Source: Candidatus Dormiibacterota bacterium (lineage in GTDB: Bacteria > Chloroflexota > Dormibacteria > CF-121). Taken from it: 64,000 bases of DNA. Location: assembly GCA_035544955.1 (NCBI GenBank), contig DASZZN010000029.1:124001-188000 (forward strand). Reading direction: 5' to 3'. Shown piece by piece: positions 1 through 64,000 of the stretch. The notes below the pieces were generated by a model. It did not search any database. It was not told the origin of the DNA and saw only the letters and a program-made list of their open reading frames with translations. The translations under genes were made by a program, and so were the position numbers. Position 1 is the first letter of the stretch, and every line of letters starts with the position of its first letter.

Positions 1-279
1 ATCCTGCTGACGCACCCGGCGGTCTCCGACGCGGCCGTGATTCCCAGCCCGAATGAAGAGGCGGGTGAGGTGCCAAAGGCCTTCGTCGTGCTCAAGAGCC
101 AGATCACGCCGGAAGCCCTGATGGCGTATGTCGCCGACCGGGTCGCGCCGTACAAGAAAATCCGGCTGGTCGAGATGATCGACGAGATCCCCAAGTCGGC
201 CTCTGGGAAGATCCTCCGCCGCAAGCTCGTCGAACGGGAGCGCGCGAGAGCGACGGCCGACTCAGCGAAACCGGGCTGA
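1..279 (+). CDS. Acyl-CoA synthetase (AMP-binding), C-terminal fragment
   Basis: Only the last 92 residues lie in the window; the frame is open from base 1. They match the C-terminal lid domain of the ANL superfamily (fatty-acyl-, 4-coumarate- and related CoA ligases). Visible landmarks are GEVPKAFVVL, then APYKK, then the A10 motif PKSASGKILRR, whose Lys (about residue 70 of the visible part) acts in acyl-adenylate formation. The family activates a carboxylic acid with ATP and passes it to CoA. The substrate cannot be told without the N-terminal domain. The stop lies one base from the stop of a convergent gene. Confidence 0.9.
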   Translation: MLLTHPAVSDAAVIPSPNEEAGEVPKAFVVLKSQITPEALMAYVADRVAPYKKIRLVEMIDEIPKSASGKILRRKLVERERARATADSAKPG

Positions 280-280
280 G

Positions 281-577
281 TTAGCCGCCGGCCATCGCCC
301 CGACGATCAGAAACGGCTCATTGCCGGTTGCCACCGCCTCCGGCAGGGGGCGGTCGGGCGGGTCGAGCGAGAGATCCTGCTCGCAGGCGAAGAACCGCAC
401 CAGCGCTCGGCGCTGTTGCGTGGTCTGGTCGCGGATCGTCCCGCGCAGCACGGGGTAGCGCGATTCCAGGGCATCGAGGACGGATTTGGGCGTCGCCTCG
501 CCCGGGACCTCGAGCTCCACCTCACCCTTGACCTGGGCGAGATTCCGCAGGTGAGGCGGCAGCACGACGCGAATCAC
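281..577 (-). CDS. MoaD/ThiS-family ubiquitin-like sulfur carrier
   Basis: A 98-residue beta-grasp protein. It begins [14 protein letters not shown] and ends in GAMAGG, so the C-terminal Gly-Gly needed for adenylation and thiocarboxylation is present. Members carry sulfur for molybdopterin, thiamine or other biosyntheses, or modify proteins. The start is GTG at 577 and overlaps the stop of the upstream BNR-repeat gene by four bases (GTGA), so the two are translationally coupled. No E1-like (MoeB/ThiF) gene is in the window. It is slightly longer than classical MoaD (about 80 residues). The specific pathway is not known. Confidence 0.85.
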
Positions 578-1689
578 TTCAGCGTTTGGACCTCGACCGA
601 TAAGACGGCGGGAAGATCACGCACGATGGGTTGCCAGCTGTCGCCGGCGTCCGCGGACGCATAGACCTGCCCACCGGTGGTGCCGAAGTACACGCCGCTC
701 GAGTCGAGCGAGTCGACCGCCATCGCATCGCGCAACACGTTGACATAGCAATTGCTCTGCGGCAGGCCGTTCGTCAGCGCCTCCCACTCATTCCCGCCCG
801 TCCGGCTCCGATAGACCCGCAATTTACCGTCGGGCGGAACGTGCTCGGAGTCGCTCTTGATCGGCACCACGTAGATCGTCTCGGGCTCGTGCGCGTGCAC
901 GTCGATCGGGAAGCCGAAGTCGCTCGGTAGGTTCCCGCTGACCTCGCGCCATGAGTCGCCGGCGTCGTCAGTGCGCAGCACATCCCAGTGCTTCTGCATG
1001 AAGAGCACGTTCGGGCGCGACGGGTGCATCGCGATGCGGTGCACGCAATGGCCGACCTCGGCGTTCGGGTCGGGGATGCCTTGCGACGTCAGACCCCGGT
1101 TGATCGGCCGCCAGCTCTTGCCGGCATCGTCACTGCGGAATGCGCCGGCCGCCGAGATCGCGACGAAGATTCGGTCCGCATTCTTGGGATCGAGGATGAT
1201 CGTGTGGAGACACATGCCCCCGGCGCCCGGCATCCACTTAGGCGCGGTGGTGTGCTGGCGTAGGGCGGGGAGCTCGTGCCAGTTCTGGCCGCCGTCGGTC
1301 GAGCGGAAGAGGGCGGCATCTTCGGCGCCGGCATAGACCGTGTCCGGATCGGTGAGCGACGGCTCGAGGTGCCAGATTCGCTTGAACTCGAAGGGACGCG
1401 ACGTTCCGTCGTACCACAGATGGGTGCCGGGTTCGCCGTCGTAAGCGAATTTGCCCTCCATCGCCTGCCAGGTCTTCCCGCCGTCGTTCGAGCGCTGGAT
1501 CACTTGCCCGAACCAGCCGGTATTCTGCGACGCATACAGCCGGTTCGGATCGGCCGGCGATCCCTTGACGTGGTAGACCTCCCAGCCGGTGAAGTGCGGG
1601 CCGCTGATATCCCACTGCCTGCGCTTCGCGTCCGATGTCATGACGAACGCGCCCTTGTGCGTGCCGACCAGTACCCGAACCCCGCTCAT
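574..1689 (-). CDS. BNR/YCF48-type beta-propeller protein (sialidase-like fold)
   Basis: A 371-residue protein starting [13 protein letters not shown], with several Asp-box-like repeats (for example [36 protein letters not shown]) spaced along a predicted beta-propeller. These repeats occur in sialidases, Vps10/sortilin and YCF48-like proteins. No catalytic sialidase signature or signal peptide is evident, so glycosidase activity should not be assumed. The ATG at 1689 is preferred over a longer frame because AGGAGG lies just upstream (1694-1699 on the opposite strand). The gene leads a two-gene operon with the MoaD-like gene. The conserved coupling hints at a shared role, which is inference. 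Confidence 0.8.
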
Positions 1690-1762
1690 CCCGTCCTCCT
1701 GTTGCGCTGCTAAACCACGCCACCCCTGAAAGCCGGCTGATGCCGACGCCACCCACGATAAC

Positions 1763-2908
1763 TTATGCGGCTGACGGGAGCCTGTCCGAACGGCGGTTCT
1801 CTGGCTGCAGCCGGTGAGCGAGATAGTGCCCAGCGGCAATGCATGGAACCTCGATCACTCGGTACGTGACCGCTGAGACCAGCAGGGTCGCACCCAGCGC
1901 CAACAGCCAGATCTGCCAGATGGCCACGTGACCGTAGAGAACATGCGCGAGCGTGAGTAGGACCACAAAGTGATAGAGGTAGAAGCTGTAGGCGCCTTTG
2001 CCCAGCCGGCGCAGCGCCGTGGGGAGCAGGATCGAGGCCCTGGGGGAGGCTAGCGCCAGCACGATGAGAATCGCGGCGCCGATCGCCGTCGCCATGTCGT
2101 CGAGCGGCGGGACGTGCAGGCGCGACGCGGGGAGCAGCCAAAAGATCTGTGTGTACAGCAGAACAGCCGCCGCCAGCAGGCTCAGTTGAACCGCACCATC
2201 AAGCGACCGGCATCGACGGATCAGCGTCGCCCGGTGCTGAGCCAGGATGGCACCGGCGACAAAGAAGACCCCGTACTGCAGCGTGGCGTAGAGGTTGGTT
2301 TGCCCGTCGGATGGAATGGCGGCCACGAATCCCAACACGACGGCGCCCGCAAGCCCGCGCCGCCAGCCGAAGCGGAGCAGGAGAAACATGATGATCGGAA
2401 AGAGCAGCGAGGCGCGCATCTCGATGATGAGCGACCATGCCGTCGGGTTGAGCTGCGGGCCCTGCGTGTCGGCGAGCATGGTGACGGCCGGCCATAGCTG
2501 ACTCGCCTTGAGCGGAGCCAACCAGAAGCCGTTGATCCAATAGCTCAATTCCCCGAGGAGCTGCATCGGCACCAACCAGCGCAGAATCACGACCACCACC
2601 AGGGCGCAGAGGTAGGGAGGGTACAGGCGAAATATCCGATTGACGAGGAACGGTGCCGCGCTGGTCCTGCCTTTGTAGAACCCTAGCGACAGGACGAAGC
2701 CGCTCAAGACAAAGAAGAAGATCACCGCCTGGTGGCCGGCGCTCGCGATCCGAAACGGTGAGTGCAGGTACCAGTCCACCGGGCCATGGCTGTAAGGCGT
2801 GGGCGACAGCATGCCGAGGCAGTGGCCAAGGAACACGGCGAGTGCCGCCAGGGCTCGGATGGCATCCAGCTGGCCGAATCGCTCGGGGGCCGATTCCGGT
2901 ACAGCCAC
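1763..2908 (-). CDS. Acyltransferase 3 family membrane protein (OafA/YrhL-like)
   Basis: A 381-residue polytopic membrane protein. The N-terminus [19 protein letters not shown] carries the arginine of the acyltransferase-3 signature at the first membrane segment, followed by about ten hydrophobic helices. The family O-acylates exported sugars, lipopolysaccharide, peptidoglycan or secondary metabolites, using acyl-CoA on the cytoplasmic side. The start is GTG at 2908. No glycan or polyketide genes are adjacent, so the acceptor is unknown. Length fits the family without a C-terminal SGNH domain. Confidence 0.9.
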
Positions 2909-2956
2909 GACAATTCAACGGCGGATCGTCCGCCGTCCCTTTGGCTGGCTTGTTAG

Positions 2957-3253
2957 CTAGCGGCCGAGACTCGCGCCCTTTTCGAGGGCGTTACCGATCG
3001 CGGCGAAGTTGCGACCGATACTACGGAGCTGCGCGGAGCTGACCGAACCGGCGTGTACGCCTTTCACAAGGGTGCTATTGATGGCCGCGAACCGACGGGC
3101 GATCCGCTCCATCTCTGGATGGGCTCGCGCCCTGGCCTTCTGACGGGCGCTCGGCTTCGCCCGAGCCAGAGCATCGAGGAGGTCCGCAGTTCGCCGCATT
3201 TCGCGGGCAGTGCTGCCGGCAGCGTCGGCCTCGCCTCGCTTCATCAGGGGCAT
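2957..3253 (-). CDS. Small hypothetical helical protein
   Basis: A 98-residue, Arg/Ala-rich protein predicted almost entirely helical (for example ARRFAAINSTLVKGV). I do not recognise a family. It starts at ATG 3253, 41 bases from the divergent cyclase-ATPase gene at 3295, so the two may share a promoter region. The charge pattern is compatible with nucleic-acid or protein binding, but nothing proves it. Confidence 0.45.
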   Translation of the reverse strand: MPLMKRGEADAAGSTAREMRRTADLLDALARAKPSARQKARARAHPEMERIARRFAAINSTLVKGVHAGSVSSAQLRSIGRNFAAIGNALEKGASLGR

Positions 3254-3294
3254 GGCATCAAATGTAGCACTCTCCGTGGAGTACTGTCATCCTC

Positions 3295-5880
3295 ATGTCG
3301 GGGCTCCCTGAGGGCACCCTCACCTTCATGCTCACCGATCTGGTCGGCTCGACCCGGGCGTGGGAGTCCGCCCCTGCGGCCATGCGTGAGGCCATGGCCA
3401 GGCACGACCGTATCGTGGACCGCTGTCTGCAGCAACACCACGGTACCGAGGTCCCAAGCGGGCGGGCCGGAGATAGCATCCTGGCCGTCTTCTCGAGGGC
3501 GGCGAACGCGGCGACGGGTGCCCTCTCGCTGCAGCGCGACTTCGCCGCGGAGCGATGGCCAGCGGAAGTGACCCTGGAAATCCGGGTGGCGTTGCACAGC
3601 GGGGAGGCTGAGCTGCGGCAAGGCCAGTATCACGGTCAGGTTCTCAACCGCTGTGCGCGGCTGCTGGCGACCTGTCACGGCGGCCAGGTCCTGCTCACCG
3701 GTGCAACCGAGCAATTACTGGTGGACGAGTTGCCCCCGAGGGCCGAGCTCCGAAACCTCGGATTCCATCGCCTGAAAGACCTCACACGACCAGAGCATGT
3801 TTTCGAGCTCGTCGACGCCGACCATCCACGAGAGTTTCCGCCAATCCGTTCCCAGCGGCCGGCCACCAACCTCCCGACTCAGTTGACGGCCTTTATCGGC
3901 CGTGATGGCGAGCTGCGGCAACTCCGCGAACTCCACGCGCGGTCGCTCACCCTCACCGGACCAGGTGGGTCAGGAAAGACGCGGCTGGCTCTCGAGTTGG
4001 CGAGCGAGTTGGTGGCGGAGCACGCTGATGGCGTCTGGTTCATCGAGCTGGGACCGGTCTCGGGGCCGCACCTTGTGCCTCAGGCGGTCGCGGACACCCT
4101 GCACTTGAAGGAGCAGGCCAGCCGAAGGTTGGCGGACACGCTGGCAGACCATCTGCGAGAACGGAAGTCGCTCCTGGTCCTCGACAACTGTGAGCACCTC
4201 GTTGATGCCGTCGCGGAGTTGACCGTGGAGCTGCTCAAAGAATGCAAGCAACTCAACGTCCTGGCGACAAGTCGGGAGCCGCTGAGAGTGCCCGGAGAAA
4301 TGACCTGGCGGGTGCCGCCCTTGGGACGCGACGAAGCGGTGCGTCTGTTTGCCGATCGCGCCACGGCCCACGAGGCGGGGTTTCGAATCAGCGACGACAA
4401 TGTCGACGCGGTCGTCCGGATCTGTGAATGCGTCGATCGGATCCCACTGGCCATCGAGCTGGCCGCCGCCAGAGTTCCAGTCATGCCCCTGGACGAGATT
4501 CTCAGCCGGCTCGAGAAGAGCTTCGGACTACTGACGGCGGGGAGCCGGACGACCGTCAGCCGGCAGCAGACCCTGAGAGCAACCCTCGACTGGAGCTACG
4601 AGCTGCTTGCCGATCCCGAAAAGCTCTTGTTCCGACGTCTTTCGATTTTCGCCGGCCGCTTCATGCTGGACGCGGCAGAGGCCGTGTGCAGCGACGACCG
4701 CCTCACACCCGACGCCGTCCTCGATCTCCTCGGGCGGCTGGTTGACAAATCGATGGTCACGCTCGATTCCGGGCGCTATCGCTGCCTTGAAACGATTCGG
4801 AGTTACGGTCGCCAACGGCTCGAGGATACGGGCAAGCTGGATGCGTTGCAGGCGCAGCTGGGCACGTATTTGATTGGGCTTGCCCAGGCTCGCGAGCCAG
4901 GCCAGCTGGCCGATTGGCTCGATCGCGTCGAGGCTGCCTACGATGACGTGAGCGCCACTCTGGCGTGGAGTCAAACGGTCGATCCGGAGCTCGGGATGCG
5001 GCTGGCCGTCGCCCTCCATATCTACTGGCAGCTGCGCGGTCACGCGTCGGAACCCCGCCAGTTTGCGGAGGCCATCCTGGCGCGCACATCGTTGGACTTT
5101 CCCTTTCGCCCTGCCGCGCTGCATCTGGCTGGAGCGTTCGCCTACTTGCAAGGCGACTTCGCGTCGGCCCGGAAGCGGATCGATGAAGCGGTGACGGAGG
5201 CCCGAGCCGCCGGGGACTCGCTGACCGTGTTGCTCGCCCTCGAGAGGTCAGGGTTGATGGCAGCGGCGGCAGGCGACCTGACGACTTCGGAAGAAGCGCT
5301 CAATTCGGCGCTGGACCTTGCCCGCGAGCTTCGAGACCAGGCCAGTGAAGCCTCGATCCTTCACCAGCTGGGTCTACGCGCCAGCCAGAAACCAGATCTG
5401 CCCGCCGCCCGCACGCTTCTCGAACAGAGCCTTGCCGTGCGCCGGGCCCTCGGCAGAAGCGATGAAGCGTCGATGCCGCTCACCTTTCTCGCTGCCGTGG
5501 CCCTCCTTCAGTCCGACGCGGTGACCGCGCAGCGCTGCATCATCGAGAGCCTGGAGATTGGACGCGCCCTTCGAGACCGCCGTGCGGCCTGGTCACTTGA
5601 CGTTCTCGCCTGCCTGACGACGCGCGAAGGCAACCTGGAGCGGGCGCTCCAACTGGGCGGTGCCGGTTCGGCCATGCACGAAGCGAGTGGGAACACACCG
5701 CCGGCGCCATGGGAGGCCTTCGTCTCGCCTCACATGCAGCTCGCGCGGAGCGGCCTGGATCCCGACGTGGCTCGCACGACGTGGGAGGCGGGGCGGGCCA
5801 TGGCCTTCGACGAGGCGTTGGACTTCGCCCTGGCTGTAACGATCGCGCCCGTGGGAATTGGCGCCAACTGGCGCAGCTAA
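3295..5880 (+). CDS. Adenylate-cyclase domain / AAA-type ATPase / TPR regulator without HTH
   Basis: An 861-residue protein. Residues 5-170 form a class III nucleotide cyclase domain, with metal-binding Asp in LTDLVGST and a second in GDSILAVF. A STAND-type ATPase follows, with Walker A GPGGSGKTRLAL near 222 and Walker B LLVLDNCEHL near 293. TPR-like helices fill about 520-840. Relatives in this lineage usually act as one-component signal ATPases; many end in a LuxR HTH. This one stops after ALDFALAVTIAP with no HTH, unlike its paralogue at 27715-30600. It may therefore signal through cAMP or protein contacts rather than DNA. No clear Shine-Dalgarno precedes ATG 3295. Confidence 0.88.
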   Translation: MSGLPEGTLTFMLTDLVGSTRAWESAPAAMREAMARHDRIVDRCLQQHHGTEVPSGRAGDSILAVFSRAANAATGALSLQRDFAAERWPAEVTLEIRVALHSGEAELRQGQYHGQVLNRCARLLATCHGGQVLLTGATEQLLVDELPPRAELRNLGFHRLKDLTRPEHVFELVDADHPREFPPIRSQRPATNLPTQLTAFIGRDGELRQLRELHARSLTLTGPGGSGKTRLALELASELVAEHADGVWFIELGPVSGPHLVPQAVADTLHLKEQASRRLADTLADHLRERKSLLVLDNCEHLVDAVAELTVELLKECKQLNVLATSREPLRVPGEMTWRVPPLGRDEAVRLFADRATAHEAGFRISDDNVDAVVRICECVDRIPLAIELAAARVPVMPLDEILSRLEKSFGLLTAGSRTTVSRQQTLRATLDWSYELLADPEKLLFRRLSIFAGRFMLDAAEAVCSDDRLTPDAVLDLLGRLVDKSMVTLDSGRYRCLETIRSYGRQRLEDTGKLDALQAQLGTYLIGLAQAREPGQLADWLDRVEAAYDDVSATLAWSQTVDPELGMRLAVALHIYWQLRGHASEPRQFAEAILARTSLDFPFRPAALHLAGAFAYLQGDFASARKRIDEAVTEARAAGDSLTVLLALERSGLMAAAAGDLTTSEEALNSALDLARELRDQASEASILHQLGLRASQKPDLPAARTLLEQSLAVRRALGRSDEASMPLTFLAAVALLQSDAVTAQRCIIESLEIGRALRDRRAAWSLDVLACLTTREGNLERALQLGGAGSAMHEASGNTPPAPWEAFVSPHMQLARSGLDPDVARTTWEAGRAMAFDEALDFALAVTIAPVGIGANWRS

Positions 5881-5893
5881 GCGCTGTTCCGCT

Positions 5894-6823
5894 CTAGGAA
5901 ACGAGGGATTCCAACAAGTCCAGTGACGGCGCAAAGAATAGGTTGCCGGTGGCCGCCCGACTGAAGTCCAGCAATCGATCGTAGTTGCCAGGCGGTCGGC
6001 CGACGAACATGTTCTCCAGCATCTGCTCGATTGGGCGCGGGGAGCGAGCATAACCGATGAAATACGTCCCGAACTCGCCGCGCCCAACGTCACCGAATGG
6101 CATGTTGTCGCGGAGGATCTTGATCTCTTTCCCATTCTCCTCAATGATCGTCAGCGCAGTGTGCGCCGAGGTGGGCTTGACGCCATCCTGTAGTTCGACG
6201 TCGGACAGCTTGGTGCGACCGACGATGCGCTCCTGCGCTTCCGTCGACAGTGCGTTCCACGCGGGCATGTCGTGGAGATACTTCTGAACGATGACGTAGC
6301 TCCCGCCGGCGAAGCCAGCGTCCTCGTCGCCGATGATGGCGGCGTCTGCCGCCGCTTGGTTCGTCGGGTTCTCGGTGCCGTCGACAAAGCCGATGAGGTC
6401 GCGATCATCGAAGTACTGGAAGCCATGGACCTCATCGACAGCCGTAACTGCCCCGCCGAGCCGGGCCATGAACTGCGTGGCCAGCTCGAAGCAGAGGTCC
6501 ATGCGCGCCGCGCGGATGTGAAGGAGGATGTCGCCGGGCGTCGACACGGCATGGCGCGATCCGGCGTGGAACTCTCGGAATCCGTGGAGCCCTGCCGGCC
6601 GGGCCGCGCCAAAGAGTTGGTCCCAGGCGGATGAGCCAAACCCGATGACGCAGGACAGGTAGCCCTCGAGGTCACGGAACGCGACCGCCCGTACCAGCGC
6701 CGGGAAATCCTGGCAGAAGGATCGGATGGTCGCGCGGTGGTCATCGCCCGGGTTGATCGTCACCACCAGAAAGATCGCGGCGCGAGTCAGCGGCGCGACC
6801 ACCGGCTGAGGCTGGTGGTCCAT
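5894..6823 (-). CDS. Dyp-type heme peroxidase
   Basis: A 309-residue dye-decolorising peroxidase of the short cytoplasmic (YfeX-like) type. The family signature GFVDGTENP is at 145-153, with catalytic Asp148. The likely proximal heme ligand is His221 (SAHTAL) and the distal Arg is Arg238 (LRDNMPFG). It reduces hydrogen peroxide while oxidising dyes, phenolics, Mn(II) or porphyrinogens. No Tat signal is present, so it is cytosolic unless packaged in an encapsulin; no encapsulin gene is nearby. It converges with the cyclase-ATPase gene, leaving 13 bases between stops. Confidence 0.95.
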   Translation of the reverse strand: MDHQPQPVVAPLTRAAIFLVVTINPGDDHRATIRSFCQDFPALVRAVAFRDLEGYLSCVIGFGSSAWDQLFGAARPAGLHGFREFHAGSRHAVSTPGDILLHIRAARMDLCFELATQFMARLGGAVTAVDEVHGFQYFDDRDLIGFVDGTENPTNQAAADAAIIGDEDAGFAGGSYVIVQKYLHDMPAWNALSTEAQERIVGRTKLSDVELQDGVKPTSAHTALTIIEENGKEIKILRDNMPFGDVGRGEFGTYFIGYARSPRPIEQMLENMFVGRPPGNYDRLLDFSRAATGNLFFAPSLDLLESLVS

Positions 6824-6971
6824 GGCAGCATCTTAGGATGGCAGGAAGATGAAGGTCCGGGACGGAGCGAAGGCCGCCCCCGTACAGGCGAGGTGTGCGA
6901 GGTGATCGGCAGTCTCCTGCGCCCGCCCTACCTGGCGCAGGCACGCAGCCGGTCCGCCCCTGCGGTTTCCG

Positions 6972-7451
6972 GTGCTCCGCATCGACCAGGGTGGCGTCTA
7001 CGAGTTCGCCACCATCACCGACATCATGATGGGCAACCGAAAAGACCTGCTCGTGTTTCGTCCGGCCTTCGATATCCATGGCCGGGACCTGCTGATACAA
7101 CTCGTCGGCTCGGCGCGTGTCGTCTACCTCCAGGTCAAAGGCACGGCCATGCTTCGCCAGAGCGACCTCATCCGCTTTCACATCCGCCGCTCGACCTTCG
7201 CGGCGGCCGATGACTTCTGGTTGGCGATGCGCTTCTGGGACCGGCGCCGCGGGGAGCTTCACCCAGAGTATTGGCTGGTGTCGTCGCGCGAGATGGAGCG
7301 GCGAACCGCCCACGAGCGCGACGCGGACTATCTCACGGTGGATGTCCGGCTCGATCCAGGCACCGACCGCTGGGCCGACTGCCGCTATCCAGCCCGCGAA
7401 CTCGTCAATGTCCTACGCGATGCGCTCGGCCAGGCTCGGTTAGCGGCGTGA
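6972..7451 (+). CDS. Hypothetical protein, possible PD-(D/E)XK nuclease-like fold
   Basis: A 159-residue protein starting at GTG 6972, the first start codon after an in-frame stop at 6903. The N-terminal half contains FDIHGRDLLIQ followed by a strand ending in YLQVKG. An acidic residue, then Q-x-K after a hydrophobic strand, resembles the core of PD-(D/E)XK endonucleases. The rest (RFWDRRRGELHPEYWLVSS) is well ordered but unfamiliar. No methylase or defence partner is next to it. The nuclease idea rests on one motif only. Confidence 0.55.
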   Translation: MLRIDQGGVYEFATITDIMMGNRKDLLVFRPAFDIHGRDLLIQLVGSARVVYLQVKGTAMLRQSDLIRFHIRRSTFAAADDFWLAMRFWDRRRGELHPEYWLVSSREMERRTAHERDADYLTVDVRLDPGTDRWADCRYPARELVNVLRDALGQARLAA

Positions 7452-7558
7452 TGTGCCGCCGAAGCCAGGGAGCGGTTCAGTCCGGCGCGCGCGCCCGGAA
7501 TACCTGAAGGTGTACACGGGCGGCGAGAACTGCGACCCTCCGCCGTTGTATGACATGA

Positions 7559-8296
7559 GTGAACGCCCCAACCGCCATGTGGAAAGTCGTTCTGCTCGGG
7601 ATCATCGCCGCCCTCCTGATCGCGTTGGGGGCCGGTATGTCCTTATTGCCGGACCCATCGAATTCGGTCGCGGCCTACCAGCAGGCGACGCCCTGCACCG
7701 CCGCAAACGTCCTCTCGGACAACTGCTATTCCGTGGTGCCGGTCACCGTGGTCACAGCGTCCGCCAATCACCTTCGAAAGGGCGGGCCGGAGGAGCACGT
7801 CGTCGTCCAGGCGCCCAGCGGCCCCAGCGAGATCGTCCTTCCCTGGCAGAGCGAGCAGGATCAGGTTCTCCTGGCCGGCGCGACCGGAACGGTCGACGTC
7901 TATCGGGGAGCGCCCGTGCTGCTGGCAGTCGGCGGATACCAGTTCGCCACCCTGCAGAATCCGGTCGTTGCGACGGCGCAAACCCGATGGCTCGGCTGGA
8001 TCTTCCTGGGTCTCGGTCTTGCCTTTGGCGGGGCGGTGGTCCTGACGCTCGTCGCTCGGCGGCGTCGAGCATTCGTCCCGGTACCATCGTCGGACGCCCT
8101 CCGCCAAGCGATCGTCCAGCTGCCTCCGGACGCGGATCCGCAGATCGTCGAGAAGATGAACGAGATCCAGCAGCGTCTCGCCACGATGCAAGTGCAGCAG
8201 CAGCGGGGCCAGATCACCAGGGGGCAGACGATCGGAATCGTTATCGGCTGCGCGGTCGCCGTGGTTGGGGCGCTGCTCCTGCGGGGTCTGCACTAA
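7559..8296 (+). CDS. Membrane protein of unknown function
   Basis: A 245-residue protein. A hydrophobic segment near residues 7-28 is followed by an extracytoplasmic domain of about 100 residues containing two Cys (ATPCTAA, SDNCYS) that may form a disulfide. A second membrane helix lies near 142-165. A cytoplasmic helical stretch (RLATMQVQQQRGQ) and a third helix at the C-terminus (IGIVIGCAVAVVGALLL) follow. GTG 7559 is used here; ATG 7577 is equally possible. No family recognised. The 68-bp repeat copy 1 begins 20 bases after the stop. Confidence 0.65.
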   Translation: MNAPTAMWKVVLLGIIAALLIALGAGMSLLPDPSNSVAAYQQATPCTAANVLSDNCYSVVPVTVVTASANHLRKGGPEEHVVVQAPSGPSEIVLPWQSEQDQVLLAGATGTVDVYRGAPVLLAVGGYQFATLQNPVVATAQTRWLGWIFLGLGLAFGGAVVLTLVARRRRAFVPVPSSDALRQAIVQLPPDADPQIVEKMNEIQQRLATMQVQQQRGQITRGQTIGIVIGCAVAVVGALLLRGLH

Positions 8297-8315
8297 ACGC
8301 GGTCTACTAGGAAAC

Positions 8316-8383
8316 TGGCGGGGGCGCGACGGGAACGATCCGTCCGTCGACATCGCCAAGGATGCCGACCAGCGGTTTTGAAG
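8316..8383 (+). repeat. 68-bp dispersed direct repeat, copy 1
   Basis: A 68-base unit starting TGGCGGGGGCGCGACGGG and ending CAGCGGTTTTGAAG. It recurs at 22579-22646 and 31218-31285 in the same orientation, with only two or three differences between copies. Similarity stops abruptly at both ends. It lies in intergenic DNA. It has no transposase and no obvious terminal inverted repeats. An attachment-site or non-autonomous element origin is possible (see findings). Confidence 0.9.
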
Positions 8384-8414
8384 TTCGACAAGGATATCGT
8401 TCAGTGCGTCCACG

Positions 8415-8439
8415 GGCGTTGCTGTCACGGTTGCTGTCA
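8415..8439 (+). repeat. 25-bp exact repeat with two TGCTGTCA motifs, copy 1
   Basis: This 25-base sequence is identical to 21244-21268. It contains TGCTGTCA twice (8420-8427, 8432-8439), spaced exactly 12 bases start to start, as integrase arm-type sites often are. It sits 31 bases after the 68-bp repeat copy 1. A GGCGTA/TACGCC hairpin with a T-rich loop follows at 8443-8462. No gene occupies 8297-8577. Confidence 0.8.
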
Positions 8440-8577
8440 CTGGGCGTATCTTTTTTTACGCCGCGGCCAGTCAGAGGCGATTCATCTCGCGCTTGTCTCG
8501 CGGAGGGATCGCAAGCTGACCTCGCGGCGCTGGAGTAACAACCATTCCAGCCAGCGACCGCCAGGAGGAGGTATCCC

Positions 8578-9003
8578 ATGGCACTGTCTGACAAGCTAAC
8601 GGATCTCGCCAGCCGGATCAAGGAGCTCGAGGACGCGGCCGCGGCAACCAAGGCAAAGAACCATGCCAAGCTCGAGCAGCAGCGTGAGCAGCTCAACTCC
8701 AAGATGAAGACGCAAGCGCAGAGCATCCAGTCCTCGGCCACCAAGGCCAAGGGGGAGGCTCGCTCGTGGTGGACCGATACGACGGCGCAGTTTGAGCAGC
8801 AACGGGCCAAGGTGCGAGCGAAGATGGACCAGCACAAGGCCGAGTTCAAAGGCGACCGTGCCGAGCTCGACGCCGAGGATGCGGAGAATTACGCGGCCGA
8901 CATGGTCGACTGGGCCATCTATGCCGTCGACTCGGCAGAGTACGCCGTGATTGACGCGGTAATCGCCCGAGATAAGGCCGACAGCCTGGCCGCCCGCAGC
9001 TGA
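8578..9003 (+). CDS. Small coiled-coil protein
   Basis: A 141-residue, Lys/Gln/Glu/Ala-rich protein with heptad-like helices over residues 1-100 (for example LEQQREQLNSKMK, FEQQRAKVRAKMDQ), then an acidic Ala/Asp-rich helical tail. A strong Shine-Dalgarno (AGGAGG at about 8563-8568) precedes ATG 8578. No signal peptide or membrane segment is present. No family recognised; architecture resembles stress-related or apolipoprotein-like helical proteins. Confidence in it being a gene is high; function is unknown. Confidence 0.75.
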   Translation: MALSDKLTDLASRIKELEDAAAATKAKNHAKLEQQREQLNSKMKTQAQSIQSSATKAKGEARSWWTDTTAQFEQQRAKVRAKMDQHKAEFKGDRAELDAEDAENYAADMVDWAIYAVDSAEYAVIDAVIARDKADSLAARS

Positions 9004-9102
9004 CCTGGCTCGCGGAATCGGGGTCAGTGGGCACGCCGCACGTGCTCACTGGCCTCCGAGCTACAGAGGCGTGGTTCGAAATTTGAGCGCAGGAGCACAT
9101 CC

Positions 9103-9738
9103 ATGAATCTTGTCGTCCTCGGAGCCACCGGACGCACCGGACGGCTCGTCGTCGAGCAGGCACTCGCCGCCGGCCACACCGTAACGGCGCTCGTTCGCTC
9201 GCCAGAGAAGCTGGCGATTCGCAACTCCAACCTTCGCGTGGTCGCCGGCAAGGCGACAGACGCGGGCGACGTTGCGCGGGCGATGGTGGGTGCCGACGCC
9301 GTAATCAGCACTCTCGGCGGCAGTGGATCGGTGATCGCCGACTCAACTCGGGCGATAGTCGAAGCTGCGCACAAAACGGGAGTTAAGCGTGTCGTCCTTC
9401 TGTCATCGTTTCTCGTTGAGCGCGATCGGATGGGTGCGCTGTCTCGGCTGATCACGGGAGTCGCGAGGGGTTCGGTAATCAACGACAAGAACGCCGGCGA
9501 GCAGCTGCTCCGGCAGAGCGACCTCGATTGGACCATCAGCTACCCGGGCCGGCTCACCGACGCCCCCGCCACCGGTTGTGTGGAGGTGCTACCCGAGGGG
9601 GCAAAGCGCCGGATTTCGGAGAGAATCTCGCGCGCGGACGTCGCCGGATGGTTGGTCGAGGCGGCCACCAGTCATCAAACCAGCCGCCGCGGCATCGACA
9701 TCACCGGCGGAGCGCGGACGACAGAAGCCTCCAAATGA
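9103..9738 (+). CDS. NAD(P)-binding Rossmann oxidoreductase (SDR/NmrA-like)
   Basis: A 211-residue atypical short-chain dehydrogenase. The glycine motif GATGRTGR at residues 7-14 starts the Rossmann fold, and TALVRSPEK follows the second strand, with Arg favouring NADPH. DAVISTLGG and KRVVLLSSF are the next strands. It lacks the YxxxK catalytic pair of classical SDRs and fits the biliverdin-reductase-B/NmrA-like group, which reduce small substrates or sense redox state. The start is ATG 9103. It is monocistronic. Confidence 0.88.
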   Translation: MNLVVLGATGRTGRLVVEQALAAGHTVTALVRSPEKLAIRNSNLRVVAGKATDAGDVARAMVGADAVISTLGGSGSVIADSTRAIVEAAHKTGVKRVVLLSSFLVERDRMGALSRLITGVARGSVINDKNAGEQLLRQSDLDWTISYPGRLTDAPATGCVEVLPEGAKRRISERISRADVAGWLVEAATSHQTSRRGIDITGGARTTEASK

Positions 9739-9864
9739 ACGCGGTCAGAGTTGACTGAAAAGCTCGTCCTCTAGGTTCAGTGGCTTCAGCTCCTCCCGGG
9801 CCGGAACTCGTCCGGGCGCGGACCGGCTCGCCGTCTTGTGAGGCCACGAGGGCCGCTGCAGGCT

Positions 9865-10161
9865 TCAGGGCTCACGCGTAGCGGCATCCGCGTCATCCAT
9901 CATCAGGCTGGTGCACTCCGAACAGGCCACCCAGGCACGGTCCGGCTGCCCTGGCACATCGACTATGGCATGGAAGGTGGTGGCAGGCCGTCGCCTGCCA
10001 CGGTGACGCACCGCTTCACAATACCTCGGCATCTCCACCCGCGGGCTCAGCCGCTCGGCCTGCGCAATGGGAAGGTGGATCCAGCGCGGCAGCGCATCGT
10101 CGGGGTGCTTGCCTCCCGCCCGCCAGGCCTCTCGAATTTCGCAGATTGCGTCAAGGATCAC
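9865..10161 (-). CDS. Hypothetical protein
   Basis: A 98-residue open frame 11 bases downstream of the AI-2E-family permease gene and on the same strand, so it could be its operon partner. It begins MILDAICEIREAW and has a CSEC pair near the C-terminus. No family is recognised, and the protein is rich in Arg and Pro. It may not be a true gene. Confidence 0.35.
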   Translation of the reverse strand: MILDAICEIREAWRAGGKHPDDALPRWIHLPIAQAERLSPRVEMPRYCEAVRHRGRRRPATTFHAIVDVPGQPDRAWVACSECTSLMMDDADAATREP

Positions 10162-10172
10162 GGGGATTCCAT

Positions 10173-11288
10173 TCAGCCGCGCGTTGAAACTGTGCGAGGC
10201 GACGCCGCTGCCTCCACTTTGTGCCCGCGCAGCTCCTCCAAGAGAAGTCGAAGGATCTCGGCGACGGGGATCGCAATCAGTGCCCCCAGTCCGCCGATCA
10301 AGGTCCCGCCGATCATGATGGCAAGAAAGACGGCCAGCCCAGGAAGATGCACGCTCCGTCCATAGACCAATGGGTTCAGCACGTGACTCTCAATTTGCTG
10401 GTAGATCACGATGTAGGCGAGGAGGATAAGACCTTTGACCGGCGAGATGGCGTAGGCGGCCAGGATCGGTGGAATCGCGCCCAGCGTCGCCCCGACCAGG
10501 GGAATCAAATCGAAGATCGCGAGCAGGACCGCGAGCGCGAGCGCATAGGGAACACCGAGCACTGTCATCCCGACAAATGCGCCGGCCCCGGCGATCGCGC
10601 TGATGGCCAGATTCCCACTGATGTAGCCGGACACCGCGCGTGCCGATCTTTGCAGCAGGCTCTGAAGCCGGGGCCGCTGCGTCTCGGGAGCGAGCCGGAG
10701 CAGGCCGCCGACCATCGTCTCGCCGTCACTCAGCATGAAGAAGGTCAGCACGAGCACTGCGCCGAAGGCGGCGACGCCGTTCACGGTGTTAGTGGTTACG
10801 GTCGTGAACGACCCTGCCGCGCTGCCAAGCTGTGCCGGCAGCGCTTCGATCTGGATGTGAAAACGTTGGACGATGCCGGAAAGCCCCAAGGGCGCGGCCA
10901 GTCGCTGGAGCTCGTGCGTCAGGCCCTCTGGCTGCTGCAGGATGGCGAGGATGGCTTTCGCTTGGGCGAGCAACGAGGGGAAGGCGAGGGCCGCGATGGC
11001 AAGCACGGACACGAGGAGGAGCAGGAATACCATGAGAATCGCTGGCACGCGCGGAAGCCGCCACCGACGGAGCGCATTCACCAAGGGATTCAGCGCGGCG
11101 GCGAGGAAGATCGACACGATGATCAACTCGATGATTCCGGCCAAGCGATAGCAGAGATAGGCGACAAAAAGCACCGCAATTGTCGTCAGCAAGATCACCA
11201 GGACTCGTTCTGCGGTGGTCCGTGCGTCGATCACGCTGGCACCGTCATCAGGCAGACCCTTCCCGCCCGTCAGGACTGAGCTCCGCAC
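10173..11288 (-). CDS. AI-2E family transporter (PerM/TqsA-like)
   Basis: A 371-residue polytopic membrane protein. Two N-terminal helices precede a long soluble-looking region (residues about 120-170) and then five or six helices, including AYIVIYQQIESHVLNPLVYG, the family's most conserved segment near the C-terminus. Members export autoinducer-2, act as Na+/H+ antiporters or are uncharacterised permeases. The GTG at 11288 overlaps the upstream small gene by 41 bases; GTG 11234 would leave 13 bases between them and is a reasonable alternative. A second family member is at 55452-56525. Confidence 0.9.
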   Translation of the reverse strand: MRSSVLTGGKGLPDDGASVIDARTTAERVLVILLTTIAVLFVAYLCYRLAGIIELIIVSIFLAAALNPLVNALRRWRLPRVPAILMVFLLLLVSVLAIAALAFPSLLAQAKAILAILQQPEGLTHELQRLAAPLGLSGIVQRFHIQIEALPAQLGSAAGSFTTVTTNTVNGVAAFGAVLVLTFFMLSDGETMVGGLLRLAPETQRPRLQSLLQRSARAVSGYISGNLAISAIAGAGAFVGMTVLGVPYALALAVLLAIFDLIPLVGATLGAIPPILAAYAISPVKGLILLAYIVIYQQIESHVLNPLVYGRSVHLPGLAVFLAIMIGGTLIGGLGALIAIPVAEILRLLLEELRGHKVEAAASPRTVSTRG

Positions 11289-11478
11289 GCACGCGCAGCA
11301 GAAAGAGTTCGCGCGGATAGATGCTCTTCACGAGAGCGAGCGGAATGACGAGTGGCTCCTCGAAGAATGGATTCGTCTGCACTCGCATGGTGCCGGCGTT
11401 GAGGTCAACCATGTCGACAGTGCCGACCAGTTCGCCATCCGCGTCGTACACCTTGAGGCCAGCCGCCACTGCACTCAT
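11248..11478 (-). CDS. PRC-barrel/DUF2171-like small protein
   Basis: A 76-residue protein. LKVYDADGELVGTVDMVD, then FEEPLVIPLALVKSI and LFLLRV, match the small beta-barrel pattern also present in 17250-17897 (ITGEKVGTVDVID, LYIPFNLITNI). These DUF2171/PRC-barrel-like proteins occur with stress and envelope genes and have no known enzymatic role. The ATG at 11478 is chosen because the longer frame has no conserved sequence. It lies between a sister gene (11511-11783) and the AI-2E permease, all on the minus strand, suggesting one operon. Confidence 0.7.
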   Translation of the reverse strand: MSAVAAGLKVYDADGELVGTVDMVDLNAGTMRVQTNPFFEEPLVIPLALVKSIYPRELFLLRVRAELSPDGREGSA

Positions 11479-11510
11479 GATTTCCTGCCCGTTGTCGCCG
11501 CGCGCATGTC

Positions 11511-11783
11511 TCACAAGGGCCTCTGGGTAAGGTTGCGAGCGGGTTCGGATAGATAGACCCTGCCGTGCGCCACCTTGCGCACGAACCGCATCGGGATGAA
11601 GAGGCATGCACCCGCCTGCACCAGGCGAACGACGAAGCCGCCACCGGGGCGGTCGTAATCCGCCACCATGCCGAGTGGCTTTCGCGCGGCGTCATAGACC
11701 GCGAGCCCGTTGTCCACGTATTCGCGGACGAAAGCCTTTACAACCGTTTGGTCCTCCGCCGCAACTGTGCCAAGGGTGTTCAC
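11511..11783 (-). CDS. PRC-barrel/DUF2171-like small protein
   Basis: A 90-residue protein with the same layout as its neighbour: LAVYDAARKPLGMVADYD, ACLFIPMRFVRKV and GRVYLSEP. The glycine-valine turn of the barrel is kept as LGMV. It is probably a diverged tandem paralogue. The start is GTG 11783, three bases from the stop of the SARP-ATPase gene (11787), so these genes probably share a transcript. The function is unknown. Confidence 0.65.
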   Translation of the reverse strand: MNTLGTVAAEDQTVVKAFVREYVDNGLAVYDAARKPLGMVADYDRPGGGFVVRLVQAGACLFIPMRFVRKVAHGRVYLSEPARNLTQRPL

Positions 11784-11786
11784 GGC

Positions 11787-13502
11787 TCAGATCCTTGCGC
11801 CAGCGAATGAGAGTTGAGGAATGAGGGTCTCGTCGGGCGGCTCGATCACCCAGCGGCTGTCGTTCAGCGCGCGAATCCGTAGCAGGCCTCCCTCGAATAG
11901 CCCGCGCAGCGTCTGGACGACCGGTCGCGGCTGCCCACCGGTCTGGTCGGCGAGCCAGCGACCGAAGCTCTCGACGGTCTGGTTGCTCCCGTCCTCAGTG
12001 CCCGCGAGAAGGGCGACCAAATGTGTGACGTCGGCCGCCGGAAGCGGGTCGAGCTTCAGCCGAAGCATGGCGGTCTCCGCCTCGAGCGCGCACAACCATT
12101 CCTCGAGACCGGTTTGCGGCGCGACGGGACGTCTGCAGAGGATGACGAGAAGCACACGTGAGTCGGTTTCGATCCAGCGCCGCATCGCATAACGGAGCAG
12201 GTCGCGAGTATCGGTGTCGGCCCACTGCGCGTCGTCGACAAGAATCGCGAGCGGCTTGCGCCGCGCGAGTGCCAGGCCGAGACGAGCCACCGCTTCAAAG
12301 ACTCGGCTTCGAGTCAGGGTGTCCTCCGGCGAGATGCCGAGGTCGGGATAGCGCTCGCGCAACTCGGGAAGCACTCGGGCGAGCTCGGTAAGCCAGAGAT
12401 CACTGAGGAGGTCCTCCGGCGCGTTCTCAGCCTCGAGCCGGGGACGGAGGCCTTCGATGAGGGCGCCATAGGGCAGGTGGTCGATGCCCTCGAACCCGCG
12501 CCCGGCGATCAGGTCAGCGCCCCTTCCCGTTATCGAGGCCATGAACTCTGAAGCCAGCCGGCTTTTTCCAACTCCCGCCACTCCCTCGATGAGGACGACT
12601 TCGCATCGGCCGGACTCAGCGCGCTGATAGGCCCGGGTCAATTGGGCCCATTCGCGTGCTCGGCCGACGAAGGGCGTCTGCCGGAAGTCGAGGTCCGCGA
12701 TTCCGGCCGACTCGGTCATGCCTACCATTGCCGCTTGACCGGCAATTCGCTCGTACAGGCGACTCATGAGCTCGCTGGGGACCGCATCCAATTCCAGAAG
12801 CGAGCAACGGTAGCGGTCCCATGCGTGGCGTGCTCCGATCCAGTCCCCACGCATGAGGTTGAGCTCGATCAACCGCTGCCAGGCAAGCTCCTCATCAGGG
12901 TTCGTCCGCGTCCACTGCTGGAGCGCGGCGAAGGCCTGCTCGAGCTCCCCCGATTGCACATAGATAGTGGCCAGCCGGCTCAGCAGTTCGGCGACCACAT
13001 TGCGCCAGTGGGTCCGCTGCGCTTCGATCCAGGTCTCGAATTCCGGAGCGTCCGGCAGGAAGAGCCCTGCCAGGAAAGGAGCGCGATAACACCGGACGGC
13101 TGCTTCGAGCTGGTGACCGAGCCGAGGTTCAAGATCCCGGTGGACCAAGCGCTCGGCCTCGCGCATGGCGTCGACATCCAGATCTAATGAGCCGGGCGCG
13201 ACGGCTACGAGGTCCCTGCTCGCCACGAGGATGCTGTCCGCCGACTCGCCGAGCGCCTGGCGCAGGTAGTTGAGCGCCGTGCGAAGGTTGACGCGACCCT
13301 CCGATTCGTCGACTTGTGGCCAGAGCATCCCAGCGACAGCCGTGCGCGGCTGGGGACCAGGATTGAGTGCGAGGTACGCAACTAGAGCTAGGGTCTTGCG
13401 GGTCCGAAAGCTGACCGGTCGACCGTTAACTGACGCTCCTCCAACCCCGAGCAGCCGGAGTTCGACCCGCGGGGGCCGTCTTCCCACCTTTGTCTCTTTC
13501 AT
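11787..13502 (-). CDS. SARP/BTAD-type transcriptional activator with ATPase domain, C-terminally short
   Basis: A 571-residue protein. Residues 10-105 form an OmpR-like winged helix (VELRLLGVGGASVNG, RVNLRTALNYLRQAL). Residues 110-255 form the bacterial transcriptional activation domain, ending near SELMSRLYERI. An ATPase follows with Walker A EGVAGVGKSRLASEF and Walker B LAILVDDAQW. Family members commonly continue for several hundred residues of TPR; this one stops just after the ATPase, as if truncated. The ATG at 13502 is chosen because upstream sequence is antisense to the divergent LuxR gene. It likely controls, with 13660-16443, the surrounding stress genes (inference). Confidence 0.85.
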   Translation of the reverse strand: MKETKVGRRPPRVELRLLGVGGASVNGRPVSFRTRKTLALVAYLALNPGPQPRTAVAGMLWPQVDESEGRVNLRTALNYLRQALGESADSILVASRDLVAVAPGSLDLDVDAMREAERLVHRDLEPRLGHQLEAAVRCYRAPFLAGLFLPDAPEFETWIEAQRTHWRNVVAELLSRLATIYVQSGELEQAFAALQQWTRTNPDEELAWQRLIELNLMRGDWIGARHAWDRYRCSLLELDAVPSELMSRLYERIAGQAAMVGMTESAGIADLDFRQTPFVGRAREWAQLTRAYQRAESGRCEVVLIEGVAGVGKSRLASEFMASITGRGADLIAGRGFEGIDHLPYGALIEGLRPRLEAENAPEDLLSDLWLTELARVLPELRERYPDLGISPEDTLTRSRVFEAVARLGLALARRKPLAILVDDAQWADTDTRDLLRYAMRRWIETDSRVLLVILCRRPVAPQTGLEEWLCALEAETAMLRLKLDPLPAADVTHLVALLAGTEDGSNQTVESFGRWLADQTGGQPRPVVQTLRGLFEGGLLRIRALNDSRWVIEPPDETLIPQLSFAGARI

Positions 13503-13659
13503 GAGGTAACAATGGGCCAGGCGCGGCTTGATCGAATCCGCGGAATCCCTAGTCCTTGATCCACAGTGCATCGAGTGGTGTGGTCGACACGAGCCGTGCG
13601 AAACCACCTGGCGGCAGCCTGCAGAGGAGGTTATGATCGTTTCCGGGGAGGGTTTGGTC
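13503..13659. promoter_or_regulatory. Divergent regulatory region between two large regulators
   Basis: About 157 bases separate the SARP-ATPase start (13502, minus) from the preferred LuxR start (13660, plus). The region must hold both promoters. I could not assign convincing -35/-10 pairs. GAGGAGG at 13624-13630 is too close to ATG 13633, while GGGGAGGG ends seven bases before ATG 13660 and decides that start. Confidence 0.5.
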
Positions 13660-16443
13660 ATGACTCCGCCGGTGGCTGGCGGATTTGCCGGCGTTAGACC
13701 GCAGCTCATCGACCGCACCCCTGAAACTGCGGCCCTCAACGCCTTGCTCGACGCTGTCCGCCAGGGAATGAGCGGCAAGCTCCTGATTCGCGGCGAAGCC
13801 GGGATCGGCAAGACAGCACTCCTTGAACACCTGACCTCAACGGCCAGTGACTTTCGGGTGATCAAGGCCCTTGGGATCGAGTCTGAAATGTCACTCGGCT
13901 TTGCCAGCCTCCATCAACTGATCGTGCCGTTCGTGCCAAAGCTGGATCGGCTTCCTGTCCCTCAACGGGACGCCCTTGCGGTCGCGTTTGGGCTTGCTCC
14001 AGGGCCTGCCCCGGAACGGTTTCAGGTCGGCCTCGCGACGTTGACGCTCCTCGCCGCAGTCGCCGCGGAGAAGCCGCTTGTTGCCATTGTTGACGACGCG
14101 CAATGGCTAGACATCGAATCGGCTGAAGTCCTCGCGTTTGTCGCCCGACGGCTCCACGCCGAGGGGATCGCGATGATCTTCGGGCTCCGGGATCTGGTGG
14201 ACCGGCCCATTAGCTTTGCCGGCATTCCGGAGCTGCGGCTTGGGCCGCTCGGAGACGAGGAGGCCCGCGAGCTGTTGGCGACCGCCGTCTCCCGCCCGCT
14301 GGACGAGCCGGCGTGGCGACGGTTGTTCCATGAGACCGGGGGGAACCCGTTGGCAATCCTCGAGCTCGGCGGCGACCTGGTGCGGACCCAAGTCGGCGAT
14401 CCGACGCCGTTAGCCGAGCCACTCCCCGTTGGCCCCCGCCTGCAACAACACTTCCTGCGGCAGTTCGGTGAGCTAGGACCGGATGCCCAAACATTTCTCC
14501 GGCTTGCCTCGGGTGAATCGTCGTCGGACCCGGTCATACTCTGGCGAGCTGCCCGGGACCTGGGACTAGACAAGAATGTGTTCGTCGAGGCAGAGGCGAA
14601 GCGGCTGATCGTCGTCGGACCGCCGTTGTCGTTCCGCCATCCGATGATCCGCTCCGCGATCTACCATGGCATGGCGGCCACCGAGCGGCGCCGGATTCAT
14701 GCGGCGCTCGCGAGAGTGACGGACTCGAAGTTCGATCCTGAGCGACATGCGGCGCATCGCGCGCTGGCTACGGTGGAGCCCGATGAAGAGGTGGCTGCCG
14801 AGCTGGCGCAGTGTGCCGAGCGTGCTCAGGAACGGGGAGCCTACGCCGCATGGGCGGCTTTCGCTTCGCGTGCCGCCGAGCTCACGCCGGATCGGCAGGT
14901 GAGGGCAGTGCGGCTGCTGTCCGCCTCCGAGGCTTCGATGACCGCCGGCCAACTCCTCAGGGCGCAAGGGTCATTGGATCAAGCGATGCCCGCACTCCGC
15001 GATCCGCTGCAGCAGGCACGGGCCCAGGCGCTCGCGGGCAGCATCCGCGTCGCCCGGGGAGAGGGTGGCGATACGCCGCGAATCCTCCTCGACGCCGCAC
15101 GAACGATGGCGGCTCTCAATCCCGGGCTGGCTCGGCGAATCCTGACGAATGCGTTGCAAGCAGCAACCCATGCGCAACCGGACATGAAGGGCTCGCTGAT
15201 GCAGGATATCGCGGCTGAGGCTCTCGCATCTGCCCCCCTTCCGCAATCGCCTCCAGCGTTGATGCTCCGAGGGTATGCCACCGTCATCATCTCCGGCTAT
15301 AGGGCTGCCGCGCCAATCCTGAAGCCAGCCATCGCGGCGACCCTCCGCGACGCGATCGATCCAGACGCCCCTCATCGTCTCGCCTGTCTGGCGGCCTACA
15401 GTCTATTCGACGATCGTGCGGTTCATTTGCTCGCTACCGACTGGGTGCGGGTGACCCGCGAGCGTGCGGCGCTGATCGCTCTTCCGATCGCCCTCAATTT
15501 CCTGGCAAGCATCGAGTTGTACTTCGGACGCCTGGACGAGAGTGAAGCGCTGTTCAAGCAGTCGCTCGAGATTTCTGAGGCCACGGATAACCCCGGCATT
15601 TTCGGTTCCGCTTCGCGTGGCGATGTTCTCCTGATCGCGTGGCGAGGCAGTGAAGCGCAGGCTCGCGAGCGGGCAGCGGCGCATGTCGCGGAGGCGCGGA
15701 AGCGGGGGCTGCCTTATTGGGCGAATTTCGCGGGCTTCGCCCTGACGGCGCTGGAGCTGGCTTTGGGTCGCTACCGACCGGCCTTGGAAGCAGCGCTCCC
15801 CACGTATAACGATGATCCGCCCTTCACCGGCTCCTGGGTTGTTCCAGGCCTAATCGAGGCAGCTGTTCGGATCGGGGATGAAGACATTGCCGGCGCCGCG
15901 CTACGACGCCTGACGGAACGAGCCGAGGCAGGAGCCACCCCGCTTGGCCTCGGACTGCTGGCCCGCTGCCGAGCCTTGCTCGCCGGCGACTCGGAGGCGG
16001 AGTCACTCTACCGCCAAGCCATCGATGAGCTCGGCCGTTCGCCAACAAAGCCGGAGCTCGGGCGAACGCGCCTGCTCTATGGAGAGTGGCTCCGCCGTCA
16101 GAACCGGAGGCGGGAGGCAAGGGAGGAGCTTCGGATGGCATACGAGATGTTCTCCAGCATGGGCATCAACGCCTTTGCCGAGCGCGCCCGAGTCGAACTT
16201 CTCGCCACCGGTGAGCGGGTTCGACGTCGAACAGCCGAAACCCAGGACCAGCTATCAGCGCAGGAGATGCAGATCGCACGGCGGGCGGCGGTGGGCGTCC
16301 GCAACCAGGAAATCGCTTCGCAGCTGTTCATCAGCGAGAGGACAGTCGAGTACCACCTCGCCAAGGTGTTTCGGAAACTGGGCGTGAGCTCACGCACCGA
16401 GCTCGCGCACGCCCCTCAGGTAGTCGGCGCCCAGCTTCGTTAA
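13660..16443 (+). CDS. LuxR-family transcriptional regulator with ATPase and TPR-like domains (LAL type)
   Basis: A 927-residue MalT-like regulator. Walker A GEAGIGKTALLEH is at 45-57 and Walker B is VAIVDDAQWLD; a winged-helix/TPR-like helical middle follows. The C-terminal LuxR HTH is at about 864-920 (SAQEMQIARRAAVG, IASQLFISERTVEYHL, KLGVSSRTEL). Large ATP-binding LuxR regulators bind ATP and an inducer, oligomerise and activate transcription. It is divergent from the SARP gene and upstream of hdeD-like and DUF2171 genes. The start at ATG 13660 is preferred on Shine-Dalgarno spacing; upstream in-frame ATGs exist at 13528 and 13633. Confidence 0.92.
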   Translation: MTPPVAGGFAGVRPQLIDRTPETAALNALLDAVRQGMSGKLLIRGEAGIGKTALLEHLTSTASDFRVIKALGIESEMSLGFASLHQLIVPFVPKLDRLPVPQRDALAVAFGLAPGPAPERFQVGLATLTLLAAVAAEKPLVAIVDDAQWLDIESAEVLAFVARRLHAEGIAMIFGLRDLVDRPISFAGIPELRLGPLGDEEARELLATAVSRPLDEPAWRRLFHETGGNPLAILELGGDLVRTQVGDPTPLAEPLPVGPRLQQHFLRQFGELGPDAQTFLRLASGESSSDPVILWRAARDLGLDKNVFVEAEAKRLIVVGPPLSFRHPMIRSAIYHGMAATERRRIHAALARVTDSKFDPERHAAHRALATVEPDEEVAAELAQCAERAQERGAYAAWAAFASRAAELTPDRQVRAVRLLSASEASMTAGQLLRAQGSLDQAMPALRDPLQQARAQALAGSIRVARGEGGDTPRILLDAARTMAALNPGLARRILTNALQAATHAQPDMKGSLMQDIAAEALASAPLPQSPPALMLRGYATVIISGYRAAAPILKPAIAATLRDAIDPDAPHRLACLAAYSLFDDRAVHLLATDWVRVTRERAALIALPIALNFLASIELYFGRLDESEALFKQSLEISEATDNPGIFGSASRGDVLLIAWRGSEAQARERAAAHVAEARKRGLPYWANFAGFALTALELALGRYRPALEAALPTYNDDPPFTGSWVVPGLIEAAVRIGDEDIAGAALRRLTERAEAGATPLGLGLLARCRALLAGDSEAESLYRQAIDELGRSPTKPELGRTRLLYGEWLRRQNRRREAREELRMAYEMFSSMGINAFAERARVELLATGERVRRRTAETQDQLSAQEMQIARRAAVGVRNQEIASQLFISERTVEYHLAKVFRKLGVSSRTELAHAPQVVGAQLR

Positions 16444-16566
16444 CGATCCCATCAACTCGCTCTCGCGCTCGACGCGGTTGTCTCGCGGTCCTTTCACGGA
16501 GCACCCTCAACCTGAGGCTACGGCACCGGAAGAAAGCATTCAACCGGTGACCGAAGGAGGTCCAAA

Positions 16567-17160
16567 ATGGATCAGGCATTAACCCGCGGTTCTCGGCTAC
16601 TCGCCCTCGGCGGCATTGCCGCCGTGCTTTTCGGAGTCGTCGCGCTCGTCTGGCCCGGCATCACGCTCGTAGCGCTCGTCGCCTTGTTCGGTTCGTTCGC
16701 CCTCGTTTTCGGCGTCCTCACGGTCGTCTATGGCATCGATATGGCCAGGCACCACGTCGGTCACTCGGTGCCGATGGTTTTCAGCGGCCTCTTCGGGATC
16801 GGCATCGGCGTCGTCACCTTCTTCCGCCCCGGGATTACCGCACTCGCGCTGCTCTACCTCATTGCCGTTTGGGCGATCCTCACCGGGACCCTCGAGATTG
16901 CCGCCGGCATTGAGTTCACTGGCGAGGTCAAGGGCGCCTGGGCGCTGTGGCTGGGCGGCCTGGCCTCGGTCGCCTTCGGTGTGCTCGTTGCCCTTCGTCC
17001 GGTCAGTGGCGCACTCGCGATTGTCTGGCTGATCGGGGTCTACGCAATCGCCCTCGGCGTCACGCGGCTGGTCTACGCGTACCGCATCCAGCAGGGCAAG
17101 GAAACGATCAAGTCCGCGATCAAGACTGTTCAACAGCCGACGCCGGCGGCGACCCGATAA
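16567..17160 (+). CDS. HdeD-like (DUF308) membrane protein
   Basis: A 197-residue protein with six predicted membrane helices arranged as repeated pairs (LLALGGIAAVLFGVVALVWP, SVPMVFSGLFGIGIGVVTF, LWLGGLASVAFGVLVAL). This is the DUF308 layout of HdeD, an acid-resistance membrane protein of E. coli; the biochemical activity is unknown. AAGGAGG precedes ATG 16567 with good spacing. It lies 123 bases after the LuxR regulator and 89 bases before the DUF2171-like gene, consistent with a stress-response group. Confidence 0.9.
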   Translation: MDQALTRGSRLLALGGIAAVLFGVVALVWPGITLVALVALFGSFALVFGVLTVVYGIDMARHHVGHSVPMVFSGLFGIGIGVVTFFRPGITALALLYLIAVWAILTGTLEIAAGIEFTGEVKGAWALWLGGLASVAFGVLVALRPVSGALAIVWLIGVYAIALGVTRLVYAYRIQQGKETIKSAIKTVQQPTPAATR

Positions 17161-17249
17161 CCCCTCGCCCGAAGTGAGGCGCGCTCGCTTCGCGCGAGCC
17201 GCCTCGCTCAAAGGTAGGGAATCAGAAACGACCAGAAAGGAGACACCAG

Positions 17250-17897
17250 ATGGAAGACACGAAGTTGACGATCACACAAGACGTCGCCAACAGCCTGATG
17301 CCGGAGCAGATCGTTTACGACATCACTGGCGAGAAAGTCGGGACGGTGGACGTCATCGACCGTGACACCGGTTGGTTCAAGACGCAGGTCAATCCGTTCT
17401 CCGATAAAGACCTGTACATCCCGTTCAATCTGATCACGAACATCGACCCGAAGGAGGTCTATCTCTCGCGGACCAAGGGAGACCTCCATCGCGAGTACGC
17501 CGATCCTCCGGCGCGGACGACGCAGGTCGAAACCGTCGCGGGCGAGGAGATCGCAACGACCCGCCAGGTCGGCGGTTACGACGGAACGCTCATCGTCGTC
17601 GAGGAAGCGAACCTCGCTAAGATTCGCAAACGCATTGGGGAGGGGTATGCGGTGACGACTTCGGACGATGTCGGCCTGGGCACCATCAAGCGCTACGACC
17701 CGGCGACCGGTTGGATCCTCATCGGCAAAACCGCCCCCACCAGGTACGACCTTGTCGTGCCGGTAACCGTCGTCAGCCGCGTGGACCGGCAGTTCGCAGA
17801 AGTGCATCTCGCCGTTTCCGACGCTGACGTCCGGGCCATGAAGCATTTGGAACCGGTCGACGTCGTGTTCGTCGGCACGCCACCGATCACGGGGTAG
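17250..17897 (+). CDS. DUF2171/PRC-barrel-like protein, two-domain
   Basis: A 215-residue soluble protein. The N-terminal barrel (residues about 18-75) is the closest relative of the 76- and 90-residue proteins at 11248 and 11511. A second domain (about 100-205) contains the strand-rich TLIVVEEANLAKIRKR and YDLVVPVTVVSRVD. Good Shine-Dalgarno AAAGGAG precedes ATG 17250. The function is unknown; DUF2171-like barrels are often found beside stress proteins, as here next to HdeD. Confidence 0.8.
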   Translation: MEDTKLTITQDVANSLMPEQIVYDITGEKVGTVDVIDRDTGWFKTQVNPFSDKDLYIPFNLITNIDPKEVYLSRTKGDLHREYADPPARTTQVETVAGEEIATTRQVGGYDGTLIVVEEANLAKIRKRIGEGYAVTTSDDVGLGTIKRYDPATGWILIGKTAPTRYDLVVPVTVVSRVDRQFAEVHLAVSDADVRAMKHLEPVDVVFVGTPPITG

Positions 17898-17920
17898 TCG
17901 ATCGAGGAAAGAGGAAGAGA

Positions 17921-18195
17921 GTGATTCCCTACGGTCGCGACGAGCGACGACCCCGAGCCCATCTCCCCCTGGGTAAACATCGGGCTGATCGTCACCTGCT
18001 TCCTGGTCTTCTTCTACGAGCTGGCGCTCGGCTCCCAAGGAGACACCCCGCTCAACAATTTTCTGAACGGGTATTCGCTCGTGCCCTGCGAGTACACACA
18101 ACATTGCGCCGTGTATGCCGGCACCCCCACGCCGTTCTGGCTCGCTCTCTTCACCTCCATGTTCGTGCACGCCGGCTGGGCGCACATCCTCCGCA
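17921..18195 (+). pseudogene. Rhomboid protease remnant (N-terminal part, frameshifted)
   Basis: A Shine-Dalgarno-like GAGGAAGA and GTG 17921 open a frame reading VIP, then the conserved rhomboid sequence continues in another frame: EPISPWVNIGLIVTCFLVFFYE is the first membrane helix and FTSMFVHAGWAHIL is the family's conserved segment before helix two. The catalytic Ser and His regions are absent. At about 18192 the reading frame passes directly into a LysR regulator. A one-base indel near 17930 would explain the start. Both the start and the active site are lost, so it cannot be a working protease. Confidence 0.75.
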
Positions 18196-19067
18196 AGGCG
18201 GCGGAACAACTGTTCATCACGCAGCCGGCGTTGAGTCATCAGGTTGCCCTGTTGGAGGCAACACTCGGCGTGCGACTGTTTGAGCGGGATCGGCGGCGAG
18301 TTGCGCTCACCTCGGAAGGCAAGGCACTGCTGGATGATGCCAGGGACCTGGTGGCAGACGGGAACGCGATCTTGACCAAGGCTCGCCGGATGGGAGCGGC
18401 CAACGCATCGACCCTCCGTGTCGGCTTTCCCGAGTACGCCAATCGGATTGAAATCGCCGAAATGGTTTGTTCAGCCTTCCAGAGTAGGCATCCTGAGGCG
18501 AAGATGACGGTCACTGAAGGCTACAGCCGGACGCTGCTGCCGGCGCTGCGGGATCGCCGCCTGGATGTGGCCTTCACGATCATTCCGCCCGCCCAAGACT
18601 TTGGCGGCTTCGAGGAGGACGTGGTGATCAACGAGAGGCCAGGCCTCTTGCTTCCGGCGAATCATCACCTGTCGACGCGAGCTGAAGTTCCTATCTCGGC
18701 GCTTGCCGGCGAGCAGCTGCTGCTGGCTGATCGCTGGGTCAATCCCGCGCTGTACGACCTTGTCGCCGGCTGGCTAATGCAGGCTGGGGCGCAACCGCGG
18801 TTCCTTAAAGTTGGTGGTTCCGGGGTTTACACGTTCGACACCGTTCTTCGAGTCGTACAGTCGGGGGAAGCCGTAAGTCTTGCGGCGGCCACGCTGACGA
18901 GGAACCTTCCGTCCGGCGTAGTGTTCCGGCCCATAACCGGATCGGCACCACACTTTCAAGTCGCTGCGGTCTGGTCGCCCACCAGCGCCTCTCCGCTCCT
19001 CACTGACTTTCTTGACATTGTTCGAGACCTGCGGGGTGCCAACAGGTCTCTGTCGATGATTAGCTGA
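18081..19067 (+). CDS. LysR-type regulator fused to a rhomboid fragment (chimeric ORF)
   Basis: A 328-residue open frame. Residues 1-37 are rhomboid sequence. From KAAEQLFITQPALSHQVALLE it is a LysR-type regulator: winged HTH to about residue 100, then the substrate-binding domain (TLRVGFPEYANRIEIAEM onward) to the C-terminus. Normal LysR proteins begin about 15-18 residues earlier with the first DNA-binding helix; that helix is replaced here. The effector domain looks intact. Whether the chimera is translated is unknown; GTG 18081 has no good Shine-Dalgarno. It could also be annotated as a pseudogene. Confidence 0.7.
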   Translation: MPCEYTQHCAVYAGTPTPFWLALFTSMFVHAGWAHILRKAAEQLFITQPALSHQVALLEATLGVRLFERDRRRVALTSEGKALLDDARDLVADGNAILTKARRMGAANASTLRVGFPEYANRIEIAEMVCSAFQSRHPEAKMTVTEGYSRTLLPALRDRRLDVAFTIIPPAQDFGGFEEDVVINERPGLLLPANHHLSTRAEVPISALAGEQLLLADRWVNPALYDLVAGWLMQAGAQPRFLKVGGSGVYTFDTVLRVVQSGEAVSLAAATLTRNLPSGVVFRPITGSAPHFQVAAVWSPTSASPLLTDFLDIVRDLRGANRSLSMIS

Positions 19068-19116
19068 TAGAAACCAGGCATTGGACAGGCCTTCGAGGCT
19101 CGCTTAGGCTCAGCGA

Positions 19117-19272
19117 GTGGCGACCTCCCCAAAACGACTTCCGGTGCCCGTGCGGTTTTTCGTGAGAGTGGACAGTCTCGAGGAAGCGAGAGATAAGGTG
19201 CGCGAGGTCATCGAGCACGGAAGAGAGTGTCATAACGGCGACGTCGAGTGGGAGTGGAGCACAGGAAGCTGA
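19117..19272 (+). CDS. Small hypothetical ORF (51 aa)
   Basis: A GTG-started 51-residue frame, VATSPKRLPVPVRFFVRVD and so on, ending STGS. It has an amphipathic strand-helix pattern (VRFFVRVDSLEEARDKVREVI) typical of a real small alpha/beta domain, followed by an acidic/Trp-rich tail. It is too short for many gene callers. It lies between the LysR chimera and the epoxide-hydrolase remnant. Function unknown. Confidence 0.4.
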   Translation: MATSPKRLPVPVRFFVRVDSLEEARDKVREVIEHGRECHNGDVEWEWSTGS

Positions 19273-19314
19273 TAGGCTTCCACGCCGGCCAGGGATCTCA
19301 CTACCACGGCGCGC

Positions 19315-19622
19315 ATGACCAATACGTCCCCAGGGTCCGTTTCGGAACAACACCGGCCTGGTCTTCACGACGCCTATGGGCCGCTCGTGCGCTACTGGGG
19401 CACCGAGTACGACTTTCAGAGTTCGAGGCTAGGCTGAACACGCTGCCTCAGTTCATCACGGAGATCGACGGCCTCGACAACATCCACTTCATCCACGTCA
19501 AGTCGCCGCACAAGAACGCGTTGCCGCTCATCATCACGCACGGCTGGCCGGGCGAGGATCGCACCTTCGAGATCGAATTCCTCGACGCTGAGGCTGAAGC
19601 CTACTGCTTTACGTTCGGGTAA
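19315..19622 (+). pseudogene. Epoxide hydrolase N-terminal domain remnant, frameshifted
   Basis: Two frames together spell the EHN domain of epoxide hydrolases. From ATG 19315 one frame reads YGPLVRYWGTEYDF and stops at 19437. The next frame continues EARLNTLPQFITEIDG, then NIHFIHVKSPHKNALPL, then the oxyanion motif HGWPG. Similarity ends there, and the frame closes at 19622 without the catalytic Asp, Tyr or His regions. A one-base shift near 19420 and a 3' deletion therefore inactivate it. Confidence 0.75.
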
Positions 19623-19771
19623 ACCGCAGTCTTACGCTGCCGCCATGGGGGCACCCTCCTCGCTGGAGCGCTGCCCCGCGCGGAACGCAACATCCTTTAC
19701 GGGAGAGCGCCGCCATGGCAGTCATAGGTGCAGGTGTCGTTAATCCATGGTAAGCCGCCAGGCGCATAGCT

Positions 19772-20365
19772 ATGATTTCGGCGATGGCCACGACCCGACG
19801 TGCCGACATGTTCACCGCGGACGGAAAGCCGTCTGACGACGACGCGCGTGAGAACAGACCAACGTTAGGCGACGAGCGCACGACGCTGGTTGAAGCCCTG
19901 CGCTGTCAACGCCTCACATTGGAGATCAAATGCTCAGGTCTTGATGCAGAGGCTATGGCGCGGCGTTCCATCGAGCCGTCGACGATGTCGCTCCTAGGGC
20001 TGGTGCGACACCTGGCGGAAATAGAGCGTGCGACGTTCCGGGAGATGATGTCGGGACAGGACGTGCCCCGGCTGTTCTGCTCTGACACCGACCGTGACGG
20101 TGATTTCGATGGCGCTGTTCCCGACCCCCGGGTGGTTGCGGAGGCGTGGGACGCATGGCGAGCAGAGGTGGACTTCGCAACGCGGTTCGTGGCCGAGGCG
20201 CCCGGTCTCGACATCACCGGCAACGATCCCTTGAATCAGCATGGCAGCGGTGGAGGGTCGATGTCGCTGCGCGAGGTGCTGGTCGGAATGATCGAGGAGT
20301 ACGCCCGCCACATGGGCCACGCCGATCTGTTGCGCGAGCGGATAGACGGACGCATAGGCCAGTAG
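19772..20365 (+). CDS. DinB-like/DUF664 family protein
   Basis: A 197-residue four-helix-bundle protein of the DinB/DUF664 superfamily. SLLGLVRHLAEIERATF carries the first conserved His, and the C-terminal EEYARHMGHADLLRERIDG carries the HxxH-type metal-binding pair typical of the group. Many relatives are metal-dependent thiol transferases (for example mycothiol- or bacillithiol-dependent). ATG 19772 and ATG 19784 are both possible starts; neither has a clear Shine-Dalgarno. No partner genes are adjacent. Confidence 0.85.
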   Translation: MISAMATTRRADMFTADGKPSDDDARENRPTLGDERTTLVEALRCQRLTLEIKCSGLDAEAMARRSIEPSTMSLLGLVRHLAEIERATFREMMSGQDVPRLFCSDTDRDGDFDGAVPDPRVVAEAWDAWRAEVDFATRFVAEAPGLDITGNDPLNQHGSGGGSMSLREVLVGMIEEYARHMGHADLLRERIDGRIGQ

Positions 20366-20662
20366 ACCAACCCAAGCGAATAGCCGACCAGACGTGGCGG
20401 GCGCATCGTCCGCCGACGTTCGCTAGGGTTCGCCAGCGTCCAGCTGACCGCGCCTTAGGTCTGGCGCTTCTGCTGCTCAAGCACAGGGGCGGGAGGTCGA
20501 AGGCACTGTTGACGACATCACAAGCAGGCGGATCACACATTTCTTAACGCATAGCAGCGGCTGGGCTTCACAGCCAGCTGCGGTCCGCCCCGAATCGCTT
20601 GAAAGCCACGAGCATTCCGGCCCTCGGCACCTAGCAAGCTCAATTCATTTAGGAGGGTCTCG
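20366..20662. other. Intergenic region without a recognised gene
   Basis: About 297 bases hold no convincing gene. Imperfect GTTCGCY repeats lie around 20415-20440 and resemble a denser set at 21205-21245. AGGAGGG at 20651-20657 is the ribosome binding site that favours the TTG start of the next gene. Confidence 0.5.
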
Positions 20663-21199
20663 TTGGTTTGGCGAGATAATCCTCGCATGTCGAACCCCGT
20701 CTACGAGGCAGTGCGCACCGTCATGGCCGTCCGCGACTATCAGGACAAGCCGATTCCAAGCGATGTCGTGGACCGCCTCATCGAGGCAGCTCGACTTACC
20801 GCCAGCGCTAGCAACCGTCAGCCCTGGCATTTCGTCCTCGTACGTGAGCGCGCGCACCTGCGCGAGTTGGGCGCGCTGGTAAGAACGGGCCCCTACACGG
20901 CACGGGCGGCTCTCGCGGTTGTCGTGGCCTACGTGAAGGAAAGCCCGATCGCTATTTCGGATGTCAGCCGTGCCATCCAGTCGATGATCTTGACGGCCTG
21001 GGCGGATGGCGTCGGCTCCAACTGGACAGGGTTCGGCGGCCTCGAGGGTGTCCGAAAGGCCGTGGGGTTGCCGGATGATTACGAAGTCCTGGCTGTCATC
21101 CCGTTCGGCTATCCTGCGCGGCCGGTCAAGGGAATCAAGAAGCGCAAGCCACTGAGTGAGGTTGCGTCCGCCGAAGGCTTTGGATCGCCCTTCTCCTGA
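20663..21199 (+). CDS. Nitroreductase family protein
   Basis: A 178-residue FMN-dependent nitroreductase-fold protein. The N-terminal basic/polar stretch AVRDYQDKPIP corresponds to the FMN-phosphate binding RxSxR-type region, with SASNRQPWHFVLV the second FMN contact. The C-terminal VLAVIPFGYPARP is the usual GYP segment. The family reduces nitro-aromatics, quinones or flavins with NAD(P)H. A TTG at 20663 has an ideal Shine-Dalgarno five bases upstream; ATG 20687 gives the more familiar N-terminus but lacks one. The start is therefore ambiguous. Confidence 0.9.
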   Translation: MVWRDNPRMSNPVYEAVRTVMAVRDYQDKPIPSDVVDRLIEAARLTASASNRQPWHFVLVRERAHLRELGALVRTGPYTARAALAVVVAYVKESPIAISDVSRAIQSMILTAWADGVGSNWTGFGGLEGVRKAVGLPDDYEVLAVIPFGYPARPVKGIKKRKPLSEVASAEGFGSPFS

Positions 21200-21243
21200 G
21201 CGTCGAGTTCGCCGACCTTCGCCGGCGTTCGTCGCAGTTCGTC

Positions 21244-21268
21244 GGCGTTGCTGTCACGGTTGCTGTCA
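21244..21268 (+). repeat. 25-bp exact repeat with two TGCTGTCA motifs, copy 2
   Basis: This sequence is identical over 25 bases to 8415-8439, with TGCTGTCA at 21249-21256 and 21261-21268. Here it lies between the nitroreductase and serine-hydrolase genes, about 1.3 kb before the second 68-bp repeat. Imperfect TTCGYCG repeats immediately precede it (21205-21243). Confidence 0.8.
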
Positions 21269-21289
21269 AAAAACGGCTCGACGGGGACC

Positions 21290-22528
21290 TCAGTGCGACT
21301 GGTAACCGGGAGCGTCATCGCGCGCGGTTCGAGGCCGGACTTGTCCCGATATGCGACTGACCGAGCGGTGCACGGCATCGCGTAACGCCTTCTCGCGCGG
21401 ATCGTCGAAGAAACGGTATGCGAATCGGTTCGGCGCGTAGGCGTAGCCAAGCTCGAGGTCAGGATCAGCGTATGCGAACGCTCCTCCTGAACCAGGGAAG
21501 CCAAAGGCGCGCTCGCTGCTTCCAAAGCGGAGGACCTTCGTTGGCTTGGCGAATCCGATTGAGTAGGAGATGTCAATGTGGATGATCCGGTCTCTTAGGC
21601 CGGCCGATGGCGGCGCAGCCGGGGCCGTGACAGCGTCGAGCGTCTCCGGCCGGATCTTCAGTTCCTGACCTCCGGTCGCGAAGACGCCATACGCTTTGGC
21701 GATGCTTCGAACCAGGCCGATCCCGTTTACGGAAGGGTGCTCGATACGGTGGTAGCCCTTCGTGATGAATTCGGTGGGGCTGCTTACTTTCAGGTTGCCA
21801 CGAAACGTCTGAGCGGTCAACGACCCGGGCCACATCATTCCGAGCACCAGTCCTTTTGGCATGGTGTTCATCGCCGTGAGCAGGCGCAGCATGCTAAACG
21901 ACTGGATTTCGGCAACTCGCGACGTGGGAATCTCCGTCGGCAAGCCGATGTAGAACTCCAGCCCAAGTGGAGCGGCTACCTCGTCCTGGAAGAAGCGCCC
22001 AAGGGTACGGTGCTGCGGATCGACGCGACGAAGCAGCTCGCTCTCATAAAGACCGAGGCTGAAGGCATGATAGCCGTGGTAGGCTCCGGGTTTCCAGGCT
22101 GGTCGCTGCTGGGCAAGAGCTTGGGCCACGAAGTCCGGGTCGGCCAGCTGAGCCGCATCGAATCGCTGGCTCACCGGCAGTCCGGCCTGATGGCTTAGCA
22201 GCTGGCGCACCGTGATGTCCTGCTTGCCGTTCTGGGCAAACTCGGGCCAGTAGCTGGCAACCGTTCGCTCGTATTCCAGCAGGCCCTGCGAGTGCGCCAC
22301 GGCCATCGCCATGGCGGAAAGGCCTTTGGTGACCGAGTAGACCAGCACCAAGGTGTCCTCTTCCCACGGTTCGCCCGCGGCATTGCGAGAACCGCCCCAG
22401 AGATCGACTACCTTGCGGCCTCGCTGATAGACGGCGCAGGCAGCGCCCAATTCCCCGCGGTCCGCGAAGTTCCGAGTAAATTCCTCGCGGACCTCTTCAA
22501 ACCCGGGATCCACGCTACCGTGCACCAT
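21290..22528 (-). CDS. Serine beta-lactamase-like hydrolase / family VIII esterase
   Basis: A 412-residue protein of the penicillin-binding-protein/class C beta-lactamase fold. SVTK at 65-68 is the SxxK nucleophile motif. GYHAFSLG carries the Tyr that matches the Y-x-x motif of family VIII carboxylesterases. The C-terminal RAFGFPGSGGAFAYADPD stands where the KTG-like element falls. Such proteins usually hydrolyse esters or act as transesterases rather than giving antibiotic resistance. No signal peptide is visible. The start is ATG 22528. Confidence 0.88.
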   Translation of the reverse strand: MVHGSVDPGFEEVREEFTRNFADRGELGAACAVYQRGRKVVDLWGGSRNAAGEPWEEDTLVLVYSVTKGLSAMAMAVAHSQGLLEYERTVASYWPEFAQNGKQDITVRQLLSHQAGLPVSQRFDAAQLADPDFVAQALAQQRPAWKPGAYHGYHAFSLGLYESELLRRVDPQHRTLGRFFQDEVAAPLGLEFYIGLPTEIPTSRVAEIQSFSMLRLLTAMNTMPKGLVLGMMWPGSLTAQTFRGNLKVSSPTEFITKGYHRIEHPSVNGIGLVRSIAKAYGVFATGGQELKIRPETLDAVTAPAAPPSAGLRDRIIHIDISYSIGFAKPTKVLRFGSSERAFGFPGSGGAFAYADPDLELGYAYAPNRFAYRFFDDPREKALRDAVHRSVSRISGQVRPRTARDDAPGYQSH

Positions 22529-22578
22529 GGATTAAAGGTAGGACTTCCCAACTGACAGAGAGTCTGCTCGTGGAAGAA

Positions 22579-22646
22579 TGGCGGGGGCGCGACGGGAACG
22601 ATCGGTCCGTCGACATCGCCAAGGATGCCGGGCAGCGGTTTTGAAG
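22579..22646 (+). repeat. 68-bp dispersed direct repeat, copy 2
   Basis: Second copy of the unit at 8316 and 31218. It differs from copy 1 at three bases (GATCGG for GATCCG, and GGG for GAC near the end). It lies 50 bases upstream of the serine-hydrolase start and is followed directly by a region of clustered CGTCCGC repeats. Confidence 0.9.
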
Positions 22647-22856
22647 GTGGTCACTAGAACGTCCGCAGCGTCCGCGTGCGTCCGCTACAGTCCGTTGTGA
22701 ATTCAGCGAGGAAGCCTCGCAAGCCAGAACTATCCAGAGTCGTCCACGGGCGGCCGACGCCTATGCCGTCAGTGACGCCGTCACCTGGCTGAGGGGCGAG
22801 GCTCACGTGCTGGATTGTCCACCGACGTCCAGGGCCGTCCATCGGGGTTCCTGTCA
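22647..22856. repeat. Non-coding region with clustered GTCC repeats and a TGCCGTCA pair
   Basis: CGTCCGC occurs at 22660-22666, 22669-22675 and 22679-22685, about 9-10 bases apart, with further GTCC-containing words to about 22845. TGCCGTCA (22764-22771) and CGCCGTCA (22776-22783) are again 12 bases apart, as at 8420, 21249 and 31122. CGTCCACGGGCG at 22741-22752 also occurs at 8408-8419. No gene is recognised here. The pattern looks like a protein-binding array. Confidence 0.6.
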
Positions 22857-23359
22857 TCACCTGATCTTCCTGCCCGCGACGGCGGATTCCCTGGCTTGTG
22901 GCGAGACCGTTTCGAAGCGGCCGTCCTGGAGACGAACTTGGCCGGTCTCTAGCAACTCCTTCAGTTTGGCCAGATTCTGTCGGACGGCCGAGCTGACACG
23001 TCCCGCGCCAATTCCTCTAACCAGCCGGGCAAGCCCGTGCGGAGCTGCCATTCGTCCGTCAATCGGGTGCCCCTGCCGGCCGGCTCGAAGCTGAAACGCA
23101 TCTCGAGATCAGCTGAGGGCGGGACCGTCCGGACCGCGACGCGGCGATCCTGCTCGTACTCCGTCACGACGTAATGCTGCTCATCGCTCTTCCGCCGCTG
23201 ACGATAGGTCGTGCCCACCCCCTGGGCGGCGGCTGATTCGTTTGTCGTCTCGACGACGAAGTAATTCCACTTGGGCATGTTCTCGAAGTTGGAGACGAAG
23301 GCGAACACCTCCGAGACCGGCCGGTCGATTACCACGTGGTTCGTGAATTGCATCTTCAT
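22857..23359 (-). pseudogene. SRPBCC (polyketide cyclase/START-like) protein with a frameshift
   Basis: The frame from ATG 23359 gives a normal SRPBCC start (FTNHVVIDRPVSEVFAFVSNFENMPKW) and continues to GLPGWLEELA, then becomes unrelated sequence and stops at 22961. The neighbouring frame supplies the missing C-terminus, SSAVRQNLAKLKELLETG, ending at 22857. A single-base shift near 22985-23010 explains both. If the shift is genuine the protein loses its C-terminal helix; a sequencing error is the alternative. It is 19 bases downstream of the metallo-hydrolase gene and probably in one operon with it. Confidence 0.75.
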
Positions 23360-23378
23360 TACCTCTCGCGGACAGCCA

Positions 23379-24269
23379 TTAACTTTCCAGCAGGCGATGC
23401 GCGGCGGTCGGGTCGTGGGCCGGCAGGACCACCAGGTCGGGCATGTGCTCTTTCAGCGCCAGCACCATCTCGCTGCTTGCCCGAAGCTGACGCTTGACAC
23501 CGACCCCCGGAACGTCGCCCCGATCGAGAATGTCGGCGCCGTACGTGAGATCACCCACGAGCAGAAGCGGCGACTGCTTCCCGCGCCGAACGAGCATCGA
23601 CATCGAGCCAGCCGTGTGGCCGGGTGTGGGCAGCAGGACAAGCGAGCCGTCGCCCATCACGTCAAGCGACTTCGCAAAGGGTGCCAGGGACGGATCGTCT
23701 GTCGAGTCAAAACCAATCTGGCGCCACTTCAATCCCGGGATTTCGATGTGCTTGCGGAGGAAGCCGCGGGCTTCGGGCGCCGCCTTCGAGAGTTCTTCCC
23801 ATTCGGCCTTGGCAACCAGGAGGTCGGTCTTCGCCAGTTCTGGAAGCCCACCGATGTGATCCTCATGCAGGTGAGAAAGGATCGCCAGATTGACATCGCT
23901 GGTTGAGTACCCGAGCGTCCCGAGCTGGGCGACGAGCGTGTCCTCTTCGCCGATGTGAAACCGGGTAAGGCGGCCGTAGAGGTATCCCTCTACACCACCT
24001 GGGAAGTACGACTTGTCCGTCACCGAGGCGCGGTCCTGCCCGGTGTCGAAGAGGACGAGACCTTTGGAATGCTCGATCACGTAGGCGTTGATCGGTAGGG
24101 GCGCCGTCCATTTGCGTGACGTCAGCAGCCACCAGTACAGCGGCTTCCACGTCCCAACAGGCTGTTCTGGATGAATCTCGACAGTTCCGGTACTGACCAC
24201 CGATACCGCTTTGACCGCGCCGGTCGTGGTCTGCTCCGGCCTGGATACTGCGGTTAACGTGCTCATCAT
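23379..24269 (-). CDS. MBL-fold metallo-hydrolase (AHL-lactonase-like)
   Basis: A 296-residue metallo-beta-lactamase-fold protein. SHLHEDHIGG is the HxHxDH zinc motif, PTPGHTAGS supplies the third His, GDLTYG the bridging Asp, and LPAHDP the final His. The spacing and GLVLFDTGQ strand match the N-acyl-homoserine-lactonase branch, though many members hydrolyse other lactones or esters. It lies between a Crp regulator and a SRPBCC gene on the same strand. A palindromic Crp-like site sits about 105 bases upstream, so Crp control is likely. Confidence 0.85.
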   Translation of the reverse strand: MMSTLTAVSRPEQTTTGAVKAVSVVSTGTVEIHPEQPVGTWKPLYWWLLTSRKWTAPLPINAYVIEHSKGLVLFDTGQDRASVTDKSYFPGGVEGYLYGRLTRFHIGEEDTLVAQLGTLGYSTSDVNLAILSHLHEDHIGGLPELAKTDLLVAKAEWEELSKAAPEARGFLRKHIEIPGLKWRQIGFDSTDDPSLAPFAKSLDVMGDGSLVLLPTPGHTAGSMSMLVRRGKQSPLLLVGDLTYGADILDRGDVPGVGVKRQLRASSEMVLALKEHMPDLVVLPAHDPTAAHRLLES

Positions 24270-24351
24270 GTGTTGCCTCCTGAAGTTCTGACTCGCCCAA
24301 TCGATCAGGCGTTCCTAGTACCAGTCTCCCGCCTCATCGAGGTCCGCGTCA

Positions 24352-24387
24352 GTGACTTCGGTGGTGAAATCGCGTGACCGAAGTCAC
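24352..24387. promoter_or_regulatory. Crp/Fnr-type palindromic operator and larger inverted repeat
   Basis: GTGACCGAAGTCAC at 24374-24387 has the GTGA-N6-TCAC form of a Crp box. It lies inside a larger perfect 11-base inverted repeat: GTGACTTCGGT (24352-24362) and ACCGAAGTCAC (24377-24387), with 14 bases between. The site overlaps the stop codon of the Crp gene and precedes the metallo-hydrolase gene. It could also form an RNA hairpin that ends or attenuates the crp transcript. Confidence 0.65.
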
Positions 24388-25070
24388 ACGCCCAGAGCCT
24401 GGCCAGATTCAGCGTGAAGCCGAGCCGGATCGAGAATCAGGATCCGATCAGCCGAGGTCGCCACGATTCCTGCAAGCCGGAGATCGCGCAGGACTCGTGC
24501 GACCACCTCACGTACGGAGCCGACCGCGTCGGCCAGCTCTTGTTGAGAAACCCGAGCGGCGAGCCGGCCCGCCGGCCGCTGCTGCATGGAGGCGAGGTCG
24601 AGAAGCTGGACGGCAACCCGCTGCTTGACCGAGCCAAACGCATTGATCGCCGTCTGCTGGAGAGTCTCGCGGAGGCGCTGGTTGAGCTCATCCGCGATCG
24701 CCCACGCGACCCGCGCATCCGCCTGGGCGGCGGCCGTCAGTATTCGGGGATTGACGCGGAAGAGGCTAGACGCCTCGAGCGCTTGCGCGCTGAGGTTGAC
24801 CGGTCCTCCCAAAATCACCGGCATGCCGAGGAAGTCGGCAGGCCGCCCATATCGAACCGTAACCTGCCGACCCTCGGGCGAGCTCATGTAGACCCGGACC
24901 AATCCAGCGATGACCAAGGCCGCTCTCGGGGTTGAACCTTCGTGGTAGACGAGGGTGCCAGCCGGATAGTCAACGCGCTCCCCCTCGGCTGTCAGGTCAC
25001 GAACGACACCCGCAGGTAGCTTCCCCAGAAAGCTGCGAGCCACTGCAACTTGGACCTCTTCGTCAACCAT
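24384..25070 (-). CDS. Crp/Fnr family transcriptional regulator
   Basis: A 228-residue regulator. The cyclic-nucleotide-binding-like barrel spans about residues 15-130 (VDYPAGTLVYHEGST, GRPADFLGMPVILGG). The dimer helix follows, then a C-terminal winged HTH (RVSQQELADAVGSVREVVARVL). The recognition helix keeps Arg-Glu and a later Arg as in E. coli Crp, which read GTGA half-sites; such a site lies at the 3' end of this gene. The cAMP-binding motif of true Crp is not clear, and no Fnr-type Cys cluster is present. ATG 25070 is chosen; a GTG at 25190 adds 40 unconserved residues. Confidence 0.88.
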   Translation of the reverse strand: MVDEEVQVAVARSFLGKLPAGVVRDLTAEGERVDYPAGTLVYHEGSTPRAALVIAGLVRVYMSSPEGRQVTVRYGRPADFLGMPVILGGPVNLSAQALEASSLFRVNPRILTAAAQADARVAWAIADELNQRLRETLQQTAINAFGSVKQRVAVQLLDLASMQQRPAGRLAARVSQQELADAVGSVREVVARVLRDLRLAGIVATSADRILILDPARLHAESGQALGV

Positions 25071-25190
25071 CCTCTGAAGACTGGGAACCCTCGACCGGGT
25101 AACCACCTGTCGACTCGGCGTCGCTCGCCGCCGTGAGTCTACGCGCTGGTAGTGGTGGGCGTCAGGTCGACCCGAATCGATCGTCGACAC

Positions 25191-25677
25191 CGCCAGGGCC
25201 GCAGATTTCCTAATCTGTCACGCCTGACCCCTCTAGGGCCGGGTGTGCCCATTGTCAGCTGACCGTCCCCAGCGTCACCTGAGCCGCCATCGTGCGTATT
25301 CGCGGGCTCGGCCCGACCCGCCCTCCACCGTCCCCTGACGCGTCTGAGCGTCCTTTTTCGGGCGGATGTCCGAAAACGGGCTGAAAACCGGCCTTTTATA
25401 GGTAGGAGGCAACTCGCGTTGCAACGCGGCTCTCCAAAAAAGGAGATGGAGCGTGGGGAACGACGAGAGGCAGATCAGGCCCGGGCGAAACTCATGCGCC
25501 GAAATCGCCGCCAAAACGGGGCTTTTACAGATGGGGAGGTAATGAGGGAGGTACTGCAACCCGGCGACCGCGCGGGGGGTGAAGGTGGACCGATCTCGCA
25601 AGTGCTCTGTGTTGTTGCCCCACGACCTGGAACGACCGATCAACCGCAAATCTAGCGCCGATGAAGGAGGACCTGCC
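25191..25677. other. Region with duplicated leader module and perfect palindrome
   Basis: No convincing gene. A module with AAAAC, CTTTTA and a GG-rich Shine-Dalgarno-like end occurs twice, at 25384-25412 and 25513-25542, about 75% identical. Each copy is followed by a short open frame (TTG 25419, ATG 25542, same frame, ending 25655). CGCGTTGCAACGCG at 25415-25428 is a perfect 14-base palindrome. The arrangement looks like the control region of a small mobile-element operon leading to the HTH gene at 25678. Confidence 0.45.
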
Positions 25678-26010
25678 ATGGAACCGTTGCTGCTCAAGGC
25701 CGGGGAAGTCGCCAAGCTATTCGGGTTGGGGCGATCAAAGGTGTTTGCGATGCTGGCCGTCGGGGAGCTGCCGGTCATCCGGATTGGGCGATCGGTACGG
25801 GTACCGCGCGCGGCCCTCGAAGGCTGGATCGCCGAGCACACGGAGCACGCTAGCCGAAGCGGGGGTGTCGGTCCCCTCTTCGCGGAGGTTGAGGATCGGG
25901 ATGACGTCCCTGGTGCCGGCCCTACCCCGCTTCCGCGAGGTGTTCACCGAGAGCCGATTGTGGGCCCCCGCCGGGCGTCACGCATGGCGTCGTCTGGAGC
26001 GTCGTCCTGA
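25678..26010 (+). CDS. Excisionase/MerR-like helix-turn-helix protein
   Basis: A 110-residue protein. Residues 1-50 are a HTH_17 (excisionase-type) domain: LLLKAGEVAKLFGLGRSKVFAML, then GELPVIRIGRSVRVPRAALEGWI. These small winged-helix proteins direct excision of integrative elements or regulate plasmid and phage genes. The remainder is Pro/Gly/Arg-rich and unconserved, so the original end may have been lost. AAGGAGG lies 8 bases before ATG 25678. No integrase is adjacent, which makes it an orphan. Confidence 0.8.
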   Translation: MEPLLLKAGEVAKLFGLGRSKVFAMLAVGELPVIRIGRSVRVPRAALEGWIAEHTEHASRSGGVGPLFAEVEDRDDVPGAGPTPLPRGVHREPIVGPRRASRMASSGASS

Positions 26011-26338
26011 GAAGCGACGCACTTTTGAACGGGGGTCCACCGTGAAGTTTTCTCGCAAGTGCTCATCCATTTTTCTGATCAGCAATCGGCCCAGCGCGAC
26101 GTCATCACTCGTCCGGACCAGGCCACCCCGTGGTCGAGCGGGGCGCTGGTCCGACGGTCCACATTGACGTCACGGACGTGTGGCCACACAAGGCCAGACT
26201 CTGGGCCGACGGCGGGTGTTGGCCACGCAGGCCGGAGTCTGGGCACGTGAGGCCACACGCGGGCACGTGGGCCCAAGAGCCGGCCAGGCGCTGGCCCGGC
26301 TACCGCCGGCGGCCCGGCATGCTGAGGCCACAGAACTC
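26011..26338. other. Gene-poor region with imperfect GGCCAC repeats
   Basis: No gene recognised. A unit of about 25 bases beginning GGCCAC and ending CTGGGC occurs at 26182-26206 and 26221-26244, with a partial third copy at 26251-26266. TCTCGCAAGTGCTC near 26050 also occurs near 25595. These look like decayed mobile-element DNA. Confidence 0.4.
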
Positions 26339-26626
26339 ATGCGCACGGCACGCCAAAGCCTCGACCGATCGCACATCGCCGTCTTGCTCGAGTCGGAGTT
26401 CCACGCCTCAGACGTCTGGAATCTTCAACAGAGCATGGTTGGAGCGTCGCGAGACTACCTGGGCAACCTCCTGGAGGAGGGTGAAAAGCCTGGCTCGGTC
26501 TCAGATGACGCTCAGGAGGCCATCATCGACCGGATCTATGACCGCCGTTCAGCACCTATCAACGTGCCGGCGAAAGTGCATGGTGCTGACGACTTATTCC
26601 GCCAGGCGTGGCGGGTCCCATTCTGA
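26339..26626 (+). CDS. Hypothetical protein (95 aa)
   Basis: A frame starting MRTARQSLDRSHIAVLLESE, with balanced charged and hydrophobic residues and predicted helices (DDAQEAIIDRIYDRR). No family recognised. It may be the surviving end of a longer gene because the frame is open upstream to 26180 without conserved sequence. It overlaps the end of the convergent DinB-cupin gene by 91 bases, which lowers confidence. Confidence 0.35.
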   Translation: MRTARQSLDRSHIAVLLESEFHASDVWNLQQSMVGASRDYLGNLLEEGEKPGSVSDDAQEAIIDRIYDRRSAPINVPAKVHGADDLFRQAWRVPF

Positions 26627-27633
26627 ACCACGCAATCGCCTGCTTTGAGATGCGCTTCTTTCCCATTGTCTAGCTCCAGCCAGATCTCCCCGGACAAGAC
26701 CACGACGACATCAACCGTATCCGTTCGGTGCATGCCCGGATGCTGGAAGTCCATCCATTCCGCGGCGCCTGGGAGCTTCTCCTGCATCTCCGCCATCGCC
26801 GCCTCAGCATCGAAGTCCGGCGGCATGGTCGTCTGGTCCGGTCCAAGCGTCATCACCGCGAAGCGAAAGCCCGTAGCCGGAGGAAACAATGTTCGAAACG
26901 AGGGAACGTTCCCGGAGCTCGGCAGCTGGACACTGTCGTCGCTTCCCCAGAGCCGGTAGAACTCCGTGTTCGGCATCGCTGCCACGGTTACGGGATCAAC
27001 TTTCCTGTCGCTTACGAAGACGGACTTGCCCTCGTCGGTCTCCCCAGTAACGACTAGACGCAACATACCCTTTCTCCCCTTTCCATTTGGATGTGTCGGC
27101 GAAGGCGTGCCTGAAGTCGAGCTTGTCTGGTGAATCGCCGCCGGTTCTTTCGCATCGATGAGCGCTCTCTCGATATCGCTTGTATGTTGCAGGGTGTGCT
27201 CAACGGTGAAGTGATGCAGCAGATCCGTTACGGACCTGGTCTGGCCGGCAGCATTCTGAGTTGTGACGTCGAGCTGCTCGTCGGTGAACTGACTGATTGC
27301 CTCGACCGACGCCTTCGCAGCCTCGCGTAGAGCCTGAATGGTTTCGGCTTGACGACAATCTGCGTGCGTCTTCGCCGCCTGGGCGTTCCACTCGTTGACG
27401 GCGTCCCAGGTCGGGAGCTTTCCCCCAGCGCTCACCGATCGGGCGATCTCGATAAAGACCGCAGGTGTATCGGCCAGGTGTCGCGCGAGGACCCCTACGG
27501 TTCGGGCATCGGATGGAACCGGAGCGCGCCACTCCTCGTCGCTCAGGCCTTCGAGGATGCCCGCGAGGAACTCCGTACTGGTCACGAACTGTTCGGCCAC
27601 GGCCGTCGCTCGCCGCGAGTAGATCGTCCTCAT
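26536..27633 (-). CDS. DinB-like domain fused to a cupin domain
   Basis: A 365-residue two-domain protein. Residues 1-165 form a DinB_2-like helical bundle (VGVLARHLADTP, LLHHFTVEHTLQHTSDIERAL) with the His residues expected for a metal site. After a Thr/Ser/Pro linker near 170-190, residues 190-365 contain a cupin: HRTDTVDVVVVLSGEIWLELD is motif 1 and GDCVVQNGTRHAWRN motif 2. Cupins of this kind sense small molecules or act as metal-dependent isomerases or oxygenases. The start is ATG 27633. I know each domain singly; the fusion is unusual. Confidence 0.82.
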   Translation of the reverse strand: MRTIYSRRATAVAEQFVTSTEFLAGILEGLSDEEWRAPVPSDARTVGVLARHLADTPAVFIEIARSVSAGGKLPTWDAVNEWNAQAAKTHADCRQAETIQALREAAKASVEAISQFTDEQLDVTTQNAAGQTRSVTDLLHHFTVEHTLQHTSDIERALIDAKEPAAIHQTSSTSGTPSPTHPNGKGRKGMLRLVVTGETDEGKSVFVSDRKVDPVTVAAMPNTEFYRLWGSDDSVQLPSSGNVPSFRTLFPPATGFRFAVMTLGPDQTTMPPDFDAEAAMAEMQEKLPGAAEWMDFQHPGMHRTDTVDVVVVLSGEIWLELDNGKEAHLKAGDCVVQNGTRHAWRNKSSAPCTFAGTLIGAERRS

Positions 27634-27714
27634 CGTGCAGCTCCCCTCCTTGTTCGTGAATGGGTCGAAACGCTGCCAGACTACAACCAGATCGAAAACG
27701 AGACACCCGTAGAA

Positions 27715-30600
27715 CTACGCGTTTTTCCTACCTGTTCCGCCGGAGATGCCCTCCCTCGAGACCCAGGTTGCGATCTGCGCTCGGCGTTGAAAGCCAAGCT
27801 TGTTAAGAATTTGCAGCACGTGACCTTCCGCCGTTCGGGGGGAGATGAACAGCCGATCCGCGATCTCACGGTTGGTCATGCCCTCCCCAATGAGCTGGGC
27901 GACTTGCCACTCACGCCGACTGAGGCCGCCAGAGACCTTAGGCTCTGTCGCCAGCATCTCCTCGGCCATCGTCAGAAAGCCGGGGAACTGAGCTTCATAT
28001 CCTTTGTCGAGTGCCTTCCTGACTGCACGCGGGCCGATGGATCTTTCTGCTCGCTTGATCCAACTCTCGGTCAAGCCACGGCTTGCCTCAGTCTGCTGCA
28101 GATGTAGCCGCTTACGCTTAGATTCGGCCGCGCCCATCAGATGGAGGCCGACGATGGGGTCGCCTGTCGCAATGGTGATCATGCCCGCGTACTCCAGCAG
28201 CTGGACGAGTGTGAACGTGTCGTCTATTGGCCGCATGATCTCGAGACTCTCGAGGACCAGCGGAGCCGCCAATGCGCACTCACCCTGCCGGATTCGGAGC
28301 TCTGCCCAGTTTGCAAGCGTTAGGGCTAAGCTCCAGCGATCATCACTCTCGCGCTGCAGAGCGAGGGCTGTCCGAAATCCTTGCTCTGCGGCTTTCCAAT
28401 CAGCAGCCAACATCGAAAGGACAGCAAGCTCTCCAACCAGGTTCGCTCGGACGGCATTCCCAACTCGCTCGTTGAAACGCAGACTTGCAGCGATCAGGAC
28501 GCGAGCCCTAGCGAAATGGCCCAAGGAGCGTGCTGCTGCTCCCAGCACAAAGAGACTCCATGCCTCGCCGCTCTCATCCCCGAGCCGGCGGTACATCGGT
28601 AGGGCCGCCAGACCTAACTTTGCAGCCCTACGGTTGTCGCCTTCGCGGAGGGCGAGATGGCCCTCGAAGCGTACCGCTGCCGCCGTTAACGACGGATGCT
28701 CCGCGCTGGCTGCGAGGGCTCGCCGAAGCCACGTAGTGCCTTCCGCCAAATAGGCGCGGAACCACCAGAACCAGCCGAGGCGGGTCGCCAGCCCGGCTCC
28801 CTTTTCGGGCTCGATTGTGAATGCCCACGCGAGGGCAGCCCGCATGTCGGGCAGTTGACGATCCAGGCGATCTAGCCAGACAGGCTGCTCGGGGTCTGCC
28901 ATCAGATGCGGCTCGGCACTGCGCGCCAGCGCCAGGTAGTGCTCAAGATGAGAGCGTCGAAGTTCGGCTTCTTCACCGCTGTCTTTCAATACCTTGAGCG
29001 CGTAGTGCCTGACGGGCTCGAGCATGCGATACTTTGCCGTCGCGCTGCTTGTATCAGCGATCAGAAGCGAGCGCTCGATGAGGTTCTCGAGCGCGTCGAC
29101 CAGCTGAATGAACGAGATTTGAGCGAGACAGCATACGCCAACGGCGGCATCGATATCGAAGCTCCCCGCAAATACTCCTATGCGGCGAAACACGACCCGG
29201 TCGACGTCAGCAAGCAGGCCATAGCTCCAATCCAGGGTCGATTCAAGGGTGCGCTGCCTTTCCACCAGCCCTCTGTCCGATTTCAGCAGGGCCAAGGCAT
29301 CATCGAGCATCGTCAGAATTTGGGCTGGTGCTAAGACGTTAGCGCGGGCTGCGGCCAGCTCGATTGCAAGAGGAATGCCTTCGAGGCGGCTACAGATCCC
29401 GGCTATGCCAGATGCGTTTGCATCAGTCAATCCGAAGTTCGGGTTCACGGCTGCGGCCCGGTCCACGAAGAGACGAACCGATTCGTACTGCTGGACGGTC
29501 GTAGCCGCAGAGTCGGATGACGGAAAAGAGAGAGACGGTACTACCCAAGCTTTCTCTCCGGGGACCTTGAGCGGTTGCCGGCTGGTGCAAAGGAGCTGGA
29601 CTGTGTCGCTGGCCTTCAACAGCGAGGCGGCCAGGGCGGCGCAGCCGTCAGCCAGGTGCTCGCAGTTGTCCCATACGAGGAGGACTGGCTCTCGTACTAC
29701 GTAATCGACCAGCCATCCGGTTGGATCCGCCCCGGCAGAATCCGGCGAGCCTAGAGCGCGGGCGACGACGCCGGCGACCAAGGTGGGGTCATTAACAGTG
29801 GCTAGCTCGACGAGTGTCGAATTGCGATCTGATAGGGAGCGGACCAGGCGATATGCCAGCCGGCTCTTGCCACAGCCCCCCGCTCCGGTGAGGGTAACCA
29901 TGCGAAATCTCGACATGAGGTTCCGCAACTCTTCAAGCTCCCAGAGACGCCCGACGAAGGTTGTCTGTTCGGCCAGTTCGAAGAGTCCCGAGCCAGAGCG
30001 CCGCTGTGGGGTCCCAACTCGTGGAAAATCTGATGGGAGGCCGGGGGCGACCAGCTGGAAGAGGTGCTCCGGTCGATCCAGGTCACGGAGCCGGTGCTCG
30101 CCCAGGTCGCGAAGCGTAATTCCAGCCGGCAGGCCGTCCTGGGCTAGCTCGCGAGCCGACGCGGAGAGCAGCACTTGGCCGCCATGTGCCAGCGCTCGCA
30201 GCCTCGCGCAGCGGTTGACTGCCAGGCCGCGGTAGTCGTACGCCGACTCATCCTGGGCCTCACCTGCATGGACGGCGATGCGCACCCGGATGGGAAGTTG
30301 TCCTGGCCACGGTTCCCCGTAAGTGACCCGCTGAATTGCGCAGGCCGCCGCGACCGCGTCGGTAGCGCGGGCAAAAACGGCAAATACGCTGTCCCCTTCG
30401 CCGCGCTCCTTCAGGACCGTCCCGCCGTGCGCCTCGATGGTGGCAGCCAGAAGCTGATCGTGGCGATCAACTGCCTCCTTCATAGCGACGGGGTTCTCCT
30501 GCCATCGGCGGGTGGATCCCTCAATGTCCGTTAGGAGGAAGGTGACCGTCCCCGTCGGCAAGTCGGCGACTCGGCGCACCCGGTCGACCGCAGAGCTCAC
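27715..30600 (-). CDS. Adenylate-cyclase / ATPase / TPR / LuxR-HTH regulator
   Basis: A 961-residue one-component regulator. The class III cyclase domain (about 15-180) has metal Asp in LLTDIEGST and GEGDSVFAVF. The ATPase has Walker A LTGAGGCGKSRLAY and Walker B VLLVWDNCEHL. TPR-like helices fill about 560-880. A C-terminal LuxR HTH follows (SRREWQVAQLIGEGMTNREIA, LFISPRTAEGHVL, KLGFQRRAQIA). It is a paralogue of 3295-5880 but keeps the HTH. GTG 30600 overlaps the stop of the small upstream gene (GTGA), so both are translated from one message. Ligand and targets are unknown. Confidence 0.92.
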   Translation of the reverse strand: MSSAVDRVRRVADLPTGTVTFLLTDIEGSTRRWQENPVAMKEAVDRHDQLLAATIEAHGGTVLKERGEGDSVFAVFARATDAVAAACAIQRVTYGEPWPGQLPIRVRIAVHAGEAQDESAYDYRGLAVNRCARLRALAHGGQVLLSASARELAQDGLPAGITLRDLGEHRLRDLDRPEHLFQLVAPGLPSDFPRVGTPQRRSGSGLFELAEQTTFVGRLWELEELRNLMSRFRMVTLTGAGGCGKSRLAYRLVRSLSDRNSTLVELATVNDPTLVAGVVARALGSPDSAGADPTGWLVDYVVREPVLLVWDNCEHLADGCAALAASLLKASDTVQLLCTSRQPLKVPGEKAWVVPSLSFPSSDSAATTVQQYESVRLFVDRAAAVNPNFGLTDANASGIAGICSRLEGIPLAIELAAARANVLAPAQILTMLDDALALLKSDRGLVERQRTLESTLDWSYGLLADVDRVVFRRIGVFAGSFDIDAAVGVCCLAQISFIQLVDALENLIERSLLIADTSSATAKYRMLEPVRHYALKVLKDSGEEAELRRSHLEHYLALARSAEPHLMADPEQPVWLDRLDRQLPDMRAALAWAFTIEPEKGAGLATRLGWFWWFRAYLAEGTTWLRRALAASAEHPSLTAAAVRFEGHLALREGDNRRAAKLGLAALPMYRRLGDESGEAWSLFVLGAAARSLGHFARARVLIAASLRFNERVGNAVRANLVGELAVLSMLAADWKAAEQGFRTALALQRESDDRWSLALTLANWAELRIRQGECALAAPLVLESLEIMRPIDDTFTLVQLLEYAGMITIATGDPIVGLHLMGAAESKRKRLHLQQTEASRGLTESWIKRAERSIGPRAVRKALDKGYEAQFPGFLTMAEEMLATEPKVSGGLSRREWQVAQLIGEGMTNREIADRLFISPRTAEGHVLQILNKLGFQRRAQIATWVSREGISGGTGRKNA

Positions 30601-30806
30601 GGCGCATCAAGAATACGTCGCGGGAGCTCCTCTTGATTAGGCGGCGGCTGGTGGCCTCGCCGGACCAGCAAGTCGCCCACGCGTCGCCACTCGAGCGGTT
30701 GGACGTTCAAGGGTGCAGACTCCGGTAAGCCCTGACGGACGCGTCGTTGCTCGATTTCAGCGAGGATCTTCGCTGTTTCCAGAAGGTCTGGATGAAGGTC
30801 GGCCAA
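30597..30806 (-). CDS. Small protein coupled to the LuxR-type regulator
   Basis: A 69-residue protein starting with TTG at 30806. It contains LLETAKILAEIEQRRVRQGLP and VGDLLVRRGHQPPP. Its stop overlaps the GTG start of the 961-residue regulator by four bases, an arrangement that usually reflects co-translation. No family recognised. It may be an interacting partner or only a leader cistron. Confidence 0.5.
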   Translation of the reverse strand: MADLHPDLLETAKILAEIEQRRVRQGLPESAPLNVQPLEWRRVGDLLVRRGHQPPPNQEELPRRILDAP

Positions 30807-31058
30807 GCGGACGGGTCGCCGTTTTCTCCTCAGAGGCTGCCGCTGGGAGGCGCGGTTGATTTGGGATTTGGCCCGCGCGGTTGAGGCAGGCGCTCCGTCA
30901 TCACCGTGGACTCCGGGTGGGTAGCAGATGGACGAGGGACGGCTCTAAGGCAACGACGCCAAGGCGGTCGAGTGAACGAACAGCTGCGTTCATGTCAGAC
31001 CTCTGCCAGAAGCGAGACGCCGAATAAAGAACCGACTCGTTCTCGGCTTGGTTCCCCG

Positions 31059-31083
31059 CCGGGTTCGAGTCCTGTCTCCCGCT
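31059..31083 (+). tRNA. tRNA-Gly 3' remnant (T-arm and acceptor strand only)
   Basis: The T-loop TTCGAGT is at 31064-31070, flanked by CCGGG and CCTGT. The acceptor 3' strand CTCCCGC (31076-31082) and discriminator T follow. This matches the 3' end of bacterial tRNA-Gly genes, whose acceptor is GCGGGAG/CTCCCGC. No matching D-arm, anticodon arm or 5' acceptor strand lies upstream, so it is not a working tRNA. Such 3' ends are the usual scars of integration into tRNA genes. Confidence 0.6.
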
Positions 31084-31121
31084 CACCCAACTGAAGGCAT
31101 CTAGTCAACGCGTCGCCCATG

Positions 31122-31141
31122 TGCCGTCAGTTATGCCGTAG
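31122..31141 (+). repeat. TGCCGTCA/TGCCGTAG pair
   Basis: TGCCGTCA at 31122-31129 and TGCCGTAG at 31134-31141 are again 12 bases apart. This is the fourth such pair in the window; each lies within about 1.4 kb of a 68-bp repeat. Confidence 0.5.
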
Positions 31142-31217
31142 GAATGCCCGTTCGCTCGCAATCACCACTACCGTCAGTTACCACGGCCGCTTCCGGCACC
31201 ACTTGCCCAATTGAAAA

Positions 31218-31285
31218 TGGCGGGGGCGCGACGGGAACGATCCGTCCGGCGACATCGCCAAGGATGCCGCCCAGCGGTTTTGAAG
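31218..31285 (+). repeat. 68-bp dispersed direct repeat, copy 3
   Basis: Third copy of the repeat, differing from copy 1 at two bases (GGCGA for GTCGA; GCCC for GACC). It ends in GCGGTTTTGAAG and is followed by ACCG, so the last bases can fold as a stem-loop resembling an anticodon arm. It lies 46 bases beyond the 3' end of trxA. Confidence 0.9.
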
Positions 31286-31331
31286 ACCGTGGAGCCCACC
31301 TGAGCCCATGCACCCCCGTGCCCGACGAAGG

Positions 31332-31661
31332 TTATAGGACGGCGTCGATCTTCTGTTTGAGGTAGGCCTTGGGTTTGTAGCCTACGATCCGTTCCGCGGG
31401 TTTGCCGCCCCGGAACAGAATCAGCGAAGGGATGCTGAGGACCTGGAACTTCGAGGCGGTGATGGGGTTCGCATCCACGTCCAGCTCGGCGATCACGACG
31501 CGACCCTCGTACTCGACGGCCAGCTCTTCAACCAGCGGTTTCAGCATCTTGCAGGGCGCGCACCACGTCGCCCAGAAGTCCACGAGGACAAGCTGTGCCG
31601 AGGCGCCGACGGTGGTTTCGAAGTTCTGATCGGTGACCTGGACGATATTCTTGGTCGTCAT
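31332..31661 (-). CDS. trxA: Thioredoxin
   Basis: A 109-residue thioredoxin. The active site is WCAPCK within VDFWATWCAPCKML, and the cis-proline segment is VLSIPSLILF. It is the general cytosolic disulfide reductant, kept reduced by thioredoxin reductase, which is not in this window. The ATG overlaps the stop of the FmdB-type gene by four bases, so the two form an operon. Confidence 0.97.
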   Translation of the reverse strand: MTTKNIVQVTDQNFETTVGASAQLVLVDFWATWCAPCKMLKPLVEELAVEYEGRVVIAELDVDANPITASKFQVLSIPSLILFRGGKPAERIVGYKPKAYLKQKIDAVL

Positions 31662-31999
31662 GCGGCTCCTTCTTCGCTGCTCGGTTTCTGGTCGGTTTTA
31701 GCAGGCGGTGGTGGCGCCGGCTTCGATCCTCCGGCATCCGGTGTGGTTTTTGCCTTCGTGTCGGACTCGGTCTTGGTGTCGGTCTTGGGCGCCTCCGCCG
31801 GGGTTACGCTGCCGTCGCTGCTCGCGCCTCGTGAATCGGTCTTGTAAAAGCCGCCGCCCTTGAAGATGATGCCAACGGGATAGAAGACGCGGGTCACCGG
31901 CGCGCCGCACTGCGGGCATACGGTAAGGGGCGTTTCAGTGATGCGCTGCTGGACCTCGAAGTGGTGACCATTGGTGCAGCGGTATCCATAGACGGGCAT
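31658..31999 (-). CDS. FmdB-family zinc ribbon protein
   Basis: A 113-residue protein. The N-terminal ribbon MPVYGYRCTNGHHFEV, then VCPQCGAPVTRVFYPVG, is the FmdB/CxxC_CXXC_SSSS regulatory ribbon; the first Cys pair is reduced to one Cys plus neighbouring His (CTNGHH). GIIFKGGGFYKTD is the family's conserved end of domain. The last 50 residues are a disordered Lys/Thr/Pro-rich tail. FmdB proteins are putative regulators, otherwise uncharacterised. It is coupled to trxA. Confidence 0.9.
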   Translation of the reverse strand: MPVYGYRCTNGHHFEVQQRITETPLTVCPQCGAPVTRVFYPVGIIFKGGGFYKTDSRGASSDGSVTPAEAPKTDTKTESDTKAKTTPDAGGSKPAPPPPAKTDQKPSSEEGAA

Positions 32000-32059
32000 T
32001 GTCGACTTAACTTATACCCGGTTTGCGGCTTCGAGAAAACGGTGGGCTCCCGTCGGCGG

Positions 32060-32344
32060 TCAGTTGATCCAGAGCTTGCTTTTGGGCCTTGGTTCCTCGA
32101 CCGCCGGATCGGTAAAATCTCCCGGCTGCAGCAGGCCGCTTTGCATCATCTCCGCCACCCGGTCGAAAAAGGCCTCGTCGGGGCTGGCGGACTCGACTGC
32201 TGCCCCGCCCGGCCCTTCGGCCAGGAACCGCTGAACGGCGGCGCAGATCAGCTCGCTGCGACTCTGCGGGGAGGCGGCCGTGACCCGATTGAGCGCATCG
32301 ACCAGGGGGTCCGGCATGTAGATCACGATGCGCTTGGCGCCCAT
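32060..32344 (-). CDS. Ribbon-helix-helix (CopG-like) DNA-binding protein
   Basis: A 94-residue protein. KRIVIYMPDPLVDALNRVTA followed by SRSELICAAVQRFL is a ribbon-helix-helix domain, with the basic ribbon KRIVIYMP making DNA contacts. The C-terminal half is acidic and may bind a partner. No toxin gene is adjacent, so this is not an evident toxin-antitoxin pair. ATG 32344 is chosen because the ribbon starts immediately after it. Confidence 0.8.
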   Translation of the reverse strand: MGAKRIVIYMPDPLVDALNRVTAASPQSRSELICAAVQRFLAEGPGGAAVESASPDEAFFDRVAEMMQSGLLQPGDFTDPAVEEPRPKSKLWIN

Positions 32345-32442
32345 TAGCCCAGCATAGTAGCCAAGGCTCCTGCCGCGGGCAAGCCAAACCGGCTCACGAA
32401 AATGAAACAAAGCAACCGATCAAATGGATTATCCCCACCCTG

Positions 32443-32463
32443 CCCTCCCCCAGAGGGGGAGGG
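32443..32463. repeat. GC-rich hairpin repeat, copy 1
   Basis: CCCTCCCCC, AGA, GGGGGAGGG form a perfect 9-bp stem with a 3-base loop just downstream of the DUF1015 gene. A close relative lies at 41083-41107. It may act as a transcription-pausing or mRNA-stabilising element; no T-tract follows. Confidence 0.7.
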
Positions 32464-32474
32464 AAATTGGCCGC

Positions 32475-33776
32475 TCAGACCGGGCCGATCCGGATGCCCA
32501 CCGCGAGCGGGTTGAAGACGATTCCGGAGGCCGGCTTGGGGAAAAAGTAGGTCGATTTCTGGGGCATCACCTGGCCCGCTCGAGCGACCTCGACCACGTC
32601 GGAAACAGCGGGGGGCCGAAGCAGGAAGGCCGCCTGGCCGGCTCCCGTCTCGACCCGATCGAGGACCGCGCCGACATCTCGTGAATAGCTCAGATAGCGC
32701 TCCGACTCCAACTCGGCCGGCTGCAGCCCGAGTTCCCGCTGCAGGATTGCCTGGTGCAGGACGGAAACGTCGAGCCGGGAGACCGGATCGTCGGCGGCGG
32801 CGCGTGCGATGTCGACGGTGAAGTAGGTGGCTGGAATTTGGGCGAGGGCGACGCCGATCCGGTGGCCTGCCGTAGGCTCTTGCATCGCCGCCAGCAGGGC
32901 CGCACGGTCGGGGAGCGGGGTCACGCGATGTCGGCTGCCGAGCCTGCTGACGAGGGCCGGGTCGAACCGCTCGAAGTCATGCAATAGCCGATGGGTGGGT
33001 AGGATCGTCAGGCCCGGGTCCGCCACATCGACGAGCAGCATCAGCACGAAGTTGAAGGCGGCATCGGGCGGCGCGTCCGGATGATCCTGCCGCTGCTTGT
33101 TCCGAAAGTTCAGCGCCGTCTCATAGCGATGATGGCCGTCGGCAATGTAGAGCCGGGAGGTGCGGAAGACCTCGGCAAGGTCGTGGAACCGCTCCGTGCC
33201 GCTGATCGACCAGACGGTATGGTGATCGCCGTCTTCGCCCGTGATCGATAGGCGAGGTGGTTCGGCCATCGCAGGGGCGATGAGCGGGCCTACCGCCGAC
33301 GCTGGATCCTCGTAAAGCGCGAAGACCGGACTCAGGTTGGCCACGACTGCGCGCGTCAGCGACAGCCGGTCCGCCTTGGCGCGCGCATGCGTTTGCTCGT
33401 GGGGCAGAACGCCGCTGCCAAATGGTTCGAGCTCGACGACCCCCAGGAGGCCTCGCCGGACGCGTTCCTGGCCGTTGATCGGGTCGACGAATTGGTGACT
33501 GTAGACGTAAAGACCAGGCCTCGCCTCGCGGCGCAGGATGCCGTCCGCCAACCATTGCTGGAAGAAGCCGGCGGCGCGGGTGTACTTGTTGTCCTCCGTG
33601 GTGTCGCTCGGATGCACCTCGCCCGCGATCAGGCGCACGACGTTGTGCGGATCCTGCCGGTAGTAGCGCCGCTGGTCGGCAGGGCTGATGACGTCATACG
33701 GCGGCGCCACCACCTGGGAAAGATCGACCCGCTTTGGGTCATAGAGAATCCCCTGGAACGGCCGAACGGTCGCCAC
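32475..33776 (-). CDS. DUF1015 family protein
   Basis: A 433-residue protein of the DUF1015 family. Typical N-terminal VRPFQGILYDP, then VAPPYDVISP and DPHNVVRLI, with the central YIADGHHRYETALNFR that is the family's best-conserved signature. The biochemical function is not established. Here it is the third gene of a tight operon with an aminotransferase and serA (5-base gaps), so a role connected to serine or glycine metabolism is the natural inference. Confidence 0.92.
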   Translation of the reverse strand: MATVRPFQGILYDPKRVDLSQVVAPPYDVISPADQRRYYRQDPHNVVRLIAGEVHPSDTTEDNKYTRAAGFFQQWLADGILRREARPGLYVYSHQFVDPINGQERVRRGLLGVVELEPFGSGVLPHEQTHARAKADRLSLTRAVVANLSPVFALYEDPASAVGPLIAPAMAEPPRLSITGEDGDHHTVWSISGTERFHDLAEVFRTSRLYIADGHHRYETALNFRNKQRQDHPDAPPDAAFNFVLMLLVDVADPGLTILPTHRLLHDFERFDPALVSRLGSRHRVTPLPDRAALLAAMQEPTAGHRIGVALAQIPATYFTVDIARAAADDPVSRLDVSVLHQAILQRELGLQPAELESERYLSYSRDVGAVLDRVETGAGQAAFLLRPPAVSDVVEVARAGQVMPQKSTYFFPKPASGIVFNPLAVGIRIGPV

Positions 33777-33781
33777 GAGGC

Positions 33782-35356
33782 TTAAAGGCTAACGGAGAGC
33801 ACGTCAGCCATCCCGGGAATCCGGCGGATGTCCGCCAGGATCGATTCCGGGACCGGATCATCGACCGAGAGGATCATCACCGCGTCGCCACGCGGACGGT
33901 CGCGGCCCACTTGCATGCTGGCGATGTTGATGTTCTTCTCCCCCAGGAAGGTACCGATGGCGCCGACGATGCCCGGCCGATCGGCGTGCCAGCTCATCAA
34001 GAAGGTCCCGTGCGGTACCAGATCGATCCGGAAGTCGTCGAAGGTGACGATGTGCGGCTCGTTCAGCAGCAGGGTGCCACCGACCCGCGTCGTGCCGTGC
34101 TCGCCAACCGCTTGCAGACTGATGAGATTGGCGAATTCACTCGCGCGGGCGCCACGCTGTTCGACCACCGTGATGCCGTGCGCGGCCGCGACCGTCCGCG
34201 CATTGACGGGGTTCACGCGTTCGGCGCTGAACCGGCTCAGAAACGCGGTCAGTAGTGCGGCCGTGAGTACCGAGCAGTCGTAGCTCGCAATCTCGCCGGC
34301 GTAGTCGACATGGATCCGTGAGGCGGGCTGCCGGCCGACCTGCGCGTAGAAGCGACCAATGCCCTCGGCAACCGGGATGAACGGACGCAGGAAGGCCATT
34401 GCTTCGGGGAGTGCGACCGGTGCATTGAGGGAGAAGCGCGGCAGGCCGCCGTCGAGCACGGCGATCACTTGCTCGGTGATCTCGAGGGCGACGCTGATCT
34501 GCGCTTCCTCGGTCGAGGCCCCGAGATGCGGCGTCGTGACCACTTGCGTCATCGAGATCAGCGGATTCTCGCCCGGGGGTTCCTGTTCGAAGACATCGAT
34601 GGCGGCGCCCGCAACCTGCCCGTCCCGCAGCGCGTCACGGAGGGCCGACTCGTCGACGATGCCGCCTCGGGCGACGTTGATCAGGCGAAGACCCGGCTTG
34701 GCAAGAGCGAGCGCGCGAGCATCAACCAGGTGATGCGTCTCGCGCGTCAGCGGCACGTGCAACGTGACGAGATCCGCCTCGGACATCAACTGGTCGAAGG
34801 ACATCAACTTGACGTTGAGCTGGGAGGCCCGCTCCTCGGAGAGCACCGGATCGGTCGCGATCACCCGCATTCCGAACGCCTGGGCCCGGTGAGCGACTTC
34901 CCGTCCGATGCTGCCCAGGCCGACGACGCCGAGGACCTTGTCGCGAAGTTCGAACCCTAGGAAACGCGAGCGTTCCCAGCGCCCCGCCTTGACCGCCTGG
35001 TCGGCCTGCGGAATGTGGCGCGCAAGGGCCAGCATCATCGCCATCGTGTGCTCGGTCGCGGCGATCGTGTTTCCGGAGGGGGCGTTCACGACCAGCACGC
35101 CGGCCCGGGTGGCGGCGTCGACATCGATGTTGTCCACGCCCGCGCCGGCGCGGCCGATGACTTTGAGGCGGGTGCCGGCTTGAATCACGTTGGCATCGAC
35201 CCTCGTCTCACTGCGCACGATGAGCGCGTCGTAATCCGGAATCCGAGCGAGGAGAGAGGCCGGGCTCTGCTTTAGCCGTACGTCAACCTCGGCGTGCTCG
35301 CGCAGCCGAGCGATCCCCGCCTCCGCGATCGGGTCGGCGACCAGGACGCGCGGCAC
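33782..35356 (-). CDS. serA: D-3-phosphoglycerate dehydrogenase
   Basis: A 524-residue enzyme of the long, type I class. It has an N-terminal substrate domain, a Rossmann NAD domain (VVGLGSIGREVAHRA), and a catalytic His in TTPHLGASTEEAQ. The intervening domain (about 320-440) and C-terminal ACT domain (GIVGAIGTFLGEKNINIASM) usually mediate serine feedback inhibition. It oxidises 3-phosphoglycerate to 3-phosphohydroxypyruvate, the first step of serine synthesis. It lies five bases after the aminotransferase gene and five before DUF1015. Confidence 0.97.
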   Translation of the reverse strand: MPRVLVADPIAEAGIARLREHAEVDVRLKQSPASLLARIPDYDALIVRSETRVDANVIQAGTRLKVIGRAGAGVDNIDVDAATRAGVLVVNAPSGNTIAATEHTMAMMLALARHIPQADQAVKAGRWERSRFLGFELRDKVLGVVGLGSIGREVAHRAQAFGMRVIATDPVLSEERASQLNVKLMSFDQLMSEADLVTLHVPLTRETHHLVDARALALAKPGLRLINVARGGIVDESALRDALRDGQVAGAAIDVFEQEPPGENPLISMTQVVTTPHLGASTEEAQISVALEITEQVIAVLDGGLPRFSLNAPVALPEAMAFLRPFIPVAEGIGRFYAQVGRQPASRIHVDYAGEIASYDCSVLTAALLTAFLSRFSAERVNPVNARTVAAAHGITVVEQRGARASEFANLISLQAVGEHGTTRVGGTLLLNEPHIVTFDDFRIDLVPHGTFLMSWHADRPGIVGAIGTFLGEKNINIASMQVGRDRPRGDAVMILSVDDPVPESILADIRRIPGMADVLSVSL

Positions 35357-35361
35357 CGAGC

Positions 35362-36534
35362 TCAGGCCACGAGGCTAGGCTCGGAGGACTGCAATGCGCG
35401 TCGGCCCGCGCTCAGCGCCGCGCCTCGTGTGACCGGGTGGCCATGCGCTTCAAAGCCACGTTCGAGGATTTCGATGGTGGCGACGACATCGGGCTCGTAG
35501 ACGGCGCCAAGGTGGCCGATCCGGAAGATCTTGCCGGACAGCTTGCCCTGCCCCTCGCCAGCAACCAGGCCGAGCTCGCGCCAGGTCTTGAACACCGCCT
35601 CCGACTTCTCGCCGGTCAGCGCCTCTGGGAAGTACACAGCCGTCACGGTCGGCGACGCGACGTCGGGCGAACTCGCCAGCAAGCGCAAGCCGAGCGCGCC
35701 CGCGGCGGCACGGAAGGCGGCCGCCACGCGAAGGTGCCGCTGAAAGATGGCTTGGAGACCTTCCTCGCGCATCATCACTAACGACTCGCGTAGACCAAAG
35801 AGGATGCCGACAGCCGGCGTGGTGAAGGTCATGCCCTTGGATTGCATCTTCCTGGCACGGTCCCAATCGAAATAGAACCTCGGCGAGCGAGCGCTCGCCT
35901 GCCGCTGCCAGGCTGCCTTGCTGACGCTCAGCATGGTGACGCCCGGCGGGAGCATCCATCCCTTTTGCGACGCGGTGATCGCGACATCGACCTTCCATTG
36001 ATCAACCGGCAACGCGATCGAGCCGATGGAGCTGACGCCGTCCACCACCAGCAGCCGGTGGTGCCGCGTGACCACCTCGGCCAGCGACTGCAGCGGGTTG
36101 GTTACGCCCGTCGAGGTCTCGTTGTGGGTGATCAGCACCGTAGCGATGTCAGGCTCGCGGCTGAGCAAGGCGTCGAGATCCTCCGGATCCGCCGCCTCAC
36201 CCCACGGCAGGGTCAAGCGGGCGACGTCGGCGCCAAATGCTTCCGCCAGGTCGGCAAAGCGATCGCCGAACGCGCCGATCGTGACCGCGAGCACCCGCTC
36301 GCCGGGCGAAACGACGTTCGCGACCGCGCTCTCCAATCCGCCGGTCCCGCTGGCGGGAAAGATCAGCATGTCATTCTCCGTCTGGAACGCCCAGCGGAGG
36401 CCGGCTTCCAGCTCGGGAAGGAGGGCCCTGAACTCGGGGCCGCGGTGGTTGATCATCGGGGCGGCCATTGCCCGCTGCACGCGCTCGGGAACGGGGGTGG
36501 GGCCAGGAATCCGTAACTGAGGGGGCTGAGCCAT
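35362..36534 (-). CDS. Class V aminotransferase (alanine-glyoxylate / serine-pyruvate type)
   Basis: A 390-residue PLP enzyme. RIPGPTPVPERVQRAM is the usual start of this branch, FPASGTGGLESAVAN forms the phosphate-binding turn, VDGVSSIGS carries the cofactor Asp, and ITASQKGWMLPPG holds the Schiff-base Lys. Family reactions include alanine-glyoxylate, serine-glyoxylate and, in some lineages, phosphoserine transamination. Its position directly before serA suggests it supplies the second step of serine synthesis or interconverts serine and glycine. This role is inference. Confidence 0.92.
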   Translation of the reverse strand: MAQPPQLRIPGPTPVPERVQRAMAAPMINHRGPEFRALLPELEAGLRWAFQTENDMLIFPASGTGGLESAVANVVSPGERVLAVTIGAFGDRFADLAEAFGADVARLTLPWGEAADPEDLDALLSREPDIATVLITHNETSTGVTNPLQSLAEVVTRHHRLLVVDGVSSIGSIALPVDQWKVDVAITASQKGWMLPPGVTMLSVSKAAWQRQASARSPRFYFDWDRARKMQSKGMTFTTPAVGILFGLRESLVMMREEGLQAIFQRHLRVAAAFRAAAGALGLRLLASSPDVASPTVTAVYFPEALTGEKSEAVFKTWRELGLVAGEGQGKLSGKIFRIGHLGAVYEPDVVATIEILERGFEAHGHPVTRGAALSAGRRALQSSEPSLVA

Positions 36535-36576
36535 GCGCCCTAGCTTACCGTCCGGCCCTCGTCCGACGGTCGATCA

Positions 36577-37506
36577 CTATCGGCGTGAGACCGAGCGCCG
36601 CCGTCGGTAACTCCGCCGGCGATATGCGGGCGGCTCCGGTAGCCGCGCCTGGCGGCGGATCGCTGCCCGCATCACCAGGAAGAGCAACATCACCGCGCCG
36701 ATGATCAGCCCCCACCGGGTCGCGGCGGCCGTGCGCGCCGCATCGGCGGATGCGGTCTGCGAGGCGAGGCGCTGGGCGTTGGCGGCCGCCTCCGCGTGCG
36801 CGAGCTGCACCTTCGTCTGCTCAATGATCGGATCGGCGGCAAGGATTCCCTGGAAGACGCCCGTCGCGATCGCATTGCGGAAGTCGTCCTGCAGGAGGAG
36901 GCTCCGCTCCCGCGGATTTGTCAGGTAGGCCGGTTCCACCGTGACGGTTGGGACATCGGAACGGACCCAGAGCTCGGGCTTGGCGGCGACGCCGTCGTCT
37001 GCAATCTGAAAGGGCTTGAGCGCCTGGGCGAGGCCCGCATCAATCGCCTGTGCGAACGAAAAGCTGTCCGGCTTTGGATAAAAAACGGCGAGACCGTTGA
37101 TCGACGGATCGCCGTCATAGGCGTTGACGTGCAGGCTGACGAACATCTGGGCGCCCGCCGAGTGCGCGCGGTTCCAGCGCTCCGAGATCTCGACGTACTG
37201 ATCGCCCGTGCGAGTGAGCACGACCTTCACACGCTCGCGTTGCAACAGGGTGCGTAGCCGCAGCGCAAGGTCGAGGGTGATGTCCTTCTCCATGACGGCG
37301 CCAACCACGACGCCAGGATCCCAGAGCTGGGTGGGGTCGCTGGTGGCGCTGCCACCGTGTCCCGGATCGATCGCGATCACATAGGGCGAGGGCGCAAATG
37401 AGGGTGCAACGAACGTAGGCTCCGCGGCCGCTGCCCGAGCCGTTGGCATGGACGTAAGCAAGACGACCCCGGTCGCGAGCACGACCGGGAGGCGCGGGAG
37501 ACGCAA
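36577..37506 (-). CDS. N-acetylmuramoyl-L-alanine amidase with C-terminal membrane anchor
   Basis: A 309-residue secreted protein. A signal peptide (VVLATGVVLLTSMPTARAAA) precedes an Amidase_3 domain at about 40-225: IDPGHGG supplies the first zinc His, MEKDITLDLALRL the Glu, SLHVNA the second His. VEPAYLTNP holds the last catalytic Glu. It cleaves the amide between MurNAc and the stem peptide. A helical stretch and a C-terminal membrane segment (WGLIIGAVMLLFLVMRAAI) with an Arg-rich tail follow, an uncommon way of holding this amidase at the membrane. Confidence 0.9.
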   Translation of the reverse strand: MRLPRLPVVLATGVVLLTSMPTARAAAAEPTFVAPSFAPSPYVIAIDPGHGGSATSDPTQLWDPGVVVGAVMEKDITLDLALRLRTLLQRERVKVVLTRTGDQYVEISERWNRAHSAGAQMFVSLHVNAYDGDPSINGLAVFYPKPDSFSFAQAIDAGLAQALKPFQIADDGVAAKPELWVRSDVPTVTVEPAYLTNPRERSLLLQDDFRNAIATGVFQGILAADPIIEQTKVQLAHAEAAANAQRLASQTASADAARTAAATRWGLIIGAVMLLFLVMRAAIRRQARLPEPPAYRRRSYRRRRSVSRR

Positions 37507-37582
37507 CTACTAGGCAGTATACGGCGCGAAATTAAGAAGTCTCCGGAACCCGCACCATCAGTCCCCTCTGAGGGGCGCGAGT

Positions 37583-37828
37583 TTAGCGCTGGTCCGCGGT
37601 GTAGGGGAGGAGCGCGACGTGGCGTGCGCGCTTGAGGGCGACCGCCAGGCGGCGCTGATGACGCGCGCAGGTTCCGGTCACGCGACGCGGAAGGATCTTG
37701 CCTCGCTCGCTGACGAAGCGGCGGAGGCGAGAGACCTCCTTGTAGTCGATCAGGTGGACCTTCTCCACACAGAAGTTGCAGACCTTCTTGTGCGGCTTTC
37801 GGTCGCGCTTATCGGTCGGTGGTGGCAT
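37583..37828 (-). CDS. rpsR: 30S ribosomal protein S18
   Basis: An 81-residue S18: [50 protein letters not shown]. The three Cys make this a zinc-type S18. It binds S6 on the platform of the 30S subunit. It is last in the conserved rpsF-ssb-rpsR operon, 20 bases after ssb. A CCCCTC/GAGGGG inverted repeat lies just downstream (about 37563-37575) without a T-tract. Confidence 0.98.
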
Positions 37829-37848
37829 GGTGTCCTGTCAATCGCTCC

Positions 37849-38304
37849 TTAGAAGGGGATGTCTTCCGGATCGACGTCACGCGAGGGTTCATCGTGGTGC
37901 CCAGGCGCTGCGGCAACCGCGGTCTCGACCGGTTCGGTGGCCGCCGCCTGCGGCTGGGACTGGCTGCGCGGTTCGAGGAACTGGATTTCGGTCGCATTCA
38001 CCTCGGTGGTCTTGCGCTTCTGGCCGTCCTGGCCTTCCCAGGAGCGGGTCTGTAGCCGGCCCTCGACGTACACCAGGCTTCCCTTGTGCAGGTACTGGCC
38101 GGCAATCTCCGCCAGGTTGCGCTTGCCGATGTTCCAAACCACCACGTTGTGGTAATCGGTGTATTCCTTCTTCTCACCATCCGTGCTCTGTCCGTAGCGG
38201 TTGGTCGCCAACGAGAAGCTGGTCACCGGAGATCCGCTCGGGGTGTAGCGCATTTCGGGATCGCGGGTCAGTCGGCCGATGAGCATCACTTTGTTCAGGT
38301 TCAT
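37849..38304 (-). CDS. ssb: Single-stranded DNA-binding protein
   Basis: A 151-residue SSB. The OB fold begins MNLNKVMLIGRLTRDPEMRY, with SFSLATNRYG and LVYVEGRLQTRSW. A Pro/Ala/Gln-rich linker ends in the acidic interaction tip DPEDIPF. It coats single-stranded DNA and recruits repair and replication enzymes through that tip. ATG overlaps the rpsF stop by four bases. Confidence 0.98.
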   Translation of the reverse strand: MNLNKVMLIGRLTRDPEMRYTPSGSPVTSFSLATNRYGQSTDGEKKEYTDYHNVVVWNIGKRNLAEIAGQYLHKGSLVYVEGRLQTRSWEGQDGQKRKTTEVNATEIQFLEPRSQSQPQAAATEPVETAVAAAPGHHDEPSRDVDPEDIPF

Positions 38305-38597
38305 GATTTCCCCTCATCTTGTCGAACCAGTAAATGGCGGAAGACGCTGTCGGAAATCTTCAGGACGCGGTCGACCTCCTGGACTTTCGCCTGATCGAGG
38401 TCGAACTCCGCGACGACGTAATGCCCTTCCCGATTGTCCTTGACGGTGTACGCGAGCCGACGCTTGCCCCACGGGGTAACTTTCTTGATCTGGCCCCCAT
38501 TCGTCTGGATCAGCTGGCCGACCTTCTCGATCTCCTGCTGGACCGCTTGATCGTCAAGGTCCGGCTTGACGATGTACATGAGCTCGTACGCTGACAA
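38301..38597 (-). CDS. rpsF: 30S ribosomal protein S6
   Basis: A 98-residue S6: MSAYELMYIVKPDL, KVTPWGKRRLAYTVKDNREGHY, and a C-terminal helix that packs against S18. First gene of rpsF-ssb-rpsR. In several bacteria the S6:S18 complex binds its own leader RNA; I did not find a convincing copy of that motif here. Confidence 0.97.
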   Translation of the reverse strand: MSAYELMYIVKPDLDDQAVQQEIEKVGQLIQTNGGQIKKVTPWGKRRLAYTVKDNREGHYVVAEFDLDQAKVQEVDRVLKISDSVFRHLLVRQDEGKS

Positions 38598-38701
38598 ACG
38601 CTATCTCCTTTCCTGTGGGATTTGCTCCGGCTATGGCCTCGCGGCGGCAGCGGAGCAGGAAGGCGCTCGTAAGTCTACCAAAGATGGGGTCGCCCCAAGG
38701 G

Positions 38702-38729
38702 AAAAAGCGGCCGCCCGAGGGCGACCGCT
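38702..38729 (-). terminator. Intrinsic terminator downstream of tRNA-Val
   Basis: On the minus strand, AGCGGTCGCC and GGCGGCCGCT (one mismatch, 4-base loop) form a 10-bp stem followed by five T. It lies between the tRNA-Val gene and rpsF, both on the minus strand, so it ends the tRNA transcript. The rpsF promoter must lie within 38598-38700. Confidence 0.7.
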
Positions 38730-38885
38730 CGCGGAGGGAAACCGACGATTCATTACTTCCTGACGACCTGGCCGGAGCCGATCTCTTCGGACCACCTACC
38801 GGTCGATACTGGATGCCGCAGTTTATACCACCGTACTCACGTCTTGAAACATCAAAACTTACACATGAGTCGACCTTGGGGGTCC

Positions 38886-38962
38886 TGGTGGTCGGCGGGG
38901 GACTCGAACCCTCGACCTCTTGGATGTGAACCAAGCGCTCTAACCAGCTGAGCTAGCCGACC
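38886..38962 (-). tRNA. tRNA-Val (anticodon CAC)
   Basis: A complete cloverleaf on the minus strand. Acceptor GGTCGGC pairs with GCCGACC; D-arm GCTC...GAGC; anticodon stem CTTGG/CCAAG with loop TTCACAT, so the anticodon is CAC (reads GUG). T-arm is GAGGG TTCGAGT CCCCC. Discriminator A and an encoded CCA are present at 38886-38889. Confidence 0.97.
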
Positions 38963-38980
38963 GGTGCGGCAATTGTAAAT

Positions 38981-39400
38981 CTATCTTCGCGCGGCTTTTG
39001 CGAGTGCTCGAGTGACGGCCTCGGCGGCCTCCATCGGCAAGTACTGGATCGCTTCTTTCACCACCCGGTCAGCCTCCTCGGGCGGCAACTTCCGGCGCAC
39101 GACTTCGAGCTGCTGATCGACCAGGTCGGCCATGACCTGCGACATCTCCTGCCGGCGGCGGCGACGGAAGAGCTCCTGCTGTGCCGGGTACCCGTTGCCG
39201 AAGGCGACCGGAAACCCGAGTCGCTGCAGCTCGGCCAGGTCGCGGAAGACGGTCCGAGAACTGACCATGAGGGTCGCTGCCAGGTCGACCGCACGGATGC
39301 CCGGGCGGGCGGTCGCCATTGACAGGATGACCAGGAGGCGATGCAAGCGCGCCGCCTTATTCACGTTCCTGACCGTAGCACTGCTCCCATGGGTCTGCAA
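38981..39400 (-). CDS. HTH_11/DeoR-type winged-helix regulator (short)
   Basis: A 139-residue protein. Residues about 15-70 form a winged helix: ARLHRLLVILSMA, IRAVDLAATLMVSSRTVFRDLAELQRLGFPV, as in the N-terminus of WYL and DeoR regulators. The remainder is helical (QEMSQVMADLVDQQLEVV) and lacks WYL or sugar-binding domains, so it probably oligomerises through helices. Target unknown. It is just upstream of the tRNA-Val gene on the same strand. Confidence 0.75.
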   Translation of the reverse strand: MQTHGSSATVRNVNKAARLHRLLVILSMATARPGIRAVDLAATLMVSSRTVFRDLAELQRLGFPVAFGNGYPAQQELFRRRRRQEMSQVMADLVDQQLEVVRRKLPPEEADRVVKEAIQYLPMEAAEAVTRALAKAARR

Positions 39401-39534
39401 TTCAGCGAGCGTCCGTCACGGCGCTGGCCAAGGAGACGTTTCTATTCACGATGGAACGGGTAAAAGCTAGGCGCGAGGCAGCACGCCTGAGTGTGTCCGC
39501 CTGAGTTCGATCCAGTGGTAAGGTGAAACATCCC

Positions 39535-39846
39535 ATGGCCAAAGAGACCAAAGACGGAAGGGCGAAAGCCACCAAGGAGCCTCAGGCGGAGGTCCCTTCG
39601 GAGGTCGCTGCCGAAAACGGCGCCGGGGGGGCTACCAAGGCGCGGACCGCGATCGATGACGTGATCGCCGCCATCGAGGCGGCGCGCGACAAGGTCATGG
39701 CCGACGAGGTCAAGGCCCTCACCAAGCTCGGAATCCCGCGTGCGATGGCCTACCAGATGGTCGCTGCCCGTTTCCACCAGAACGTCGTCACCGACGGCGA
39801 AGGCGGCGGGCCCGAGTTCGAAAACAGTCACTGGAACGATCGGTAA
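39535..39846 (+). CDS. Small hypothetical protein upstream of moeA
   Basis: A 103-residue protein. Residues 1-35 are a disordered Lys/Glu/Ala/Pro tail. Residues 36-95 are ordered (DDVIAAIEAARDKVMADEVKAL, then GIPRAMAYQMVAARF). AAGGTG lies 8 bases before ATG 39535, which makes it preferable to GTG 39523. No family recognised. The moeA frame overlaps or directly follows it, so co-expression is likely. Confidence 0.6.
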   Translation: MAKETKDGRAKATKEPQAEVPSEVAAENGAGGATKARTAIDDVIAAIEAARDKVMADEVKALTKLGIPRAMAYQMVAARFHQNVVTDGEGGGPEFENSHWNDR

Positions 39847-41074
39847 CCCCAAGCAGCCTGCGCTCCTGACGGTCGCCCAGGCGCGCGACCGGATCCTCGC
39901 CCGCATCACCGTGCTCGACGCCCAGGACACCCCCCTAGTGGATGCCCGTGGCCGCGTGCTCGCCGAGGACGTGCGCTCGGACCGCGACGTCCCACCATTT
40001 ACGAACTCCGCCATGGACGGCTATGCCGTGCGGGCGGGCGACACGAGCCCGGCATCGGCCGCGGGCCCCGTGCGCCTGGAGGTCCTCGGCGAGATCCGCG
40101 CCGGCGTCGCACCCCCGACCTCGGTACGCCCCTCGACCGCCCTACGGATCATGACGGGCGCGGTGATGCCGGAGGGCGCGGACGCCGTCGTGCGGGTCGA
40201 GGACACCGCGGAACGCGACGGGCGCGTCGACATCCGCGTTGCGGTCGAGCCGGGCACCAGCGTCCGGCACGCTGGCAGCGATCTCCGCCGCGGCGACCGT
40301 GTCGCCGAACGGGGCCGAATCGTTACCCCGGGGCTGATCGGCGTGCTGGCATCGACCGGGCGCACCACCGTCCGAACGATCCGACGGCCACGCGTCACGG
40401 TTCTGACGACCGGCGACGAGTTGCGCGACGCCGGGGAGTCGCTGGGGCCCGGGCAGATCACCAACACCAACCGCTACACCCTGCGGGCGGCGCTTGAAGA
40501 GGCTGGTGCCGAGGTCGTCGATGCCGGGGTGGCGCGCGACGACCGGGAGGAACTCGTCGCCCGGCTCCAGTTCGCGGCCCGCACCGACCTGATCGTCAGC
40601 ACGGGTGGCGTGTCGATGGGCGCCTACGACCTCGTCCGCGCCCTCCTGCAAGAGCAAGGGGCCGTCGACTTCTGGCAGGTAGCGCTTCGGCCCGGGAAGC
40701 CGCTCATGGTGGGAACCGTCGGGGGCCGGCCACTGATCGGATTGCCGGGCAACCCCGTTTCGTCGCTCGTCGGCGTCGAGCTGTTCGTGCGTCCCGCCAT
40801 CCTGAAGATGCAAGGACGCGCCGACCTCGAGCGGCCACGAATCACCGCGATCACCGATGTGGCGCTCTCCAACCCGCCGCACCTGGAACAGTACTTCCGA
40901 GGCATCGCACGCCGCGACGGCGATCGGATCAGCGTCCGGTTGACCGGCGACCAGGGCTCGCACGTGCTCCGCTCGATGGCCGATGCCAATTGCCTGATCG
41001 TCGTCCCGCTCGGGACCAGCGAGGTGGCGGCGGGAAAGCCCGTCGAGATCATTCCGCTCGCACCAATCGACTAA
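39740..41074 (+). CDS. moeA: Molybdopterin molybdotransferase
   Basis: Up to 444 residues. Conserved MoeA sequence begins at LLTVAQARDRILARI (base about 39863), with TNSAMDGYAVRAGD, MTGAVMPEGADAVV, TTGDELRDAG, STGGVSMGAYD and ALRPGKPLMVG. It inserts molybdate into adenylylated molybdopterin. The only standard in-frame start is GTG 39740, inside the preceding gene; a CTG at 39866 would fit the family N-terminus better but is a rare start. The start is therefore uncertain. The MoaD-like gene at 281 could belong to the same cofactor pathway, though it is distant. Confidence 0.9.
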   Translation: MRWPTRWSLPVSTRTSSPTAKAAGPSSKTVTGTIGNPKQPALLTVAQARDRILARITVLDAQDTPLVDARGRVLAEDVRSDRDVPPFTNSAMDGYAVRAGDTSPASAAGPVRLEVLGEIRAGVAPPTSVRPSTALRIMTGAVMPEGADAVVRVEDTAERDGRVDIRVAVEPGTSVRHAGSDLRRGDRVAERGRIVTPGLIGVLASTGRTTVRTIRRPRVTVLTTGDELRDAGESLGPGQITNTNRYTLRAALEEAGAEVVDAGVARDDREELVARLQFAARTDLIVSTGGVSMGAYDLVRALLQEQGAVDFWQVALRPGKPLMVGTVGGRPLIGLPGNPVSSLVGVELFVRPAILKMQGRADLERPRITAITDVALSNPPHLEQYFRGIARRDGDRISVRLTGDQGSHVLRSMADANCLIVVPLGTSEVAAGKPVEIIPLAPID

Positions 41075-41082
41075 AAGCCCCA

Positions 41083-41107
41083 CCCTCCCTTCCCCAGAGG
41101 GGGAGGG
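41083..41107. repeat. GC-rich hairpin repeat, copy 2
   Basis: CCCTCCCTTCCCC, AGA, GGGGGAGGG is closely related to the hairpin at 32443-32463, and both are preceded by CCCCACCCT. It lies between moeA and the EF-G-like gene. Probably a dispersed intergenic element of this genome. Confidence 0.65.
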
Positions 41108-41147
41108 ACGTAGTTTCGATTTACACTCTCCTTGGAAGGGACAAGCG

Positions 41148-43241
41148 GTGGCCAGAGTCGACCCGGAGAAGATCCGTAACGTCGCCCTGCTCGGGCATAG
41201 CCATGATGGCAAGACCAGCCTGGCCGAGGCGATGCTCTACGCGGGCGGAGCGGTCGAGCGGTTGGGACGCCCGGACGCCGGCAACACCACGTTCGACTTC
41301 GAGCCCGAAGAGATCAAGCGAAAGATCTCGATCGGCACTGCCATTGCGCACCTTACCTGGCAGGACCACAAAATCAACCTGCTCGATACGCCCGGATTCC
41401 AGGACTTCGCCGGCGATGTGTGCGGCGCCCTACGCGCGGCCGAGGGTGCCCTGCTTGTGGTCGGGGCGAGCACCGGAATCGTCGTTGGCACCGAGCTTGC
41501 CTGGCAGCAGCTGCGAGCCCGTGACCTCCCCACCCTGATCGTGGTGAACAAGATGGACAAGGAGAACTCCGACTACTGGAAGGTGGTCGACGGCTTCAAG
41601 GAGTTTTCTCCGCGTCCGGTGTCGATCCAGGCCCCCATCGGCCACGAGGCCGCGTTCAAGGGCGTAGTGGACCTGTTGACCCGCAAGGCGTACGAGTTCG
41701 ATCAGCAAGGGCGAGCCAAGGAGGTCCCCTTACCGAGCGACCTGGCTGCCGAGGTCGAGTCCCGGCGGTCGCCGCTGGTGGAGGCCGCGGCCGAGACGGA
41801 CGACGCGCTGCTGGAGAAATACCTGGAAAGCGGCGAGTTGAGTGATGCCGAGGTCACGGGGGCGCTCGCCAAAGGTGTGGCGGCCGCAGCGATCGTCCCG
41901 GTCCTCTGTACCGCCGCGGGCAAATCGATCGGCATCGGCACCTTGCTCGATGCCATGGTGGCGCTCCTGCCTTCGCCCAGGCAGGCCGCGCCAGTGGTGG
42001 CCGTGAATCCCCGCACCGACCAAGCCGAGACCCTGACGCGCGAGCCGGCGGGGCCGTTAGGCGCGATCGTCTTCAAGACGACCGCCGACCCCTTCGTGGG
42101 TCGCATCAGCTATGTGAAGGTGGTGTCCGGCGTTCTGACATCGAGCACCCCGCTGTTGAATGCGGCGAAGGACCAACCGGAGCGCGCCGGCACGATCGGC
42201 TATCCGAAAGGCAAGACGCTGGAAGCGGCGACCGAGGTGGTCGCCGGCGACATCGCGGGCATCAGCAAGCTGTCGGTCACGGCGACTGGCGACACGCTCG
42301 CCAGCCGGGACCATCCCTTGCGGCTTCCGCCGATCGAGTACCCGGAGCAGACGTTCAGCGCCGCCGTCGGCGCCAAGAACAAGGCCGACGAGGAAAAGGT
42401 GAACGCGGCGCTGGTCAAGCTGGTCGACGAAGACCCGACCCTGACGCTGGAGCATGAGCCGATCACGAAGGAGACGATCGTGCACGGCATGGGCGATATC
42501 CATCTCGATGTCGTGCTCGAGAAGATGAAGCGCAAGTACGGGGTGGAGGGCACGCTGGCCGTGCCGCGCGTGCCATACCAGGAAACGATCACCAGCAGCG
42601 CCAAGGCGGAGAAGAAATACAAGAAGCAGTCCGGCGGCGCCGGCCTCTACGGCCATTGCGTGATCGACATTGCGCCGGTCCCGCGCGGCACCGGGTTCGT
42701 CTGGGAAGACAAGATCTTCGGTGGCTCGATCCCGCAGAACTTCCGACCCTCGGTCGAGAGGGGCGTGCGAGAAACGATGGAGCAAGGGGTGCTGACCGGC
42801 AACCCGCTGGTGGACATCAAGGTCCGCCTGCTGGACGGATCCACGCACCAGGTCGACGGCAAGGACATCGCCTTCAAGCTGGCGGGCGCGATGGCGATGC
42901 GCCAGGCGGTCATGGATGCCAAGCCAGTGCTGCTCGAACCGATCATGGAGGTTGAGGTGCTGGTCCCCGAGCGGAACATGGGCGACGTCATCAGCGACCT
43001 GAACGGGAAGCGCGGCAAGATCGCAGGCATGGAGCCGTCCGGCGATCACATGGAAAAAGTGAAAGCCCAGGTCCCCCTGTCGTCGATGTACCGGTTCCCC
43101 ATCGACCTACGATCGATCACCCAGGGTCGGGGGAAGTACACGATGAAGTTTTCACACTACGAAGAGGTCCCCGCGCACGCGGCGCAGATGGTGATCGCGG
43201 CGTATCAGAAGTCGAAGGGCGGCGAGGAAGAGGAAGAGTAG
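41148..43241 (+). CDS. Elongation factor G-like GTPase
   Basis: A 697-residue translational GTPase with all EF-G domains. G1 is GHSHDGKTS at 16-24, G3 DTPGFQDF from residue 80, G4 NKMD at 134-137. Domain IV and V sequences (KQSGGAGLYGHCVIDI, KGGSIP-like FGGSIPQNF, ITQGRGKYTM) follow. Switch I reads KRKISIGTA instead of the RGITI of canonical EF-G, and the protein stands alone rather than in the rps12-rps7-fusA-tuf cluster. It therefore belongs to the EF-G-like (fusA2) group, whose role may be in recycling or stress translation. Confidence 0.9.
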   Translation: MARVDPEKIRNVALLGHSHDGKTSLAEAMLYAGGAVERLGRPDAGNTTFDFEPEEIKRKISIGTAIAHLTWQDHKINLLDTPGFQDFAGDVCGALRAAEGALLVVGASTGIVVGTELAWQQLRARDLPTLIVVNKMDKENSDYWKVVDGFKEFSPRPVSIQAPIGHEAAFKGVVDLLTRKAYEFDQQGRAKEVPLPSDLAAEVESRRSPLVEAAAETDDALLEKYLESGELSDAEVTGALAKGVAAAAIVPVLCTAAGKSIGIGTLLDAMVALLPSPRQAAPVVAVNPRTDQAETLTREPAGPLGAIVFKTTADPFVGRISYVKVVSGVLTSSTPLLNAAKDQPERAGTIGYPKGKTLEAATEVVAGDIAGISKLSVTATGDTLASRDHPLRLPPIEYPEQTFSAAVGAKNKADEEKVNAALVKLVDEDPTLTLEHEPITKETIVHGMGDIHLDVVLEKMKRKYGVEGTLAVPRVPYQETITSSAKAEKKYKKQSGGAGLYGHCVIDIAPVPRGTGFVWEDKIFGGSIPQNFRPSVERGVRETMEQGVLTGNPLVDIKVRLLDGSTHQVDGKDIAFKLAGAMAMRQAVMDAKPVLLEPIMEVEVLVPERNMGDVISDLNGKRGKIAGMEPSGDHMEKVKAQVPLSSMYRFPIDLRSITQGRGKYTMKFSHYEEVPAHAAQMVIAAYQKSKGGEEEEE

Positions 43242-43242
43242 G

Positions 43243-43788
43243 TCAGCGGCGGCTCGGGGCGGCCCAGAGCGGCACACCGGCCCAGGCCAGCCCGAGCAGT
43301 GTTTTCGCGTCCAGCAGCTCGCCGCTCTGGCGCAGCACCTGCAGGTCGTGCCAATCGAAGGGATTGACCTTGAACGACTCGTCGAGCTCGGGATGGGATT
43401 CCGTCGGCGAGAGGTCCTCGGCGAGGAAGAACGTCATTCGCTCATCGCAATACCCCGGCATCAAGTAAGCAGTGCCGAGCATCGTCCAGCGCTCGGCCTT
43501 GAAGCCGGCTTCCTCGGCGAGCTCCCGTCGCGCCGCCGTCGGGATGTCCTCGCCTGGCTTGTCGAGCGTACCCGCGGGGATCTCCCACAGCTCGCGACCG
43601 GCCACGTAGCGGAACTGGCGAACCAGAACGATGCGGCCGTCAGCAGCGCGCGGGATGATGCCGACCGAGCCGGGGTGCCGCACGATTTCCCTAATGGTCA
43701 GCTGCCCGCTCGGCAAGCGCACCCGGTCCCTGTAGACCCTGATGAGTTTGCCCGCATAAACTTCCTGACTTTCGACCCGTTCCTCCAT
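43243..43788 (-). CDS. Nudix hydrolase, ADP-ribose pyrophosphatase type
   Basis: A 181-residue Nudix enzyme. The Nudix box reads G, then EDIPTAARRELAEEAGF, with the required RE and EE pairs. The preceding RELWEIPAGTLD and following MPGYCDERMTFFLA are typical of ADP-ribose/NDP-sugar pyrophosphatases. It hydrolyses ADP-ribose to AMP and ribose 5-phosphate. ATG 43788 is chosen because MEERVESQEVYAGKLIRVYRD is the usual N-terminus; the longer frame upstream is unrelated. A macro-domain gene and a sugar kinase lie 1-2 kb away. Confidence 0.92.
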   Translation of the reverse strand: MEERVESQEVYAGKLIRVYRDRVRLPSGQLTIREIVRHPGSVGIIPRAADGRIVLVRQFRYVAGRELWEIPAGTLDKPGEDIPTAARRELAEEAGFKAERWTMLGTAYLMPGYCDERMTFFLAEDLSPTESHPELDESFKVNPFDWHDLQVLRQSGELLDAKTLLGLAWAGVPLWAAPSRR

Positions 43789-43815
43789 ACCGGGATTATC
43801 ATGGCTGCTTAGGTC

Positions 43816-44163
43816 ATGATCGAGCGCACCGTTCTCGAGATCGCACAGCATCGTTTCTGGTCCTGGCAGCGCCGCCACGCCCCGACACCGCGCAGCCAGC
43901 TGCGCGAAACCGATCAGCTGCTCGGTGCCATCGAGGAATGCCGAGTCCAGGAGCTGAAGTTGATCCCGACCCACATCTGGCGGCGGATCGTCCATCTGCT
44001 GGGCCAGCTGGATGGCGGCTATACGGAAAGGCTCGGTATCGACCGCTCGCTCGACCGGACCGCGGAAGTGTTGTTCGAGGCCCAGGAGGCGCTCATGGTG
44101 GCTGCACGAAGCCGCTGGCGCGGCCGGCCCGGCAACGTGGTCCCGCTCTTCCGCCGCCCATAA
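43816..44163 (+). CDS. Hypothetical protein
   Basis: A 115-residue basic, helical protein divergent from the Nudix gene (27 bases between starts). It contains LRETDQLLGAIEECRVQELKLIP and ends RGRPGNVVPLFRRP. No family recognised. Base composition matches its neighbours. Confidence 0.55.
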   Translation: MIERTVLEIAQHRFWSWQRRHAPTPRSQLRETDQLLGAIEECRVQELKLIPTHIWRRIVHLLGQLDGGYTERLGIDRSLDRTAEVLFEAQEALMVAARSRWRGRPGNVVPLFRRP

Positions 44164-44170
44164 GCGCCTA

Positions 44171-44184
44171 CGAACATATGTTTG
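44171..44184. promoter_or_regulatory. LexA (SOS) box of Gram-positive type
   Basis: CGAACATATGTTTG matches the CGAAC-N4-GTTYG consensus recognised by LexA of Gram-positive bacteria and many Chloroflexota relatives, with near-perfect dyad symmetry. It overlaps the -35 element (TTGCTT 44182-44187) of the promoter for the gene at 44217. The position is right for repression. Confidence 0.7.
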
Positions 44185-44210
44185 CTTTTCTGGAAAGTTT
44201 GTGCTAGCCT
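44182..44210 (+). promoter_or_regulatory. Promoter of 44217 gene, probably leaderless
   Basis: TTGCTT (44182-44187), 17 bases, TAGCCT (44205-44210). The ATG at 44217 falls about seven bases after the -10 box, where transcription should begin, so the message is probably leaderless. No Shine-Dalgarno is present, in agreement. Confidence 0.6.
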
Positions 44211-44216
44211 GCTCCC

Positions 44217-44678
44217 ATGGGCGAGATGGCAACACTGGTCGAAGGCACCCCCGGAAGCCGGGCGGTGGCGGACGTGGCGACCGTACCGCTGCTTCGCCGA
44301 GTGGTCGAGAGCCTGGCGACGATGCGGCCCGGCCGTTATACCGTCTATCTCGGCCGGCCTGACCCGGCGGCGGTCCGCGCCGAATGGGACCAGGAAGTGG
44401 CGCTGCTGCGGAGCGCGCGGCGCGCGGTCGTGACTACACCGGACACCACGCCCCTCCCCCAGGAGGCCGACCGTCGCGATCCCGGCCTCGGCTGGCTGGC
44501 CCACGTCTGGTTCAGCGCCGTCATGGGAGACGATACGGCGATGGCCGTGATCTGCCGGCCCGACGCCGCCCATCCCGAGGAAGCCTGGCTGCTCACCGAT
44601 CCGACCGCGGTGCGCCGATTCGTCGCCGCCGTCGAAGGTGAGCTCGCTCGACCCGACCCGCAGCTGCTCGCGGTGTAG
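44217..44678 (+). CDS. Hypothetical protein under a LexA box
   Basis: A 153-residue soluble protein beginning MGEMATLVEGTPGSRAVADV. It contains TVYLGRPDPAAVRAEWDQEV and LGWLAHVWFSAVMGDDTAMAVI, an alpha/beta pattern. I do not recognise the family. The LexA-type operator on its promoter suggests induction by DNA damage, for example as an ImuA/SulA-like accessory, but no sequence motif supports either name. PfkB and macro-domain genes follow on the same strand 22 bases later. Confidence 0.65.
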   Translation: MGEMATLVEGTPGSRAVADVATVPLLRRVVESLATMRPGRYTVYLGRPDPAAVRAEWDQEVALLRSARRAVVTTPDTTPLPQEADRRDPGLGWLAHVWFSAVMGDDTAMAVICRPDAAHPEEAWLLTDPTAVRRFVAAVEGELARPDPQLLAV

Positions 44679-44700
44679 ACCTCCGTAGAATTGGGGCCGC

Positions 44701-45633
44701 GTGACGCCCCCCAACAAGCCCTGGCCCGTGCTCGTCGCCGGCACTATTACCCGCGACGATGTCCGCACGCCAATGGGCGTCAACACGGACGGCCTCGGTG
44801 GATCGGCCACGTACTTCACGCTCGCGGCGCGCTTGTTCGCTCCCGTGTGGGTCGTTGGGACGGCCGGCCCCGACTTCATGCATGCGTTCCAGGCCGCGAT
44901 GAAAGGCACCGGTGCTGACCTCCGGAGCACGGTGACCTCCGAGCTCCCCACCTATCGATGGTTTGCCGAGCATGACTATGAGACCGGCACCACCCGCAAC
45001 GAGCGCTCTGATCAGGGCGCGTACCGCGGCTTCACCCCGGTCCTCAGCGCCGACCAGCGCAAGGCCAAGATCGTTTTCCTCGGCAGCATGGAGCCGCGTC
45101 ATCAGATGCGGGTCCTCGAACAGCTCGACGACCCGTGGCTCGTCGCGGGCGACACGATGAAGCTCTACATTCGCGAGCAGCCGGATGCCCTCGAACCGGT
45201 TCTCCAGCGGCTCGACTACATGTTCCTCAACGCCTCGGAGGCGATGGCGCTGGCGAAGGTCGAAACCATCGAGGAGGCGTCAGAGCAGCTGCGCCGTCGC
45301 TTCACGTTGCGCGGGCTCGTCATCAAGGAGGGGCCGAAAGGCGCCACCCTCTACCGTCACGGTGAGGACATTCACCTTCCCGCCCTACCCGTCGATCCGC
45401 CCATTGACCCGACCGGCGCGGGCGACGCAGTGGCCGCCGGGTTCCTCGGATGCCTCGCCGAACAGCAGGTGGAGACCGACGACTCGGTGCGCCTGGCACT
45501 CGGGTACGCCATGGTGATGGCGTCCTTCACCATCCAGCATTTCAGCGTGCGCGGCTTGCAGCCCATTACGCGCGAGGACGTCGAGGCGCGGATGGCATCG
45601 ATGGCGTGGCTCCCGTCGATATCCAGGGGATGA
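44701..45633 (+). CDS. PfkB-family carbohydrate/nucleoside kinase
   Basis: A 310-residue ribokinase-fold protein. The N-terminal GLGGSATYFTLAARLF corresponds to the GG substrate region. LVIKEGPKGATLYRHG and the signature DPTGAGDAVAAGFLGCL, with the catalytic Asp, lie in the C-terminal third. Substrates of this branch include ribose, adenosine and other sugars. The GTG start is at 44701. The stop overlaps the macro-domain ATG (ATGA), so the two are coupled. Confidence 0.9.
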   Translation: MTPPNKPWPVLVAGTITRDDVRTPMGVNTDGLGGSATYFTLAARLFAPVWVVGTAGPDFMHAFQAAMKGTGADLRSTVTSELPTYRWFAEHDYETGTTRNERSDQGAYRGFTPVLSADQRKAKIVFLGSMEPRHQMRVLEQLDDPWLVAGDTMKLYIREQPDALEPVLQRLDYMFLNASEAMALAKVETIEEASEQLRRRFTLRGLVIKEGPKGATLYRHGEDIHLPALPVDPPIDPTGAGDAVAAGFLGCLAEQQVETDDSVRLALGYAMVMASFTIQHFSVRGLQPITREDVEARMASMAWLPSISRG

Positions 45634-46211
45634 GCTGGCAGGCTGGGAGCCTGACGGTCGAGGTCCTGCAGGGCGACCTGACGCAACAGGATGTCGACGC
45701 CATCGTCAATGCGGCCAACAACGACCTGGAGCTTGGTGCCGGCGTTGCCGGGGCCATCGCCCGTGCCGGTGGTCCGACGATTCAGGCTGAGTGCCGGGCG
45801 ATCGGCCGCATCGCGGTCGGCGATGCCGCCATCACCGGCGGGGGGACGTTGACGGCGCGCTATGTCATCCATGCGACAAGCATGCGCCTGGGCGGTCGGA
45901 CCAACGCCGAGAGTTTGCGCGGCTCGACACGGCGCAGCCTCGAGATCGCCAAGGCGAACGAACTGCGGTCGGTCGCGTTTCCTGCCGTCGGCACCGGGGT
46001 CGCCCACTTCCCGATGAACGAGTGCGCCCGGATCATGCTGGAAGAGGTGGTGGCGCACGGCAGGAATCCGACCAGCATCCGCGAGGTTCGCTTTGTCCTC
46101 TTCGGCGCGGAGGCGGAGGCCGCGTTCCGCAACGAGGCGCGCCGCCAGCTAGTGGCCGCTGAACAGTCCGGGGAAGAAGATCGAGGCAAGGAACGCCAGC
46201 GTCACGAATGA
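45630..46211 (+). CDS. Macro domain (ADP-ribose-binding) protein
   Basis: A 193-residue macro domain. VEVLQGDLTQQDVDAIVNAANN, LGAGVAGAIARAGG and VAFPAVGTGVAHFP are the adenine- and ribose-phosphate-binding loops. Members bind ADP-ribose and often remove it from proteins or deacetylate O-acetyl-ADP-ribose. ATG 45630 overlaps the PfkB stop. The last 63 bases overlap the convergent Nramp-related gene, so the C-terminal KERQRHE tail is probably not important. Confidence 0.92.
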   Translation: MSWQAGSLTVEVLQGDLTQQDVDAIVNAANNDLELGAGVAGAIARAGGPTIQAECRAIGRIAVGDAAITGGGTLTARYVIHATSMRLGGRTNAESLRGSTRRSLEIAKANELRSVAFPAVGTGVAHFPMNECARIMLEEVVAHGRNPTSIREVRFVLFGAEAEAAFRNEARRQLVAAEQSGEEDRGKERQRHE

Positions 46212-47456
46212 CAGAAAGACGAAGACGATCCCACTGAAGACGTTGAAGAGTGCCGTATTCGCGTAGCGTCCCATGACGCGCTTGTCGTTCGCCAGCAACA
46301 TCAGGATCGGTAAGAGCAACGGCAGCATCAGACCGTTGACGATGTTCGGAAGGTTCGTGATCAGTGCGAGGGGAGCGCCCGGGAACATCGCGATCGCGGC
46401 CCCCAACACGATCATCGTGGTGTAGATCGTCAAGAAAGCGGGGGCCTCTCTGAATGACTTGTCGATGCCGCGCTCCCAGCCAAACGCCTCCGTGATGGCG
46501 TACGTGGTCGAGAGGGGAAGCACGGACGCCGCCATCAGCGAGGCGTTGAGCAGCCCGATTGCGAAGAGTTGCTCCGCGTACTGGCCGGCCAGTGGCTTGA
46601 GGGCCAGGGCGATCTTGGCGAAGGCTGAAGGGTCCGCCGGGTCGACGGGCACGTGGTGGACAAAAACCGTGGCACCCGTCGCCACGATGATGAAGAAGGC
46701 CACCACATTCAGCGCGAGAATCCCGGTGTATGTATCGATGCGTTCGAATCGCAGTTGGCTCGGATGGAGACCCTTATCGGCCACATTCGACTGCTGAAAG
46801 AAGGCCATCCAGGGCGTGATCGTCGTGCCGACGATCGTGATGAAGATCAAGAGGTAGGACGCCGTGAAGTGAAACGTCGGCACGACGGTGTGGTGGATCA
46901 CTTCATTCCATTTCGGATGAGCCAGGATGGCCGAGACGATGTATGAGACGAATACGAGGCTGAGAATCAGCAACAGTCGTTCGACCACACGAAACGAGCC
47001 GCGTAGGACGAGGAACCAGACGAACACCGCGGCCAGCGGGATCGCGATGTAGCGGGCGAAGTCACCGAAGAGGAGTTGCGAGGCGCCGGCGATGCCGGCG
47101 AACTCGGCCACGGTCGTCGCGGCGTTGGCGATGAAGAGCAGCAGCATGACCCAGACCGTCGGCGCCACCCCGAACCGTTCGCGAATCATGTCGGAGAGTC
47201 CCTTGCCGGTGACCGTTCCCATCCGAGCGACCATTTCCTGGATGGCGACGAGGCAAAACGCGGTGACGATCAGCAGCCATAACAGGTCATAGCCAAACTG
47301 CGACCCAGCGAGCGCGTATCCCGTGACTCCTGTGGCGTCGTTGTCGACCGTACCGGTGATAATTCCCGGCCCCGCCACCGAGAGCAGCATGAGGAGCCGA
47401 ACCCGCCGGCTCCGGAGTGCTCCGAGCGACCGCTGCAGCGCCTTCGGCTGCGCCAC
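46149..47456 (-). CDS. Nramp-related (SLC11-like) metal transporter with altered metal site
   Basis: About 435 residues with some eleven membrane helices of the SLC11 fold. The canonical Nramp helix-1 motif DPGN is replaced by DNDATG (about residues 38-43), and the helix-6 MPH motif by ITPWMAFFQQS. Loss of these soft-metal ligands is the mark of Nramp-related magnesium transporters rather than Mn/Fe carriers. It lies eight bases after a gene for a soluble MgtE-type Mg2+ sensor, which supports Mg2+ as substrate. GTG 47456 is chosen; an ATG at 47525 would overlap the upstream gene by 62 bases. Confidence 0.85.
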   Translation of the reverse strand: MAQPKALQRSLGALRSRRVRLLMLLSVAGPGIITGTVDNDATGVTGYALAGSQFGYDLLWLLIVTAFCLVAIQEMVARMGTVTGKGLSDMIRERFGVAPTVWVMLLLFIANAATTVAEFAGIAGASQLLFGDFARYIAIPLAAVFVWFLVLRGSFRVVERLLLILSLVFVSYIVSAILAHPKWNEVIHHTVVPTFHFTASYLLIFITIVGTTITPWMAFFQQSNVADKGLHPSQLRFERIDTYTGILALNVVAFFIIVATGATVFVHHVPVDPADPSAFAKIALALKPLAGQYAEQLFAIGLLNASLMAASVLPLSTTYAITEAFGWERGIDKSFREAPAFLTIYTTMIVLGAAIAMFPGAPLALITNLPNIVNGLMLPLLLPILMLLANDKRVMGRYANTALFNVFSGIVFVFLSFVTLAFLASIFFPGLFSGH

Positions 47457-47463
47457 CGTCTTC

Positions 47464-48717
47464 TTAGAAGATCCGTCGGCGGCGTCCGCCGGCCCGCGCC
47501 GGCATGACCCGCTCCATGACGTCATCGACCGTCACGATGCCGTGGATTCGGTTGTGCTCGTCGACCACCGGCACGGCCAGGAGGTTGTACTTCGAGGTCA
47601 CCTCGGCGACCTCGCGCGGCCCGGCGTCGAGCCGGACGGAAATCACGTTCTTGATCATGAAGTCGCGGATCTTGGTCTCGGGCTTGGCCACGATCAGGTC
47701 GCGCAGGGACAGGACGCCCAGCAGATGCTCCTCCTCGTCGATGACGTAGACGTAATAGACGCTCTCGGCATCCGGCTCGAGCTCGCGCAGGCGTTCGATC
47801 GCCTCAGCGGCGGTCAGGGTATGCAGCACGGCGACGTACTCGGTGGTCATCAGGCCACCGGCCGTGTCCTCGCGATAGGCGAGCAGCTCCTCGACGTCGC
47901 CCGCCTCGTCTTCCTCCATTTTCTGCAGCAGCTGTTGAGCCCGCTCGCGCGGCATATCGGCCAACAAGTCCGCAACCTCGTCGGGGGCCATCGCTTCCAG
48001 GATGTCCGACGCGCGCTCGACGTCAAGACGTTCCAGGATGGAGGCCTGCATCTGCGGCTCGTCGATCTCCTCCAGGGTATCGGCGGCCTTCTCATCGTCG
48101 AGGGCGGCGAAGACCGCATTGCGATCGTCTGGGCTGAGCTCGTTGACGATATCCGCGATGTCGGCCGGGTGCAGCTTGGCGAGCTTGGTGTGGGCGATCC
48201 GAAGCTTGACCGAGCTAATGTCGGTCTTCACCGGGTCGACCGCCTCCCAGGAGATCAGCTTTTGTGGCCAATCCAGGCCGAGGGCGGCGGTAATCCGGCG
48301 CCCCAGCCCCTCGAGCCCGACGCGCCGCGCCAGCCCCCGGCTGCCGATATCGACACCGATCACGAGCATCGACCCTTCCACCTGGGACAGCTGCAGGTCA
48401 TTCACCCGCACCACCCGGCGGCCGTCCATGTCGACGATCTGTTTGTCCAGAATCTGCCGCGCAAGCCACAGCTCGGTATCGGCGCGGCTGTGCGGCTGTA
48501 AGCTGGCGGCATCGACTTTCAGGCTGAGCTCTTTGTTGTCCCAGCTGCGAACCACCGACCAGTCGACGGAGCGCACCTTTCGGCTGTTCTTCAGGATGAC
48601 CCCGGTGACCTTGGGAAAGGGCTCGGTCATCACCACAACGAGGTCTCGAACTCGCCCGACGCGATGCTGTCGAACGTCGACAACCTCAGCGTTGAGGAAG
48701 TCGCTGAGGAAGATCAA
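47464..48717 (-). CDS. Soluble MgtE-type Mg2+ sensor (PRC-barrel, MgtE_N, CBS pair), no membrane domain
   Basis: A 417-residue cytosolic protein. Residues 1-70 are PRC-barrel-like (AEVVDVRQHRVGRVRDLVVV) and 85-160 a second barrel-like segment. Residues 180-280 are the helical superhelix of MgtE (LHPADIADIVNELSPDDRN, LLADMPRERAQQLLQKM). Two CBS repeats fill 287-405 (YREDTAGGLMTTEYVAV, YNLLAVPVVDEHNRIHGIV). It ends [17 protein letters not shown] with no transmembrane helices, so it is the sensor half of MgtE alone. It is placed between fabF and an Nramp-related transporter gene and likely gates or stabilises that transporter (inference). Confidence 0.9.
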   Translation of the reverse strand: MIFLSDFLNAEVVDVRQHRVGRVRDLVVVMTEPFPKVTGVILKNSRKVRSVDWSVVRSWDNKELSLKVDAASLQPHSRADTELWLARQILDKQIVDMDGRRVVRVNDLQLSQVEGSMLVIGVDIGSRGLARRVGLEGLGRRITAALGLDWPQKLISWEAVDPVKTDISSVKLRIAHTKLAKLHPADIADIVNELSPDDRNAVFAALDDEKAADTLEEIDEPQMQASILERLDVERASDILEAMAPDEVADLLADMPRERAQQLLQKMEEDEAGDVEELLAYREDTAGGLMTTEYVAVLHTLTAAEAIERLRELEPDAESVYYVYVIDEEEHLLGVLSLRDLIVAKPETKIRDFMIKNVISVRLDAGPREVAEVTSKYNLLAVPVVDEHNRIHGIVTVDDVMERVMPARAGGRRRRIF

Positions 48718-48720
48718 ACG

Positions 48721-49968
48721 CTAGCCTCGGAATTGCTTGAAGAGCAAGGACGCGTTGTGGCCGCCGAAGCCAAAGGAGTTCGACAGCGCCAGTTTGATGT
48801 CGAGCTCGCGCGCGCCCTCTGGGATGTAGTCGAGGTCACATTGCGGGTCCGGATGCTCGAGGTTGATGGTGGGCGGCGCCACGCCTTCCTCGACGGCCTT
48901 CACGGAAATCACCGCTTCGACCGAGCCGGCGGCGCCGAGCAGATGTCCCAGCATCGATTTGGTCGAGCTGATCGGGATTCGGTACGCGGCGTCGCCAAAA
49001 ATATCTTTGAATGCGAGCGTTTCCGCAACGTCGCCCAGTTGGGTCGCTGTCCCATGGGCGTTGATGTAGCTCACGTCTTCCGGCGCGACCCGCGCTTTGG
49101 CCAGGGTGCGCTTCATCGCCTGGGCTGCGCCGGCGCCAACTGGATCGGGCGCCGTGATGTGGCCGGCGTCCGCGGTCGCGCCGTAGCCAACGATCTCGGC
49201 GATGATCGGCGCACCGCGTTTCCGCGCTGACTCGAGCTCCTCGAGGATCAAGATCCCGGCTCCTTCCCCCATCACGAAGCCGTCGCGCTCCAGGTCGAAC
49301 GGGCGGCTCGCCCTGGTGGCTTCGATGTCGCGCGTCGATACGGCACGCGAGGCGCAGAACGCGGCCAGCGCCAGCGGCGTGACGCACGCCTCACTACCGC
49401 CCGCGATCATGGCCATGGCGTCGCCCCGACGGATCGTTTCGAAGGCCTCGCCAATGGCGTGCGCACCGGAACTGCAAGCAGAAACCGTGCAGAAGTTCGG
49501 GCCGCGGGCACCCGTGGCGATTGAGATCTGGCCGGCGCCCATGTCCGCGATCATCATCGGCACGGTGAAGGGACTGATGCGAGACGGTCCACGTTCCTTG
49601 AGGATGGTGTGCGCCTCCTCGATCATCTCCAGGCCGCCGATCGCGCTCCCCACGATGACACCGACCCGGTCTCGGTTCGCCTCGGTGACCTGGAGCCCTG
49701 AGCCTTCGAGCGCTTCGCGGGTGGCGACCATGGCGAACTGGACGAATCGCGACATCCGGCGCGCCTCCTTCCGGTCGAGGCGAGCCTCAGGCTTGAAATC
49801 CACTACCTCACTCGCCACCTTGCTCGGCATAGCCGATGGATCGAAGGTCTGCACGCGGCGCACGCCCGATCGGCCAGCCTTGACGGCCTCCCAGGTCTCA
49901 CGCGTGGTGTGACCAAGCGAGGTGATGGCGCCGGTGCCGGTGACCACGACTCGCGTACCATTTACCAT
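48721..49968 (-). CDS. fabF: 3-oxoacyl-ACP synthase II
   Basis: A 415-residue condensing enzyme with the full Cys-His-His set: VSACSSGAHA, INAHGTATQLGD and MLGHLLGAAGS. It extends acyl-ACP with malonyl-ACP. It begins seven bases inside the end of the FabH-like gene and stops four bases before the MgtE-type gene. A second intact fabF lies at 52324. Having two may reflect different chain-length preferences or pairing with the degenerate FabH-like protein. Confidence 0.96.
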   Translation of the reverse strand: MVNGTRVVVTGTGAITSLGHTTRETWEAVKAGRSGVRRVQTFDPSAMPSKVASEVVDFKPEARLDRKEARRMSRFVQFAMVATREALEGSGLQVTEANRDRVGVIVGSAIGGLEMIEEAHTILKERGPSRISPFTVPMMIADMGAGQISIATGARGPNFCTVSACSSGAHAIGEAFETIRRGDAMAMIAGGSEACVTPLALAAFCASRAVSTRDIEATRASRPFDLERDGFVMGEGAGILILEELESARKRGAPIIAEIVGYGATADAGHITAPDPVGAGAAQAMKRTLAKARVAPEDVSYINAHGTATQLGDVAETLAFKDIFGDAAYRIPISSTKSMLGHLLGAAGSVEAVISVKAVEEGVAPPTINLEHPDPQCDLDYIPEGARELDIKLALSNSFGFGGHNASLLFKQFRG

Positions 49969-50900
49969 TCGGCGATCCCTCCACCACCCCAGCGAAGACA
50001 GGCGGCCGCCCAGGTCGGGCCACTGCCACAGGCGAGCAGGAGCGCCGTCATGCCGTTTTGCAGCTCGCCCGCGTGGACCGCGTCGTGCAGCGCGGTCAAC
50101 GGTGCGGCTGCCCGCAACGATCCATAGCGCACTGGGTCGAGCAGGATGCGGCTCGATGAGACCCCGGCTTGCTTACTCCAGGCCTGCATGATGTCTGGCG
50201 CCGACTGCTCGCCGATCACCAGGTCGATCTCCGACATGGCTAGGTTCGCCTTCTGCAGGCATTCGGCCGCCGCCTCGGTAAGCCCACGCAGCAGCGTGCG
50301 ATCGTGGGCGTCGCCATTCACGTCGCTCCGTGCTGCACCACCTGCCATCGTGGACAGGACCCCGCCGTCGTCGCCCGCCTGAGTGAGCACCACGGCCGCC
50401 GCCACGCGGGTATGAACTCTCCCGCCCTGTCCGGGCAGGTCGACCAGTTGGTTATCCGACTCGGCCCCGATCAGCAAGACGCCCCGCGCGCCGGCGGCCG
50501 TGTAGCGGATCCCGACATTGAGCGCCGCCAGCATGCTCGTCTCCGCCGCGTACAGGTCAAAGCTTCCGACCATGGGGAGCTTCAGCTCCGTCTGCACCAA
50601 GCAGGCGGTGGTGGGCCAGAGCACGTCCGGTGTACTGGTGCCGACGATGATCATCTCGATGTCGGACGAGTTCACGCCGGCGGCCCGCAACGCGGCGCGC
50701 GCGGCGCCGGCCGCCAGCGATGGCGTGCTCAGGCCCTGGTCGGCCTTCACGCGATAGGAAACGCCCGTCAGATCCGTCCCAGTGACGCGCCGCGCCAGCG
50801 GCGCATCCGCCGGAGGGCGATAGATGCCCAGGCCGGCGATCGCCCCAAGGGCTAATCCGCGGCGTGCCTGGGCAAGCGACGGCATAGAGGCGGAAGTCAC
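49962..50900 (-). CDS. FabH-like (KAS III) protein lacking the catalytic triad
   Basis: A 312-residue thiolase-fold protein with KAS III order: SLAAGAARAALRAAGV, IIVGTSTPDVLWPTTACLVQ, then FDLYAAETSM where FabH has the catalytic Cys. At that position it has Glu120. The His of the usual PHQAN is replaced in VIGEQSAPD (Glu231). The Asn of YGN is replaced in VRYGSLRAAA (Ser261). It cannot condense acetyl-CoA by the normal mechanism. It overlaps fabF by seven bases. It may act as a partner subunit or scaffold, as chain-length factors do in polyketide synthases, or bind an acyl ligand. Confidence 0.85.
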   Translation of the reverse strand: MTSASMPSLAQARRGLALGAIAGLGIYRPPADAPLARRVTGTDLTGVSYRVKADQGLSTPSLAAGAARAALRAAGVNSSDIEMIIVGTSTPDVLWPTTACLVQTELKLPMVGSFDLYAAETSMLAALNVGIRYTAAGARGVLLIGAESDNQLVDLPGQGGRVHTRVAAAVVLTQAGDDGGVLSTMAGGAARSDVNGDAHDRTLLRGLTEAAAECLQKANLAMSEIDLVIGEQSAPDIMQAWSKQAGVSSSRILLDPVRYGSLRAAAPLTALHDAVHAGELQNGMTALLLACGSGPTWAAACLRWGGGGIAEW

Positions 50901-50921
50901 GCCTCATTTTAAGTCCGGCTT

Positions 50922-50961
50922 TTGCGCAAGGTTACGTTTGGCGCTATACGGGCCCGTAACC
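50922..50961 (+). promoter_or_regulatory. acpP promoter with overlapping inverted repeat
   Basis: TTGCGC (50922-50927), 17 bases, TATACG (50945-50950) form a plausible promoter directed at acpP. GGTTACG (50930-50936) and CGTAACC (50955-50961) are a perfect 7-base inverted repeat that straddles the -10 box. That position suggests a repressor site for fatty-acid genes. The region also faces the divergent FabH-like gene (start 50900). Confidence 0.5.
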
Positions 50962-51095
50962 AAGCGCCGCCTTCGGGGATACATCTCCTGCGGGCCATCC
51001 CAGGTATTCGCGCTCCCGGTCGCGGTTCGCTATTGTAGAGACCGAATTTGGGCACGTGACCGTGCCCGCAACTCAAATATCCGCAGGAGGGAAGG

Positions 51096-51341
51096 ATGGC
51101 TGAAGCGAATTTCGACAAGTTCCGCGGCATCATCGCAGAGCAGCTTGGCGTCGACGTCGAGAAGGTGACCCCGGAAGCGTCCTTCACCGATGACCTGTCG
51201 GCCGACTCGCTGGACCTGGTCGAGCTGATCATGGCCTTCGAGGAGGAGTACGGCATGGAGATCTCCGACGAGGACGCCCAGAAGCTTCGCACCGTCGGCG
51301 AGGCCTGGAATTACGTCAAGGGGAAGGTGTCCGTCGCCTGA
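51096..51341 (+). CDS. acpP: Acyl carrier protein
   Basis: An 81-residue ACP. The phosphopantetheine Ser is in [21 protein letters not shown], with the acidic helix 2 that docks on partner enzymes. GGAGGGA precedes ATG 51096. It is first in acpP-fabD-fabF and divergent from the FabH-like/fabF arm. Confidence 0.97.
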
Positions 51342-51382
51342 CGCAAAACCTCCCGACCGCCGTCCCGTATGGTGCCGGCCCG

Positions 51383-52327
51383 GTGGCCTTCGTTTTCCCG
51401 GGGCAGGGTTCGCAGTACGTGGGGATGGGCAAGGCCCTCTTCGACGTTTCCGAGACCGCGCGCCACGTCTTCCGGCGGGCGGACGAGACCCTTGGCTTCG
51501 GGCTGACCCGCATGTGCTTCGAGGGACCCGAGCAGGACCTCAACGACACCATCAACGCTCAGCCCGCGATCCTCACCGTGAGCATCGCCTGCCTCAATGT
51601 GCTGCGCGAGCGGTGGCAGGCCCTGGGTCAGGTGGTCGCCCCCCAGTACGTCGCCGGCCATAGCCTGGGCGAGTTCACCGCGCTGGTCGCAGCGGACGTC
51701 ATCGATTTCGACAGTGCGCTGCGGCTGGTGCGTGAGCGCGGCCGGTTGATGAAAGAGAACGGCACCGAGCGGCCAGGCGGGATGCTCGCCGTCCTGGGAC
51801 TCGATCGAGATGTGATCGAAGCCGTCGTCGCCGAGGCGGGCGCCGTGGGGATCATCACCGTCGCCAACGCCAACTCCCCCGGGCAGATCGTGCTCTCCGG
51901 CGAGAGCGCAGCGCTCGATCGCGCCACCGAACTCGCCCGCGCTCGGGGCGCCTCGCGGGTGGTCCGGCTGCCGATCAGCATCGCATCGCACTCACCGCTG
52001 ATGGCCCGGGCCGCCGCCCAATTCGGCGAGATCGTCGCCCGGCTGCCGCTCCGTCAGCCGCGGATTCCAGTCGTGGCCAATATCACCGGACAGATCCTGA
52101 CCAGCGCCGACGACATCCGCAAGGAGCTTGCCGACCACATCTTGAAGCCGGTCCAGTGGACGGCGTCGGTCGTCGAGATGGTCGCCCGCGGCAGCGCGGA
52201 ATTCCTCGAGATCGGGCCCGGCCAGGTGCTCTCCGGGTTGATCCGGCGCATCAGCCAGGACTCTCACGTCGTTACCCTCAACGACCGCGAGGTCGCGCGC
52301 GTCGTCACCCCCTCCCCATCGGGATGA
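51383..52327 (+). CDS. fabD: Malonyl-CoA:ACP transacylase
   Basis: A 314-residue transacylase. FVFPGQGSQYVGMG starts the fold, VAGHSLGEFTAL carries the nucleophile Ser, and SIASHSPLM holds the catalytic His. It loads malonate from CoA onto ACP. The start is GTG 51383, 41 bases after acpP. The stop overlaps the ATG of fabF (ATGA). Confidence 0.96.
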   Translation: MAFVFPGQGSQYVGMGKALFDVSETARHVFRRADETLGFGLTRMCFEGPEQDLNDTINAQPAILTVSIACLNVLRERWQALGQVVAPQYVAGHSLGEFTALVAADVIDFDSALRLVRERGRLMKENGTERPGGMLAVLGLDRDVIEAVVAEAGAVGIITVANANSPGQIVLSGESAALDRATELARARGASRVVRLPISIASHSPLMARAAAQFGEIVARLPLRQPRIPVVANITGQILTSADDIRKELADHILKPVQWTASVVEMVARGSAEFLEIGPGQVLSGLIRRISQDSHVVTLNDREVARVVTPSPSG

Positions 52328-53559
52328 AACGCGTCGTCGTGACCGGGGTGGGGGCCGTGACGCCCGTCGGTCTCGATGCGCCCAGTACGTGGGCCGCGAT
52401 GCTGGAAGGCCAGTCCGGCGTGGGGAAGATCACCCTCTTCGACGCGAGCGAGTTTCCGGTGCAGATCGCGGGCGAGGTGAAGGGCTTCGACGCGACCGGC
52501 CGGATCGAGCCCAAGGAGCTGCGGCGCATGGACCGCTATGCGCAGCTCGGACTGGTCGCCGCCCAGGAGGCATTCGCCGATGCCGGGATGACGAAGAACG
52601 GCCTGCTCGACGACGTCGGGGTGATCTTCGGCAGCGCCGCGGGCGGGCTTGGCGTCTTCCTCGAACAGCAACGCATCCTCCAGGAGCGCGGGCTCAAGAG
52701 GGTCAGCCCCACCTTCATTCAGAACATGCTGACCGACACGGCTTCCGGGCATATCGCGATCGCGCTCGGCCTGCGTGGCCCAAACATGGCGGTGGTTTCG
52801 GCCTGCGCTACCGGCAGCGGCGCCGTAGGAGAGGCGTTCGAGACCATCCGCCGCGGCGATGCCGACGCGATCATGACCGGGGGCGCAGAAGCCGTCCTCG
52901 TTCCCGTCGTATACGCGGGGTTCTGCGCGATGCGGGCCCTGGCCCAGCATGAGGATCCCACCCAGGCATCCCGCCCGTTCGACAAGGAACGCAACGGCTT
53001 CGTGATCTCGGAGGGTGCAGGGGCCCTGCTACTCGAGGAGCTGGAACACGCCCGCCAGCGCGGAGCGCGAATCTACGCGGAGGTGATCGGCTACGGCTCC
53101 AGCAACGACGCCTTCGACATGGCGGCGCCGGCAGAAGGCGAAGGCGCCGTGCTGACCATGCAACGGGCTTTGCGCAAGGCCGAGATCGAGCCCGAGCGGG
53201 TCGACTACATCAACGCGCACGGCACCGGGACTCCGATGAACGACAAATTCGAGACCGACGCCATCCACCGCGTCTTCGGGAAGCACGCCGACAAGCTCGC
53301 GGTCAGCAGCACCAAGTCGATGACCGGCCACATGATGGGCGCCTCGGGCGCAGTCGAGGCGGTGGTGCTGGCGCTGACCATCCGCGACCAGGTGATCGCG
53401 CCAACGATCAACTTGCAGACGCCCGATCCCGAGTGTGACCTCGACTACGTTCCGATGCAGGCGCGCCGAGCCGATATCGGCGTCGCGCTGTCGAACTCTT
53501 TCGGGCTTGGCGGTCACAACGCGAGCGTGATCTTCTCGCGCTACGCGGCGCGAAGTTGA
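52324..53559 (+). CDS. fabF: 3-oxoacyl-ACP synthase II (second copy)
   Basis: A 411-residue condensing enzyme beginning MKRVVVTGVGAVTPVG. The Cys-His-His set is intact: VSACATGSGA, INAHGTGTPMND, SMTGHMMGASG. ATG 52324 overlaps the fabD stop. It differs clearly from the minus-strand copy at 48721, so the duplication is old. No fabG, fabZ or fabI gene is in the window. Confidence 0.96.
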   Translation: MKRVVVTGVGAVTPVGLDAPSTWAAMLEGQSGVGKITLFDASEFPVQIAGEVKGFDATGRIEPKELRRMDRYAQLGLVAAQEAFADAGMTKNGLLDDVGVIFGSAAGGLGVFLEQQRILQERGLKRVSPTFIQNMLTDTASGHIAIALGLRGPNMAVVSACATGSGAVGEAFETIRRGDADAIMTGGAEAVLVPVVYAGFCAMRALAQHEDPTQASRPFDKERNGFVISEGAGALLLEELEHARQRGARIYAEVIGYGSSNDAFDMAAPAEGEGAVLTMQRALRKAEIEPERVDYINAHGTGTPMNDKFETDAIHRVFGKHADKLAVSSTKSMTGHMMGASGAVEAVVLALTIRDQVIAPTINLQTPDPECDLDYVPMQARRADIGVALSNSFGLGGHNASVIFSRYAARS

Positions 53560-53674
53560 CCGGGCCACATTTTCGCGATTTTTTTGAATACGAATCGAAT
53601 TCGGGCGTTGTGCTATCATCAGGCCGATTTTGGGGGCGCCTCGGGGCGTTCAGTAGCCAGCAAAGGAGAGTGTC

Positions 53675-53821
53675 ATGGCCGTTACCGGATATTGCCTGAA
53701 GTGCAAGAAGAAGGTCGACATCAAGGACCCAGTCCACATCACGATGAAGAACGGGAAACCGGCTACCACGGGAACCTGCCCGACCTGCGGCACGAAGATC
53801 TACAAGATCGGCAAAGCGTAA
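53675..53821 (+). CDS. DUF5679-type zinc ribbon, 48 aa
   Basis: A 48-residue protein, MAVTGYCLKCKKKVDI and CPTCGTKIYKIG. Two CxxC knuckles, 30 residues apart, make a zinc ribbon of the DUF5679 kind found in Chloroflexota, Actinomycetota and archaea. AAAGGAG precedes ATG 53675 with good spacing. It is short and abundant-looking (own leader of about 100 bases and strong terminator). Basic surface suggests nucleic-acid or ribosome binding; this is inference. Confidence 0.88.
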   Translation: MAVTGYCLKCKKKVDIKDPVHITMKNGKPATTGTCPTCGTKIYKIGKA

Positions 53822-53843
53822 CGCAGCGTTAAACGAATTGAAC

Positions 53844-53873
53844 AGCCGGTGATGCACCGGCTCTTTTTCTTTT
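53844..53873 (+). terminator. Intrinsic terminator of the DUF5679 gene
   Basis: AGCCGGT and ACCGGCT form a 7-bp stem with a 5-base loop, followed by CTTTTTCTTTT. It ends the plus-strand transcript. The convergent TrkA-type gene stops within it (53872). Confidence 0.9.
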
Positions 53874-54300
53874 AGGGCGCTGAGCGGCTGGCCGTCTCCT
53901 TGTTGGCCAGCTCCGACTCGATCAGGTCCAGGAGGACCTCGGTCGCGCTGAGCGCCACATCGACGCCGAGCGTCTTGAAGATCCGGACGTTTGCGGGATT
54001 GTTCACCCGGGCGACCGTCTTCGGGACGTTGAACTTCCGCTTCGCCAGCTGGCAGGTCACCAGGTTGTCCTCATCGTCGCCGGTGACGGCGACCACGACG
54101 TCGGCCCGTTCCATGCCGGTCGTGGCGAGGAACGACATCTCGTCGCCGTCGCCGACCATCACGATCTCACCGAGCGTCGAATTGAGCACCTCGGCCCGGC
54201 GGGGGTCCTTCTCGATCAGCGTGACCTCGTAACCGCGCTCGAGCAGGTGCTTGCTCAGGTAGTAGCCAACCTTTCCACCGCCGACCACGATCACGTACAT
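53872..54300 (-). CDS. TrkA-N (RCK) domain protein
   Basis: A 142-residue single RCK N-terminal domain. VVGGGKVGYYLSKHLLERG is the Rossmann glycine loop, and VTLIEKDPRRAEVL ends the second strand with the acidic residue that binds NAD ribose. Such domains regulate K+ uptake by TrkH/KtrB or gate channels by binding NAD(H), ATP or ADP. No TrkA-C domain and no K+ channel gene is adjacent. It follows its sister gene by seven bases. Confidence 0.9.
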   Translation of the reverse strand: MYVIVVGGGKVGYYLSKHLLERGYEVTLIEKDPRRAEVLNSTLGEIVMVGDGDEMSFLATTGMERADVVVAVTGDDEDNLVTCQLAKRKFNVPKTVARVNNPANVRIFKTLGVDVALSATEVLLDLIESELANKETASRSAP

Positions 54301-54307
54301 GGCTGGC

Positions 54308-54706
54308 TCACCCCTTCAGCATCGCATGGATCTGCCTTGCCCCGGTAAGCGTGGGGCAGAGTGTATTCAAACCGAGCTCGCGGTAGACATCCTCCCGCAT
54401 CGGGTCGTAGATGCGGGTGATCACGCGGGGCACTTTGAAGATCTCGCGGGCGATTTGGGCGGCCATGATGTTGCGGTTGTCGCCGTTGGTCAGCGAGGCA
54501 AACCCGTCTGCCGACTCGATTCCCGCCTGGCGGAGCACATCTTCGTCGATCCCATTGCCGAGCACCATCTCGCCGGCGAAATCGCTGCCGAGCCGGTCGA
54601 ACGCGTGCCGGTTGCTATCGATCACGGTGACCTGGTGGCCGGCCTTGGAGAGGGCGAGGGCCGCCATGGCGCCCACGCGGCCGCAGCCGACGATGACGAG
54701 CTTCAT
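54308..54706 (-). CDS. TrkA-N (RCK) domain protein
   Basis: A 132-residue single RCK domain: VIVGCGRVGAMAALALSKAGHQVTVIDSN, then SADGFASLTNGDNRN. It is the first of a tandem pair with 53872-54300. Separate one-domain TrkA proteins probably form the usual hetero-octameric ring together. The partner transporter lies outside the window. Confidence 0.9.
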   Translation of the reverse strand: MKLVIVGCGRVGAMAALALSKAGHQVTVIDSNRHAFDRLGSDFAGEMVLGNGIDEDVLRQAGIESADGFASLTNGDNRNIMAAQIAREIFKVPRVITRIYDPMREDVYRELGLNTLCPTLTGARQIHAMLKG

Positions 54707-54728
54707 GAAGGAAGACCCATTCTATGTC

Positions 54729-55439
54729 CTAGTGGCCGAGCGCCAGCCGAGCAGCCTCCACCGCGGGCAACCCGGCCCGCAGGATCTTGGCCTGGGTGGT
54801 CTCGACGTCGTAGGGCACCCGCCCAAAGAGGACGGCCGGCCTGCTGAGGTCAACGACCGCGAAGGCCGCATCCGGGTTGCCATCACGCGGCTGCCCGACG
54901 CTGCCCGGGTTGACGAGCGCCGAGGGCGGTAGCTCGATCCAGTCTGCCCCCTCGGGGATCTGCTCGCCGCTTTCCGTGAAGATCCGCGGCAGGTGGGTAT
55001 GCCCGAAGAAGCAATACCGTTCCCCCAGGCGGTTGAGGATCTCCAGCGCCTGAAGCTCGTCGAGGATATATTCCCAGATGTACGGTTTGCGGGGGCTGCC
55101 GTGGACGACCCGATGGCGGCCGATCCGACCGTAGAAGGGCAGTCCGTCCAGGAAGTCGAGGCTGTCGGGCGTCAGGACGTCTCGCGTCCAGCGGGCGGCG
55201 GCGGCCGCGTGCGGGTTGAACTGCTCGAGCATGCTGGGATCCAGCATGGCCTGGTCGTGATTGCCACGAACGGCACGGGCCTCCACCGACTGCAGGCGCT
55301 CGATCACCTCGTTCGGCTCCGGGCCGTAGCCGACGATGTCGCCCAACACGATGATCCGATCGACGTCGGGCAGCGCCTCGAGGACGGCGTCCAGAGCCTC
55401 GAGGTTGCTATGGATATCGGACATCAGGGCCAGCTTCAC
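54729..55439 (-). CDS. Metallophosphoesterase (YfcE/MJ0936-like)
   Basis: A 236-residue calcineurin-like phosphoesterase. The metal ligands appear in order: SDIHSNLEAL, LGDIVGYG, RGNHDQAM, VVHGSPR, FGHTHLPRIF. The family hydrolyses phosphodiesters or phosphomonoesters, with unknown natural substrate here. It is 12 bases downstream of the AI-2E-family gene and 22 upstream of the TrkA pair. Confidence 0.93.
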   Translation of the reverse strand: MKLALMSDIHSNLEALDAVLEALPDVDRIIVLGDIVGYGPEPNEVIERLQSVEARAVRGNHDQAMLDPSMLEQFNPHAAAAARWTRDVLTPDSLDFLDGLPFYGRIGRHRVVHGSPRKPYIWEYILDELQALEILNRLGERYCFFGHTHLPRIFTESGEQIPEGADWIELPPSALVNPGSVGQPRDGNPDAAFAVVDLSRPAVLFGRVPYDVETTQAKILRAGLPAVEAARLALGH

Positions 55440-55451
55440 GACGGCGGTCGC

Positions 55452-56525
55452 TCAGGCGTAGATGCGTTCGTGAGCGTAGATGAAGAGAATGCGCAGGGTG
55501 GCGGCGACCGGAACCGCGACGAAGAGCCCGAGGATCCCTCCAAGGTAGCCCCCCACTACGAACGCGATGATGATCAGCATCGGGCTCAGGTGGACGGCGT
55601 CGCCGAACACCTTCGGGGAAATGAAGTTGTACACGACGTTCGAGATGACGAAGTAGAGGATCAATACAACCACGACCTTGCCCGAGGAGTGCGTGACGAA
55701 CGCGGCGACGGCCACCGCGGGGAGGGCGCCGAGAAATGGCCCGATGAACGGGATGAAGGCGGTCACGCCGGCGACGATCCCGAGCGCGAGTGAATAGGGA
55801 ATGCCAACTATCCAGAGGGCAATCCCGGTCACGACGCCGATCAGGGCGCAGATGATCAACTGGCCGCGCATGTAGGCACCAAGCATGCGGTAGATGTCGG
55901 CGGCGACATCATGGGCGTCGGTTCGGTAACCCTGGGGCACGAGGTCTCGGAAGAACCGCCGGATGGCGTGGGCGTCCTTCACCAGGAAGAACGCCACCAG
56001 CAGCACCAGGATCGTCTGGAAGATCCAGTTGAGCAGCATGAAGACGTTTTCGACGACCGAGGAGAGGTGGCCCGCCAGTAACGCCGGCAGATTGCGGACG
56101 GCATCGTTGTACGACTGCCGCAGGTCAATCGGGACGCCCAGGATGGACACGACGTGGTCCTTGGCGGCGAGGTCCTGGACGTAGCTGGCGATCGCCGGAC
56201 CCTGGGCGACGAGCGCGGTGAACTCCTGGCTCACGATGGGGACGAGGAAGAACACCGCGGCGGCCAGGACTGCGGCAATGATGCCGTAGAGTGCAATCAC
56301 GGCCGCGAGCCGGGGCACGCGACGCCGCTCGGCCGCGTTCACCACGGGGTTTAGCAGCATCGCCAGGATTCCGGCGAGGATGAAGGGTCCCAGGATGCCC
56401 CGGATGGCGAAGGCAAGGATCAGGATCAGGGTCCCCAGGACACCAAGGAAGATCAGGGCGCGGAAGTCTCGGCTCCGCCACAGCTCATCGACCCGGCGTC
56501 GCTGGATCATCGCGGCATTATCCAC
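55452..56525 (-). CDS. AI-2E family transporter (second copy)
   Basis: A 357-residue membrane protein with the family layout: two N-terminal helices, a central polar stretch (residues about 110-160), then five or six helices ending with ILYFVISNVVYNFISPKVFG and VGGYLGGILGLFVAVP. It is related to 10173-11288 but not a recent duplicate. The substrate is unknown; several relatives are ion or small-molecule exporters rather than AI-2 carriers. Confidence 0.92.
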   Translation of the reverse strand: MDNAAMIQRRRVDELWRSRDFRALIFLGVLGTLILILAFAIRGILGPFILAGILAMLLNPVVNAAERRRVPRLAAVIALYGIIAAVLAAAVFFLVPIVSQEFTALVAQGPAIASYVQDLAAKDHVVSILGVPIDLRQSYNDAVRNLPALLAGHLSSVVENVFMLLNWIFQTILVLLVAFFLVKDAHAIRRFFRDLVPQGYRTDAHDVAADIYRMLGAYMRGQLIICALIGVVTGIALWIVGIPYSLALGIVAGVTAFIPFIGPFLGALPAVAVAAFVTHSSGKVVVVLILYFVISNVVYNFISPKVFGDAVHLSPMLIIIAFVVGGYLGGILGLFVAVPVAATLRILFIYAHERIYA

Positions 56526-56576
56526 TGTTCAAACGAGGAATTCGAGCCCCGGCATGCGCCAAACGAGGCGCGTGGG

Positions 56577-57164
56577 CTACGGGGACGGGCTCGAGCCATA
56601 CACCGGCTGGAGCTCAGGTGCGCGCTGGCTGCACCGGATGATGAGCCAGGCGACACCGGCCGCCATCAGGAGGTCGCCAATACTGACCAGCGACGAGTGG
56701 CCGCCGATGCTCGGAATGGTCAAGATGTCGCCGATGAACCAGAGGCCCTGCGGGTGATCCAGGGCGATGTGCAGCGGGTCGAGGCCGCCTTTCAGTAAGG
56801 CCAATGCGGCTGAGTTCGGGTCGGCGTCGTGAGGCAACAGCACCGGCATGCGGCCGCCGAAGGCAACGATCACGATCAGATTGAGTGTCAACCCGGTCCC
56901 GAAAAGGAGGGCGCCGGGGATCTGCCGGTTGAACCAAACCACCGCCACCAGCAGGACGGCCCCGATCACGTTCAGCGGACGGGCAACGGTGACGGCCATC
57001 TCTGTGTGAGCGGTCCCGAGCAGCGCCACGACGACCTTGACCGCAAACGCCGCCAGGAGTAATTCGATGTGCCGGATGCGCACCTGGCTCAGCCGCCGGA
57101 CGTCACCGCCAATCAGGACAGCGATGGCCAGCGCTGCGGCTATGACCGCAAAGAACAGGAACAC
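56577..57164 (-). CDS. DUF5317 membrane protein
   Basis: A 195-residue protein with about five or six membrane helices. IVIVAFGGRMPVLLPHD and the Pro/Gly-rich loop before SIGDLLMAAGVAWLI are typical of DUF5317, a family common in Chloroflexota and Firmicutes without known function. It starts three bases before the stop of the HD-GYP-MFS gene (57168), so the two probably share a transcript. Confidence 0.85.
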   Translation of the reverse strand: MFLFFAVIAAALAIAVLIGGDVRRLSQVRIRHIELLLAAFAVKVVVALLGTAHTEMAVTVARPLNVIGAVLLVAVVWFNRQIPGALLFGTGLTLNLIVIVAFGGRMPVLLPHDADPNSAALALLKGGLDPLHIALDHPQGLWFIGDILTIPSIGGHSSLVSIGDLLMAAGVAWLIIRCSQRAPELQPVYGSSPSP

Positions 57165-57167
57165 TGC

Positions 57168-59708
57168 CTAGCCGGAGGCGGTAGCCTTGAGTGGTTGTTG
57201 AGCGGGCTCCTTGCGGAAGGTGGCTTCTCGCAAGTCTCGGAAGGCGAACCCCACAACGCCGGCGCACGCGAGCAGCAGCCCCGCCGCAACAAACACAAGC
57301 GGCGCCCCTAAACGGTCGGTAAGCGGACCCGCCATTGCCATGCCGCCAAGCAGGCCAGCCTGCGCTAGAAGGAAGCGGCTTGACATCACCCGCCCCCTAA
57401 TGTAGTCCGGAGCCTCGCGCTGAATCACCGAGATGAGAGGGACGAAATAGACCGTGCTCGCCAACCCGCATAGAAATAGGAATGCGATTGCGAACGGCAA
57501 GCTCCGAAGCAGGCCGGTAAGCGCATACGAAACGCCGCACCCCGCGACGCCGACGAGGATCAGGATGCCTGCCCTGTATCGGCTCATGAGTTGGGGCGCG
57601 GCGAGTGCGCCAATGACTGCGCCGGCCCCGATTACCGCCTCGAGGAGCCCGTATCCGAAGGGACCGGCATCGAGCGCGCCGTAGGCGAGGACCACCAGCG
57701 TGGGGAACGTCATGCCAGCGAAGAGTGCAACCATGGCCGTCATCGCCATCGTGGACCGCAAGATACGACTCCTTACGATGAACCTCATTCCGTCGGCCAC
57801 GTCTTGGACAATGTGCGGCGCAGCCTTCTGGGTGTTTCGGAGAACATCCGGAATGCCCAGCAGGGTGATCGCGGAAAAGAGGTAGGTGCCCGCATCGATA
57901 AGGAATAAGAGTGTCCAACTGATCGCCGCCGCGATCAGTCCTGCTGTTGCGTATCCAAGCAGCTCCATGGCACGCTCGGAGGAAAATACCAGGCTGTTCG
58001 CCCTAACCAGCAGGTCCGGCGGCACAAGATTGGGAATGATCGTTTGCTTAGCCGGATTGAAGACGGCGCTAGCTGTTGCCACCAAGAAGACACAAATGAA
58101 AACGCCCGGCAACCAGTGCAGGGCCAGAAAGGGGATCGTAACGGTGAGGATGGCCCGGACAATGTCAGAGACGATCATTAATCGCTGTCGATTGAACCGA
58201 TCGACGATCGAACCTGCCAAGAGCCCGAAGAGAATGGTCGGCACAGCTTTCGCGATAAGGCCGAGAGCAACCACTGAAGCTGACCGGCTGACCAAGAACA
58301 GCATGATCGCGAGCCCGGTTGTATTCATCATGTCTCCGAAATAGGACACCGCCTGGCCGAGCCACAGCCGCCTGAAGGCGACAATGGTCAGCAGCTCGCG
58401 GTAGTTTTGCTCCTGCTTCGGGCGTGGTGCGTTCGGAAGGTCAAGTCCCCATCGCTCGGAAACAATCTTCTCGAGCTCTGTGATTACGGCCGGGTCATAC
58501 CATGTCCCAGCTAACTGCCTGAGTTCGCGGATGGCCTCAGCAGGTGTCTTCACGGTTGGCCGGAAAACTCTGGCTTGGGTGATCGTGTCAAAGGCGTCAC
58601 AAGCATTTACGATCCGGGAGCCCAATGGAATCGCCTCACCTTTGAGGCCATCGGGATATCCGGCGCCATCCCAGCGCTCGTGGTGGTGCATGACGATTTC
58701 AGAGACGTCTTTCTGCTCCGGGTGCTCAGCCAGGATCTGAGCGCCCTCGACCGGGTGGGTCTTGATGATCTCGTACTCCTCCGGGGTGAGCTTCCCGGGT
58801 TTCAGAAGGATCGAGTCGGGAATGGCGATCTTGCCCAGGTCATGTAGGATGCCGCCAACGCGAATGGTGTTGCATTCATCCTCACTGAGGTGCATCATGC
58901 GCGCGATCATCTCGCAGAGCTCTCCGACTCTCTGAGAGTGACCAAATGTCTGCCCATCACGCTTGTCAACCACGCGGCTCTGCATGATGAATGAGTCGCG
59001 GAGCCACTGATCTAGCCGGTTCTGTTTCTGCAAGCTTGTTCGATAGACGAGCAACGGCCCGTAGAGAAGGAAGACGACCAGCTTGCCGCCGATGGAGGTC
59101 GCCTGCATGATCGTGAAAATAAGGTAGCCAACGATGGGCAGAGCAACGTAGGTCAACCAACTGCCAGCAACCGCGTTGCGGGCCGTCCGCCAGAAGCTCG
59201 ATCCCTGCAGTAAAGAGAGGAATGCCGCCACGAAAGCGTCATTCAGCCCAACGATCATGAGAACCATCAACGGTAGAGCGAGCACCCATGTGGCCTGCGG
59301 GTGCTGCAAGTTCAAGCCGTAAAACACGAGGCTAGGAATGCCGTACACGAAGCTGAACATTCCGCGCGAGAAAGCAAAACGGGTCCACGAGACGGTTCGC
59401 CCGGGGATTCGTTCATCCAGAGTTCCGATCGCAGCCACCAACATCACCGCCCACGGCGGAAGGGCGAGCAGCGCGCCAAAAAGAGGCGCCAGGCCAACCG
59501 TCAATACGGCGCCATGCCGCGTTTTCAGGGGAGCGATCGAGGAAAGGAAGGTTAGTGACAGCAGGATGACGGCCGTTGACATCAGTCCGCCGGCTGCCGG
59601 CGAGGCCAGATCATACGGTGCCTGAATGGCCGTCGTTACGACTAGAAGACCCACGCCAGACGCGCCGACAGCTAACGCGTAGAGAGTAACGGGCCTAGGC
59701 CTGGGCAT
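57168..59708 (-). CDS. HD-GYP phosphodiesterase fused to an MFS transporter
   Basis: An 846-residue three-part protein. Residues 1-222 contain about six membrane helices (an MASE-like sensor). Residues 240-425 are an HD-GYP domain: HSQRVGEL (His257), HDLGK (289-293), HHHERWDGAGYPDGL (341-355, GYP 350-352), NACDAFD. HD-GYP enzymes degrade cyclic di-GMP. Residues 438-835 form a complete 12-helix MFS permease (WLGQAVSYFGDMMNT, VDRFNRQRLMIVSDI). The frame is continuous with no start codon context at the junction, so it is a true fusion in this sequence. Export controlled by c-di-GMP turnover is inferred. Confidence 0.92.
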   Translation of the reverse strand: MPRPRPVTLYALAVGASGVGLLVVTTAIQAPYDLASPAAGGLMSTAVILLSLTFLSSIAPLKTRHGAVLTVGLAPLFGALLALPPWAVMLVAAIGTLDERIPGRTVSWTRFAFSRGMFSFVYGIPSLVFYGLNLQHPQATWVLALPLMVLMIVGLNDAFVAAFLSLLQGSSFWRTARNAVAGSWLTYVALPIVGYLIFTIMQATSIGGKLVVFLLYGPLLVYRTSLQKQNRLDQWLRDSFIMQSRVVDKRDGQTFGHSQRVGELCEMIARMMHLSEDECNTIRVGGILHDLGKIAIPDSILLKPGKLTPEEYEIIKTHPVEGAQILAEHPEQKDVSEIVMHHHERWDGAGYPDGLKGEAIPLGSRIVNACDAFDTITQARVFRPTVKTPAEAIRELRQLAGTWYDPAVITELEKIVSERWGLDLPNAPRPKQEQNYRELLTIVAFRRLWLGQAVSYFGDMMNTTGLAIMLFLVSRSASVVALGLIAKAVPTILFGLLAGSIVDRFNRQRLMIVSDIVRAILTVTIPFLALHWLPGVFICVFLVATASAVFNPAKQTIIPNLVPPDLLVRANSLVFSSERAMELLGYATAGLIAAAISWTLLFLIDAGTYLFSAITLLGIPDVLRNTQKAAPHIVQDVADGMRFIVRSRILRSTMAMTAMVALFAGMTFPTLVVLAYGALDAGPFGYGLLEAVIGAGAVIGALAAPQLMSRYRAGILILVGVAGCGVSYALTGLLRSLPFAIAFLFLCGLASTVYFVPLISVIQREAPDYIRGRVMSSRFLLAQAGLLGGMAMAGPLTDRLGAPLVFVAAGLLLACAGVVGFAFRDLREATFRKEPAQQPLKATASG

Positions 59709-59763
59709 CAGGTCCTCGATATCTAATCACATAACCAAATAGGTCCCAGGAACCCGACAGAAA

Positions 59764-59793
59764 CAAAAAAACCCGGGCTTGCCCGGGTTTTTT
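59764..59793. terminator. Strong bidirectional terminator
   Basis: AAAAAACCCGGGC, TT, GCCCGGGTTTTTT is a perfect hairpin with A and T tracts on the two sides, so it terminates on both strands. It lies between the small peptide gene (59807-59890) and the HD-GYP-MFS gene (start 59708), isolating them from each other. Confidence 0.95.
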
Positions 59794-59806
59794 CGTTCAA
59801 ATGCCG

Positions 59807-59890
59807 TTAAACGTTAATGTTGGCGCCGCCGGCCAAGATGGCACCAAGCAGGCCGACAACTACGACGAGAAGCTTCTTCAAATCGACCAC
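59807..59890 (-). CDS. 27-residue hydrophobic peptide
   Basis: A short minus-strand frame starting GTG 59890. It begins MVDLKKLLVVVVGLL, continues with GAILAG, and ends GANINV. A TTG at 59881 would give MKKLL at the N-terminus. It has a Lys pair followed by a single membrane-length hydrophobic stretch and a polar tail. GGGGGTGG serves as a possible Shine-Dalgarno. The gene is followed by the strong terminator after 13 bases, as expected for an independent small transcript. It could be a membrane micropeptide or a secreted signal. No relative is recognised. Confidence 0.5.
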   Translation of the reverse strand: MVDLKKLLVVVVGLLGAILAGGANINV

Positions 59891-60023
59891 CCCCACGTAC
59901 AAGATTCCCCGAAAGCCGCGCAGAGGACTCCCTTGGTATTCACCAAAGTAGCCCCCTCCAAGCGCCGAGTAAATCTATCACCCGGACAGCGGCCTGCCCT
60001 ATTGATAGCGAACTAATGTTCGC

Positions 60024-60668
60024 CTAGATATCCAATTGCACCGCTTGGGCGGCCGCTTCGGCTCGGGTTCGGACCTGGAGTTTGCGGTAGATGTTCCGCA
60101 GATGGGACTTGATCGTCCCCTCACCCAGGCTAAGGCGATTGGCGATGGCCTTGTTGCTCATCCCCACAACCACCATCCGGAGGATCTGGGTTTCCCGTTC
60201 GGTAAGCGGTTCAGCCAGGGGCCGGCGCGATCTCTTCAGGGTTGAGCCCAGCCGAACGATCACCCGACGGGTCAGCTGATCGTCGAGCTGGAAGTGGCCG
60301 GCGTGGGCATCCTGGATGCTCCGGGCCAGGCTCGCCGGGTCGACATCCTTCAAGACATAGCCGGACGCACCGGCGGCGACCATCTCGACGATGTCCTCCT
60401 CCGCCTCGGAGATCGTCAGCGCCAGCACGACCCGGTCCGGGTTCTCCTCTTTGATCGCACGGGTGGCGGCGATGCCGCCCATTTCCGGCATGTTCAGGTC
60501 CATGAGGATCACGTCCGGCTTCAGCCGACGGGATCGTTCGACCGCCTGACGCCCGGTCATCGCCTCGCCCACGATGTCGATCTCGGGGAAGTCGCGGAGC
60601 ATGCCCTGGACCCCTGCCCGGAAAATGGGCCGATCGTCGGCGATCAGGACGCGGACACGCTCCTTCAC
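60024..60668 (-). CDS. NarL/FixJ-type response regulator
   Basis: A 214-residue response regulator. The acidic pair is in VLIADDRPIFRAG, the phosphoacceptor is Asp57 (ILMDLNMPEMGG), and Lys is in GYVLKDVDP. A LuxR HTH is at about 150-210 (LTERETQILRMVVVGMSNKAIA, LSLGEGTIKSHLRNIYRKL). ATG 60668 overlaps the stop of the sensor kinase by four bases. Confidence 0.95.
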   Translation of the reverse strand: MKERVRVLIADDRPIFRAGVQGMLRDFPEIDIVGEAMTGRQAVERSRRLKPDVILMDLNMPEMGGIAATRAIKEENPDRVVLALTISEAEEDIVEMVAAGASGYVLKDVDPASLARSIQDAHAGHFQLDDQLTRRVIVRLGSTLKRSRRPLAEPLTERETQILRMVVVGMSNKAIANRLSLGEGTIKSHLRNIYRKLQVRTRAEAAAQAVQLDI

Positions 60669-62374
60669 TCGGCCCGGTCCGCAGGGCCGATCAGCGTCAC
60701 AACGGTGCCTTCCAGCGCTTGGCTGACGATTTCGAGCGTTCCGCCCATCAGCTCGGCCCGCTCGCGCATCCCCACCAGCCCGTAGGAGCCGACTTTCCGG
60801 GGGTCTTCGGCCACCCGGTGCACGTCAAAGCCGCGACCGTCGTCGCGGACTGTCATGACCCAGGGGGCCGATGATAGATCGAGAACGACCCAGAGGTTGC
60901 GCGCTCGCGAGTGCTTGCGAACGTTCGAGAGGCTCTCACGGAGTACCTGGAAGATGACTTCCTTCTGCTCCGCCGCGATGGCGTTCTCCTCGCCGCGGAT
61001 GTTGACATTGGTTTCGACCAGGTTCACCCGCCCGAACTGGTCCACCAGCTTCAACAGCGAGGCCAGCAACCCCTCGGAACGGATGGTTTTAGGCCGCAGC
61101 GACTGCAGGATGTTGCGCGCACCGGCCAGGATCTCCTCCGACATCGAGCGGAGCTGCGGCAGCAACTGGCTCGCATCCTGAGGATCGCGCTCCCGCCGTT
61201 GTTCGTAGTACTTGAAGAGCGCGACGACCGCCGCCAGATCGGAGGCGAGCCCGTCGTGGATCTCGCGGGCCAGGTTCAGCCGCTCCTGCAGGACGGCGAC
61301 CTCCGCAACTTTGCTCGCCAGGCTGTGTGCACGTAGCGCAGCCACCGCTTCGACCGCCAGGTCCTCGAGCCGGACTGCATCGCGCCGGTCCAGCCGCCAT
61401 GGAGTGCGCCGCAGAAGCGCCAGCACCCCGATCGGCCGCTCGAGCGGAGGCGACAGGGCAATCGCGGCGAACCCCCGGTAGCCAGCGTCCACCCAGGCGG
61501 ACTCGTCCGGGGTCAGTTCCTCGTTCGCGAGGTCCTCGACGGTGAAGACCTCGTTATGCTCGAGGGCTTTCCGCAGGAGACCGCTGCTGATGGAGGCGAC
61601 GCCCTCTGGCGCCGCCAGCGACTCCGTCGGGACGCCGGCGCGAAGAACGAACCGCCGCTGCTCGCCCAGCGTGTACACCTGACTGGCGTCCACCTGTAGG
61701 AGATCGAGGGCTTGCTGGGCCGCCGCCAGCAGGATGGTCTGAAGGTAGCCGGCCATCTGCTCGGGTACCAGACGCGCAGCCGGCAACTCGGCCGAGGGAG
61801 GCGCGGCCTGGGTGGGCGGCTCAGGTGCTGCGGGTTCCACGGCGGGTTCGCGTTCGGCCGCTGCCGGGGGTTCGGGTGGTGGTGCCGCGGTGGCGGCTGG
61901 GGCTGGTTCCGGCGAAGGCTCGGGAGCCGGCGGTGCGGCGAGCGCTTCGCTGGGAGCCTCAACAGCTGAGGTTGTAACGGCGAACGGTTCGGTGGCAGCC
62001 TCGGGAGCCGCCAGTGTAACGGCGACCGGTTCGACTGGAGCTTCCGCGGCGGCAGTTGGCTCAGGTCGTTTCGCAGCCTGGGTCCGCTCCATCGAGCGGG
62101 CGAAGAGCTCGAAGAAGTGGTCGAGCACCTCGCGCTCGTCAGGACTCAGCTCGCCGTTGACGCCGGCAATCATCTCGGCAGCACTCGCCCGCGGCTCGTG
62201 CCACGCCGCACCGGACTCGGCCGTACCGCGGCGGAGCCGGCGGATCAGCTCACGTAGCCGTTCGGCAGCCGCCGCCCGCTCTTCATTGCTGGGATCGCGA
62301 GCACGAGCGTGCGCCAGCTGCTCCGCAATTTCGGGGAAGTTGACTTCGAGGTAGTGAACAAGGACGTCGTGCAT
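60665..62374 (-). CDS. NarL-system histidine kinase with GAF domain, cytosolic
   Basis: A 569-residue HisKA_3 kinase. Residues 1-100 are helical. Residues 100-200 are a Pro/Ala/Glu-rich low-complexity linker. A GAF domain spans about 205-345. The phosphoacceptor His373 is in LAREIHDGLASDL. The HATPase has VLRESLSNVRKHS (N box), VRDDGRGFD (G1) and GLVGMRERAELMGG. No membrane segment is present, so it senses a cytoplasmic signal through the GAF domain. It is co-translated with the response regulator at 60024. The linker length is unusual. Confidence 0.93.
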   Translation of the reverse strand: MHDVLVHYLEVNFPEIAEQLAHARARDPSNEERAAAAERLRELIRRLRRGTAESGAAWHEPRASAAEMIAGVNGELSPDEREVLDHFFELFARSMERTQAAKRPEPTAAAEAPVEPVAVTLAAPEAATEPFAVTTSAVEAPSEALAAPPAPEPSPEPAPAATAAPPPEPPAAAEREPAVEPAAPEPPTQAAPPSAELPAARLVPEQMAGYLQTILLAAAQQALDLLQVDASQVYTLGEQRRFVLRAGVPTESLAAPEGVASISSGLLRKALEHNEVFTVEDLANEELTPDESAWVDAGYRGFAAIALSPPLERPIGVLALLRRTPWRLDRRDAVRLEDLAVEAVAALRAHSLASKVAEVAVLQERLNLAREIHDGLASDLAAVVALFKYYEQRRERDPQDASQLLPQLRSMSEEILAGARNILQSLRPKTIRSEGLLASLLKLVDQFGRVNLVETNVNIRGEENAIAAEQKEVIFQVLRESLSNVRKHSRARNLWVVLDLSSAPWVMTVRDDGRGFDVHRVAEDPRKVGSYGLVGMRERAELMGGTLEIVSQALEGTVVTLIGPADRAE

Positions 62375-62400
62375 TGCCTTCTCAGTAGGGACTTCAAACT

Positions 62401-62429
62401 ATCGAAGTCGGGATAGAGAGTTTTGTCAA
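62401..62429 (-). promoter_or_regulatory. Promoter of the histidine-kinase operon
   Basis: On the minus strand TTGACA (62424-62429) is followed after 17 bases by TTCGAT (62401-62406). The -35 is a perfect consensus and the -10 is weak. Transcription would start about 20 bases before ATG 62374. Confidence 0.5.
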
Positions 62430-62493
62430 GGGCAGTTCGGCGGATGTCCGTTTAGACGATAACCGTGTACAAAGATGTTACGGGAGCCAAAGC

Positions 62494-62499
62494 TATAAT
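62494..62499 (+). promoter_or_regulatory. -10 element for the diguanylate-cyclase gene
   Basis: A consensus TATAAT lies 39 bases before the TTG start at 62538. No good -35 is seen at the right distance, so an activator or a sigma factor with extended -10 use may be needed. Confidence 0.4.
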
Positions 62500-62537
62500 G
62501 GCTAAGTCGCGGCTTTCCCCAGGACTTGTGATCTTTA

Positions 62538-64000
62538 TTGACTGCTGAAACCGCCAGCATCCGGCTTTCCTACATCATCAACCACGATGTGACGAAGGCC
62601 GCGATGCAGAACTTCTCGGCCCGGACGGGCATATCGCTGGCTGCCGACTCGACAGACGGCTACCAGATTCCGCCGGGCCTGCCACAGAACGATTTCTGCC
62701 TGATCATGCAGAACTTCGGGCGGTGCGAAATGGTACCCAATGCCTCGGCGCCACTCCACGGTGATGAGCCCCAGCTGCGCTACGACGGCGCACAAATCGG
62801 TCACTTGATCATCCCCATCTGCGACGGCCGCCACCTGCTCGGGCGCCTGGTCAGCGAGCCATTCGCCGTTACGAAGCCGGACTTTGCGACGGTCTACGAG
62901 CTGGCGCGCGCGCTCCCGGTGCATCCGGACAATCTGATGCGCGCGGTGCAGTCCGTACCGGTCGTTTCCCAGCCGCAAATCATGGAAGCGGCCAACCTCG
63001 TCCACACACTGGTGCAGCATGTGGTCGCACAGAATTACAAACACCAGGACGAGCTCACGGTGCTGCGCGCCTTCGACAGCATCATGACCAATCTCAGTTA
63101 CGAAGTCCTGAGCGACATGATCCTCAACCTGGGGACCCGGCTGCTCCGTGGCCAGGCATCCCTCCTGTTCCTCGCCGGCGAGCAAGGACAGCGCGAAGAA
63201 GCCTACACCGGACCGGAGCCGAATGGCACCGGCGACCTTCGCCGGCTGCTGGTCGAGATGTCGGACTTCGTACTGCAGTCGAAGCGGCCGCTGTCCGTCC
63301 CGGACGCGTCGCAAAGCCCCTGGACGCAACACCTGCTGGGGCGGCATGACGTACAGGGCTCAATCACGATCACGCCACTCCTCCAGCAGGACCGCCTTCG
63401 CGGCACGCTCGGCATTTATGCCACCGACGCCAGCCGAGACCCGGAGTCGGACCTCCATCTGCTGTCGATGCTCGCGGCGCAGGCCGTCAACAGCCTGGTC
63501 ATGCTCGAGCGGTTGGTCGCCAGCGAGGAGCAGGCGCTCACAGACAGCCTCACCGGCCTCTACAACTACCGCTTCTTCCAGGAGAGCCTGCAGCGCGAGC
63601 TGAGCCGGGCCTCGCGCAGCAAAGCCCACCTGTCGCTGATCGTGCTCGACCTGGACAACTTCAAGGTCATCAACGACAACTACGGCCATCCCGTGGGCGA
63701 CCGCGTGCTTCGTCACCTCGCCGATCTGATCCAGCGCCACAGCCGCAAGGCGAACGTCGTCGTCCGCTATGGCGGCGACGAGTTCTGCATCATCGTCCCG
63801 GAGGGCGACCTCGATACGGCGCGGGGGGTCGCCGAGCGCGTCCTTACGGAAATCCGCAACAGCCCGTACGCCGACGAGGCCCACGGCGTTCCCCCCCTGA
63901 CCCTCACGGTCAGCGCCGGCGTCACCGCCTACCGCCCCGAGGAGGACAACGCCTTTTCCTTCTTCAAGCGGGCCGACGAGAACCTGCTGACCGCGAAGCG
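62538..64000 (+). CDS. PocR-like / GAF / GGDEF diguanylate cyclase, 3' end beyond window
   Basis: The frame is open to the window edge (487 residues visible). TTG 62538 is the first start after an in-frame stop. Residues about 5-125 resemble a PocR sensory domain (NDFCLIMQNFGRCEM, HLIIPICDGRHLLGRLVSEPF). A GAF-like domain spans about 185-325. The GGDEF domain follows: DSLTGLYNYRFFQ, LDLDNFKVINDNYGHPVGD, RYGGDEF at 410-416. It makes cyclic di-GMP from GTP. The inhibitory RxxD site before the active loop reads RKAN, so product inhibition is probably lost. It is divergent from the kinase operon. Confidence 0.9.
   Translation, partial: MTAETASIRLSYIINHDVTKAAMQNFSARTGISLAADSTDGYQIPPGLPQNDFCLIMQNFGRCEMVPNASAPLHGDEPQLRYDGAQIGHLIIPICDGRHLLGRLVSEPFAVTKPDFATVYELARALPVHPDNLMRAVQSVPVVSQPQIMEAANLVHTLVQHVVAQNYKHQDELTVLRAFDSIMTNLSYEVLSDMILNLGTRLLRGQASLLFLAGEQGQREEAYTGPEPNGTGDLRRLLVEMSDFVLQSKRPLSVPDASQSPWTQHLLGRHDVQGSITITPLLQQDRLRGTLGIYATDASRDPESDLHLLSMLAAQAVNSLVMLERLVASEEQALTDSLTGLYNYRFFQESLQRELSRASRSKAHLSLIVLDLDNFKVINDNYGHPVGDRVLRHLADLIQRHSRKANVVVRYGGDEFCIIVPEGDLDTARGVAERVLTEIRNSPYADEAHGVPPLTLTVSAGVTAYRPEEDNAFSFFKRADENLLTAK

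Follow-up and report, generated by a model that had tools for sequence, protein, structure and literature searches.

A detached MgtE-like sensor paired with an Nramp-related transporter in a Chloroflexota genome: a possible two-subunit Mg2+ uptake system

In a 64,000-nucleotide stretch of Chloroflexota DNA (hereafter the window), a gene encoding the cytosolic sensor half of the Mg2+ channel MgtE lies directly upstream of a gene encoding an Nramp-related putative Mg2+ transporter (NRMT). The two products probably constitute a two-subunit Mg2+ uptake system, in which an uncoupled NRMT carrier is accompanied by an MgtE-derived, cytosolic, Mg2+-sensing regulatory subunit. The sequences support the identities of both proteins, their pairing, the missing pore, the existence of relatives with a pseudo-pore and the tail of the sensor.

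Results

Organization of the locus

The features of the locus are listed in Table 1. The genes are read from the minus strand in the order FabH-like gene, fabF, sensor and NRMT, and the TTG start codon of the sensor lies 3 nt past the fabF stop codon. The open frame of the NRMT reaches up to an ATG at 47525, which would overlap the sensor by 62 nt; however, homologues from the same genus (mostly 81-88% identical) can be aligned only from approximately residue 24, which corresponds to the GTG at 47456. The NRMT therefore probably starts at this GTG, the earlier 5' end at the ATG is probably wrong, and an overlap of the two genes in the window is unlikely. The initial annotation had placed the sensor directly upstream of the carrier, which is confirmed, with 7 nt between them. 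It had also assigned fabF (TIGR03150, 603.9 bits against a cut-off of 493.75) and the FabH-like gene to the operon; their adjacency upstream holds, but they are probably not members of the system and were rejected as parts of it, as this neighbourhood is conserved within the genus and family only.

Table 1. Features of the sensor-NRMT locus, in window coordinates
Feature	Position	Strand	Description and evidence
Sensor	47464..48717	-	417 aa, TTG start; Pfam, TtMgtE match, AF2 model
PRC-barrel domain, residues 2-53	48559..48714	-	Pfam PF05239, 24.1 bits against cut-off 21.2
Second beta-rich unit, probable second PRC-like barrel, approximately residues 82-163	48229..48474	-	AF2 secondary structure
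MgtE_N, residues 182-284	47866..48174	-	97.4 bits; Asp246/Asp250 correspond to D91/D95 of TtMgtE (Mg4/Mg6)
CBS pair, approximately residues 288-404	47506..47856	-	68.7 bits; Asp399 corresponds to D247, Asn378 replaces D226
Short basic C-terminal tail, 16 residues	47467..47514	-	replaces MgtE plug helix and pore
Gap, sensor stop (TAA) to NRMT GTG	47457..47463	-	7 nt
NRMT	46149..47456	-	435 aa from GTG; Pfam Nramp, EleNRMT match, tree, same-genus alignment
TM1 metal-site motif D-A-T-G	47328..47339	-	alignment; DPGN in Mn/Fe Nramps, DAGG in EleNRMT
TM6 metal-site motif T-T-I-T-P-W	46809..46826	-	alignment; ATVMPH in DraNramp, TTIAPW in EleNRMT
Alpha-10 site, Gln379 of EleNRMT, Asn in window	46344..46346	-	alignment
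fabF, upstream neighbour	48721..49968	-	TIGR03150; not counted in system
FabH-like gene, upstream neighbour	49962..50900	-	not counted in system

The window belongs to a Chloroflexota genome of 3.67 Mb that is 95% complete, and the named genomes closest to it are 'Chloroflexi bacterium' MAGs, for which the depth labels in their titles suggest a soil origin. A whole-genome domain search revealed no PF01769 pore, a single MgtE_N and one CorA; thus, the sensor has no MgtE channel to serve.

The transporter is an NRMT

The carrier is a member of the Nramp/SLC11 family (Pfam Nramp, 304.6 bits, 1.2e-90), and its best solved relative is the Eggerthella lenta transporter EleNRMT (7qia, E 6e-101), whereas other Nramps match at approximately 1e-18 (best 2.5e-18). 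The motifs DPGN and MPH of the Mn/Fe Nramps (MntH/DMT) are absent and DATG and TPW are present instead, in agreement with the initial annotation of an SLC11-type carrier with both motifs replaced. DATG and TTIT fit DxxG-TxxA/T, the metal-site signature published for NRMTs (PMC8806188), and the soft Met ligand is gone. The histidines of the proton pathway in helix 6b are also replaced (PWMAFFQQ, compared with PHVIYLHS in DraNramp). EleNRMT, which is reported to lack proton coupling (PMC8806188), shares this signature and the replaced histidines but has DAGG/TTIA rather than DATG/TTIT.

In a tree of 66 rows, which do not include the A. capsulatum or C. acetobutylicum proteins, the window carrier groups with EleNRMT, and the classical Nramps (n = 3) stand apart at a 100/100 split where long branches meet. 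The signature and the E-values agree with the split despite these long branches. From its sequence, the transporter is thus an NRMT that groups with the Mg2+ carriers and not with the Mn/Fe Nramps, the comparison on which the initial reading had been made to depend.

The helix-10 position corresponding to Gln379 is Asn in the genus of the window and Gln in most NRMTs. The mutation Q379A strongly impairs transport by EleNRMT (PMC8806188). This Gln is conserved and functionally important, yet it lies outside the published NRMT clade signature.

The sensor retains the cytosolic fold of MgtE but lacks the pore

The cytosolic domain of TtMgtE matches the sensor with an E value of 2e-45, and the AF2 model of the sensor (pLDDT 90.4) superimposes on the Mg2+-bound structure 2yvy with an rmsd of 2.0 A and a TM score of 0.85 normalized by target length. 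The sensor protein has no MgtE pore domain (PF01769) according to Pfam and no plug helix, and no 19-residue hydrophobic peak above KD 1.01 is present as a candidate membrane segment. The proposal of a detached MgtE sensor half, composed of PRC, MgtE_N and a CBS pair, is therefore borne out; the second beta-rich unit of the model is also a probable PRC-like barrel.

A comparison with Thermus thermophilus MgtE (2yvx/2zy9; PMC5882242, PMC5529423) reveals a shared MgtE_N and CBS fold with D91, D95 and D247, whereas the window sensor has an N-terminal PRC barrel, lacks the plug helix (including E258/D259) and pore, carries Asn and Leu in place of D226 and F227, and stands as a protein of its own next to a transporter of unrelated fold. 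The MgtE ligands (PMC5882242) were mapped onto the window sensor and 130 related sensors (n = 131). The Mg4/Mg6 positions are kept in nearly all of them (D91 in 128/131, D95 in 124/131 and D247 in 131/131), and an acidic residue (Asp or Glu) occupies the E59 position in 128 of the 131; the conservation of D247 is weak evidence alone because the general CBS motif also includes this position. At the Mg5 site, D226 is replaced by Asn in 105/131 sensors, and D226N/D250A is a disabling Mg5 mutant in MgtE (PMC5882242). Among the residues of the MgtE ATP site (Tyr170, Arg187, Asp188, Asn203 and Phe227; PMC5529423), the first three are kept in the window sensor and Asn203 and Phe227 are not. The ATP-stacking Phe227 is Leu in 111/131 sensors, and Leu is also usual at this position in the MgtE channels of the same sample. 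Because Phe227 is mostly Leu and Asp226 mostly Asn, sensing may differ from that of MgtE.

The absence of a pore could also indicate a remnant, that is, a truncated mgtE with a functionless cytosolic half. This explanation is highly improbable because the sensor is conserved: it is intact, its versions in the genus and family share 82-97% identity, and its key acidic positions are conserved across phyla.

The sensor and NRMT are paired across phyla

A collection-wide scan yielded 80 named NRMT loci, two of which lie on contigs that begin at the NRMT, leaving 78 informative loci. The sensor is directly upstream on the same strand in 74 of these 78 (one, L083, is partial), and four are without a sensor; in most named loci, the two open frames overlap or abut. 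The named loci come from approximately ten phyla, and their titles include Chloroflexota, Actinomycetota, Nitrospirota, Bacillota, Desulfuromonadales, Armatimonadota, Margulisiibacteriota, WOR-1, Saganbacteria and an archaeon. Among the Bacillota (199 genomes), a sensor is directly upstream of each of the 20 NRMT matches below 1e-80, whereas two weaker matches (approximately 1e-60) have none. Within the class of the window (61 genomes), 59/62 sensor matches adjoin an NRMT, arranged as sensor then NRMT (48), divergently (8) or as NRMT then sensor (3). An orthologue 91% identical to EleNRMT (L209) is likewise adjoined by a sensor (L183). No sensor-NRMT fusion was found: the two longest of the unusually long frames (G149, G168) hold the genes in different frames. 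The co-occurrence called for by the initial annotation is thus observed, and its conservation across phyla excludes chance pairing.

The Actinomycetota differ, with 25/42 PRC-type sensors adjacent to an NRMT by hand count in 119 genomes. The Actinomycete-type PRC-MgtE_N-CBS proteins share the soluble domain order of the window sensor but adjoin no NRMT, and DUF1003 and then Mrp-like genes follow in the loci that were examined. The concern that the sensor commonly occurs without such a transporter consequently applies in Actinomycetes only; elsewhere, the sensor is a regular partner of the NRMT.

These Actinomycete loci are compatible with a sensor that acts elsewhere, as a Mg2+- or nucleotide-responsive regulator or a metal chaperone, and is merely co-expressed with the NRMT. 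Additionally, a Na+/H+ exchanger gene is directly upstream of the sensor in L240, a pyrG-like gene neighbours it in Thermogemmatispora, a genome of the same family (G017) retains the sensor with a MarR-like gene in place of the NRMT, and NRMT is functional alone in B. subtilis (PMC4072509). We nevertheless consider this explanation unlikely, since the very strong one-to-one pairing, the near overlap of the genes and the occurrence of TM-bearing forms in the same slot (described below) argue for joint action at the membrane.

An M-box Mg2+ riboswitch is located directly before the operon in seven loci (L074, L090, L095, L099, L130, L257 and L258), in relatives at approximately 45-50% identity, and none was found in 43-56 kb of the window. 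This absence would fit an Mn2+ system whose sensor also detects Mn2+; such a role has been suggested for the pair of A. capsulatum, whose NrmT fully rescued an Mn2+-uptake mutant and only partly rescued a Mg2+ mutant (PMC4072509); EleNRMT also carries Mn2+, with a Km of about 120 uM (PMC8806188). However, the Mg2+-responsive control of the relatives' operons, the lack of the soft Met ligand in the metal-site signature and the grouping with EleNRMT make an Mn2+ system rather improbable.

Relatives of the sensor carry a pseudo-pore

Eighteen PRC-type proteins run past the CBS domains into a membrane domain of approximately 200 aa, namely a Coriobacteriia type, Ktedonobacter L101, Thermogemmatispora L156/L157 and L074; the Coriobacteriia placement is deduced from L078 and the kinship with EleNRMT. 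PF01769 was recognized in both of the pore-bearing PRC proteins that were scanned (L156 and L233). Twelve of the 18 lie directly upstream of an NRMT, which is the slot occupied by the window sensor. When mapped to TtMgtE, the pore residue Asp432 of the Mg1 site is replaced in all 18 (Met in 6, Val in 5, Gly in 3, Ala in 3 and Leu in 1), and the GGN motif is lost in the PRC-MgtE forms, whereas both Asp432 and GGN are kept in 7/7 ordinary MgtE channels. The MgtE fold seems to be kept in L074, because its AF2 model aligns with full-length MgtE over 427 columns, although the input alignment held ordinary MgtE rows, which may have helped the model.

The Eggerthella-type sensor beside the EleNRMT orthologue keeps one C-terminal TM helix, unlike the window sensor, which has none, and is nested among the pore-bearing forms (support 98/69; 100/99 for the larger clade). 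The sensor tree requires a minimum of two changes of the membrane domain and leaves their direction unfixed; the lack of the key residue in the PRC pore suggests loss of the pore rather than gain.

A short basic tail, defined by a net charge of at least +3, which 6% of internal 15-mers reach, is present in 71/81 pore-less NRMT-linked sensors. The Actinomycete sensors are without it and count as approximately one event because they form one clade. A universal basic tail was rejected, as only 11/20 Bacillota sensors have one.

These observations allow a tentative history, to which we give a little under even credence: a PRC-MgtE beside an NRMT would have lost conduction first and become a pseudo-channel gate. 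Most lineages, that of the window among them, would then have shed the membrane part, so that a free-standing Mg2+ sensor remained, anchored by one helix or a basic tail.

Discussion

The initial annotation regarded a cytosolic MgtE gate beside an Nramp-related carrier as a new arrangement, which it is not: Shin et al. (2014) reported that most NrmT genes have an "MgtE N-terminal domain" gene as a neighbour, for which they suggested feedback control from the cytoplasm (PMC4072509). Their C. acetobutylicum and A. capsulatum operons contain the same pair, with the carrier directly beside the gene for the MgtE cytoplasmic domain. The window differs in its phylum, Chloroflexota, in the absence of the M-box, which is a feature of a subset of those operons, and in a single intact gene, compared with the split MgtE-like gene of the C. 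acetobutylicum Ca_c0685 operon. PRC is not mentioned by Shin et al. (PMC4072509), and the available text of PMC8806188 contains no mention of a neighbouring regulator of EleNRMT. These two articles were the only literature found on NrmT together with MgtE, and our search returned neither a demonstrated function of the NrmT-linked MgtE-like gene nor a report on a pore-less MgtE in an operon, MgtE_N/Nramp/CBS, MgtE/PRC-barrel/CBS or DUF1003/MgtE. As far as could be found in a search that lacked most subscription journals, four points are new: how widely the two genes are paired, the PRC part of the sensor, its relatives with a pseudo-pore and its basic tail.

In the two-subunit system that we favour, the NRMT would be an uncoupled, not proton-driven, Mg2+ carrier by analogy with EleNRMT, with the gradient and the membrane potential as its driving force. 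Lacking proton coupling, such a carrier would, like MgtE, require a brake. The MgtE_N and CBS domains of the sensor would bind Mg2+, and possibly an adenine nucleotide, as in MgtE. At high cytosolic Mg2+, the N-CBS unit would become compact and, presumably through contact with the adjacent NRMT, damp transport. The subunit would descend from an MgtE-type protein whose pore ceased to function and was later reduced to a single helix or a short basic tail; this remainder probably anchors the sensor to the membrane or to the carrier, and a role of the PRC barrel in this arrangement is similarly conjectural.

Several observations weigh against this model. Two C. acetobutylicum NrmTs worked in B. 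subtilis without the MgtE-like gene, and co-expression of the A. capsulatum pair gave no better Mg2+ rescue, with the carrier behaving as an Mn2+ transporter (PMC4072509). The lack of a gain from co-expression is tolerable because a gate that acts by negative feedback would not necessarily make the rescue of starved cells any better. The changes at Phe227 and Asp226, the Actinomycete sensors without an NRMT, the lack of an M-box here and the Asn at the position of Gln379 also count against it.

CorA and MgtE bear their own Mg2+ gates, and we know of no Mg2+ gate within the NRMT polypeptide itself. If the two-subunit system is correct, a gate of MgtE origin on its own polypeptide would account for how cells avoid overfilling through an uncoupled NRMT, and a function would be provided for a gene unexplained since 2014. 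The sensor is a candidate partner for co-expression with EleNRMT in existing assays, and the pair would clearly illustrate the conversion of a channel into the regulatory subunit of another transporter fold.

Genes around the pair and further Nramp-family carriers

The Macro-domain gene and the gene of the Nramp-related Mg2+ transporter (NRMT) are convergent, the 3' end of the former extending across the NRMT stop with an overlap of approximately 60 nt. Two fabF-type ketosynthase genes lie on opposite strands of the window; between them is an ORF resembling FabD (acyltransferase).

The genome of the window also encodes a second NRMT-type carrier (L004; 41% identical), the metal-site motifs of which are DAGG and TTITPW; no second MgtE_N sensor accompanies it in this genome. 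The metal sites of two further paralogues, L003 and L005, read DPSG and TTISPY, and in the tree these form a separate clade outside both the NRMTs and the classical Nramps.

Coordinates of neighbouring genes, paralogues and a Bacillota sensor locus
Feature	Location	Strand
Macro-domain protein, O-acetyl-ADP-ribose deacetylase-like	window 45450-46211	+
fabF-type ketosynthase	window 48721-49968	-
FabD-like ORF	window 51383-52327	
fabF-type ketosynthase	window 52156-53559	+
Nramp-family paralogue L003	G000:C12:127571-128668	
NRMT-type carrier L004	G000:C49:48501-49721	
Nramp-family paralogue L005	G000:C30:61184-62257	
Sensor locus, Bacillota MAG	L240:2873-5433	

Sensors with and without an adjacent NRMT

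In a same-family genome (L237, G017:C204), the sensor and the fabF and FabH-like neighbours are retained, and a MarR-like gene occupies the expected place of the NRMT. No NRMT lies near the Actinomycete PRC-MgtE_N-CBS genes at L225, L226, L227 and L230; they are followed by one gene for a DUF1003 membrane protein and another for an Mrp-like ATPase. A Bacillota MAG (L240) has its sensor open frame overlapping a Na+/H+ exchanger gene (PF00999) at the end of the latter, and the NRMT sits elsewhere (L102) without a sensor.

The Eggerthella-type sensor (L183, L185), which adjoins an orthologue of EleNRMT, the Eggerthella lenta NRMT, ends C-terminally in one predicted TM helix. The PRC-MgtE proteins L156, L157, L233, L074, L101, L078 and their relatives carry an MgtE-type membrane domain that lacks the pore Asp432 (TtMgtE numbering) and the GGN motif, and an NRMT is often encoded directly downstream. 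Such proteins are probably pseudo-channels.
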